This document shows, piece after piece, positions 1-38,420 of a stretch of DNA of 38,420 nucleotides. Location: positions 1 to 38,420 of the forward strand of contig JALVQZ010000125.1 in assembly GCA_027036355.1 (NCBI GenBank), written 5' to 3'. The notes beneath the pieces were generated by a model. The model was not told the DNA's origin and did not search any database. It was given only the letters and a program-made list of their open reading frames with translations. Positions within the stretch are counted from its first letter, which is position 1. The number at the start of each line of letters is the position of its first letter. A program made the translations under genes and the position numbers. Origin of the DNA: Acidimicrobiia bacterium (GTDB taxonomy: Bacteria; Actinomycetota; Acidimicrobiia; Spongiisociales; UBA5794).

Positions 1-820
1 GAAGTCGACCCTGCTCGGCATGATGGCGGGAGGAACCACCGCCGACCTGACCGTCCTCGCCCTCATCGGGGAACGGGGCCGGGAGGTGCGAGAGTTCATC
101 GAGGACGAGTTGGGCCCCGAAGGGATGCAGCGTTCGGTGGTGGTCGTCGCCACGTCCGACCAGCCGGCGCTCGTGAGGATCCGCGCCTCGCACCTGGCGA
201 CGAGGATCGCCGAATGGTTCGCCGACGGCGCCGCCGACGTGCTGTTGATGATGGACTCGCTCACTCGACTGGCGATGGCGCGCCGGGAGGTCGGTCTCGC
301 CGCCGGCGAGCCTCCGACCGCACGCGGGTACACCCCGTCGGTGTTCTCCGAGATGGCGCACCTCCTCGAGCGAGCCGGGCCGCGCGAACGCGGCACGATC
401 ACCGGCTTCTACACGATCCTCGTCGAAGGCGACGACATGAACGACCCGATCGCCGACGCCGCCCGGTCGATCCTCGACGGGCACATCGTGCTCGACCGGG
501 GGTTGGCCCACGCCGGACGCTACCCCGCGATCGATCCCCTCGCGTCCCTCAGCCGCCTCGCCCCCAAACTCGTCGACGCTCGACGCATCGAGCTGGTCAC
601 CCGGGCGCGGGGAGCGCTGGCGGCGGCCGAGGAGGTCCGTGACCTCGTCGAGGTGGGCGCCTATGTGCCGGGAACCAACCCGGGTGCCGATCTCGGTCTC
701 GCCGCCAAGCCGCACCTGGTCGAGTTCCTGAAGCAGGCGCCATCGGACCGTCCGTCCTTCGAGGACTCGTGGGCGCGTCTGGAAGCCCTGGCGCCGTTCC
801 TCGGAGACGAGCGGTCATGA
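1..820 (+). CDS. fliI: Flagellar export ATPase FliI, 3' part (cut by window edge)
   Basis: FliI is the hexameric ATPase of the flagellar type III export apparatus. It helps unload substrates at the cytoplasmic gate. The reading frame is open from the left edge, where the end of the Walker A motif (KSTLLG) can be read from position 2, so the N-terminal third of the protein lies outside. The Walker B region VLLMMDSLTR, the ARGYTPSVF segment and the RYPAID segment are typical of FliI/YscN rather than of F1 beta subunits. The stop at 818-820 overlaps the start of fliJ (ATGA), which indicates translational coupling. The order fliI-fliJ-transglycosylase-fliK-flgD continues a classic flagellar operon. 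fliE, fliF, fliG and fliH are expected to the left. Confidence 0.95.
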   Translation, partial: KSTLLGMMAGGTTADLTVLALIGERGREVREFIEDELGPEGMQRSVVVVATSDQPALVRIRASHLATRIAEWFADGAADVLLMMDSLTRLAMARREVGLAAGEPPTARGYTPSVFSEMAHLLERAGPRERGTITGFYTILVEGDDMNDPIADAARSILDGHIVLDRGLAHAGRYPAIDPLASLSRLAPKLVDARRIELVTRARGALAAAEEVRDLVEVGAYVPGTNPGADLGLAAKPHLVEFLKQAPSDRPSFEDSWARLEALAPFLGDERS

Positions 821-1248
821 CCAGGAACAGGAACCCGTTCGACGTGCTGTTCCGTGTCCGGGCCATCAAGGAGCGACAAGCTCGCGGCGAGATGGGACGG
901 GCCCGAGCCGACCAGCACGAGGCGTACGCCAGGCTCCAGGAACTCAAGGCGAGCCTCGAGGGAGCGCCGGGCCTTCCCGGGACGCTGTCGGCCGTCCAGT
1001 TGCGGGCCCTCCAGTTGACGGGGATCACGTCCCACGAGCGCCTCCAGGCGGCGGCCGAAGCGCACGAGGAAGCCAGGGCCCTGGTCGAGCACCACACGGC
1101 CAGATGGCGCGCCACGTACGAGGAGCTCGAAGCCGCCGACCGCCTGAAGCAGAAGAAGAAGGAGGCCGCGGCCTTCCGGGCCGTCATCGCCTCGGAACGA
1201 GCGATGGACGACCTGCTGCTGTCGCTCAGATCCCGGAGGTCCCGATGA
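817..1248 (+). CDS. fliJ: FliJ-like flagellar export coiled-coil protein
   Basis: This 143-residue protein lies directly downstream of fliI with an ATGA overlap. FliJ is the central stalk of the export ATPase and also handles export chaperones. The sequence is charged and mostly helical, with few prolines, and opens with NPFDVLFRVRAIKERQARGE, the usual FliJ-like start with a helix of about 30 residues. Long heptad-like stretches follow (EAYARLQELKASLE, EEARALVEHHTARW), and a lysine-rich end segment KQKKKEAAAF precedes the C-terminal helix. Length (usual about 145) and position support FliJ. Sequence conservation in this family is poor, so the call rests largely on context. A longer upstream start at 769 would overlap fliI by 50 bases and is less likely. 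Confidence 0.8.
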   Translation: MTRNRNPFDVLFRVRAIKERQARGEMGRARADQHEAYARLQELKASLEGAPGLPGTLSAVQLRALQLTGITSHERLQAAAEAHEEARALVEHHTARWRATYEELEAADRLKQKKKEAAAFRAVIASERAMDDLLLSLRSRRSR

Positions 1249-1910
1249 CCGGGAACGTCGCCGCCGCCGCCGGCCGGATCGCTGCCATCCGTCGGCGCAT
1301 GGATGCGGTCGCTCCGCCATCGCGGGACTTCCGCAGCGTCCTCGCCTCCGCCGCAGCCGACGGTGGTCCGGCGGGCCCGGTCGCGTCGACCAAGCCATCC
1401 GCGGTCTTCGGCGTTCCGACCGTCGGCATCCTCGGGACCCGCCTCAAGCTCGCCCCCGGGGTGGCCGCCGGCGCGGGGATCGGCGCGATCGCCGACTGGT
1501 CCATGCGGCTGCCGGAGGCCGCACGGCCCTGGATCGGATCGATCCAGGAGGCGGCGAGGGACGCCGGCATCGATCCGCGGATGCTGGCCGCCTTGGTGTG
1601 GACCGAGTCGTCGTTCCGTCCCGACGCGGTCTCCCCGGCCGGCGCCGTGGGCCTGACCCAGCTCATGCCGGCCACCGCCGCCGAGCTCGGTGTCGACCCC
1701 TCCGACCCGGTCCAGAACCTCGAAGGCGGTGCCCGGTACCTGGCCCGGAACCTGGCCGAGTTCGGCCGTCTCGACCTCGCCGCGGCGGCGTACAACGCCG
1801 GCCCGGGTGCGGTTCGGCAGAACGGAGGCCATCCCTACATCGACGAACCCGGCGGCTACGTCGACCGGCTCGTCTCTCGATATCGACGACTTGGAGGTAC
1901 GCACCCGTGA
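1245..1910 (+). CDS. Lytic transglycosylase (SLT domain) within the flagellar operon
   Basis: This is a 221-residue protein whose start overlaps the fliJ stop. The C-terminal half (about residues 95-215) is a goose-type/SLT lysozyme-like domain. The catalytic glutamate is E121 in WTESSFRPDAVS, followed by GAVGLTQLMPATA and AYNAGPGAV, all signature SLT motifs. It should cleave the peptidoglycan glycan strand, most likely to make room for the growing rod, the role played by FlgJ in Gram-negative bacteria. No clear signal peptide is seen. The first 80 residues hold an Ala/Gly/Pro-rich stretch and a hydrophobic segment (about 55-82). Export may therefore be through the flagellar apparatus or by that segment as an anchor. 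The next gene starts within its last codons. Confidence 0.88.
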   Translation: MTGNVAAAAGRIAAIRRRMDAVAPPSRDFRSVLASAAADGGPAGPVASTKPSAVFGVPTVGILGTRLKLAPGVAAGAGIGAIADWSMRLPEAARPWIGSIQEAARDAGIDPRMLAALVWTESSFRPDAVSPAGAVGLTQLMPATAAELGVDPSDPVQNLEGGARYLARNLAEFGRLDLAAAAYNAGPGAVRQNGGHPYIDEPGGYVDRLVSRYRRLGGTHP

Positions 1911-3280
1911 TCGAGTTCCCCCGCCTGCCCGACCCCGTCGGCGTCACAGGCCCGGAGGAGGGCGCCGAGGCCGAGGAAGGATCGGCGGCCTTCGCCGAGA
2001 TGCTGCAGCGCTCCCTCGGGCGCAATCTGGCTCCCGGCTTCGCCTCGCGGGCCCCCCACCGTGATGCCGAGAACGAGCCGTCGGCGAGCGGCGACGGCGG
2101 CGGCTCCGGATGGCTCGAGGGCGACGGCGTCGTCGGGTCCGCTGCCGCGGCGCTGGGCGTCGCGATCGGCGACTCCGCGCTGGGCGGCGCCGACGTCGCT
2201 TCGCCGGACGCGCGCCGCGATACCGGTGTCGCTGCCGACGGTCCTCCCGTCCCGGAGGTGCCCCGCGCGGCCCCCGATCCGACCTCGTCGCCGGCGGGTC
2301 CGCCCCCGTCCCTCTCCGTCGTCGAGGATGGACCGCCCGAGCCCGACGCGGTCCCGGCGGCGACCACGCAGGCCGAACCGGAGACGCCGTCTGCACCCGA
2401 ACGATCCGGGCCGGTCGGCGACGGCCCCGACGAGGTCGTGACCGTCGCCACGACCGTGTCCGGGTACGTGTCGATGGGGGAGCTCGCGACGGTGACCCCG
2501 ATCCGTGCACCCGGCGACGCCCCAGATGCCGGGCCCGTCGACGGGCCGGACCCCGACGGGACCATCGATGCCCCCTCCGCCTCGGCGCCTGCCTCGGTGG
2601 CCCAGTCCGAGCCGCTCGTGCACCCCGGCGCACCGGACGCCCCCGGTGAGGATCGGACGGCCTCCGTGCGAACCTCCCGGCCGGTGGATCCCGCCCGTGT
2701 CCCTCCCGGCGATGCGGGTGCGGGGGCGCCCGCGCCCCCCGCGGTTCGGCCTGTGGCGGGCGACGTCGACGAGGCACTGGCCCGGCTTCGGGCCCGTCTC
2801 GGGCGCCACGACGTTCGTCGCGGCGGCGATGCGGCCCCGCCGACCTCGTTGACCGCAGAGTCGGCCGGTGGGCGGATCCACGCCGGGCGCCCGACCCAGA
2901 CGGGTCCCCAACCGACCGTCCCCGCCTCCGCCCCTGTGTCGGCGCTCGCGGCACGCATCGTCGAGATCGCCGATCTCGTCGAAGCCCGGAGGCTCCCCCA
3001 GCGCGTGATCATCGACATGCCCGAGCTCGACGATGTCCGCCTCGCGGTGACCGTACGTGGAACGACGGTGACGATCACCGCACCCGACCGGCCGGAACTC
3101 CCAGGCGCCGTACGCGCGTGGCTCCCCGCCCTCGACGCCGCGCTCGCCGAACGCGGGCTCGACCTCGGCGGGGGTGGGCGTCGCCGGGACACCGGACCCG
3201 GCGAGCAACGACCCGGCCGGCCCATCGACGGCCCTCGGACACGGACCCGCGACACGACCGATGACGATCTCAGGCTCTGA
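1907..3280 (+). CDS. fliK: Flagellar hook-length control protein FliK
   Basis: The GTG start overlaps the transglycosylase stop (GTGA) and has a GGAGG about 9 bases upstream. The product is 457 residues. Most of it (about 20-340) is low-complexity Pro/Ala/Asp/Gly, as expected for the extended ruler part of FliK. Residues about 345-425 form a compact domain (ALAARIVEIADLVEARR, then beta strands around RVIIDMPELDDVRLAVTV and GTTVTITAP) that matches the Flg_hook C-terminal domain. That domain contacts FlhB to switch export specificity. A short basic, disordered tail follows. The position directly before flgD is the normal one for fliK. The start is well supported by coupling. The ruler part has no recognisable conserved sequence. 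Confidence 0.87.
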   Translation: MIEFPRLPDPVGVTGPEEGAEAEEGSAAFAEMLQRSLGRNLAPGFASRAPHRDAENEPSASGDGGGSGWLEGDGVVGSAAAALGVAIGDSALGGADVASPDARRDTGVAADGPPVPEVPRAAPDPTSSPAGPPPSLSVVEDGPPEPDAVPAATTQAEPETPSAPERSGPVGDGPDEVVTVATTVSGYVSMGELATVTPIRAPGDAPDAGPVDGPDPDGTIDAPSASAPASVAQSEPLVHPGAPDAPGEDRTASVRTSRPVDPARVPPGDAGAGAPAPPAVRPVAGDVDEALARLRARLGRHDVRRGGDAAPPTSLTAESAGGRIHAGRPTQTGPQPTVPASAPVSALAARIVEIADLVEARRLPQRVIIDMPELDDVRLAVTVRGTTVTITAPDRPELPGAVRAWLPALDAALAERGLDLGGGGRRRDTGPGEQRPGRPIDGPRTRTRDTTDDDLRL

Positions 3281-3298
3281 CGAGAGAGGCGATACCCC

Positions 3299-3724
3299 AT
3301 GAACATCGAAGCCACAGGCGCCGCCGCAGCGGCGGCCTCCACCCCCGGATCGGACGCCGCATCCAGTGCGCTCGGCCAGCTCGGATCCGACGCCTTCCTC
3401 AAGCTGCTGGTGGCGCAGCTCCGTTACCAGAACCCCATGGCCCCCAACGACGGCGCCGCCATGCTCCAGCAGACCGCCCAGTTCACGTCCGTCGAGACGC
3501 TCCAGGCGATCAGCGAATCGAACCAGCAGATGATGGGGCTCCAGCAGGTCACCTTGGCCATGTCGGTCGTCGGCAAGGAGGTCACCGCACTCGATCCGTC
3601 GGGCGGCAACGTCGTGGGGATCGTCGGGTCCGTTCGGTTCACCGCCGACGGTCCGATCCTCGATGTCGAGGGCTCCCAGATCCCGCTCGACAACGTCCTG
3701 AAGGTGACCGCTCCGACCCCCTGA
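3299..3724 (+). CDS. flgD: Flagellar hook-capping protein FlgD (short form)
   Basis: FlgD forms the temporary cap on which hook subunits polymerise. This 141-residue protein has the defining N-terminal segment FLKLLVAQLRYQNPMAPND, followed by the helical region MLQQTAQFTSVETLQ and the VVGKEVTAL segment. A short beta-rich part (VVGIVGSVRFTADGP) completes it. The usual C-terminal Ig-like and tudor domains of about 80-100 further residues are missing, a short version also found in Gram-positive flagellates. A GAGAGAGG ribosome-binding site (3282-3289) lies 9 bases before the ATG. It follows fliK by 18 bases. Confidence 0.93.
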   Translation: MNIEATGAAAAAASTPGSDAASSALGQLGSDAFLKLLVAQLRYQNPMAPNDGAAMLQQTAQFTSVETLQAISESNQQMMGLQQVTLAMSVVGKEVTALDPSGGNVVGIVGSVRFTADGPILDVEGSQIPLDNVLKVTAPTP

Positions 3725-3754
3725 AGGGCACCGCGCCACGGTGACCGTGGGCCC

Positions 3755-3781
3755 TTACGTCGGGCCCGGCGGAGCCGACAG
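3755..3781 (+). promoter_or_regulatory. Sigma-28/WhiG-type promoter upstream of flbD1-motAB
   Basis: TTACGTCG (3755-3762), 11 bases, then GCCGACAG (3774-3781). The spacing and the GCCGA core match six other sites in this window. The upstream element is the weakest of the set (TTAC instead of TTAA). It lies 70 bases before the flbD1 start. The -35 part sits inside a small inverted repeat, GGGCCC-7 nt-GGGCCC (3749-3767). Confidence 0.5.
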
Positions 3782-3851
3782 ATCAGGTGCAAGCGACGAA
3801 CGATGAGCACATCCAAAGGGAATTGGATGAGCGTGCACAAGGAGGTGCCGA

Positions 3852-4115
3852 GTGATCCCCGTATCACCGCTCCAGGGTCGATCGATCCTGGTCAACGCGG
3901 ATCTCATCGAAGCCATCGAACGTGTTCCCGATACCGTCGTCGTCCTCGCCAACGGCCGGCGGATGTTCGTCACCGACTCCCCTGAGGAGATCATCGACCG
4001 GATCCGCCACGTTCGCGCCTCGATCTTGGCCTACGCCGACGACATCCTCGATCACGGTACCGCCGAAGTCGTTGCGTTGCATGGGATCGACGGGATCCCG
4101 GGGGACCTCCGATGA
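3852..4115 (+). CDS. flbD: FlbD-family flagellar protein, copy 1
   Basis: This 87-residue protein starts at GTG with a near-perfect AAGGAGGTG site at 3839-3847. The FlbD family signature is clear: hydrophobic strand, NADLIEAIERVPDTVVVL, then GRRMFVTDSPEEII. FlbD (also called swarming motility protein SwrD in Bacillus) is a small protein usually encoded between flgE and motA and is needed for full stator function. It is about half identical by eye to a second copy at 22855-23100. It overlaps motA by four bases, which couples it to the stator genes. Confidence 0.88.
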   Translation: MIPVSPLQGRSILVNADLIEAIERVPDTVVVLANGRRMFVTDSPEEIIDRIRHVRASILAYADDILDHGTAEVVALHGIDGIPGDLR

Positions 4116-4894
4116 CGACCATCCTGGGTATCGTCATCGCCCTTCTCGCGATCGTCGTGGCGACGATCATGGACGGGAACTCGTTCGGCGCGCTCATCGG
4201 CCCTTCGTCGCTGGTGCTCGTTCTCGTCGGGTCGCTCGGCGTGTCGATGTCGGGGTTCCAGATGGACGACCTGAAGAAGCTGCCGAAGGTCATCATCTAC
4301 TCGTTCACCGGCAAGGAACCGGACGCCTCGGCCACCGTCGACACGCTGATGGAAGCCGCCGAAGTGGCCCGCAAGGAAGGGGTGCTCGCCCTCGAATCGA
4401 AGCTCGAAGGGATCGAAGACCCCTTCCTCCGCAACGGTCTGCAGTCGGTCGTCGACGGCGTCGACGCCGACACGATCAGGGACATGCTGGAGATCGACAT
4501 CCAGGCGCTCGACGATCGGCACCGCACCGGCATGAACATCGTCAAGGCGATGGGTGGCTACGCCCCGACCATGGGCATGATCGGGACCGTCGTGGGGCTC
4601 ATCAACATGCTGGGCAACCTCTCGGACCCTGCCCAGCTCGGGCTCGGCATGTCCGTGGCCCTGTTGACGACCCTGTACGGCGTCATCTTCGCCAACCTCG
4701 TGTTCCTCCCCATCTCCGCCAAGCTCGAACGCTTGAACGCCCTCGAACTGGCACAGCGTGAGCTCGCCATGGACGGCATCCTCGCCATTCAGGCCGGAGC
4801 CAGCCCCCGGCTCCTCGTCGAGCGCCTCGAGTCCTACCTCATCCCCGAGGCCCGCGTGGGCCACCAGGAACGTTCGAAGAGGAAGGCCGCCTGA
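4112..4894 (+). CDS. motA: Flagellar stator protein MotA
   Basis: MotA is the pentameric stator ring that rotates around the MotB dimer as ions flow. The 260-residue length is typical. Four membrane segments are visible at about residues 1-20, 31-50, 153-175 and 182-204. The cytoplasmic loop carries the charged patch around R87-E95 (VARKEGVLALES), which acts on FliG. The two functional prolines appear as P152 (APTMGMIGTV) and P200 (VFLPISAKLE). It starts within the end of flbD1, and its stop overlaps the motB start. Confidence 0.97.
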   Translation: MTTILGIVIALLAIVVATIMDGNSFGALIGPSSLVLVLVGSLGVSMSGFQMDDLKKLPKVIIYSFTGKEPDASATVDTLMEAAEVARKEGVLALESKLEGIEDPFLRNGLQSVVDGVDADTIRDMLEIDIQALDDRHRTGMNIVKAMGGYAPTMGMIGTVVGLINMLGNLSDPAQLGLGMSVALLTTLYGVIFANLVFLPISAKLERLNALELAQRELAMDGILAIQAGASPRLLVERLESYLIPEARVGHQERSKRKAA

Positions 4895-5772
4895 TGGCCA
4901 GGAACCGCCGACCACCCGAAGAGGACAATCCGCTGCGGTGGCTCACCACCTACGGCGACGTCGTCACCCTGCTGCTGGCGTTCTTCGTGATGCTGTACGC
5001 CATCTCGAGGGTCGACGAGCAGAAGTTCATGCTCTTCGTCGCCGGCCTCCAGGATCCCTTCGGCAACGAAGCGATCGCCAACGGGCTCCTCGCCCAGGGC
5101 ACCGGGATCGTGGGGGGAGCGTACGGCGACAAGCCCGTCGGCGACCGGGAGGGCTTCGACGGCGACGGTCTGCTCGACGGGCGGCCCGAGGTCGACACGA
5201 AGGTCGCCGCCGACGTGCCGACCGAAGACCAGATCGACGAGGAGGACGTCCGCGACTACCTCACGTCCTTGGAGGACCTGGTGCGGGTGCGCGACGCCGT
5301 CAAGGAGGCGCTTCAGGCCGCGGGGTTCGACGAGAACGTGGACTTCGAACTCGGCGCCCGAGGCCTGGTGATCGCCGTCGCCACCGACGACGTCCTGTTC
5401 GCCAGCGGATCGGCCGCGTTCGGTGCCCAGGGGCGGGAGATCATCGCCGCGATCGCGCCGAGCCTCGACTCCTTCGAGAACCAGATCCTCGTCGAGGGAC
5501 ACACCGACTCGGTGCCCCTGCACGGGCGGGGCGGCTACGACAACTGGAACCTGTCTGCCGATCGCGCCCTGGCGGTCTTGAAACTGCTCGTCGACGAGTA
5601 CGGGATCGATCCGCAGCGGCTGGCTGCCACCGGATACGGCGAGTTCAGACCTCGGGCTTCGAACGAGACGGAGGAAGGCAAAGCGAAGAACCGCAGGGTC
5701 GAGCTGGTCGTCGTTGCCGACGTTGCCCGGCTCCAGGACACCACGAACGGAGGTGATGGCGATGGTGGCTGA
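4894..5772 (+). CDS. motB: Flagellar stator protein MotB
   Basis: MotB anchors the stator to peptidoglycan and carries the ion-binding aspartate. The 292-residue protein has one N-terminal membrane helix (about residues 18-37) with the essential Asp at D22 (YGDVVTLL). A linker of about 110 residues follows, then an OmpA-like peptidoglycan-binding domain (about 170-285) with GHTDSVPL and LSADRALAVLKLL. The polar residues in the helix do not let me decide between H+ and Na+ coupling. The linker holds an acidic, Gly/Asp-rich stretch. The gene is fused to motA and fliL by overlaps. Confidence 0.97.
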   Translation: MARNRRPPEEDNPLRWLTTYGDVVTLLLAFFVMLYAISRVDEQKFMLFVAGLQDPFGNEAIANGLLAQGTGIVGGAYGDKPVGDREGFDGDGLLDGRPEVDTKVAADVPTEDQIDEEDVRDYLTSLEDLVRVRDAVKEALQAAGFDENVDFELGARGLVIAVATDDVLFASGSAAFGAQGREIIAAIAPSLDSFENQILVEGHTDSVPLHGRGGYDNWNLSADRALAVLKLLVDEYGIDPQRLAATGYGEFRPRASNETEEGKAKNRRVELVVVADVARLQDTTNGGDGDGG

Positions 5773-6235
5773 GGTCGCCGAGGCGCCGGCACAAGAAGCG
5801 CCCAAGAAAGGGAAGAAGAAGCTCATCATGATCGTCGTACCGGTCGTGGTGCTCGTCGGGGTCGCCGGCTTCTTCATGTTCGGGAAGGGCGGCGGTGACG
5901 AGACCGCCGTCACGACGACCACCGTCGTCGAGATCGGCTCGGTCATCGAAGGGGAGACGTTGACGGTGAACCTGGCCGATCCCGGCTCACCTCGCTACGC
6001 CCGAGTGACCTTCGCCGTGGTGCTCCCGATGGGCGCCGACTCGGGGATCGTGGGGATGAAGATCGCGCTGCTCAAGGATCGGGCGGTCAGCATCATCTCG
6101 GCGTACACGTCCGACATGCTCCTCGGCGACGGCGGCCTGGATCGCCTCCGAAGCGAGCTGACGGCGGCTGCCGGCGAGATCTGGGACGAGACCGAGGTGA
6201 TGGAGGTCGTGTTGACCGAGGTCCTCGTTCAGTGA
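5762..6235 (+). CDS. fliL: Flagellar basal-body-associated protein FliL
   Basis: FliL surrounds the stator and raises torque. The protein is 157 residues with a short lysine-rich cytoplasmic end (KKGKKK), one membrane helix (about 20-38) and a periplasmic domain. That domain starts with the typical ESLTVNL-like segment GETLTVNLADPGSPRYARV and ends in EVMEVVLTEVLVQ. I prefer the ATG at 5762, which has GGAGG at 5749-5753 with 8 bases of spacing. The ATG at 5756 would leave only 2 bases. It overlaps the motB end by 11 bases. Confidence 0.9.
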   Translation: MVAEVAEAPAQEAPKKGKKKLIMIVVPVVVLVGVAGFFMFGKGGGDETAVTTTTVVEIGSVIEGETLTVNLADPGSPRYARVTFAVVLPMGADSGIVGMKIALLKDRAVSIISAYTSDMLLGDGGLDRLRSELTAAAGEIWDETEVMEVVLTEVLVQ

Positions 6236-6339
6236 GCGGCGGCGTGGGTTCCTCCGAGCCGCGACGGCCGACGGGTCCTTCATCTGGAGGCGTCCCTGCC
6301 GACGGTTGATGGCGTGACACCTTCGACCGGAGGCACTCC

Positions 6340-7272
6340 GTGACCGCAGCACCGACGACCGACACGCCGCTCCGACCGGGCGACCAGGTCACCGTCGCGC
6401 CGTTCGACTTCCGAGCCACCGGCGCGATCGCCAAGGAGCTGGTCCGGCGCCTCGAGCTGCTACACGAGGTCTTCTCCAGGGCGCTCGGCAACGAGCTGTC
6501 CAACGCTCTCCGCTCGCTCGTCCGCATCGAACTGATGTCGGTCGATCAGGTGAGCTACGACGAGTACGTGCGGTCGGCGCCGAACCCGACCGTGCTCTGC
6601 TCCATGGCCACCCCACCGCTGCCCGGTTCGGTACTGATCGAGATGAGCACGCAGATGGCGCTCAACCTCGTCGATCGGCTCCTCGGTGGCAACGGGACCT
6701 CCACGATCGTCCGGCGCCCCACCGCCCTGGAGACGTCCATCATCGAGGACCTGCTGCAGATGTTCGTCGAGCCGGTCCGTCAGACCCTCGAGCCGCTCAT
6801 CGAGATCGAGCCCGCCCTCGGCGGGATCGAGTACAACCCGCACTTCCTGCAGGCCGCCAACCCGTCGGACATGATGACGATCCTGTCGTTCTCCTTGTCG
6901 ATCGTCCAGGGTGTCCGCGCCGAGGGTCTGCTCACCGTCGCGTACCCGCCCGCGGTCATCGATGCGATCACCGAACGGGCCGACGCGGCCGTCGCCGACG
7001 ATCGCCTCCCGGCGTTGGAGGCCGGCATCCCCGATTCCCCCGTCGCCGACCGTCTCGTCGACGCACCGGTGACCCTCAGCATCGAGCTGCGACCGACCAC
7101 GGTCGCCGCCGCCCAGCTCGCCGAACTGCGACCCGGCGACGTGCTCACCCTCGACCACCGGGTCGACGAGGAGGTCGTCGGGCGGGTCGCCGAGATGGAG
7201 ATCCTCCGCGGCCGGATCGGCCGCAACGGCAAGAACCTGGCCCTACAGCTGACACAGTGGAGCGCACGATGA
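6340..7272 (+). CDS. fliM: Flagellar motor switch protein FliM lacking the N-terminal CheY-binding motif
   Basis: FliM is part of the C-ring that sets rotation direction. The 310-residue protein shows the middle domain (APFDFRATGAIAKELVRRLE, SVDQVSYDEYVRS, NPTVLCS, LVDRLLGG) and a C-terminal SpoA domain from about residue 235. Canonical FliM starts with a peptide (LSQxEIDALL) that docks phosphorylated CheY. Here only about 20 unrelated residues precede the middle domain. An in-frame TGA at 6307-6309 shows that no longer start exists. GGAGG at 6329-6333 precedes the GTG by 6 bases. The 104-base gap before it shows only weak promoter-like signals. The stop overlaps the fliN start. Confidence 0.95.
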   Translation: MTAAPTTDTPLRPGDQVTVAPFDFRATGAIAKELVRRLELLHEVFSRALGNELSNALRSLVRIELMSVDQVSYDEYVRSAPNPTVLCSMATPPLPGSVLIEMSTQMALNLVDRLLGGNGTSTIVRRPTALETSIIEDLLQMFVEPVRQTLEPLIEIEPALGGIEYNPHFLQAANPSDMMTILSFSLSIVQGVRAEGLLTVAYPPAVIDAITERADAAVADDRLPALEAGIPDSPVADRLVDAPVTLSIELRPTTVAAAQLAELRPGDVLTLDHRVDEEVVGRVAEMEILRGRIGRNGKNLALQLTQWSAR

Positions 7273-8039
7273 CCACCGACACGATCACCCCCGACATCGA
7301 GGCGACCCTCGCCACGATCGCATCCGACGCCGTCCAGGCATGGGCCACCGCGGCCGGCCTCGACATCGACGCCGCCACCCCGGTCGTCGGCGGCACCGTC
7401 GATCTCGATCCGGACGCCGCGGTCGCCGTCGCCGCCCAACTCGCCGGAGCGGTCCAAGGAGCGCTGGTCGTCGTCGTCCCCGCCGACGCCATGCCCGATC
7501 AGGAAGCGGCGCTCGCCGGGATCGTCACCGCCGCCGCCGAGGCCCTCGGCCGCGCCGCCGGCGGCCCGGTCGAGGTCGAAGGTTCGGGCATCGTGGCCGC
7601 CGCCGAGGTCCTCTCCGCCGGCGGACATCACGTTGCCATCGAGATCGCCGGTGCGCAGGGCTCGTACCTGATGCACTGGCTGCTGGAGCCCACGCTCGTG
7701 GCCCGGATCGGGGACGGTCCGGTCGCGTCCCCCGGGTCACCGAGCGTGGCTCCGGCATCGTTCCCGGACCTCGCCGGAGCTCCGCCGGCGTCCGCGTCGC
7801 TGCGGGAGCTCAGCGTCCTGGCGGACGTCCAGATGGAGGTCAGCGTCGAACTGGGCCGCACCCAGCTACGGGTCAGGGACCTCCTCGCCCTCGTCGAGGG
7901 CAGCATCATCGACCTGGATCGAACCGCCGACGCCGAGGTCTCGGTGTTCGTCAACGGCACCCTGATCGCCAAGGGCGACGTGGTCGTCGTCGACGAGGAG
8001 CTCGGCGTTCGGATCACCGAGGTCGTCGCTCGGCCATGA
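7269..8039 (+). CDS. fliN: FliN/FliY-like motor switch protein with degenerate CheC-like N-domain
   Basis: The 256-residue protein ends in a clear SpoA/FliN domain (about 180-256: LRELSVLADVQMEVSVELGR, LLALVEGSIIDLD, VFVNGTLIAKGDVVVVDEE). It is far longer than plain FliN. The N-terminal 150 residues look like the CheC-type domain of FliY. The segment TLATIASDAVQAWATA aligns by eye with the first CheC motif (LGEIGNI...) and AALAGIVTAAAEAL with the second. The Glu and Asn residues needed for CheY-P phosphatase activity are replaced in both. It also lacks an EIDALL-like peptide. I infer a structural FliY without phosphatase activity. The start overlaps the fliM stop, and fliO follows with a four-base overlap. 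Confidence 0.88.
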   Translation: MTTDTITPDIEATLATIASDAVQAWATAAGLDIDAATPVVGGTVDLDPDAAVAVAAQLAGAVQGALVVVVPADAMPDQEAALAGIVTAAAEALGRAAGGPVEVEGSGIVAAAEVLSAGGHHVAIEIAGAQGSYLMHWLLEPTLVARIGDGPVASPGSPSVAPASFPDLAGAPPASASLRELSVLADVQMEVSVELGRTQLRVRDLLALVEGSIIDLDRTADAEVSVFVNGTLIAKGDVVVVDEELGVRITEVVARP

Positions 8040-8422
8040 ACGTCGGCGAGGTCATCGGCCGGACGATCCCGGCGCTCCTGCTGGTGCTGGCGGTCCCGCT
8101 CGGGGCGTACTGGTGGGCTCGCCGATCCGGCACGACCGGCACCAGCGCGGATCTCCGCATCGGCGCGAAGGCGGCCTTCGGGAAGAACCTGTGGGTCGCC
8201 GTGGTCGAGGTCGACGACCGACGGTTCCTCGTCGGCGTCGGCGAGGGAGGGATCAACGTCATCTCGGAGCTGGATCGGACCCCGGCGCCCGCGGTGGCAC
8301 ACGGCACGGAAGCCGACGAAGGAACGGAACGGCCAGGGATGGGCCTCGTCCGCCGGTTGCAGCACATGACGGTGCGCAAACCGACGAGGACCTCCTGGAG
8401 GCCGCGTGTTCCCACCCCGTAG
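8036..8422 (+). CDS. fliO: Flagellar export protein FliO
   Basis: FliO is a small membrane protein that helps assemble the FliP ring of the export gate. This 128-residue protein has one membrane helix (about 9-26), then the usual beta-rich domain with GKNLWVAVVEVDDRRFLVGVGEGGINVISEL, the standard FliO pattern. A basic tail follows. The family is weakly conserved, but the position fliN-fliO-fliP is diagnostic. It overlaps fliN by four bases and fliP by 17 bases. Confidence 0.87.
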   Translation: MNVGEVIGRTIPALLLVLAVPLGAYWWARRSGTTGTSADLRIGAKAAFGKNLWVAVVEVDDRRFLVGVGEGGINVISELDRTPAPAVAHGTEADEGTERPGMGLVRRLQHMTVRKPTRTSWRPRVPTP

Positions 8423-9254
8423 GGTCGCAGCCTTCCTCCTGATCGTCGCCGCGTTCGTCGGGATGCCGAGGGGCGCCGCCTTCGCCCAGGTTCCCGACCA
8501 GCCGCCCGCCGCCGGTGTCGTCGGCGTCCCCGAGAACCAGACGGTCCTGACCGTCCCCGACGTTCCCGAGACACCGGCGGTGCCCGATGTCGGCATCAGC
8601 ATCGACTCGGAGGACGGAGGCATCTCGAAGGCGGTCCTCATCGTCATCATGCTCGCCCTGGCCTCGGTGGTGCCGTTGCTGCTGCTCCTCACGACGTCGT
8701 TCACGCGGTTCGTCGTCGTCCTCGGCCTGACGCGCAACGCCGTCGGGATCCAGAACATCCCGCCCACCCAGGTCCTCATCGGCTTGGCCTTCTTCCTGAC
8801 CTTGTTCGTCATGGGACCGATGCTGTCCACCATCAAGGCCGACGCGGTGGATCCGCTCCTCGCCGGCGAGATCGACCAGTCCACGGCCATCGAGATCGCC
8901 ACCGAGCCCCTCCGCAGCTTCATGCTCGACCAGACCCGCGAAGAGGACCTCGCCCTGTTCATCGGTCTCGCCGGCAAGGACAAGCCCGAGACGCCCGAGG
9001 ACGTGTCGCTGACGACGCTGATCCCGGCCTTCGTCGTGTCGGAGCTGACGACGGCGTTCATGATCGGATTCCTGATCTACGTGCCGTTCCTCATCATCGA
9101 CCTGATCGTCTCGGCGGTCCTGATGGCCCTGGGGATGGTGATGTTGCCTCCGGTGTTCATCTCCCTGCCGCTGAAGCTACTCCTGTTCGTCCTCGTCAAC
9201 GGCTGGGCGCTGATCATCGGCTCGGTCGTCCAATCGGTCGGAGCGGTGTCGTGA
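8406..9254 (+). CDS. fliP: Flagellar export gate protein FliP
   Basis: FliP forms the pentameric core of the export gate with FliQ and FliR. The 282-residue protein begins with a cleavable signal peptide (hydrophobic 8-20, likely cut after AAFA at residue 27), as in many FliP proteins. Then come about 30 Pro/Val-rich residues and four membrane segments. Signature segments are SFTRFVVVLGLTRNAVG, PPTQVLIGLAFFLTLF and IPAFVVSELTTAFMIGF. The GTG start lies inside the end of fliO, and the stop overlaps the fliQ start (GTGA). Confidence 0.97.
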   Translation: MFPPRRVAAFLLIVAAFVGMPRGAAFAQVPDQPPAAGVVGVPENQTVLTVPDVPETPAVPDVGISIDSEDGGISKAVLIVIMLALASVVPLLLLLTTSFTRFVVVLGLTRNAVGIQNIPPTQVLIGLAFFLTLFVMGPMLSTIKADAVDPLLAGEIDQSTAIEIATEPLRSFMLDQTREEDLALFIGLAGKDKPETPEDVSLTTLIPAFVVSELTTAFMIGFLIYVPFLIIDLIVSAVLMALGMVMLPPVFISLPLKLLLFVLVNGWALIIGSVVQSVGAVS

Positions 9255-9517
9255 CCGACGCCCAGGTCCTCCAGATCGCCCAGGACGCGTTCGTCATCGC
9301 CGGCAAGATCGCCGGCCCCGTGCTCATGGCGGCCCTCATCGTCGGGGTCGTCATCTCCGTGATCCAGACGATCACCCAGATCCAAGAGATGACCCTGACC
9401 TTCGTCCCGAAGCTGCTCGCCGCCGGCCTCGTCGTGTTGCTCGGCGGCAACTGGATGATCGGTGAGATGACGAGCTGGGTCCGCGCCCTGTGGGGACTGA
9501 TCCCGGGTATCGGATGA
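9251..9517 (+). CDS. fliQ: Flagellar export gate protein FliQ
   Basis: The 88-residue protein has two membrane helices (about 15-37 and 50-72) and the FliQ pattern AGPVLMAALIVGVVISVIQTITQIQEMTLTFVPK. FliQ packs around the FliP/FliR core of the export gate. The length is exactly as in the family. It is tied to fliP by GTGA and to fliR by ATGA overlaps. Confidence 0.97.
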   Translation: MTDAQVLQIAQDAFVIAGKIAGPVLMAALIVGVVISVIQTITQIQEMTLTFVPKLLAAGLVVLLGGNWMIGEMTSWVRALWGLIPGIG

Positions 9518-10281
9518 ACATCGACGTCGAGGCCGCCTTCGTCTTCGGGACCCTCCTCGCGATGGCTCGGATGATCGGCTTCGTCGTCGCCTCGCCGATC
9601 TACTCCAAGGCCATCCCGATGCCGGGCAGGATCGCCTTCGTCACGGTGCTCGGCTTCTTCTTCGCGGGCGACGGCGCCAACCCCCACACGATGGGCACGC
9701 TCATCGCATGGCTCATCGCCAACCTGGCCGTGGGGATCGTGCTCGGGTTCGTCACCGGGCTGATCTTCCACCTGTTCACCATGGCCGGAGCCATGGTCGA
9801 CTTCTCGTCCGGGCTCTCGATCGCCCAGGTGTTCGATCCGCTGTCCGCCAACCGGTCGGCGCCCTTCGGGCGTTCCTTCAACATCATCGCCCTGACCATC
9901 TTCTTCGCCATCGGAGGGCACCGGCTCGTCGTCGAGGGCATGGCCGCCTCCTTCCAGACGATCGGCCTCACCGGTTCGCTCGATCTGTCGCCGGACCTGG
10001 CGGCTGCCGCCATCGAGCTGCTCTCCCGGTCGTTCGTCGCCGCCCTGGAGCTCGCCATGCCCGTGGTCACCGCGTTGTTCGTCACCGAGCTCGTGCTGGG
10101 CATCGCCTCGCGATTCGCTCCCCAGTCGAACGTCTTCATGGTCGGGTTGCCGCTCAAGCTGATCATCGCCCTCTCCAGCGTCGGCGTCATCGTCTTGTTG
10201 ATGCCCGACTCCCTCGACGGGGCGATGCGGGTCATGCGTGACGCCTTCGCCCAGGTCGTCAACGGCATGGCCGCGGGATGA
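9514..10281 (+). CDS. fliR: Flagellar export gate protein FliR
   Basis: FliR completes the FliPQR export gate. The 255-residue protein has about six hydrophobic segments. It carries recognisable FliR stretches such as ARMIGFVVASPIYSKAIPMPGRIAF near the N-terminus, FLTG-like VLGFVTGLIFHLF, and APQSNVFMVGLPLKLIIAL toward the C-terminus. I chose ATG 9514 because it overlaps the fliQ stop. The upstream alternative at 9490 would overlap by 28 bases. A 102-base gap with a promoter follows. Confidence 0.95.
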   Translation: MNIDVEAAFVFGTLLAMARMIGFVVASPIYSKAIPMPGRIAFVTVLGFFFAGDGANPHTMGTLIAWLIANLAVGIVLGFVTGLIFHLFTMAGAMVDFSSGLSIAQVFDPLSANRSAPFGRSFNIIALTIFFAIGGHRLVVEGMAASFQTIGLTGSLDLSPDLAAAAIELLSRSFVAALELAMPVVTALFVTELVLGIASRFAPQSNVFMVGLPLKLIIALSSVGVIVLLMPDSLDGAMRVMRDAFAQVVNGMAAG

Positions 10282-10290
10282 CTCCGTTCC

Positions 10291-10317
10291 TAAACCCCAC
10301 CCGTTCGATGCCGACTG
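10291..10317 (+). promoter_or_regulatory. Sigma-28/WhiG-type promoter upstream of flhB-flhA
   Basis: TAAACCCC (10291-10298), 11 bases, GCCGACTG (10310-10317). It sits in the only sizeable gap of the fliI-flhA run, 67 bases before the flhB ATG. This suggests that flhB, flhA and the FlhF-like gene can be transcribed separately from the upstream genes. Confidence 0.6.
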
Positions 10318-10383
10318 GACCGGTGCCCATGGAGCGGGCACCGAACGCCATGGAACGGCTGCGAACGCCGACGCGGAGCCACC

Positions 10384-11430
10384 ATGAGCGACCGGTCCCA
10401 GGACCGCACCGAGAAGCCGACTCCCCGCAAACGCCGGGAAGCGCGCCGTGAGGGGCGCGTCGCCCGCAGCCAGGAGGTCGGCGTCGCCCTGTCCCTGGTG
10501 GTGCTCGTCGCTTCGGTCCGCTTCCTCTTCCCGCTCGTGGCCCCTCGCCTCCTCGTCGCCGCCAGGGACCTGCTCATCCTCAGTGGGACCGGCCGCATCA
10601 CCCTGGGCGTCCAGGACGCGATCGTCGACATGGTGATCTTCGGACTGCTGCCGGTCCTCGGGCTCGCCACGGTCTTCGGGATCGTCGGCGGCGTGATGCA
10701 GGTCGGGTTCTCCCTGGCGCCCAAGGCCATGAAGCCGAAGCTGTCGAACCTGTCGCCGAAGAAGGGCCTCCAGCAGTTCAAGCCGTCGGTGTTCGGCTGG
10801 AACCTGGTCAAGACGCTCCTCAAGCTGGGGCTCCTCGCCCTGGTGGTCTGGGCGCCGCTCCATGCGGCGCTCTCGGGGCCGCTGGTGCCCTACGGGCTGG
10901 GCAACGCCGTCGGCAATGTGACCGCGATCGCCTGGAAGATCGTCGTGGGAGCCACGGTGTTGGCGGTGGCGATCGCCGGCGCCGACTACGGCGTCACCTG
11001 GTGGCGGACCGAGAAGGAACTCAAGATGACCAAGCAGGAACTCAAGGAGGAGCACAAGACCTCCGAAGGGGACCCGTTGGTGAAACAGCAAAGGAGGCGG
11101 CGTGCAGCCGAGCTGTCGAGGAACCGCATGATCTTCAACGTGGCCTCCGCCGACGTCGTCGTCACGAACCCGACCCATCTCGCGGTCGCGCTCCGCTACG
11201 GGCCGGGAGATCCCGCGCCGAAGGTCGTCGCCAAGGGTGCGGACTCGGTCGCCGCCCGGATCCGGCGGGAGGCGTACCGCCATGGCATCGTCGTGGTCGA
11301 GAACAAACCCATCGCCCGGGCCCTGTTCCGGACCGTCAAGCTCGACCACTTCGTTCCCGCTGCCCTGTTCGAGGCGGTGGCGACGGTCCTCGCCGTCGCC
11401 TACCGGCGCCGGGGGAGGAGGGTCGCGTGA
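10384..11430 (+). CDS. flhB: Flagellar export switch protein FlhB
   Basis: FlhB controls the change from rod/hook to filament export. The 348-residue protein starts with the family's EKPTPRKRREARREGRVARSQE segment (residues 10-31). Four membrane segments lie within about 33-205. The cytoplasmic domain carries the self-cleavage site N262-P263-T264-H265, intact. The basic linker KMTKQELKEEHKTSEGDP is typical. GGAG at 10375-10378 serves as ribosome-binding site. The stop overlaps the flhA start (GTGA). Confidence 0.97.
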   Translation: MSDRSQDRTEKPTPRKRREARREGRVARSQEVGVALSLVVLVASVRFLFPLVAPRLLVAARDLLILSGTGRITLGVQDAIVDMVIFGLLPVLGLATVFGIVGGVMQVGFSLAPKAMKPKLSNLSPKKGLQQFKPSVFGWNLVKTLLKLGLLALVVWAPLHAALSGPLVPYGLGNAVGNVTAIAWKIVVGATVLAVAIAGADYGVTWWRTEKELKMTKQELKEEHKTSEGDPLVKQQRRRRAAELSRNRMIFNVASADVVVTNPTHLAVALRYGPGDPAPKVVAKGADSVAARIRREAYRHGIVVVENKPIARALFRTVKLDHFVPAALFEAVATVLAVAYRRRGRRVA

Positions 11431-13487
11431 AGATCCGCTCCTCGACGATCGTTCCGCTGACGCTGGTCGCCATCGTCCTGTTGATGGTCGTGCCGGTGTC
11501 GCCGCGGGTCCTCGACGTGCTGCTGGCGGCGAACATCACCCTGGCGATCCTGATCATGGTCGGAACGATCTTCCTCAAGGACAGCCTCGACTTCGCCATC
11601 TTCCCGTCGTTGCTGTTGATCACCACGATGGCTCGCCTCGCCTTGAACGTCTCGTCGACCCGGCTCATCCTGCTCAACGGCGACGCCGGCAAGGTCATCG
11701 AGACCTTCGGCAGCTACGTCGTCGGCGGGTCGATCGTGGTGGGGCTCGTCGTGTTCCTGATCCTCATCGTCATCCAGTTCGTCGTCATCACCAACGGCTC
11801 GACGCGGGTCGCCGAGGTGGGGGCCCGGTTCACGTTGGACGCCATGCCGGGCAAGCAGATGGCGATCGACGCCGACCTCGCGTCGGGGCTCATCGACGAG
11901 AACCAGGCCCGTGAGGCCCGCAAGCGCATCGCCGCCGAGGCGGACTTCTACGGTGCGATGGACGGAGCGTCGAAGTTCGTCAAGGGCGACGCCATCGCGT
12001 CGCTCATCATCGTGGCGATCAACCTCATCGGCGGGCTCGCCATCGGGATGGCGTCCCTCGGTCTCTCCTTCGGGGACGCCGTCAACCAGTACGTCCTCCT
12101 GTCGGTCGGTGACGGCCTGGTCTCGCAGATCCCCGCCCTGCTCATCTCGATCAGCACCGGTCTGCTGGTCACCCGGGTCGGAACCGAGACCGACATGGGC
12201 GAACAGATCGGGATCCAGCTCTTCGGCAGCCGGCGGGCGCTCATCTACGCGGCGGTGGCGGTCGCCGGACTCGCCATGCTCCCGGGCTTCCCGAAGCTCC
12301 CCTTCTTCGCCGTCGCCGGCGTGCTGTACCTCGTCGCCGCACGGCGTTCCGACGACGACCACGAGGCGGCCGCCGACGCCGATGACGAGACCCCACGGCT
12401 TTCCCTCGACCCGGAGGAGCCCGAGGCGATCATCGGTGAGATGCGGATCGAGCCGCTCGAGCTGCGCCTGTCCTACGACATCTTGGACCTGATCGACGCG
12501 GCCAAGGGCGGAGATCTCCTCGAACGGGTACGGGCGCTCCGCCACCAGATCGCCCTCGAGCTCGGCATCGTCATGCCCCTCGTCCGTACCCGCGACGACG
12601 CATCGTTGCCACCGTCGACGTACTCGATCGTTCTGCGGGGCACCGAGGTCGGACGGGGTCTCGCTCCCCGCGACCAGATCTTGGCGTTGCCCATCGATGC
12701 CGGCTCGGAGCTGCGCGGGCTGGGCGGCATCGAGACCGTGGAGCCGGTGTTCGGTCTCCCGGCGTTCTGGGTGCCCGAATCGGCGCGTGCCACCGCTGCG
12801 GCCACCGGGGCCACCGTCGTCGATCGCGCCTCGGTGCTGGTGACCCACCTGGCCGAGGTGGTCCGAACCAACGCCCCGTCGCTGCTGTCCCGCCAGGACG
12901 TGCAACGGCTCGTCGAAGGCCTGCGCTTCGAAGAGCCCGTTCTCGCCAACGAGGTGGGGACCGAGTTCCTGCCGCTGAGCCTGCTCCACGAAGTGCTGCG
13001 CGGCCTGCTCGCCGACCGGGTGTCGATCCGGGACCTGAGCCCCATCGTGGAGGCGGTCGCCGCCAAGGCCCACGAGACGAGGAACGTCGAGCAGCTCGTC
13101 GCCGCCGCTCGGGTCGCGGTCGGCCGGGCGATCGTCACCGGCATCGCTCGGGACGGCAAGTTGGGGGTGATCACGTTGGAGCCCGGCCTCGAGGCCGGAC
13201 TGCACGAGTCGATCCGCGACGCGGACGGGACGTCGCTGCTCGCCATCGACGCCAACCGGCTCATCGGTCTGCAGCGGGAGATCGAACGCTGCGCCACCGA
13301 CGCCGCCCGTCAGGACGTCCCTGCCGCCATCGTGTGCGGCTCGGCGCTGCGGGGACCGCTGCAGCGCACGGTCACCTCCATGAGCATCGACCTCGCCGTT
13401 CTCGCCTACCCGGAGCTTCCCCCAGATATCGAACTCATCGCCGTCGGAGTGATCGGAGTGAATGATGCACACCCAGCAGTCGCCTGA
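11427..13487 (+). CDS. flhA: Flagellar export gate protein FlhA
   Basis: FlhA forms the nonameric export-gate ring that uses proton motive force and docks chaperone-substrate complexes. The 686-residue protein has the N-terminal membrane half (about eight segments up to residue 300) with FHIPEP-family segments: FLKDSLDFAIFPSLLLITTMARLALNVSSTRLIL, RFTLDAMPGKQMAIDADL and GDAIASLIIVAINLIGG. An acidic linker (about 308-335) leads to the cytoplasmic domain. GGGAGGAGG just before the GTG is a strong ribosome-binding site. It overlaps the next gene by 26 bases. Confidence 0.98.
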   Translation: MKIRSSTIVPLTLVAIVLLMVVPVSPRVLDVLLAANITLAILIMVGTIFLKDSLDFAIFPSLLLITTMARLALNVSSTRLILLNGDAGKVIETFGSYVVGGSIVVGLVVFLILIVIQFVVITNGSTRVAEVGARFTLDAMPGKQMAIDADLASGLIDENQAREARKRIAAEADFYGAMDGASKFVKGDAIASLIIVAINLIGGLAIGMASLGLSFGDAVNQYVLLSVGDGLVSQIPALLISISTGLLVTRVGTETDMGEQIGIQLFGSRRALIYAAVAVAGLAMLPGFPKLPFFAVAGVLYLVAARRSDDDHEAAADADDETPRLSLDPEEPEAIIGEMRIEPLELRLSYDILDLIDAAKGGDLLERVRALRHQIALELGIVMPLVRTRDDASLPPSTYSIVLRGTEVGRGLAPRDQILALPIDAGSELRGLGGIETVEPVFGLPAFWVPESARATAAATGATVVDRASVLVTHLAEVVRTNAPSLLSRQDVQRLVEGLRFEEPVLANEVGTEFLPLSLLHEVLRGLLADRVSIRDLSPIVEAVAAKAHETRNVEQLVAAARVAVGRAIVTGIARDGKLGVITLEPGLEAGLHESIRDADGTSLLAIDANRLIGLQREIERCATDAARQDVPAAIVCGSALRGPLQRTVTSMSIDLAVLAYPELPPDIELIAVGVIGVNDAHPAVA

Positions 13488-14598
13488 GGACATCGTCGTC
13501 GAGGCCGCGGATCTCGAGACCGCCCTGGCCGAAGTCGCCCAGCGTCTCGGACCCGAGGCCGAGATCGTCGATGCCCAGAAGGTCCACAAGGGAGGCCTCG
13601 GTGGCTTCTTCGCCAAGGAGCTCGTACAGGTCACCGCCCGGGTGCCCGCCGCCATGGCGGGTGTCGCCGGTGCCATCGACGCGCTCGTCGACGTCGCCGA
13701 TGGCGGCGAGGCCGACTTCCGCGAGGTCCTGCGGGAACGGATGATCGACCCGCCGATCGATCCTCCCGTCGACGCCGAGGGATCGGCGGGCCCCGACCCG
13801 CGTCCGGTCGGCCCGATGGCGCAGGCCGCCGCGGCCGCGACCGGAGCCACCGACACGGTCGCTCCGTCCGTGCCGGTCATGATGGTCAGCTCCCCGATCG
13901 ATGCCGACATCGAGCCCGACGCGCCCGCGGCGTGGCTGGCGACCGAGGCCGGAGGCACCGAGACCGCCCACGCGACCGCACCGGTGTGGGGTGCCGCCGA
14001 GTCCGGGCCGCCCGACTGGCGAGCCGACGACGGCGAGGCTCCCGAAGGGATGGGACGGGTCGACTGGAGCGCCACGGCCCTGGCGCGGATCGGCCTCCCG
14101 ACCGAGATCGTGGAAGCCACCAAGGGGCTGGACCCGCGCGACGACCTGGCGTGGGTGGGTGCGATCGCCCGGGCGGTGGCACCGCTGTGCGGTGCGCTGC
14201 CGGACGTTCCGATGCTCATCGTCGGCGCCCACGCCGACCGTCTCGCCGAGCCGCTCGACGTGCCACTGGTCAACCCGCCCGGCATGCCGCCCTACTCGGG
14301 ATCGGTCTGTGCCGTCGTCTCCAACGACCAGCGGGACCTCGACTGGCTGCGCTTCGTCCGGGGCGACCGGAAGCTGCATCTGGTGGTGGGGGAGGACCCG
14401 TGGCGTGAGCTCCTCGTCGACGATCCGCTCGTCGTGTCGTGGTCGGGCGACCGTGGCGTCATCGATGCCATCTATCTCGCCAGCACCTTGGGTGGCTCAC
14501 TCGGATACGGGACGGTCGACGGGTTCGCCTCGGGGATGGTCAGGGCCCGCCCCGTCGATGTCGCCCTCGCGGTGCGCCGTCTCGTCGGGAGGCGATGA
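13462..14598 (+). CDS. FlhF-like protein without a P-loop (pseudo-GTPase)
   Basis: The 378-residue protein occupies the usual flhF place after flhA. Residues about 10-55 (AADLETALAEVAQRLGPEAEIVDAQKV, then GGLGGFFAKELVQV) resemble the FlhF B-domain, which normally contains LGxDAxI. A Pro/Ala/Asp-rich linker (about 85-190) follows. The C-terminal part (about 200-378) resembles the helical N domain plus a Rossmann-like fold. At the place of the Walker A motif (GPTGVGKT in FlhF) it reads VGAHADRLAE, with no GKT/S. DTAG and TKxD motifs are also not evident. I infer an FlhF relative that cannot bind GTP normally. The start is ATG 13462 or 13465 (GGAG at 13455-13458). The stop overlaps the next gene. 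Confidence 0.6.
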   Translation: MMHTQQSPEDIVVEAADLETALAEVAQRLGPEAEIVDAQKVHKGGLGGFFAKELVQVTARVPAAMAGVAGAIDALVDVADGGEADFREVLRERMIDPPIDPPVDAEGSAGPDPRPVGPMAQAAAAATGATDTVAPSVPVMMVSSPIDADIEPDAPAAWLATEAGGTETAHATAPVWGAAESGPPDWRADDGEAPEGMGRVDWSATALARIGLPTEIVEATKGLDPRDDLAWVGAIARAVAPLCGALPDVPMLIVGAHADRLAEPLDVPLVNPPGMPPYSGSVCAVVSNDQRDLDWLRFVRGDRKLHLVVGEDPWRELLVDDPLVVSWSGDRGVIDAIYLASTLGGSLGYGTVDGFASGMVRARPVDVALAVRRLVGRR

Positions 14599-14834
14599 CC
14601 GTGGGGATGCGCCAGATCTCGGCCATCTTGGGTCTGTTCGCGCTCGCCCCGATCGGGTTGATGCTGATCAAGGGTCAGCTGTCGCTTCCCGAGGCGGCGA
14701 CCCGCGCCGGGATCGTTCTGGTCGCGGTGATGGTCGTCACCTGGCTGGGGCGTCTCGGCGTCGCCATCCTCGCTCGCTCGATGGAGGCGGCCGTTCCCCG
14801 ACGCCGGGCCTCCGACGTCGTCGTCGAGGACTGA
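14595..14834 (+). CDS. Small membrane protein of unknown function
   Basis: This is a 79-residue protein whose ATG overlaps the stop of the FlhF-like gene. Two hydrophobic helices are predicted (about residues 7-25 and 34-58), joined by KGQLSLPEAATRA. The second is followed by the basic/acidic tail RRRASDVVVED. I do not recognise a family. It is the last gene of the long + strand flagellar run, so a role in export or membrane assembly is possible but unproven. The coupled start and good codon use make it a probable real gene. Confidence 0.6.
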   Translation: MTVGMRQISAILGLFALAPIGLMLIKGQLSLPEAATRAGIVLVAVMVVTWLGRLGVAILARSMEAAVPRRRASDVVVED

Positions 14835-14840
14835 CCGGCG

Positions 14841-16337
14841 TCACAGATCCTCGAGGACCGCGACGACGGTGGGATCGAATCGCGATCCGGCTTCGTCCTT
14901 GATCCTGGTCAGGGCCTCGGGGGTCGGATCCGGAGCCGAGGACCAGCGATCGAGCGCATCGGCGACGGCGAGGATGCGGGCCTCGAAGGGGATGTCGGTC
15001 CCTTCGGTCCCGTCGGGGAAGCCCGTGCCGTCCCAGTGCTCGTGGTGGCCTGCGATGGTGTCGGCCACGACGTTCCCGGCCGGGATCCGGACGATGTCGG
15101 CTCCCAGCCGCGGATGGGACCGGTAGGCCTCCGACCCGTCGTCGCCTTCCGGGAACCGCTCGTCGGCGGGAACGTGGATCTTGCCGAGATCGTGGAGCCG
15201 GGCGGCGAGGCGGACCGCCGCCAGGCGGCGTCCTTCCAACCCGAGGCGTTGGGCGAGGTCGGCGACGATCCGCTCCACCCGCAGCCCGTGCCCGGGCCCC
15301 GACGGATCGTCCTGTTCCACGACGTCGACGGCCTGGAGCAGGGCTTCGAGCTCGGTGGTGGCGGAGAAGACCCGGGTGAGGCTGTCGGCGCCGACGATGC
15401 GCTCGCCCAGGCTCCCGTCGACGCACGCGGCGAGTCCCCGCTCGGCGAGCTCCCGGACCGTGGCCACGTCGGAGCCGGTCTCCGGCCCGGCGTGGCCCAT
15501 CGCCAGGACGAGCGGCGCCGAACGGTCGGGGGCGAAGGTCGACGCGATCGACGACATCTCGTGTCCCAACGACGCGAACTCGTCGGCGGCGAGGATCTCG
15601 GCGAGGACGGCGAACTCGTTGTCGCCGACCGAGAAGATGTCGGCGCCTCGGATCCGGCAGGCCTGCTGCATCTGGGATCCGAGCCGCCGCTTGAGGAGCT
15701 TGGTGGCTTCGCGTCCCAGGCGCCCCGTCGGCGAGCCGAGGACCTTCACGGCGCCGTAGCGGGGAACGGTCCCGGCTTGACTGAGCGCGGCGAGACGTTC
15801 GGCGAGGGCGGCCGGGCCGGGCAGGTTCGATGCCGGATCCCGGTCGAACACCACCGGCGCCGCGTCGCCGTTGCCGAGTCGTTCGAGACGTTGCGCGTAC
15901 GTTTCGAGCACGTCCTCCTCGGGCGAGCCGTCCTCGACGTGGAGCCGGATCGCCTCTTCGTTGCCTTCGGCCACGATGGCGGTTCCGCCGCACGCCATCA
16001 GCGCCGCCGCCGTCGCTTCGCCGGCGGGATGGGTCAGGACGATGACCGGGATGTCGGTCGTCTCCATGGCGCAGATCTGCGAGACGGCCTCCGGCGGCGC
16101 ATAGCGGGTGGCCACGACGACGGCCGCGGCGGTGCTCTTCGCCTCGTCGTCGTCGACCAGCTCGTAGCCGTAGGCCGCCAGACGGGACCTGAGGGGATCG
16201 GGCGCCCACGGCGAGTAGAGGGTCAGGGTGGGGATCTCGACGGCCGGTTCGGTCTCGGGAGACGCCGGAGCGGATTCGGCCTCTTCGGCCGCGGCGGTCT
16301 CCGGCGGGGCCTCGAGCTCGGTTGCGGATCCTGCCAC
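14841..16337 (-). CDS. HD-GYP domain protein with receiver-like and degenerate GGDEF domains
   Basis: The 498-residue protein starts at a GTG with AAGGAGG 6 bases upstream (16344-16350). Domains: an acidic Ala/Glu-rich tail (1-35); a receiver-like alpha/beta domain (about 38-135) without a clear phosphorylatable Asp; a GGDEF-like domain (about 165-325) in which the signature is VGDNEF (237-242), so diguanylate cyclase activity is doubtful; and a C-terminal HD-GYP domain (about 335-498). The HD-GYP part keeps H350, HDLGK (382-386), HHEHWDG (431-437) and GFP (439-441), so the metal-binding residues are present. HD-GYP enzymes hydrolyse cyclic di-GMP. It lies alone on the - strand, convergent with the preceding + strand operon only 6 bases away. 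The GGDEF-like domain may act as a regulatory module. Confidence 0.85.
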   Translation of the reverse strand: MAGSATELEAPPETAAAEEAESAPASPETEPAVEIPTLTLYSPWAPDPLRSRLAAYGYELVDDDEAKSTAAAVVVATRYAPPEAVSQICAMETTDIPVIVLTHPAGEATAAALMACGGTAIVAEGNEEAIRLHVEDGSPEEDVLETYAQRLERLGNGDAAPVVFDRDPASNLPGPAALAERLAALSQAGTVPRYGAVKVLGSPTGRLGREATKLLKRRLGSQMQQACRIRGADIFSVGDNEFAVLAEILAADEFASLGHEMSSIASTFAPDRSAPLVLAMGHAGPETGSDVATVRELAERGLAACVDGSLGERIVGADSLTRVFSATTELEALLQAVDVVEQDDPSGPGHGLRVERIVADLAQRLGLEGRRLAAVRLAARLHDLGKIHVPADERFPEGDDGSEAYRSHPRLGADIVRIPAGNVVADTIAGHHEHWDGTGFPDGTEGTDIPFEARILAVADALDRWSSAPDPTPEALTRIKDEAGSRFDPTVVAVLEDL

Positions 16338-16435
16338 GGCGCACCTCCTTGTTGCCGACCCGTTGCATCCGTGCAACCCGGCGGATCTGCCGACCCTGTC
16401 GGCGGGAGCCTGGTGCGGTGAAGGTCTCGGTCACG
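16338..16435 (-). other. Hairpin-rich leader of the HD-GYP gene
   Basis: The 98 bases upstream of the GTG hold two perfect small hairpins: GTTGCA-TCCG-TGCAAC (16362-16377) and CCGAC-CCT-GTCGG (16390-16402). A GCCGACAG octamer also lies on the - strand (complement of 16397-16404), but the sequence 11 bases before it (TTCACCGC) is a poor -35. The conserved blocks of the GEMM cyclic di-GMP riboswitch are not visible. The function is unknown. Confidence 0.35.
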
Positions 16436-16462
16436 TAAACATCGCCCCGTTCCGGCCGACAG
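16436..16462 (+). promoter_or_regulatory. Sigma-28/WhiG-type promoter for the second FlgN gene
   Basis: TAAACATC (16436-16443), 11 bases, GCCGACAG (16455-16462). It lies about 94 bases before the ATG at 16556. The spacer and -10 are embedded in a perfect inverted repeat (16445-16470). Confidence 0.62.
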
Positions 16463-16470
16463 GAACGGGG
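16445..16470. repeat. Perfect 9-bp inverted repeat across the promoter
   Basis: CCCCGTTCC, 8 bases, GGAACGGGG. The loop contains most of the GCCGACAG -10 element, and the right arm covers the expected transcription start. It could be an operator for a dimeric regulator or a hairpin at the 5' end of the mRNA. There is no T-run, so it is not a typical terminator. Confidence 0.7.
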
Positions 16471-16502
16471 ACATGAGCCACCTCATCGCACCTGCGTCGA
16501 TC

Positions 16503-16523
16503 CCGGCGGGCGCCTCCCGCCGG
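16503..16523 (+). repeat. 8-bp stem-loop in the leader of the second FlgN gene
   Basis: CCGGCGGG-CGCCT-CCCGCCGG forms a strong hairpin. It ends 19 bases before the GGAGGAG ribosome-binding site at 16543-16549. It lies in the transcribed leader if the promoter at 16436 is used. Confidence 0.6.
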
Positions 16524-16555
16524 TCGTGGCGCGGTCTCACGTGGAGGAGCGCCCG

Positions 16556-17095
16556 ATGACCCTCGGTGACGCGGTGTCCGGCTTGATCGGTCCACATCAG
16601 GTGCCGCCACCGTCACCGGCGACCGCCGGTGGCGCCGAGGAGCGGATGCGAGCACTGCTCGCGTTGCTCGACGAGGAGCGGAGCATGCTCGAGAGGCTCG
16701 TGCACAAGCTGGCGGCGGCGACGGTCCTGGCCGAGGCCGCCGAGGACGTCTACCTCCTCAGGGCTGCCGACGAGGTCGTGGAAGCCGAGGAGGACCTCGG
16801 TGCCATGGAACTGGCGAGGGCGATGATGGTCGCCGACATCTGCGATCTGCTCGGCTTCGCCAACGAACTCACCCTCACCCAGCTCACCCAGGTCGCGCCG
16901 GAGGGTCTCAGGGAACCGCTCGAGCGTCGCCGGAGCGAACTCCTCGCCCAGGTCGACGACGTCAACCGGCTCAGGGAACGAGGTCGCGGCGCCGTCGAGG
17001 AGCGGCTGGCGCGGATCGAGCAGGGACTGTCCGGCCTGGAGGCCGCGATGGAAGACGGACGCTACGAGCCGCCGTCGTCGCGACGCTTCACCTGA
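16556..17095 (+). CDS. FlgN-like export chaperone, second copy
   Basis: The 179-residue, mostly helical and acidic protein starts at ATG with GGAGGAG 6 bases upstream. Residues about 30-145 align by eye along their length with the flgN product at 20019-20537. Shared patterns include ERsxLEyLvxKLvxAt, the acidic central helix, a short Leu-rich LTLTQLTQVAPEGLRE block matching VTLAYLAVNAPEELRE, and a closing basic helix. FlgN holds FlgK and FlgL before export. A second copy might serve another late substrate. It carries an extra Pro-rich N-terminus. Its 3' end overlaps the 3' end of csrA on the other strand by 34 bases. Confidence 0.72.
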   Translation: MTLGDAVSGLIGPHQVPPPSPATAGGAEERMRALLALLDEERSMLERLVHKLAAATVLAEAAEDVYLLRAADEVVEAEEDLGAMELARAMMVADICDLLGFANELTLTQLTQVAPEGLREPLERRRSELLAQVDDVNRLRERGRGAVEERLARIEQGLSGLEAAMEDGRYEPPSSRRFT

Positions 17096-17319
17096 TCGGG
17101 TCGGGTCTCGGCGAAGCGGCGTTTGGCCTCGGCAGCATGCTCGACGGCGGCCAGGTTCTCCCGTTTGACCTGCTCGTACACCTCGGCCCGATGGACCTGG
17201 ACGCTGCGGGGAGCGTCGATCCCGATCCGCACCTGACCGCCGCGAACCTCGACGATCGTGATGACGATGTCGTTCTGGATGACGATGGATTCTCCGGGGC
17301 GACGGGTGAGGACGAGCAT
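17062..17319 (-). CDS. csrA: Carbon storage regulator CsrA
   Basis: CsrA is a dimeric RNA-binding protein that blocks translation of mRNAs with GGA in their leader. In Gram-positive flagellates it represses flagellin. The 85-residue product begins MLVLTRRPGESIVIQNDIVI and has the conserved VRIGIDAPRSVQVHRAEVYE segment, including the RNA-contacting arginines near residues 6 and 44. It is longer than usual (about 62-75) by a charged tail (about 60-85). The ATG overlaps the fliW stop (TGATG), the classic fliW-csrA pair. FliW binds and inhibits CsrA. Its 3' end overlaps the convergent second FlgN gene. Confidence 0.96.
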   Translation of the reverse strand: MLVLTRRPGESIVIQNDIVITIVEVRGGQVRIGIDAPRSVQVHRAEVYEQVKRENLAAVEHAAEAKRRFAETRPDQVKRRDDGGS

Positions 17320-17720
17320 CAGGCGGCCGTCAGTTCGAATCGGGCCCTGGCGGGATAGCCGCTGTCGGAGAGCACCACCTGCCGGCCGATGCGCTCGGCG
17401 GCATTGACGACGAACGGGCCGAGGAGGTTGAGGTAGAGCGCGCCTTCGTCTTCGGCGTCGAAGGTCACCGAACAGAACACCGTGGCATCTTCGGGTCGCT
17501 CGATGGAGAGATCGGCCTCGTCCTCGGACGAGAGCTCCAGGGTGTAGTCGGGCACGAACAGCCACGGCACGGTGACCAGCATGGCGATCTCGGGATCGTC
17601 GACCGAGCGCAGCTCGTAGAACGCCGAGTCGGGCGCGAGCTCGACGAGCACGAACCGTTCCAGCTCGGGGAACCCGGGGATACCGCCCGGGAAGCGGATG
17701 ATCTTGTCTTCCATGGTCAC
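17319..17720 (-). CDS. fliW: Flagellar assembly factor FliW
   Basis: FliW binds CsrA and flagellin, linking flagellin level to translation. The 133-residue protein has the family core IIRFPGGIPGFPELERFVL, the FYELRSVDDPEIAMLVTVPWLFVPDY segment, and LNLLGPFVVNAAERIGRQVVL near the end. The start may be GTG 17720 or the ATG at 17714. Neither has a strong ribosome-binding site, and 49 bases separate it from flgL. It is coupled to csrA by a one-base overlap. Confidence 0.96.
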   Translation of the reverse strand: MTMEDKIIRFPGGIPGFPELERFVLVELAPDSAFYELRSVDDPEIAMLVTVPWLFVPDYTLELSSEDEADLSIERPEDATVFCSVTFDAEDEGALYLNLLGPFVVNAAERIGRQVVLSDSGYPARARFELTAA

Positions 17721-17769
17721 CGATCTGCAGTGGGAGCGGTCGGGGTGCAGGGTAGCGCCGAGATCTCCG

Positions 17770-18654
17770 TCATCGAAGGAAGTCGACGAGGGACGCCTGG
17801 CTCGATCGAGCGAACACCGCCATCGTCGTCTGGTAGGCGCTTTCCCTGAGCTTGAGATCCATGACCGCCTCGGAGATGTCGACGTCCTCGATCTGGGAGA
17901 GCTGACTGCGAAGCGTGTTGATCTCTTCCAGGAACCGATCCTGGGCGGCGTCGATGCGTCGTCCGGCCGATCCGAGGCGGGCGAGGGCGCCGAGGTTGCG
18001 TTCGAGGGCGGCGTCGATGTCGGCGATGGCGGCTCCCATCGCCGACTGATCGCCGGCCAACGCGGCCGCTTCGAAGTCGTCGAGCACCGTGAAGATGTCG
18101 GTGCCCGCGTTGAAGCCGAAGACGTCGTCCGCGGTGACGTTCACCTGGACGGTCTCGTCGTCGTCGATGCGACGCATCACCGCTCCCGTGTCGCCGGTGA
18201 AGGTCCACGTTCCGGCGATGTTGGTGACGGGGGCACCGGCCCCGAACCCGCCGAAGATGCGGCGGCCCTGGTGCTGGGCGTTGGCGATCTCGACGAGCTG
18301 GTCGCGGATCTCGGCCACCTCGATGGCGATGGCCTGCTGCTCCTCGGCCGATGCGAACGACGCCCCGGTCACGGCCAGTTCCTTGGCCCGTTGGAGCCGC
18401 TCGGACACCGTCTGCAGTTTCGAGTCCGCCACGTTGACCCACATCTCCCCGTCGGCCGCGTTCGTGGCGGCCTGCTCCTTGACGCGGAGCGCCGATCGCA
18501 GCTCCATCGCCTGGCTCATGCCGATCGGGTCGGCGGAGGGCCGATCGAACGACTTGCCGGTGGCGAGGCGCCGCTGCGCGTCGGCCACGGCCGACTGGCC
18601 GGCGCCCATCCGTCGGATGGCTTCGTTGAACTGCCAGCGGTGGGTGATCCTCAT
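17770..18654 (-). CDS. flgL: Flagellar hook-filament junction protein FlgL
   Basis: FlgL joins the hook to the filament. The 294-residue protein has a flagellin-type N-terminal helix domain (MRITHRWQFNEAIRRMGAGQ, QRRLATGKSFDRPSADPIG) and a matching C-terminal domain (about 225-294, RIDAAQDRFLEEINTLRSQLSQIEDVDISEA). The middle contains HQGRRIFGGFGAG, as in FlgL. It starts 3 bases after flgK ends, within the flgN-flgK-flgL-fliW-csrA operon. Confidence 0.95.
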   Translation of the reverse strand: MRITHRWQFNEAIRRMGAGQSAVADAQRRLATGKSFDRPSADPIGMSQAMELRSALRVKEQAATNAADGEMWVNVADSKLQTVSERLQRAKELAVTGASFASAEEQQAIAIEVAEIRDQLVEIANAQHQGRRIFGGFGAGAPVTNIAGTWTFTGDTGAVMRRIDDDETVQVNVTADDVFGFNAGTDIFTVLDDFEAAALAGDQSAMGAAIADIDAALERNLGALARLGSAGRRIDAAQDRFLEEINTLRSQLSQIEDVDISEAVMDLKLRESAYQTTMAVFARSSQASLVDFLR

Positions 18655-18657
18655 GCG

Positions 18658-20019
18658 CTACCTCCCCACGAGCCCGGTCCGGTTGACGAGCGTGTCGAGG
18701 AGCTGATCGACGGCGGTCATGACCCGCGCCGCCGCTTCGTAGGAACGCTGGTACCGGATGAGGTCCGCCATCTCCTCGTCGAGGGACACGCCTTGGCGCG
18801 ACTCGCGGATGTTCTGAGCGGTGCGGAGCAGGTTCTGGGACGACTCGGCGTTGGTGGCCGCCAGCCGAGCGCGGCTGCCCACGTCGGTGACGACCTGGCG
18901 GAAGGCGCCGTCGATCGTCGTCGTTCCCGAGAGGGCGACCGCGGCGTCGCGGAGCGCCGCGATGGCGTCGGCGTTGGTGCCGTCGAAGGCCGGAACCGGC
19001 GGCCCGGGGTTGCCGGCGGCGGCGATCTGGGAAGGATCGGTGACGGCGACCGCGATGGTGGAGGCCGCCGCCCCCGGCGTGTAGGTCAGGAGGGGACCGC
19101 CGGCCGCTCCCGACGGGGTGAACCCTGCGGCGTGAGCGGCGTTGATGGCATCGGCCAGGTCGGCGGCGAAGGTGTCGAGGCCGGACATGAGCGCCGGAGC
19201 GTCGTTCGTGAGGAACTCGGCGTAGCCGGCCAGCGCCCCGCCGGGGTTCAACGGGTTGCCCGAGTCGTCGGTGAACGCGTAGGAACCGTCGACGGCGATC
19301 TGGTGGACGGTGCTGCCGTCGACGAGCGCCAGCCCGTTCAACGAGACCCGAACGGTTCCGTCGCCGTTGTCGCTGATCGCGACCCCGGCGAGTTCGGTGA
19401 GCCGGTCGAGGATCCGATCCCGGGAGTCGAGGAGGTCGTTGGGGGCGCCCACGGTGGCCGCATCGAGGATCTGCACGTTGAGCGGCCCGAGGTCGCGCAG
19501 GAGCGTGTTGACCTCACCGACGGTGTCGCGCAACTCGACGCCCGCCCGATCGATCTGGGCGGTCCACGAGCCAGCCAGGTCCCTGATCCGGGCGGTCACG
19601 GCGTCCATGGCCGCGATGGTGTCGAGGCGGGCCGCGGTGTCGGGCGGATCGAGCGCGAGCTGCTCGAACGACGCCCACAGATCCCCGAGGGCGCCGGTGA
19701 TCCCTCCCTCGGGCTCCATCGTCATCTCGTCCATGGTGCCCAGCAGTCCCGACATCGCGGCGAACCTCCCGGCGACCTCCGAGTTGGCCCACACCCGGCG
19801 ATCCGCGAACCGGTCCCGGGCTCGGGAGATGTCGATCACGTCGACCCCCGTGCCGATCGGGCCGACCGGGCTCTGGTAGGTGGAACGGCTCGCCAGTTCG
19901 ACACGCTGGCGGGTGTAGCCGGCGGTCCCGGCGTTGGCGACGTTGTTGGAGGCCGTGTCGGTGCCCGCCTGGGCGGCCTGGAGGGCGGAGAAGGCGGTGT
20001 AGAGGCTGATCATGCTCAT
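18658..20019 (-). CDS. flgK: Flagellar hook-associated protein FlgK
   Basis: FlgK is the first junction protein at the hook end. The 453-residue protein starts MSMISLYTAFSALQAAQAGTDTASNNVANAGTAGYTRQRVEL, the canonical rod-hook motif with ANNIAN-like ASNNVAN and GYTRQ. It ends SLDEEMADLIRYQRSYEAAARVMTAVDQLLDTLVN, the conserved C-terminal helix. The true start is the ATG at 20019, which overlaps the flgN stop (TGATG) and has GAGGTG upstream. Longer frames reaching 20487 are overlap with flgN. Confidence 0.96.
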   Translation of the reverse strand: MSMISLYTAFSALQAAQAGTDTASNNVANAGTAGYTRQRVELASRSTYQSPVGPIGTGVDVIDISRARDRFADRRVWANSEVAGRFAAMSGLLGTMDEMTMEPEGGITGALGDLWASFEQLALDPPDTAARLDTIAAMDAVTARIRDLAGSWTAQIDRAGVELRDTVGEVNTLLRDLGPLNVQILDAATVGAPNDLLDSRDRILDRLTELAGVAISDNGDGTVRVSLNGLALVDGSTVHQIAVDGSYAFTDDSGNPLNPGGALAGYAEFLTNDAPALMSGLDTFAADLADAINAAHAAGFTPSGAAGGPLLTYTPGAAASTIAVAVTDPSQIAAAGNPGPPVPAFDGTNADAIAALRDAAVALSGTTTIDGAFRQVVTDVGSRARLAATNAESSQNLLRTAQNIRESRQGVSLDEEMADLIRYQRSYEAAARVMTAVDQLLDTLVNRTGLVGR

Positions 20020-20537
20020 CAGAGCACCTCGTCGATCCGCGCCGGGTTCGCCTGTCGCTCGGAGCGGTGGCGACCGGAGGCGTCGTAGAGGCCCGGATCG
20101 CCGTCCCCGTCGGCGAGGATCCCGAAGCTGCCGCCGATCCCCGACAGGCCGAGGGTGGCCAGGCGTCGGTTCTCCTTGGTGACCGATTCGATCTCCCCGG
20201 TGAGGGCGAGGAAGCGGTTGCGATGGTCCTCGAACACCTCGCGCAGCTCCTCGGGTGCGTTGACGGCGAGGTAGGCGAGGGTCACCGACGCGGCGGGAAC
20301 ACCCCATTCGGCGGCGAGGCTCGAGACGATCTCCGCCCGGTCCGTCTCGGTCTTGCGGATCTCGGCGATGATCCGATCCACCTCCCCGATCGCCGGTGCG
20401 ATGAACCGCTGGTCGTCGGCGTTGAGCATGAGGTTGGCGGTCACCAGCTTGAACAGGAGGTACTCCATGAGACGGCGCTCGTACCACAGGATGTCTGCGA
20501 GACGCGTCAACTGCTGGAGGCGGAGCTGTGGATCCAT
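20019..20537 (-). CDS. flgN: FlgN-like export chaperone, copy in the flgKL operon
   Basis: The 172-residue helical protein is encoded directly before flgK, where FlgN is normally found. It protects FlgK and FlgL and brings them to FlhA. The sequence shows a WYERRLMEYLLFKLVTANLML helix, an acidic middle helix, and VTLAYLAVNAPEELREVFEDHRNRF, with a Gly-rich and polar C-terminus. The ATG at 20537 has no ribosome-binding site. The promoter -10 element on this strand ends only 8 bases upstream, so the transcript is probably almost leaderless. Confidence 0.82.
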   Translation of the reverse strand: MDPQLRLQQLTRLADILWYERRLMEYLLFKLVTANLMLNADDQRFIAPAIGEVDRIIAEIRKTETDRAEIVSSLAAEWGVPAASVTLAYLAVNAPEELREVFEDHRNRFLALTGEIESVTKENRRLATLGLSGIGGSFGILADGDGDPGLYDASGRHRSERQANPARIDEVL

Positions 20538-20545
20538 CGTGGTTC

Positions 20546-20572
20546 CGGTCGGCCGTCGAGACCGCCGCTTAA
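20546..20572 (-). promoter_or_regulatory. Sigma-28/WhiG-type promoter of flgN-flgKL-fliW-csrA
   Basis: Read on the - strand: TTAAGCGG (20572-20565), 11 bases, GCCGACCG (20553-20546). The start of transcription expected about 6-8 bases further lies at or next to the flgN ATG (20537). It is divergent from the site at 20605 and shares an inverted repeat with it. Confidence 0.65.
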
Positions 20573-20609
20573 GGAGGAACGGGGCGCCGCAGGGACGTTG
20601 CTCCTTAAG
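20568..20609. repeat. Inverted repeat CTTAAGGAG/CTCCTTAAG between divergent promoters
   Basis: CTTAAGGAG (20568-20576) and CTCCTTAAG (20601-20609) are perfect 9-bp inverted copies separated by 24 bases. Each contains the -35-like TTAAG of one of the two outward-facing promoters. The symmetry may simply reflect two promoters of one class, but the extra CTCC is not needed for that and could be an activator site. Confidence 0.65.
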
Positions 20610-20631
20610 TTCGGCGGCGAGCTGCCGAGGT
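20605..20631 (+). promoter_or_regulatory. Sigma-28/WhiG-type promoter upstream of the GGDEF-like gene
   Basis: TTAAGTTC (20605-20612), 11 bases, GCCGAGGT (20624-20631). This is the closest of the set to the textbook TAAAGTTT-N11-GCCGATAA pattern in its -35 part. The ATG follows 60 bases later at 20692. Confidence 0.65.
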
Positions 20632-20691
20632 AGGTAGAGGTATATCGATGGAACGTGCCGTCACGGAACGGCCGAGCTCAGGGGAGTCGAC

Positions 20692-21348
20692 ATGAACGGT
20701 GGAACGAACGGACCCGCGGGGATCCCGATGAACGGATCCACCGCCTCGGCCCAGGAGGCGATGGAACGGATCGCCGCGCTCGAGGAGATCATCGCCGGCC
20801 AGCGGGCCGAACTCGGTCTGCTCCGCCTGCAGCTCGAGATGCTGTCCGCGACCGATGTGATCACGGGCCTGCCCAACTTGACCGGCATCATGCAGACCCT
20901 CGAGAAGCAGCTCGCTCGCCATCGTCGGACGGCCGAGCCGTTCGGGATCATGCTGATCGAAGCCGACGGCATCGAAACGACCGAGGGCGCGGGCCAAGAG
21001 GCCCTCCACGACGCGTTGCGCCACTGCGGAGCGATGATCTCGGCGGCGCTGCGCCAGTCCGATACGGTCGGGCGGATCGACGAGCGGACCTTCGCCGCCG
21101 TCCTGCCCGATCTGAGCCGCGACGGTGCGGGCGTGGTGATGGGCAGGATCGACGCCAACCTCCGGACGATGCCTCCCGGCCCGATCGACGCCCCGACCCG
21201 CCTCACCCCGCGTCTGTCGGTCGTGCTGATCGACGGCGCCTTCGCCGGCGACGCCACCGATCTGATGGAGGGCATCAACCGCCTCCGCGTCGAGGCGAAG
21301 CCCGGAGAGCCCACGATCATCGAATCGTCGGACCTCGCCGCCTCCTGA
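20692..21348 (+). CDS. Degenerate GGDEF-domain protein
   Basis: The 218-residue protein has a coiled coil (about 22-52, AMERIAALEEIIAGQRAELGLL), then a GGDEF-type fold starting with TDVITGLPNLTGIMQTL (54-70). At the signature the sequence reads GRIDERTF (127-134), so GGDE is replaced by DERT and cyclase activity is not expected. The rest of the fold (FAAVLPDLSRDGA, LSVVLIDGAF) is kept. No membrane segment or other domain is present. It may bind GTP or cyclic di-GMP as a regulator, or serve in protein contacts. GGGGAG at 20681-20686 precedes the ATG. Its place under a flagellar-type promoter, divergent from flgN, ties it to motility. Confidence 0.78.
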   Translation: MNGGTNGPAGIPMNGSTASAQEAMERIAALEEIIAGQRAELGLLRLQLEMLSATDVITGLPNLTGIMQTLEKQLARHRRTAEPFGIMLIEADGIETTEGAGQEALHDALRHCGAMISAALRQSDTVGRIDERTFAAVLPDLSRDGAGVVMGRIDANLRTMPPGPIDAPTRLTPRLSVVLIDGAFAGDATDLMEGINRLRVEAKPGEPTIIESSDLAAS

Positions 21349-21366
21349 CCGACGCGAGGCATCGGA

Positions 21367-21382
21367 GACCGTCTCGACGGTC
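21367..21382 (+). terminator. Possible hairpin after the GGDEF-like gene
   Basis: GACCGT-CTCG-ACGGTC is a perfect 6-bp stem, 18 bases after the stop. No T-run follows, so it is at best a weak or factor-dependent end signal. Confidence 0.3.
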
Positions 21383-21455
21383 GTGCGTTCCTGGTCACGG
21401 CCGGCCCGCCGCGGGTGCCGGCGACCGTGGTCGCCTCCTCGCCCCACGTTTCCGC

Positions 21456-21482
21456 TTAACCGGCCGTGGTGACGGCCGACGG
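21456..21482 (+). promoter_or_regulatory. Sigma-28/WhiG-type promoter upstream of flgE
   Basis: TTAACCGG (21456-21463), 11 bases, GCCGACGG (21475-21482). It sits in the longest intergenic gap of the window (21349-21596), 114 bases before the flgE ATG. It would drive flgE, flbD2, the CheY-like gene and the two kinases. Confidence 0.65.
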
Positions 21483-21596
21483 GACCCGGCGAGCGGAACG
21501 GAAGACCGGCCGCACGCTCGTACCAGCAGCGCTCCACGGATCGGAGCCGATCCTCTCTAGGGACGGAGACGACCATCACGAAGGAGTGATGCGCCG

Positions 21597-22823
21597 ATGA
21601 TGCGATCGATGTTCTCCGGGGTCTCCGGATTGCGGTCCAACCAGACGATGATGGATGTGGTCGGCCACAACATCGCCAACGTCAACACCGCCGGTTTCAA
21701 GTCCTCCCAGGTCACGTTCGAGGAAGCGCTCGCCCAGACGCTCGGCGGCCCGTCGGGCGCCGGCGTCAACCGCGGCGGGACGAACCCCATCCAGATGGGT
21801 CTCGGCGTGAAGATCGCGTCGACCGACGCCGTCTTCACGCAGGGGGCGACGCAGGTCACGGGCCGGCCCACCGACCTGGCCATCCAGGGCGACGGGTTCT
21901 TCGTGCTCGAAGGCGGCGGCGAACGGGTCTACACGCGGGCCGGCACGTTCCGGTTCGACGAGGTGGGCAACATCGTCGCCCCCGGCGGCATGATGGTCCT
22001 CGGCTGGACCGCCGACGGCGCCGGCAACATCGACAACCAGGTGGCGGTCGCGCCGATCACCCTTCCGCTGACCCAGGTCATCGAGCCGAACCTCACCACG
22101 CTCGTCGAGGTGGGTGGCAACCTGTCCGCCGACACGGCCGTCGGCGACGTGCACCGCACCTCGATCGACATCATCGACAGCCTCGGCGAGTCGAGGAACC
22201 TGCTGATCGAGTTCCAGAAGACCGCAGCCAACGACTGGGACGTGTCGGCCACCGTGGACGGCAACGCCGTGACGCTGTCGACCGCCTCGATCAGCTTCAA
22301 CCCGGACGGATCGCTCGCCGGACCCACCAGCTTCACGGTGTCGGGCTACACGCCCCCCGGCGCGAACCCGCTGAACTTCACGGTGGAGCTCGCCGGGAGC
22401 GCGCCGCTCCTCCAGTACGGCGGCGTGGCCAACGCCGAGGCCGTCAACCAGGACGGCAACCCGATCGGGTTCCTGAGGGACTTCTCGATCGGCGCCGACG
22501 GATCGATCAACGGGGTGTTCTCCAACGGAGAGGCCAAGCTCCTTGCCCAGATCGCCACGGCGACGTTCAACAACCCGTCGGGTCTCGTTCGCAACGGCGA
22601 ATCCCACTTCGCCGCCTCGGTGAACTCCGGTCAGGCCTTGATCGGCGTCCCCGGGGGCGGAGGCAAGGGCACGATCGCCGCCGGTGCCCTCGAGATGAGC
22701 AACGTGGACCTCGCCCAGGAGTTCACCAACCTGATCATCGCCCAGCGCGGGTTCCAGGCCAACTCCAGGATCATCACCGCCAGCGACGAGGTCCTGGCCG
22801 ATCTGGTCAACATGAAGCGATGA
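21597..22823 (+). CDS. flgE: Flagellar hook protein FlgE
   Basis: FlgE polymerises into the hook. The 408-residue protein opens with MMRSMFSGVSGLRSNQ and the rod-hook motif HNIANVNTAGFKSSQVTFEE. The FlgE-type segments LAIQGDGFFVL and YTRAGTFRFDEVGNIV follow, then a variable middle. The conserved end is LEMSNVDLAQEFTNLIIAQRGFQANSRIITASDEVLADLVNMKR. AAGGAG at 21581-21586 supports the ATG at 21597. A second ATG follows directly. It lies apart from fliK-flgD, the usual hook-gene neighbours. Confidence 0.97.
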   Translation: MMRSMFSGVSGLRSNQTMMDVVGHNIANVNTAGFKSSQVTFEEALAQTLGGPSGAGVNRGGTNPIQMGLGVKIASTDAVFTQGATQVTGRPTDLAIQGDGFFVLEGGGERVYTRAGTFRFDEVGNIVAPGGMMVLGWTADGAGNIDNQVAVAPITLPLTQVIEPNLTTLVEVGGNLSADTAVGDVHRTSIDIIDSLGESRNLLIEFQKTAANDWDVSATVDGNAVTLSTASISFNPDGSLAGPTSFTVSGYTPPGANPLNFTVELAGSAPLLQYGGVANAEAVNQDGNPIGFLRDFSIGADGSINGVFSNGEAKLLAQIATATFNNPSGLVRNGESHFAASVNSGQALIGVPGGGGKGTIAAGALEMSNVDLAQEFTNLIIAQRGFQANSRIITASDEVLADLVNMKR

Positions 22824-22854
22824 TCTCGATCTCGACCCTTGATGGGAGGCACGC

Positions 22855-23100
22855 ATGATCACCGTCCACCGGCTGCGAGGAGAAGAGATCTTCCTCAACG
22901 CCGACTTGATCGAGTCGATCGAGCGGACGCCCGACACGGTCGTCACGCTCATCGACGGCCGCCGCATCGTGGTGGCCGACGATCCGGACGACATCGCTCG
23001 TCGGGTCGTGGCCTACCGGGGCGCGATCCTCGCTTCGGCCGAGGACATGCGATCCGGTGGTCGGCCTTCCCTCGTGATGGTCGAGGGAGGTGACGAATGA
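22855..23100 (+). CDS. flbD: FlbD-family flagellar protein, copy 2
   Basis: The 81-residue protein follows flgE, the normal place for flbD. It shows the family pattern IFLNADLIESIERTPDTVVTLIDGRRIVVADDPDDIARRV and differs from copy 1 mainly in charged positions and at the C-terminus. GGGAGG (22843-22848) precedes the ATG. It overlaps the CheY-like gene by four bases. FlbD/SwrD supports stator power in Bacillus. Two copies might act with different partners. Confidence 0.88.
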   Translation: MITVHRLRGEEIFLNADLIESIERTPDTVVTLIDGRRIVVADDPDDIARRVVAYRGAILASAEDMRSGGRPSLVMVEGGDE

Positions 23101-23519
23101 GCGAGCACGTGCTGATCATCGACGACGACGAGGACTTCGCCCGGCTCCTGTCGGTGTACCTGAGCCGGGCGGGGTTCCGCACGACGATCGCCCCCGACGG
23201 GATCCAGGGTCAGATGGCGGCCAACCGGTCCCGCCCCGACGTGATCGTCCTGGACTACCAGATGCCGGCCGCGTCGGGGGTCACCGTCGCCGCTCGCCTC
23301 CGGCGCTCCACGCTCACCGGAGGGATCCCGGTGGTCATGTTGACCGGGCACAAGACCCAGACCCTCACCAGCACGGCGATGGCCGCCGGCGTCGCCGCGG
23401 TGGTGTCGAAGAACGACCTCACCGAGGACCTCCTGCTGCGCACCTTGCGGACCGCACTCGACGGGAACATGGGAACGTCCGTCGACCTCGACGCCCTGTT
23501 CCCGATCGATGTCACCTGA
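23097..23519 (+). CDS. CheY-like single-domain response regulator
   Basis: The 140-residue protein is a lone receiver domain. Acidic pocket residues D9-D11 (IIDDDED), phosphoacceptor D53 (VIVLDYQMP), T83 (VVMLTG) and K105 (VVSKND) are all present, so phosphorylation is likely. In place of the usual KP it reads KN, and there is a short tail (about 122-140) without a DNA-binding domain. It overlaps flbD2 at its start and the following kinase gene at its end, so it is probably co-expressed with them. Whether it binds the motor is open, because FliM here lacks the usual docking peptide. Confidence 0.88.
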   Translation: MSEHVLIIDDDEDFARLLSVYLSRAGFRTTIAPDGIQGQMAANRSRPDVIVLDYQMPAASGVTVAARLRRSTLTGGIPVVMLTGHKTQTLTSTAMAAGVAAVVSKNDLTEDLLLRTLRTALDGNMGTSVDLDALFPIDVT

Positions 23520-24594
23520 ACGGCCTCGACCGATGTCGCTGTTCCCTCTCGGGGTGGCGGCGTTCGCGGCGGGGGTGGCGATCACCGCGGTTCCGGGATC
23601 GACGCCGGTCGCGCTGCGGGTGGCGACCTTGGCGGTGTTCGTCGCCGCCTATGTGTGGGCGGCGTCGGTCGAGATCATCGTCCGGCAGCGGTCCGGTGGA
23701 GATCGCCGCTGGTCGGTGCTCCCGCGGCCGGTCCTCGACAGCGTGGTGGACGCGCATCTGGCCACCCGGGCCCACGAGGACGCCCTTCGTTCCGCCATCC
23801 AGCGGGAGCGCATCGCCGGCCTGGAGCTCGAGATCCGGGCTGCGGCCGCGGCGGAGGCACAGCGCCGTGTCGAGGAGCTCAACGCGGAACTCGAGGCGTT
23901 CACGTTCTCCGCATCGCACGACCTGGCCGTCCCTCTCAAGACGATCCGGGCGTTCGTCGCGCTCTTGGAGGAATCGGACGGCCATCGCCTGGGTGAGGAG
24001 GGACGCGAGTACCTCGCTCGGGTGGGCAACATCGCGGCCCGGATGGAGGAGCTGATCGGCGACCTGCTGTCGCTGGCGAGGATGCGGCGCGACGCCGACC
24101 CCGAACCGGCGCTCGTCGACGTGCGTGGCCTCGTCGACGAGGTCGCCGGCGACGTGGAACGAGCCGTCGGCAAGCCCATCGACGTCCGGGTGGTGGGCGA
24201 CGTCGCCGAGCTGCTGGCTCCGCCATCGCGGCTGCGAGCCATCCTGCAGAACCTCATCCACAACGGCGCCAAGTACAACGACCACGAGCGGCCGTCGATC
24301 AGGGTGCTCGTGGACGCCGGGGACCGGTTCGCGTCGCTGGTGATCATGGACGACGGCATCGGGGTGGCCGAGGGCGACCGGGAACGGATCTTCGAGCTGT
24401 TCGTCAGAGGCACGGACCATCTCGGGCTGCCGGGAACCGGCGCCGGCCTGGCGATCGCCCGGCGCGCCGCTCGATCCCTCGGCGGCGACCTCTGGTTGGA
24501 GACGACCGGACCGGAGGGAACCACCTTCTGTCTCACCATCCCCCGAACGGCGGTCCCCGAGCACGGGGCCGGCCGGCCGGCGTCGGTCGCTTGA
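23509..24594 (+). CDS. Membrane histidine kinase 1
   Basis: The 361-residue kinase has two membrane helices (about 10-28 and 36-56), a coiled coil (about 90-132) and a HisKA domain with the H-box ASHDLAVPLK (H137). The catalytic domain follows, with N box NLIHNGAKYN (N251), DDGIG (280-284) and GTGAGLAI (308-315). There is no PAS, HAMP or large extracellular sensor domain, so the signal may be membrane state or a partner protein. The start could also be the ATG at 23533, which avoids the 11-base overlap with the CheY-like gene. Neither has a clear ribosome-binding site. The next kinase follows with a four-base overlap. Confidence 0.88.
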   Translation: MSPERPRPMSLFPLGVAAFAAGVAITAVPGSTPVALRVATLAVFVAAYVWAASVEIIVRQRSGGDRRWSVLPRPVLDSVVDAHLATRAHEDALRSAIQRERIAGLELEIRAAAAAEAQRRVEELNAELEAFTFSASHDLAVPLKTIRAFVALLEESDGHRLGEEGREYLARVGNIAARMEELIGDLLSLARMRRDADPEPALVDVRGLVDEVAGDVERAVGKPIDVRVVGDVAELLAPPSRLRAILQNLIHNGAKYNDHERPSIRVLVDAGDRFASLVIMDDGIGVAEGDRERIFELFVRGTDHLGLPGTGAGLAIARRAARSLGGDLWLETTGPEGTTFCLTIPRTAVPEHGAGRPASVA

Positions 24595-25712
24595 ACCCGG
24601 TGACCGAGCGGACCCCGGAGAGTCCTCAAGGCCTCGAGGGACCTGCCGACGGGTACGCCGCTATGGATCGGAGACACAAGACCATCATCCGTGGGGTCCT
24701 GATCGGGTTCCTGGTCGGGTCGATCTTCCCCCTCGTCGCCCTCGTCGTCGGCAGCGCCACCACCGGATCGGCCTCCATCGTCGACCTCCGGCGCGCCCAG
24801 CCGGTCACGTGGATCATCGACTTCTTCCCGTTCGCCCTCGCCGCCCTCGGTGGGCTCCTGGCCAGCGCCTCGTTCCGTTTCCGGGTCCTCGAGGAGCACA
24901 CCGAGGAGATCGCCCACCGGGTGATCGAGGAGTGGACGACCCAGATCCACGACACCAACGCCGAGATCGCCCGCTCCGCCCAATCCCAGGCGAAGTTCTT
25001 CGCCGCCCTGTCCCACGACATGCGGACGCCGCTGTCGGCCATCATCGGGTTCTCGACGCTCATCGAGGAGGAGGAGCAGGACCCCGAACTCGTGCGGGCC
25101 ATGGCCAGCGACATCCGGTCGTCGGCGACCCAGGTCCTCACCATGGTCAACGACCTCCTCGACGCCGCCCGGATGGACTCGGGGAAGATCGACATCGAGG
25201 TCGTCGACGTCGACACCGAGCAGATGATCAAGGACATCGCCAGGCACATGGGACCCCTCGCGGACGAGAAGCACCTGGACATGTCGCTCGATCTCGAACC
25301 GGGCGTCGAGTGTCGGGCCGATCCGCAGCGCCTCCGTCAGATCCTGATCAACCTCCTGTCCAACGCCGTGAAGTACACCGACGAAGGCGGCATCTGGATC
25401 CGGACCCGCTCGGTCGCCCGCAAGGTCTTCGTGGAGGTCCAGGACAGCGGTGCGGGCATCGCGCCGGAGGACGTGCCCGCGGTCTTCACCCCCTTCGAGC
25501 AGACCACCGTCGCCCAGCAGCGGGTCGACTCGACCGGCCTCGGGTTGCCCATCTCGCTGGGGCTGGCCCAGGCGATGGGTGGCACCATCGAGTTCCACTC
25601 GGAAGGCCCGGGGAAGGGCAGCACGTTCACGCTGATCCTCCCGGCGGCGACGGGCGAGGAAGCCGAGCCGCGGGTCGCCACCCTTCCCACCCTCGTGTCC
25701 TCGGCGGCGTGA
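24591..25712 (+). CDS. Membrane histidine kinase 2
   Basis: The 373-residue kinase has two membrane helices (about 31-55 and 75-93) separated by a short loop, and a coiled linker (about 98-135). HisKA carries LSHDMRTPLSAIIGFS (H142), and HATPase has NLLSNAVKY (N258), DSGAGI (285-290) and GLGLPI. It resembles kinase 1 in plan but keeps a more canonical H-box, so the two are probably not recent duplicates. The start is uncertain: TTG 24591 overlaps the previous stop (TTGA), GTG 24600 is close by, and ATG 24663 would begin just before the first helix. No receiver domain is attached. The CheY-like protein upstream is the obvious candidate partner. Confidence 0.87.
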   Translation: MNPVTERTPESPQGLEGPADGYAAMDRRHKTIIRGVLIGFLVGSIFPLVALVVGSATTGSASIVDLRRAQPVTWIIDFFPFALAALGGLLASASFRFRVLEEHTEEIAHRVIEEWTTQIHDTNAEIARSAQSQAKFFAALSHDMRTPLSAIIGFSTLIEEEEQDPELVRAMASDIRSSATQVLTMVNDLLDAARMDSGKIDIEVVDVDTEQMIKDIARHMGPLADEKHLDMSLDLEPGVECRADPQRLRQILINLLSNAVKYTDEGGIWIRTRSVARKVFVEVQDSGAGIAPEDVPAVFTPFEQTTVAQQRVDSTGLGLPISLGLAQAMGGTIEFHSEGPGKGSTFTLILPAATGEEAEPRVATLPTLVSSAA

Positions 25713-25720
25713 CGGCCGCC

Positions 25721-25747
25721 TCAAGTGCGCCGGCGCGATGCCGATGA
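25721..25747 (+). promoter_or_regulatory. Sigma-28/WhiG-type promoter upstream of cheA
   Basis: TCAAGTGC (25721-25728), 11 bases, GCCGATGA (25740-25747). The -10 part is the nearest of the set to GCCGATAA. The cheA GTG lies 42 bases downstream, with GAGAGGGG as ribosome-binding site. Confidence 0.65.
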
Positions 25748-25788
25748 ACCCTGAGAGCCGCAAGGCGCAGACGTGAGAGGGGATTCGG

Positions 25789-28497
25789 GTGTCCTGGAGC
25801 ACTGATCCAGAGCTCCATCGCATGTTCGTCGACGAGATCGCGCAACGGTCGCGAACGCTCGTCGAAGGGGCGGACGCGATCGAGATGGGAGCCGCCGACG
25901 ACGAGTTGGCCGGCTCCATGCTGCGCGAAGGCCACACGATCAAGGGCACGGGCCGGGTCATGGGGTACGAGGCGGTCTCGCTGGCGGGATTGATGCTGGA
26001 GGACGTCTGGCGGTGGATCCACCAGGGCGCCGTCGAGCCGTTCCCGGCACTCGCCGCGGCGCTCCGGAACCTCGCCGAGGCCCTCCCCGATGCCGTCGAC
26101 GATCCCGACCTGCTGGTCGACCCCATGCTGGCGGTCCATGCGGCCTTCGACGGCGTCGACCTCCCCGACGCGTTGCCGCTGCCGCTCCGCGACGACGCGA
26201 ACGAGGCGACCCAGGACGCCGACGACGGCGATGGGGCGGTCGTGATCCCGTTCGAGCCGCGCGCGGCCGCCGTCGCCGAGGAACCGGCCGGCGGCGTTGA
26301 TGACGGCGAGGAGCCCGCCGTCGCCGTCGAGGATGCCGACCGGCTCGACGAGCCGGAGGACGATGCGGTCGATCCGGAGGCTGCGGCCGCCCTCGAGTCG
26401 CTCGAGGGACTCGCCGAGATCCAGGAGGAACCCGATGAGGTCGTCGACGAAGTCGACGGCGACGTCGCCTCGGCGGCGGGGGACCGGGACGCGGAGGACG
26501 ACGACCAGGACGCGGGGGAGGAGGACCGAGCCGCGGAGGACGGCGAGGAAGGCGACGCCGACGAGGCGGCCGCCGACGTCGTCGAAGAGCCCGTCCCGTC
26601 GGAACCCGAGCACGTCGCCGCGGCCGTGGACGAGCCGCGGGACGTCGTCCACCACGAGGCCTCCGGTGCGTTCCTCGAGTTCAGCGTCGAGGCCGTCGGA
26701 CCCGAGCCCCGCCCGGTCATCGAAGTGGACATCGAACATGCCCCCGTCGAGTTCGACCCCGAATGGGACCTCGACCCCGTCCCCGAGCCCGCCGGCTTGG
26801 CCGTGTTCGACCCCGACGACCGGCAGGACGGGGCGCCGGTCGCCGACGTCGAGATCGCCGAGAGGGTCGCCCCGGCGCACGCCCCCGACCTCGGCGGGCT
26901 CCTCGGAGCGCTCGAGACGTGGGCCAGCGCCGAGTCCGTGGTCGTCAAGGCCGGCCAGCTGTACCGCATGATCAACGAGCTGGCAGGGGTGAGCCTCGAG
27001 CTGGAGGCCGCCTCCAAGCGGGCCGACGCCCTCGTCGCCCTCACCTCGGGAACGACCGTCGGCGAGGACACCGCCGAGATCGCGGCGGCGCTGCGCACCC
27101 TGGTCGAGACCACCAGGACGCTGGAAGACGAGGCGCTGGACCTGGCCTCCGTCAAGCTGTCGACCGTCACCAGCACCCTCCCCCAGCTCGCCCGCTACCT
27201 GGGCAAGAAGACCGGCAAGGCGGTCGCCCTCGAGCTCGTCGGCGACGACGTCCTCGTCGACCGGCAGATCGCCGACCGGATCGGCGAACCGATCCGCCAT
27301 CTCGTCGTCAACGCCATCGCCCACGGGATCGAGCTCCCCGACGTGCGAACCGAGCGCGGCAAGCCCCCCACCGGCTCGATCTCCGTCCACGTCGCCGTCG
27401 AGGAAGGCAAGCTCATCGTCGAGGTCGCCGACGACGGCGCCGGGATCGACTGGGGCGCGGTCGCCGAGCGGGCCCAGGCCGAGGGTCTCGCCGGCGACGA
27501 CGCCGGCGAGGAGGAGCTCCGCAGCGTCCTCACCAAGGACGGGTTCTCCACCAGCCCGCAGCTCGACGACCTGGCCGGCGACGGCACGGGATTGGCCAAG
27601 GTCCGGGCCGTCACCGAGGAGCTCTACGGGACGTTCACGATCGAGTCGGATCCCGACCAGGGCACCATCGTCACCCTCACCGTGCCCACCCATCGCGCCC
27701 TCCAGAAGGCGCTGGTCGTCCGCGCCGGCCGCCAGCACTGGGGCGTCCCCGAGACGGCAGTGGACGCGGTCATGCCCCTCGGCGCGGCCCATGCCTCGGT
27801 GGTCGCCGGCGGATCCAAGATGGTGTGGAAGGCCAAGGAGATCCCCGTCGTCTTGTTCGCCACCCTGGTCGGCACCGAACCGTCGGGCCTGCCGACCCAT
27901 CTCGTCATCGTGTCCGCCCCCACCGGAGCGATCGCGGTCGGCGTGGAAGAGCTGATCGGTTCCCGCGAGGTCGCCGCCAAGGAGCTCGGTCCCCTCGTCA
28001 GCGGACCCGACTTCGTCACGGGCGCCGCCCTGCTCGGCGGCGACGAGGTGGTGCTCCTCGTCGACGCCGCCCGCCTGGCCGAACGCCACAGCGTCGTGGA
28101 AGCCAAGCCGATCGGGCCGATCCGGAGCATCCTCATCGTCGACGACTCGAAGGGCGTGCAGGAGGTCCTGGCGGCGGCGCTCAGCTCGAGCGGCTTCGCC
28201 ACCTACACGACCGGGTCGGTCTCCGAGGCGCTCAAGGTGCTCGCCGTGCGCGACATCGACGCCATCGTGGTCGACTTCTCGATGCCCCGAGCGGACGGGG
28301 TCGCGCTGGTGCACATGGTCCGAGGTCGCTTCGGTGCCATCCCGATCGTGATGCTGTCGGGCGTCGCCACCGACGAGGACCGGAAGCGGGCGGAGGAGGC
28401 CGGTGTCGACGCGTTCTTCGACAAGGCCGACTTCAGGGAGGGCGTCCTCGCCGAGACGCTGCGAGAGCTGATCGAACGGGCGGAAACCGCCGGGTAG
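25789..28497 (+). CDS. cheA: CheA-type histidine kinase with C-terminal receiver domain
   Basis: The 902-residue protein has an Hpt (P1) domain (about 5-125) with phospho-accepting H49 (GHTIKGTG), then about 230 residues rich in Asp, Glu, Ala and Val in place of a P2 domain. A dimerisation region follows (about 370-440). The ATPase P4 domain carries N box HLVVNAIAHGIE (near 504-515), DDGAGID (548-554) and GDGTGLAKV (near 596-604). A CheW-like P5 domain (about 637-765) is next, and last a receiver domain (about 777-900) with D785/D786, D829, S857 and K879. The kinase phosphorylates receivers from H49. The fused receiver may act as internal target or phosphate sink. No CheW, MCP, CheB or CheR gene is nearby. 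Confidence 0.92.
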   Translation: MSWSTDPELHRMFVDEIAQRSRTLVEGADAIEMGAADDELAGSMLREGHTIKGTGRVMGYEAVSLAGLMLEDVWRWIHQGAVEPFPALAAALRNLAEALPDAVDDPDLLVDPMLAVHAAFDGVDLPDALPLPLRDDANEATQDADDGDGAVVIPFEPRAAAVAEEPAGGVDDGEEPAVAVEDADRLDEPEDDAVDPEAAAALESLEGLAEIQEEPDEVVDEVDGDVASAAGDRDAEDDDQDAGEEDRAAEDGEEGDADEAAADVVEEPVPSEPEHVAAAVDEPRDVVHHEASGAFLEFSVEAVGPEPRPVIEVDIEHAPVEFDPEWDLDPVPEPAGLAVFDPDDRQDGAPVADVEIAERVAPAHAPDLGGLLGALETWASAESVVVKAGQLYRMINELAGVSLELEAASKRADALVALTSGTTVGEDTAEIAAALRTLVETTRTLEDEALDLASVKLSTVTSTLPQLARYLGKKTGKAVALELVGDDVLVDRQIADRIGEPIRHLVVNAIAHGIELPDVRTERGKPPTGSISVHVAVEEGKLIVEVADDGAGIDWGAVAERAQAEGLAGDDAGEEELRSVLTKDGFSTSPQLDDLAGDGTGLAKVRAVTEELYGTFTIESDPDQGTIVTLTVPTHRALQKALVVRAGRQHWGVPETAVDAVMPLGAAHASVVAGGSKMVWKAKEIPVVLFATLVGTEPSGLPTHLVIVSAPTGAIAVGVEELIGSREVAAKELGPLVSGPDFVTGAALLGGDEVVLLVDAARLAERHSVVEAKPIGPIRSILIVDDSKGVQEVLAAALSSSGFATYTTGSVSEALKVLAVRDIDAIVVDFSMPRADGVALVHMVRGRFGAIPIVMLSGVATDEDRKRAEEAGVDAFFDKADFREGVLAETLRELIERAETAG

Positions 28498-28503
28498 CCG
28501 CTT

Positions 28504-28515
28504 CCCGGCGCCGGG
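28504..28515. repeat. 12-bp palindrome after cheA
   Basis: CCCGGCGCCGGG lies 7 bases after the cheA stop. It could fold only with a tiny loop and has no T-run, so its role as a terminator is doubtful. Confidence 0.35.
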
Positions 28516-28548
28516 TGACATCGATGTAGTTCGCCGGCGGAGCTTCGG

Positions 28549-28554
28549 TACACT
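28549..28554 (+). promoter_or_regulatory. Possible -10 element of a leaderless pcrA transcript
   Basis: TACACT ends 8 bases before the ATG at 28563, so transcription would begin at or within two bases of the start codon. No clear ribosome-binding site precedes the gene. The -35 (TAGTTC region) is weak. Confidence 0.4.
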
Positions 28555-28562
28555 CGGTGGCC

Positions 28563-30740
28563 ATGCCCGAGTCCGCCCTCCTGGAGAACCTCAACCCTGC
28601 CCAACGGGAGGCGGTCGCCGCGGTCGACGGTCCGGTGCTCGTCGTCGCCGGAGCGGGTTCGGGCAAGACCCGCGTGCTCACCCATCGGATCGCCCACCTG
28701 ATCCGCGACGTCGGCGTGTCGCCCTACTCGATCCTCGCCATCACGTTCACGAACAAGGCGGCGACCGAGATGAAGGACCGGGTCGCCGCCCTCGTCGGGC
28801 CGGTCGCCAACGACATGTGGGTGTCGACCTTCCACAGCGCCTGCGCCCGCATCCTCCGCCGGGAGGCGCCCAAGCTCGGGTACCGGTCGTCGTTCTCGAT
28901 CTACGACGAGTCGGACGCGCTGCGGCTCGTGACGATGTGCGTCAAGGACCTCGACATGGACCCGAAACGGTTCCCGCCCCGGTCGATCCGAGCCACCATC
29001 TCGAACGCCAAGAACGAGTTGATCGACTACGAGACGTTCGCCGGCAGCGACAGCGGCTTCTACCACGAGAAGGTCGCCGACGTGTACCGCCTCTACCAGC
29101 AGCGCCTCGTCGAAGCCTCGGCGTTGGACTTCGACGACATCTTGATGCTGACCGTCGAGGTGTTCCAAGCCTTCCCTGAGGTGCTCACCACCTATCAGGA
29201 ACGGTTCCGGTACCTGCTCGTCGACGAGTACCAGGACACGAACCACGCGCAGTACCTGTTCGTCAAGCTCCTCGCCGACGTCCACCGCAACGTCTGCGTC
29301 GTCGGAGACCAGGACCAGTCGATCTACCGGTTCCGCGGGGCGGACCTGCGCAACATCGTGGAGTTCGAACGCGACTATCCCGACGCCAAGGTGGTGCGCC
29401 TCGAGCAGAACTACCGGTCGACCCAGACGATCCTCGACGCCGCCAACGCGGTGATCGACCACAACCGGCAACGGAAACCGAAACGTCTGTGGACCGACCG
29501 CGGCTCGGGGGAGCGGATCGCCACCTACGAGGGTCAGGACGAACACGACGAGGCCGCGTTCGTCGCCGAGGAGGTGCAGCTCCTCGAGCAGCGGGGGATC
29601 CGCCTCTCCGACATCGCCGTGTTCTACCGGACCAACGCCCAGAGTCGCGTCCTGGAAGAGCTGTTCGTGCGCTTCGGGCTGCCGTATCAGGTCGTCGGCG
29701 GATTGAAGTACTACGACCGTCGCGAGGTCAAGGACGTCCTGTCGTACCTCAGAGCCATCGTGAACCCGGACGACCAGGTGGCCTTGAAGCGGATCATCAA
29801 CGTGCCGAAGCGTTCCATCGGCGACACCACCGTCGGACACGTCGACCGCCACGCCCAAGCCGCGGCGATCGGGTTCATGGAGGCGCTCCGGCAGGCCGGC
29901 GACAACGCCCGGTTGACGAGCCGTGCGCAACGCTCCATCGCCGGGTTCGTCGAGCTGATGGATCACCTCCGGCAGCGAGCCGTCGACGGTCCGAGAGCGG
30001 CCATCGAGGCCGTCCTCGACGCCACGGGCTACATGGACATGATCCGGTCGGAACGCACGATCGAGGCCCTGGGACGGCAGGAGAACCTGGAGGAGCTGGT
30101 CTCGGCCGTCGCCGAGTTCGAGGAGACCGGACCGGCGTCTCTGGGCGCCGAGCAGTGGGCCGAGATGGGCGGGATCGACAAGCTCGGCATGTTCCTCGAG
30201 TCCGTGAGCCTGGTCACCGACGTCGACGCCATGGAGAACGACGAGAAGGTCACGCTGATGACGTTGCACAACGCGAAGGGTCTCGAGTTCCCCATCGTGT
30301 TCATCACCGGGATGGAGGACGGCGTGTTCCCCCACATGCGTGCGCTCGGCGATCCCGACGAACTGGAGGAGGAACGCCGGCTCTGTTACGTCGGGATGAC
30401 CCGGGCCGAGGACCGGCTGTACCTGACCCGGGCCTGGAGCCGGAACCTGTACGGGCAGAACCACTACAACGGGCCGAGCCGGTTCCTCTCGGAGATCCCC
30501 GACCATCTGATGATCGAGACCGAACGCGATCGGCGCCGCCGGTCCGCCGCGGCCGAGCCGAAGGCGACCGTCTCGGCGGGCGAGATCACCGTCGGCGACC
30601 GGGTCCGCCACACCCACTGGGGGTTGGGCACCGTCTCGGAGATCGCCGGAGGCGGCGACCGGGCCGAGGCGATCGTCGTCTTCGACGACCAAGGCTCCAA
30701 ACGCCTCCTCCTCGCCTGGGCCCCCTTGGAGAAGGCCTGA
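28563..30740 (+). CDS. pcrA: ATP-dependent DNA helicase PcrA/UvrD
   Basis: This is a 3'-5' superfamily 1 helicase used in excision repair and clearing of transcription and replication blocks. The 725-residue protein has the Q motif LNPAQREAV, Walker A GAGSGKT (30-36), TFTNKAATEM, Walker B VDEYQDTN, motif III GDQDQSIYRFRGAD, TLHNAKGLEFPIVF and motif VI VGMTRAEDRLYLT. The C-terminal 60 residues (VGDRVRHTHWGLGTVSEI...) form the tudor-like domain that binds RNA polymerase in PcrA. The GTG at 28557 is an alternative start two codons earlier. It is unrelated to the flagellar genes before it. Confidence 0.97.
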   Translation: MPESALLENLNPAQREAVAAVDGPVLVVAGAGSGKTRVLTHRIAHLIRDVGVSPYSILAITFTNKAATEMKDRVAALVGPVANDMWVSTFHSACARILRREAPKLGYRSSFSIYDESDALRLVTMCVKDLDMDPKRFPPRSIRATISNAKNELIDYETFAGSDSGFYHEKVADVYRLYQQRLVEASALDFDDILMLTVEVFQAFPEVLTTYQERFRYLLVDEYQDTNHAQYLFVKLLADVHRNVCVVGDQDQSIYRFRGADLRNIVEFERDYPDAKVVRLEQNYRSTQTILDAANAVIDHNRQRKPKRLWTDRGSGERIATYEGQDEHDEAAFVAEEVQLLEQRGIRLSDIAVFYRTNAQSRVLEELFVRFGLPYQVVGGLKYYDRREVKDVLSYLRAIVNPDDQVALKRIINVPKRSIGDTTVGHVDRHAQAAAIGFMEALRQAGDNARLTSRAQRSIAGFVELMDHLRQRAVDGPRAAIEAVLDATGYMDMIRSERTIEALGRQENLEELVSAVAEFEETGPASLGAEQWAEMGGIDKLGMFLESVSLVTDVDAMENDEKVTLMTLHNAKGLEFPIVFITGMEDGVFPHMRALGDPDELEEERRLCYVGMTRAEDRLYLTRAWSRNLYGQNHYNGPSRFLSEIPDHLMIETERDRRRRSAAAEPKATVSAGEITVGDRVRHTHWGLGTVSEIAGGGDRAEAIVVFDDQGSKRLLLAWAPLEKA

Positions 30741-30750
30741 GGGGGCGGGT

Positions 30751-30794
30751 CCCGACGGAGCCCTGGACGCCGGAGCGGAATGCGCGCCGTCGGG
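30751..30794. repeat. 8-bp inverted repeat between pcrA and the peroxiredoxin gene
   Basis: CCCGACGG (30751-30758) and CCGTCGGG (30787-30794) are perfect inverted copies 28 bases apart. It may be an end signal for pcrA or an operator for the next gene. TTGTCG (30800-30805) and GATAAG (30824-30829), 18 bases apart, are a weak promoter candidate downstream. Confidence 0.35.
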
Positions 30795-30836
30795 CAGGGT
30801 TGTCGTCTTCGATGGAGGCGAGCGATAAGGAGCATC

Positions 30837-31481
30837 ATGACCCTGCGTGAGAAGCTGGAAGCCCGCAAGGCGGCCTCCGCCGACAGGACCCCTGACCATG
30901 TCAAGGCCGTGATGGGCCGGTCACTCGAAGCGCTCCGGCACTCGGGGATCGTGGGACGGGCGCTGGCGGTCGGGGACGAAGCCCCCGATTTCACGCTCCC
31001 GAACGCCACCGGCGAGCCCGTGCACCTCGCCGAGCTGCTCGCCGCGGGACCGGTCGTGATCTCGTTCTACCGCGGCGGCTGGTGCCCGTACTGCAACCTG
31101 GAGCTGGCCGCCCTCCAGGAGGCCGTCGCCGACCTCGAGGCCGCCGGCGCCGGTCTCGTCGCCATCTCTCCCAACCTGCCGGACGAGTCGCTGACCACCG
31201 CCGAACGCCACGCGCTGACGTTCCCGGTCCTGTCGGATGTCGGCAACGTCGTCGCCCGCCGGTTCGGCCTCGTCTTCGAGGTGCCCGACGACCTCGAGGC
31301 CGTGTACCGGGCCATGGGCCACGACATCGGCAAGGCCAACGGCGCCGATCGCTGGGAGATCCCCCTCCCGGCCACCTACGTCGTCGACCCCGGCGGCACG
31401 ATCCGTTTCGCCTTCGTCGACGCCGACTACCGCCTTCGCGCCGAGCCCGCCGACGTCATCGAGATCCTCCAGACCCTCTGA
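30837..31481 (+). CDS. Peroxiredoxin-like thioredoxin-fold protein (AhpC/TSA family)
   Basis: The 214-residue protein starts at ATG with AAGGAG 4 bases upstream. After a basic N-terminal helix (about 1-40), the redoxin fold runs from VGDEAPDFTLPNATGEPVHL to ATYVVDPGGTIRFAFVDADYRLR. The active site is FYRGGWCPYCNLEL, with C83 and C86 as a CxxC pair. This type is annotated as peroxiredoxin-like and reduces peroxides or acts as a disulfide reductase. A free-standing thiol peroxidase of the AhpC type would have a TxxC site instead. No signal peptide is seen, so it should be cytoplasmic. It lies between pcrA and a flavoprotein gene and shows no link to motility. Confidence 0.9.
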   Translation: MTLREKLEARKAASADRTPDHVKAVMGRSLEALRHSGIVGRALAVGDEAPDFTLPNATGEPVHLAELLAAGPVVISFYRGGWCPYCNLELAALQEAVADLEAAGAGLVAISPNLPDESLTTAERHALTFPVLSDVGNVVARRFGLVFEVPDDLEAVYRAMGHDIGKANGADRWEIPLPATYVVDPGGTIRFAFVDADYRLRAEPADVIEILQTL

Positions 31482-31563
31482 CGGGCGGCGGCGGCCCGTC
31501 GACGGGTCGGGGTCGTCGTGGTTCGCGAGGGGGGAATCCTCCGCAGAAGGCTCCCTGTCGCCC

Positions 31564-31569
31564 TACCAT
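31564..31569 (+). promoter_or_regulatory. Possible -10 element of a leaderless flavoprotein transcript
   Basis: TACCAT ends 9 bases before the ATG at 31579, in a region without a ribosome-binding site. No good -35 is visible. Confidence 0.3.
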
Positions 31570-31578
31570 CGTCACACC

Positions 31579-33015
31579 ATGGTCCAACGTTCTCTGCCGG
31601 TCATCATCCAGGGAGGGATGGGCGCCGGCGTTTCCGACTGGCGCCTGGCCCGCGCCGTCGCCTCGCTCGGCCACCTCGGGGTCGTCTCCGGTACCGCCAT
31701 CGACACGATCTTCGTCAGGCGCCTCCAACAGGGCGACCCTGGCGGGCACATGCGCCGCGGCCTGGCCGCGTTCCCCATCCCCGACATGGCCGCCGAGATC
31801 CTCGACCGGTACTTCATCGAAGGCGGCAAGGACCCATCCGCGCGCTTCAAGACCAAGCCCATGTTCTCGGTCGACATCCCACGACCTCTCGAGGAGCTCA
31901 CCGTCGTCGCCAACTTCGTCGAGGTGTACCTGGCCAAGGAAGGACACGACGGCCCGGTCGGGGTCAACTACCTCGAGAAGGTCCAGATCCCGACCCTCCC
32001 GTCCCTGTTCGGGGCGATGCTCGCCGGGGTCGACTACGTGCTCATGGGAGCGGGCATCCCGAAGTTCATCCCCGGGATCATGGATTCCCTCGCCGCCGGT
32101 CGTCCCGTCGAGCTGAAGCTCGACGTCAAGGGCACCGACCGCGGCGAGTCCGTCGTGACCACCTTCGATCCGGCCCCGTACATCGGTGCGGGCGCGCCGC
32201 TGCCGCACCGGGGCCGGTTCATCGCTATCATCGCCTCCCACATCCTCGGCACCATGCTGGCCAAGAAGGCCGACCCGCCCGTCGACGGGTTCGTCATCGA
32301 AGGACCCACGGCAGGCGGCCACAACGCCCCGCCTCGCGGCAAGCTCGTTCTCGGCGAGACCGGCGAGCCGCTGTACGGCGAACGGGACGTCGTCGATCTG
32401 GGGGTCATGCGTGAGCTGGGGCTCCCGTTCTGGCTCGCCGGCGGCTACGCCGAGCCGGACAAGGTCGCCGAGGCGCTGGCCGAAGGCGCGGCCGGGGTGC
32501 AGGTCGGGACCGCGTTCGCCTACTGCGAGGAATCGGGGTTCACCGCCGACATCAAGGCCGAGGTGCTCCGCCGCTCCATCGAAGGCACGGCCCGCATCTT
32601 CACCGATCCCGTCGCCTCCCCGACCGGCTTCCCGTTCAAGGTCGTCCCCCTCGAGGGCACGATGTCCGAAGACGACGTGTACGCCGAACGCACCCGGGTC
32701 TGCGATCTCGGGTACCTGCGGAGCCCGTACAAGAAGGACGACGGTTCCGTCGGGTGGCGGTGCCCCGCCGAGCCGGTCGGCCACTTCGTCCGCAAAGGTG
32801 GCAGCGAAGCCGAAACGGTCGGCCGCAAGTGCCTGTGCAACGCGCTCATGACCAACATCGGTCTCGGGCAGATCCGTCGCGACGGCGCGAGGGAGAAGCC
32901 GCTCATCACCTCCGGCGATGACGTCGCCCACGTGGCCCGCTTCCTCCGTCCCGGGCAGACGACCTACACCGCCGCCGACGTCGTCGCCTACCTCATGGCC
33001 GACGTCCTCGTCTGA
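31579..33015 (+). CDS. Nitronate monooxygenase-like FMN protein with C-terminal cysteine cluster
   Basis: The 478-residue protein belongs to the 2-nitropropane dioxygenase/PfaD-like TIM-barrel group. It begins [19 protein letters not shown] and has the FMN-region motifs [11 protein letters not shown] (catalytic-type H248), [17 protein letters not shown] and [14 protein letters not shown]. It is over 100 residues longer than classic nitronate monooxygenases. The extra end carries four cysteines, C375, C395 (RCPAEP) and C418/C420 (KCLCNAL), which may bind a metal or Fe-S cluster. The true substrate is unknown. The next gene follows after 11 bases. Confidence 0.82.
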
Positions 33016-33026
33016 GACGTCCATCG

Positions 33027-33425
33027 ATGTACCTCGCCGCCCTCGCCATGGTCGTCGGCGGGGCGTTCGTCGTCGCCGTCGGGCGGCGAGCCACGTCGGG
33101 CCGTCTCCCACGCGACGGTCACGGCGGCATCCGGACCAGGGTCACGACCCTGTCGGACGACACGTGGTACCCGTCCCAACGCATCGCCGGTCCGTGGATC
33201 GTCGCCTCCGGAGTGGCCATCGCCTTCGGGGGAGCGATCATCTTCGTGGCTCGACCCGACGACGACACCGGGCTGACCGTCGCGGCGTCGGCCGCGTTGA
33301 TCGCCGGGGTCGCCGCCCTCGTCGGGGCGTTGCTCGCCGGCAGGGTGGCCCACGGCGTCGTCGAGGCGTCGCCGGCCGCGGGCGACCAGGCTCGGCCGGA
33401 TCGGCCGGGGGAGTCGGTGAACTAG
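33027..33425 (+). CDS. SdpI-like small membrane protein
   Basis: The 132-residue protein has three predicted membrane helices (about 3-18, 55-76 and 84-106). Between the first two lies [23 protein letters not shown] (34-56), which matches the SdpI-family pattern GxRTxxTxxxxxxWxxxxRxAG. In Bacillus SdpI gives immunity to a toxic peptide. Most relatives in other bacteria have no known role. No toxin-like gene is nearby. The C-terminal tail is polar. It is probably co-transcribed with the flavoprotein gene 11 bases upstream. Confidence 0.62.
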
Positions 33426-33428
33426 CCT
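33423..33428 (+). promoter_or_regulatory. Possible -10 element of a leaderless B12-subunit transcript
   Basis: TAGCCT, overlapping the previous stop codon, ends 8 bases before the ATG at 33437. No ribosome-binding site is present. The spacing is like that before pcrA. Confidence 0.3.
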
Positions 33429-33436
33429 GGGGCGCC

Positions 33437-33861
33437 ATGCCGCCTCGAGTGCTCATCGCCAAGCCCGGGCTCGACGGCCACGACCGTGGAGCGAAGGTCG
33501 TCGCCCGCGCCTTGCGCGACGCCGGATGTGAGGTGATCTACTCCGGCCTCCACCAGACCCCCGAGCAGATCGCCGAGACGGCGATCCAGGAGGACGTCGC
33601 CGCGGTGGGCCTCTCGACGCTCTCGGGCGCCCACCTCGTCCTGTTCCCGAAGGTCGTCGAGGCGCTCGCCGAGCGCGGCGCGGACGACATCATCGTGTTC
33701 GGCGGCGGGGTCATCCCCGACCCCGACATCGCCGTCCTCAAGGAGGCGGGCATCGCCGAGGTGTTCACCCCCGGCACGTCGCTCGAGACGATCCAGCGGT
33801 GGGTCGTCGAACATCTCGAAGGTCGAGACACGGCCGAGGCAGGGCCAGAAGGAGAGACAGC

Positions 33862-33865
<4 letters not shown>
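33437..33865 (+). CDS. Methylmalonyl-CoA mutase B12-binding subunit
   Basis: The 142-residue protein is a free-standing cobalamin-binding domain. It begins [27 protein letters not shown] with the DxHxxG motif (D13, H15, G18) that places a His under the cobalt. It continues with [20 protein letters not shown] and [10 protein letters not shown], all typical of the mutase C-terminal domain. It works with a separate large subunit that is not in this window. The mutase makes succinyl-CoA from methylmalonyl-CoA. The next two genes encode the enzyme that uses succinyl-CoA, and the stop overlaps the sucC start, so the grouping makes metabolic sense. Confidence 0.92.
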
Positions 33866-35081
<1,216 letters not shown>

Positions 35082-35085
<4 letters not shown>

Positions 35086-36011
35086 GCATCTTGGTGGGAC
35101 ATGCAACGAAGGTCATCGTGCAGGGACTCGGTCGGACCGGACGGTTCCACACCGACAAGGCCATCGCCTACGGCACCACGATCGTCGGTGCGGTGCATCC
35201 GAGCCGAGCCGGCGAGGTCGAGGTGTTCGAAGGAGAGACCGACCATTCCGGCGTCCCGGATCGGCCCGACACCTACCGGGTCGAGGTCCCCATCTTCCGC
35301 AGCGTCGCCGACGCGATGGCGGCGACCGGCGCAGACGCATCCGTGGTGTACGTGCCGCCGCCCTTCGCCGCCGACGCGATCATGGAGGCCGCCGACGCCG
35401 GCATGCCGCTGGTGATCACCATCACCGAAGGGATCCCGGTGGCCGACATGGTCGTCGCCAAGCGCTACCTCGAAGGCAGGGACACCCGGCTGGTCGGACC
35501 GAACTGCCCGGGGGTCATCACGCCCCGTGAGTGCAAGATCGGGATCATGCCCGGGTACATCCACACGCCGGGCCGGATCGGGGTCGTGAGCCGTTCGGGG
35601 ACCCTGACCTACGAGGCCGTGTACCAGCTCACCCAGAACGGCCTGGGTCAGACGACCGCCGTCGGCATCGGCGGTGACCCCGTCAACGGGACCGACTTCG
35701 TCGACGTCCTGGCGCTGTTCAACGACGATCCCGCCACCGAGGGCGTCATCATGATCGGCGAGATCGGTGGCACGGCCGAGGAGGAAGCAGCCGCCTGGAT
35801 CGCCGCGAACATGACGAAGCCGGTGGCCGGCTTCATCGCCGGGACGACGGCGCCCCCCGGCAAGCGGATGGGCCATGCCGGGGCGATCATCTCGGGCGGG
35901 AAGGGCACGGCGGAAGCCAAGATCGAGGCGTTGGAGGCGGCCGGAGTCGTCATGGCGCCGACGCCGACCGACATGGGTCAGGCGATGGCAGAGGCGTTGG
36001 AGCGGGCATGA
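35082..36011 (+). CDS. sucD: Succinate-CoA ligase alpha subunit SucD, with N-terminal insertion
   Basis: SucD binds CoA and carries the phosphorylated histidine. The 309-residue protein has [68 protein letters not shown] and the active-site segment [15 protein letters not shown]. Usual length is about 289. The extra residues (about 43-66, acidic, [16 protein letters not shown]...) sit where the family has GKGGTTHLGLPVF. The first CoA-binding segment is [13 protein letters not shown] instead of GfTGkqGTFHaeqA. The enzyme is probably active but has an altered CoA-binding edge. Confidence 0.93.
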
Positions 36012-36024
36012 AGCCGTTGGCCCG

Positions 36025-36627
36025 GTGACCGAGCTCGTCACCGGACTGACGCTCGGGCTGGCGGCCGGTCTCGCTCCCGGTCCGCTCCAGGGCCTGATCG
36101 TGACGACGACCCTCCATCGCGGGTTCGGGGCCGGGTGGCGGGTCGCGATCGCGCCGTTGCTGACCGACGTGGTCATCGTCTCGTTGTCGGTCGCCGTGCT
36201 GTCGGTCCTTCCCGACGCGGTCCTCGTCGGGCTGACCGTCGTCGGAGGTGGGCTGCTGGTGGGTCTCGGCGCGGTCGAGCTCGTCAGGTCGCGCAGGCCC
36301 CTCCCGCCGGGCGACGCCGGGGGGTCGTCGAAGGACCTCGCGGCCGGGGCGCTCGTCAACGTGACCAATCCGCACGCCTGGCTGTTCTGGGTGACCGCCG
36401 GCGGGCCGTTGCTGATCAGGCTCTACCGCGCCTCCCCGCCGACGGCGGTCGGGTTCCTGGCGGCGTTCTACGTGGCCCTCGTGGGCTCGAAGGTGGGCCT
36501 GGCGGCCGTCGTCGCCGCCGTCCGCCACCAGCTCGGGGATCGCTCCCGCCGCAGGCTCCTCGCCGCCGGGGGGCTGTTGCTCATCGCCGGCGGGGTGCTC
36601 ATCGTGGCCGGGGGGATGTCGGGTTGA
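36025..36627 (+). CDS. LysE/RhtB-type exporter
   Basis: The 200-residue membrane protein has about six hydrophobic segments. It opens with a LysE-like stretch (TGLTLGLAAGLAPGPLQGLIVTTTLHRGFGAGWRVAIAP). The conserved middle segment is VNVTNPHAWLFWVTAGGPLL, where NP in the fourth helix region is typical of the family. LysE-type proteins export amino acids or related small molecules, and the substrate here is unknown. The GTG at 36025 begins 13 bases after sucD. No good ribosome-binding site is seen, so expression may depend on coupling. Confidence 0.82.
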   Translation: MTELVTGLTLGLAAGLAPGPLQGLIVTTTLHRGFGAGWRVAIAPLLTDVVIVSLSVAVLSVLPDAVLVGLTVVGGGLLVGLGAVELVRSRRPLPPGDAGGSSKDLAAGALVNVTNPHAWLFWVTAGGPLLIRLYRASPPTAVGFLAAFYVALVGSKVGLAAVVAAVRHQLGDRSRRRLLAAGGLLLIAGGVLIVAGGMSG

Positions 36628-36648
36628 CCGACCGTTGTCGAGGAGGGC

Positions 36649-37518
36649 TCAGCCGTCGGTGACCGCCGCGCTGCGGACGGCATCCGCGTACCGGTCGAGG
36701 CGTTCGACGATGGCCGGTTCCGGGTCCGGCGGCAGTGAGAGGACGGCCCGGGCGATCCCTCGTTCGGCCAGGCCGGTGAGGATCTCCGGGTCGGCAGGGA
36801 CGCCGAACATCCCGAGCTCGACGTCGTCGCGGGGTCGTCCGGCGGCTTCGAGCGCGTCTCCGAGCTGTTCGAGCTTCGCGTCGTCGATGCCGTGGCGGCC
36901 GTAGATCGGCATCCATCCGTCGCAGAACTCGGCGATGTGGGCGAACGTCTTGGGACCCGCTCCGCCGCCCATCACGATCGGTGGGTGAGGATCCTGCACC
37001 GGCTTGGGCCAAGCCCAGCTCGGCTCGAAGTCGACGTACGTGCCGTGGAACTCCGCGACGTCCTTCGTCCACAGCTCCTTCATCGCCAGGATTTTCTCCC
37101 GCAGGATGTCGCGGCGGTACCGGAACGGGATCCCGTGGTCCTCCACCTCTTCGCGGTTCCAGCCATACCCGATCCCGAACACGAACCGCCCGTCCGACAG
37201 CGTGTCCAGCGAGGCGACCTCCTTGGCCAGCCACAGCGGGTCGCGCTGGGCCACCAGGGTGATGCCGGAGCAGAGCCGGATCGTGGACGTCGCCGCGGCC
37301 GCGGCGCCGAGGGCCACGAACTGATCGTGGGTTCGCCAGTACATCTCGGGCAGCGGCGGAGCGTCCTTCTGCCCACCCCACGGGGTCTTGCGGCTGACCG
37401 GGATGTGACTGTGCTCGGGGAACCACAGGGATTCGAAGCCGCGGTCCTCGGCGGCGACGGCCAGCGCCACCGGCTGGATGGCGGTGTCGGTGGGGAACAT
37501 CATGACCCCGACGTGCAT
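36649..37518 (-). CDS. LLM-class F420-dependent oxidoreductase
   Basis: The 289-residue protein is a luciferase-like TIM barrel. It begins MHVGVMMFPTDTAIQPVALAVAAEDRGFESLWFPEHSHIP and carries STIRLCSGITLVAQRDPLWLAKEVASLDTLSDGRFVFGIGYGWNREE, both typical of F420-dependent members in actinobacteria. HPPIVMGGGAGPKTFAHIAEFCDGWMPI follows in the C-terminal half. It transfers hydride between F420 and an unknown substrate. FMN instead of F420 cannot be excluded from sequence. GGAGGAGGAG lies just before the ATG. It follows the SDR gene by 34 bases on the same strand, which suggests an operon. Confidence 0.9.
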   Translation of the reverse strand: MHVGVMMFPTDTAIQPVALAVAAEDRGFESLWFPEHSHIPVSRKTPWGGQKDAPPLPEMYWRTHDQFVALGAAAAATSTIRLCSGITLVAQRDPLWLAKEVASLDTLSDGRFVFGIGYGWNREEVEDHGIPFRYRRDILREKILAMKELWTKDVAEFHGTYVDFEPSWAWPKPVQDPHPPIVMGGGAGPKTFAHIAEFCDGWMPIYGRHGIDDAKLEQLGDALEAAGRPRDDVELGMFGVPADPEILTGLAERGIARAVLSLPPDPEPAIVERLDRYADAVRSAAVTDG

Positions 37519-37552
37519 GTCTCCTCCTCCGGTGATGATCGGGAACGTTCGT

Positions 37553-38420
37553 TCAGGCGACGCCGGCCTCGTCGAGGAGCGTCGGGATGTACTCGGCGAA
37601 GCCCTCGCGGAGCGACGCCGGCGAGAACCCGAGCTGTTGGGTCGCCTTCGTGTGGTCGCCCAGGTAGGTGACCCCGGCGGCGACCCGCAGGCTCTCGGCC
37701 TGTCCGGCCAACGGCGGGACGACCCTGGCCAGCGCGCCGACGGTCCCTGCGATGGCCTTCGTCGCCGGGACCGGGATCTGGAACCGTGGCGGGTTCGTGC
37801 CGGCGATCTCGGCTGCCAGGGCCAGGGCGCCGGACAGCGATTCGGGCGGTCCCGCCACGATGTACGACTCGCCGGCGACGCCGCGGTCCATGGCGAGGCG
37901 ATGCGCCGTCGCCGTGTCCGCCACGGTCGCCCAGCAGTAGGCGTTGCCGGCGGGCACGGCGGGAAGACGGCCGCGGAGGGCCCGGGTGAGGACGTCGGCG
38001 ATGGCCGAGTGGTCGCGCGGCCCGTAGATCGCCCCGGGCATGACGACGACCAGCGGCAGGCCCCGCTCCATCATGGGTTCGGCGACGAGCCGGTGCGCCT
38101 CCCACTTCGTCCGGTCGTAGTGGCTCAGGTGGGGACCGTCGTAGCGGTAGGACTCGTCGACGATCTGCCCGTGGGTGTCGGAGTTGATCGCCAACGTGCT
38201 CGTGTAGACCCCTCTGGGGATCTCGAGTTCCGCCATGAGCTCGAGGACGTTGCGGGTCCCCGCGACGTTGACCGCCTCCAGCGGTGCCGGGTCTCGGACG
38301 CCGATCCGGTAGACGCCGGCGACGTGGAAGACGCCGTCGACGCCGCGCATCGGTTCGCGCATTGAGTCCTTGTCGGTGACGTCCCCGCGGTGGACCTCGG
38401 CGCCGAGGTCCACCGCGGGG
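37553..38420 (-). CDS. NAD-dependent epimerase/dehydratase (extended SDR), 5' end cut by window edge
   Basis: The frame is open to the right edge, where it reads AVDLGAEVHRGDVTD, so only the first Rossmann strands with GxxGxxG are missing. Visible SDR features are GVDGVFHVAGVYRIG (the cofactor-side NAG-like position), NVAGTRNVLELM, YTSTLAINS with the catalytic Ser/Thr, and YDRTKWEAHRLV, the YxxxK active site. A C-terminal substrate domain with GDHTKATQQLGFSPASLREG follows, typical of dihydroflavonol reductase-like enzymes. The substrate is unknown. It is probably co-transcribed with the oxidoreductase gene downstream. Confidence 0.9.
   Translation of the reverse strand, partial: PAVDLGAEVHRGDVTDKDSMREPMRGVDGVFHVAGVYRIGVRDPAPLEAVNVAGTRNVLELMAELEIPRGVYTSTLAINSDTHGQIVDESYRYDGPHLSHYDRTKWEAHRLVAEPMMERGLPLVVVMPGAIYGPRDHSAIADVLTRALRGRLPAVPAGNAYCWATVADTATAHRLAMDRGVAGESYIVAGPPESLSGALALAAEIAGTNPPRFQIPVPATKAIAGTVGALARVVPPLAGQAESLRVAAGVTYLGDHTKATQQLGFSPASLREGFAEYIPTLLDEAGVA

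Follow-up and report, generated by a model that had tools for sequence, protein, structure and literature searches.

Among the described systems closest to the one reported here is FlhF, an SRP-type GTPase that acts as a GTP-dependent homodimer and controls flagellar place and number. In Shewanella, the N-terminal FliG-interaction domain (FID) of FlhF, composed of three antiparallel strands and a helix, binds FliG, enables it to engage FliF, and holds off FliM/FliN until FlhG comes into play; binding of the landmark HubP by the NG domain of the same protein does not depend on nucleotide (PMC11236974). Pseudomonas still forms flagella, though misplaced ones, when its FlhF has the B and N domains but no G domain (PMC12713375). 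A 2023 survey of actinobacterial flagella recorded the later "non-FlgFG" classes as lacking FlhF, and it places the loss of FlgFG in the ancestor shared by Acidimicrobiia, Nitriliruptoria, and Actinomycetia (PMC10746217). Our literature search, limited to papers available without subscription, found no report of a GTPase-less or degenerate FlhF.

The window analyzed here is the whole of a 38,420-nucleotide contig of an actinobacterial genome assembly. It carries a flagellar cluster comprising fliI, fliJ, flgD, motA, motB, fliL, fliM, fliN, fliO, fliP, fliR, flhB, flhA, and a homologue of flhF, with fliI (positions 1 to 820) cut by the contig edge. Besides, a lytic transglycosylase gene (SLT domain; positions 1104 to 1910, plus strand), the product of which is possibly a flagellum-dedicated peptidoglycan hydrolase, lies between fliJ and a probable fliK, and a gene for an HD-GYP-type protein (positions 14841 to 16376, minus strand) runs antisense in the cluster, with the flhF homologue on one side and flgN on the other. 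The features around the flhF homologue are as follows.

10384 to 11430, plus strand: flhB (Bac_export_2, E = 7e-100).
11427 to 13487, plus strand: flhA, the upstream partner in a conserved gene pair (FHIPEP, E = 5e-234).
13462 to 14598, plus strand: GTPase-less FlhF homologue of 378 amino acids, a member of family A (open reading frame; FlhF model match over residues 13 to 65; orthologs 3' of flhA).
13486 to 13644, plus strand: FID, residues 9 to 61, strand-helix-strand-strand (HHalign, AlphaFold, Foldseek, dN/dS).
13645 to 14046, plus strand: variable linker, residues 62 to 195, rich in Ala, Pro, and Glu (71% identity to the sister species).
14047 to 14595, plus strand: conserved C-terminal domain, residues 196 to 378 (97% identity to the sister species; hhalign to family B).
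14215 to 14256, plus strand: former P-loop (G1) position, LIVGAHADRLAEPL, with recognizable flanks and no GKS/T (chain alignment through family B).
14595 to 14834, plus strand: 79-amino-acid protein with hydrophobic stretches, conserved 3' of family A members (no Pfam match).

The open reading frame has exactly the coordinates given in the initial annotation, which had called its product FlhF-like on account of the place after flhA and the N-terminal segment. The last 26 nucleotides of flhA overlap its start, an ATGATG preceded by a GGAG-like stretch, and its stop codon shares an ATGA overlap with the 79-amino-acid open reading frame, which sits in the slot where flhG lies at intact flhF loci. 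The slot after flhA is common to the loci of true FlhFs, in agreement with that assignment.

The N-terminal segment, which includes LGPEAEIVDAQKV at residues 29 to 41, bore out the assignment as well. The NCBIfam FlhF model TIGR03499 matched residues 13 to 65 only (E = 2.3e-6), with a score of 27.8 bits, far under the curated FlhF cut-off of 174.15. The first ~58 residues of family A aligned with their counterparts in intact FlhFs of actinobacteria and Bacillota at an HHalign probability of 98.2% (E = 4e-14), and hmmsearch was reciprocal, the profile of family A finding true FlhFs and vice versa. An AlphaFold model of the segment, built from a two-sequence input, had a mean pLDDT of 78 (about 90 over residues 11 to 40). 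When this model was compared by Foldseek with 350,542 PDB chains, the top five matches all came from 9en1, a crystal structure of the FID of Shewanella FlhF (TM score of 0.62 by query and 0.83 to 0.88 by target; rmsd of 1.1 to 1.9 Å; probability of 1.00), with E-values of about 0.1, unremarkable for a domain of this length. A PDB sequence search with the homologue alone as the query gave no match; with the family A profile, the best match was the FlhF FID at an E-value of 0.52, which is suggestive only. We conclude that residues ~1 to 60 are the FlhF FID. Structural similarity to FlhF, the lack of which had been named in the initial annotation as fatal to its claim, is strong and lies in the N-terminal FID only. 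The fold of this 50-residue domain suggests that the homologue binds FliG.

The GTPase site had been described as lost, with VGAHADRLAE at the P-loop position and the other G motifs missing, and both statements held. VGAHADRLAE occupies residues 254 to 263, and an alignment chain through family B, a second GTPase-less FlhF family, places it at the former P-loop position. GK[ST] was found at this position in none of the 32 family rows, including the FlhF homologue itself. The G1 to G5 motifs, including the P-loop GxxxxGK[ST], were absent from the homologue and the other family rows, and no conserved GKS/T, DTAG, or TKxD motif was found across family A. A Pfam search of the homologue returned no domain at E ≤ 1, SRP54 (PF00448) included, and the same search of 11 homologues returned no domain and no nucleotide-binding match. 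The protein is FlhF-like in having kept the FID, with no SRP-GTPase domain detectable.

An intact FlhF elsewhere in the genome, which would have spoken against this reading, was not found among the SRP-type GTPases of the assembly (completeness, 97.7%); these were FtsY and Ffh only. Both belong to the superfamily of the FlhF NG domain, but they are intact GTPases encoded elsewhere in the genome, carry no FID, and have secretion roles. The initial annotation had also noted that no flhG lies nearby, and a tblastn search of the window and of all loci, with Bacillus FlhG as the query, found none near the gene. The best candidates elsewhere in the genome were rejected, since we read two as Mrp-type (C183 and C187) and two as ParA-type (C104 and C231) proteins. 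At the intact loci of three deep families (f22, f24, and f36), the next gene after flhF is flhG; no family A or B gene is followed by it. One further FlhF (L107, family f33) keeps its P-loop yet has no adjacent flhG in the about 2 kb read downstream, which hints that flhG was lost from the slot earlier than the GTPase.

Homologue searches covered 397 genomes of the phylum and 395 of the class. Where upstream sequence was fetched, flhA was the immediate upstream neighbor of nearly every family A, family B, and FlhF gene; no flhA match was found upstream of L121 and L139. The genes in the post-flhA slot were intact FlhFs, FlhF-like proteins with a P-loop and eroded G3 and G4, family B without a P-loop, and family A. 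In the second of these sorts (L068, L070, L142, L148, L150, L157, L159, L162, and L164), G3 is altered (DTPP or DTPG) or missing, and G4 likewise; judged by their sequences, these P-loop-keeping proteins of other actinobacterial lineages are apparent intermediate stages. Family B (L056, L061, L062, L092, L094 to L097, and L136 to L140) was found in Acidimicrobiia and other classes. It shares with family A the FID, a long linker, the lack of a P-loop, the post-flhA slot, and a neighboring clade in the FlhA tree, but it has nearly the full NG length and recognizable remnants of beta-1 and of the G4/G5 region (LxxT.sP...vPv..ld), which family A lacks. Both families combine the FID and linkage to flhA with the absence of GTP motifs. 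Compared with true FlhF, the homologue has the same FID fold and sequence, the same slot, and the same layout of FID, linker, and C-terminal domain, whereas it lacks G1 to G5, a detectable SRP54 domain, and FlhG, and its C-terminal domain measures about 180 amino acids instead of a full NG domain. The homologue belongs to a distinct GTPase-less family, as had been guessed.

In a quick FlhA tree of 67 sequences, rooted with Bacillus and made without bootstrap, the intact FlhF loci were basal, the P-loop-bearing eroded ones branched off after them, and a single derived clade held both family A and family B (SH-aLRT, 100). One branch set apart all family A rows (support, 100), and the nine family B rows shared a subclade with L093, a locus at which flhA is followed by the gene for a 645-amino-acid protein.

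The C-terminal domain, separated from the FID by a linker of highly variable length among the homologues, keeps invariant residues across family A. It consists of N-domain-like helices, the beta-1 strand with the P-loop remnant, and an unassigned part ending in PVDVALAxR. Family B matched the FlhF NG domain at a probability of 95 to 97%, and none of 100 column-shuffled controls reached its score. The hhalign score of family A against family B was 31.5, compared with a mean of 13.2 and a maximum of 18.1 for column-shuffled controls (0 of 100 as high), that is, about 10 standard deviations over them. When the domain was split, this signal came from the N-domain-like helices together with the beta-1/P-loop region, where none of 60 shuffles scored as high, and the last ~75 residues (~305 to 378) gave no reliable match. 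Since the signal is confined to the first half and the end is unmatched, the profiles support decay of an NG domain as the apparent source of the first half of the C-terminal domain only. When the C-terminal domain of family A was compared directly with the NG domains of FlhF or FtsY/Ffh, nothing rose above the shuffled controls; the proposed profile search against FlhF/SRP families was therefore positive for the FID and negative for the C-terminal domain taken directly. By eye, the C-terminal tail (HLVV ... LGYG ... PVDVALA) aligned well with the terminal part of the FlhF G domain (HLVL ... YLT.GQ.VPEDI.VA), but the match failed against shuffled controls (1 of 60 as high, over 9 columns), and we do not claim it. 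The AlphaFold model of the C-terminal domain from a two-sequence input had a pLDDT of 42, and its Foldseek matches were meaningless. A PDB search with family B returned only weak cyanate hydratase matches, which we rejected as chance.

We consider it probable that the gene is a vertical descendant of flhF in which the SRP-type GTPase has eroded and the FID has been kept for a nucleotide-independent, FliG-binding role. A rather unlikely alternative is a domain swap, in which an unrelated domain replaced a deleted NG domain behind the retained FID; convergence or a lucky alignment would then account for the resemblance to family B ahead of the P-loop. Such a replacement would fit the lack of direct NG similarity in the C-terminal domain and its unmatched final ~75 residues, and L093 offers an example in the same slot, its FID leading into a tail that plainly bears no trace of NG. 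However, it leaves to chance a score that far above the shuffles, placed in just the N-domain and beta-1/P-loop region, and family B, which is clearly NG derived, is the neighbor of family A in the FlhA tree.

The sister-species ortholog (L034, recorded as Acidimicrobiia) is 87% identical and lies in the same slot. Among 60 relatives, a homologue was detected in 11 and FlhA in 12, the twelfth being a 117-residue fragment, so all relatives with a near-complete flhA carry the gene, and no others do. Between the two sister species, dN/dS was 0.087 for the FID, 0.425 for the linker, and 0.037 for the C-terminal domain; for the same species pair, it was 0.041 for FlhA and 0.093 for FlhB. Constraint on the C-terminal domain matches that on FlhA, and the ortholog in the same slot and the strong purifying selection indicate that the FlhF homologue is not a chance open reading frame. 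This very strong selection and the invariant residues are also what would be expected if the C-terminal domain, though remodelled, still actively bound nucleotide through another loop, as a divergent GTPase switch; we think this very improbable, since the family has no conserved GKS/T, DTAG, or TKxD, no nucleotide-binding match in Pfam, and no FlhG partner. A decaying, functionless flhF remnant, which the loss of all catalytic motifs and the hypervariable linker might suggest, is already refuted by the low dN/dS of the C-terminal domain and FID and by intact open reading frames across many genera in strict co-occurrence with flhA.

With the GTP site gone but the FID retained, along with a C-terminal domain under constraint, the vertical descendant of flhF is most simply read as a GTP-free, FlhG-free FliG adaptor. 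Most likely, it is a nucleotide-independent FliG-binding factor for assembly or placement, acting as a scaffold or adaptor. As with Shewanella FlhF, the FID would bind the middle and C-terminal domains of FliG at an early stage of basal-body assembly, stabilizing FliG and escorting FliF-FliG. The protein might be anchored at its site by its long linker and its constrained C-terminal domain, the latter inferred to be nucleotide independent, through GTP-free protein-protein contacts, possibly with a polar protein such as DivIVA. DivIVA is the usual actinobacterial polar landmark; several DivIVA-like proteins are encoded in the genome. Release would proceed through competition by FliM/FliN and not through FlhG-stimulated GTP hydrolysis, because FlhG has been lost as well. 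The finding that the FliG-binding form of Pseudomonas FlhF is the GTP-bound one (PMC12713375) counts against nucleotide-free FliG binding. A FliG_C search of the assembly gave no match, and fliF-fliG-fliH are missing from the window. In the sister genome, fliG (L098, positions 5378 to 6376) lies two genes upstream of fliI in the same cluster and encodes a FliG with all three domains. Since our contig starts inside fliI, the absence of FliG is probably an assembly gap.

Set against the survey's record of classes without FlhF, flhF has been not lost but stripped of its GTPase in Acidimicrobiia at least, and the same may extend to the other two classes of that scheme. Whether a whole flagellated branch of Actinomycetota, Acidimicrobiia and further classes, assembles its flagella by means of an FlhF that has no GTPase and serves as a fixed adaptor for FliG, independent of the FlhF-FlhG GTP/ATP switch, is a proposition for and against which we find the case evenly poised. 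If it is true, the core job of FlhF would be FliG binding, and the nucleotide cycle would be a dispensable layer. The family amounts to a natural separation-of-function experiment, in which the GTP switch and FlhG were discarded, whereas the FID for FliG binding was kept, as was a C-terminal domain under constraint. With a graded series within one phylum, from intact FlhF through eroded G3/G4 to a P-loop that is gone, the question of which FlhF activity is essential becomes directly testable.
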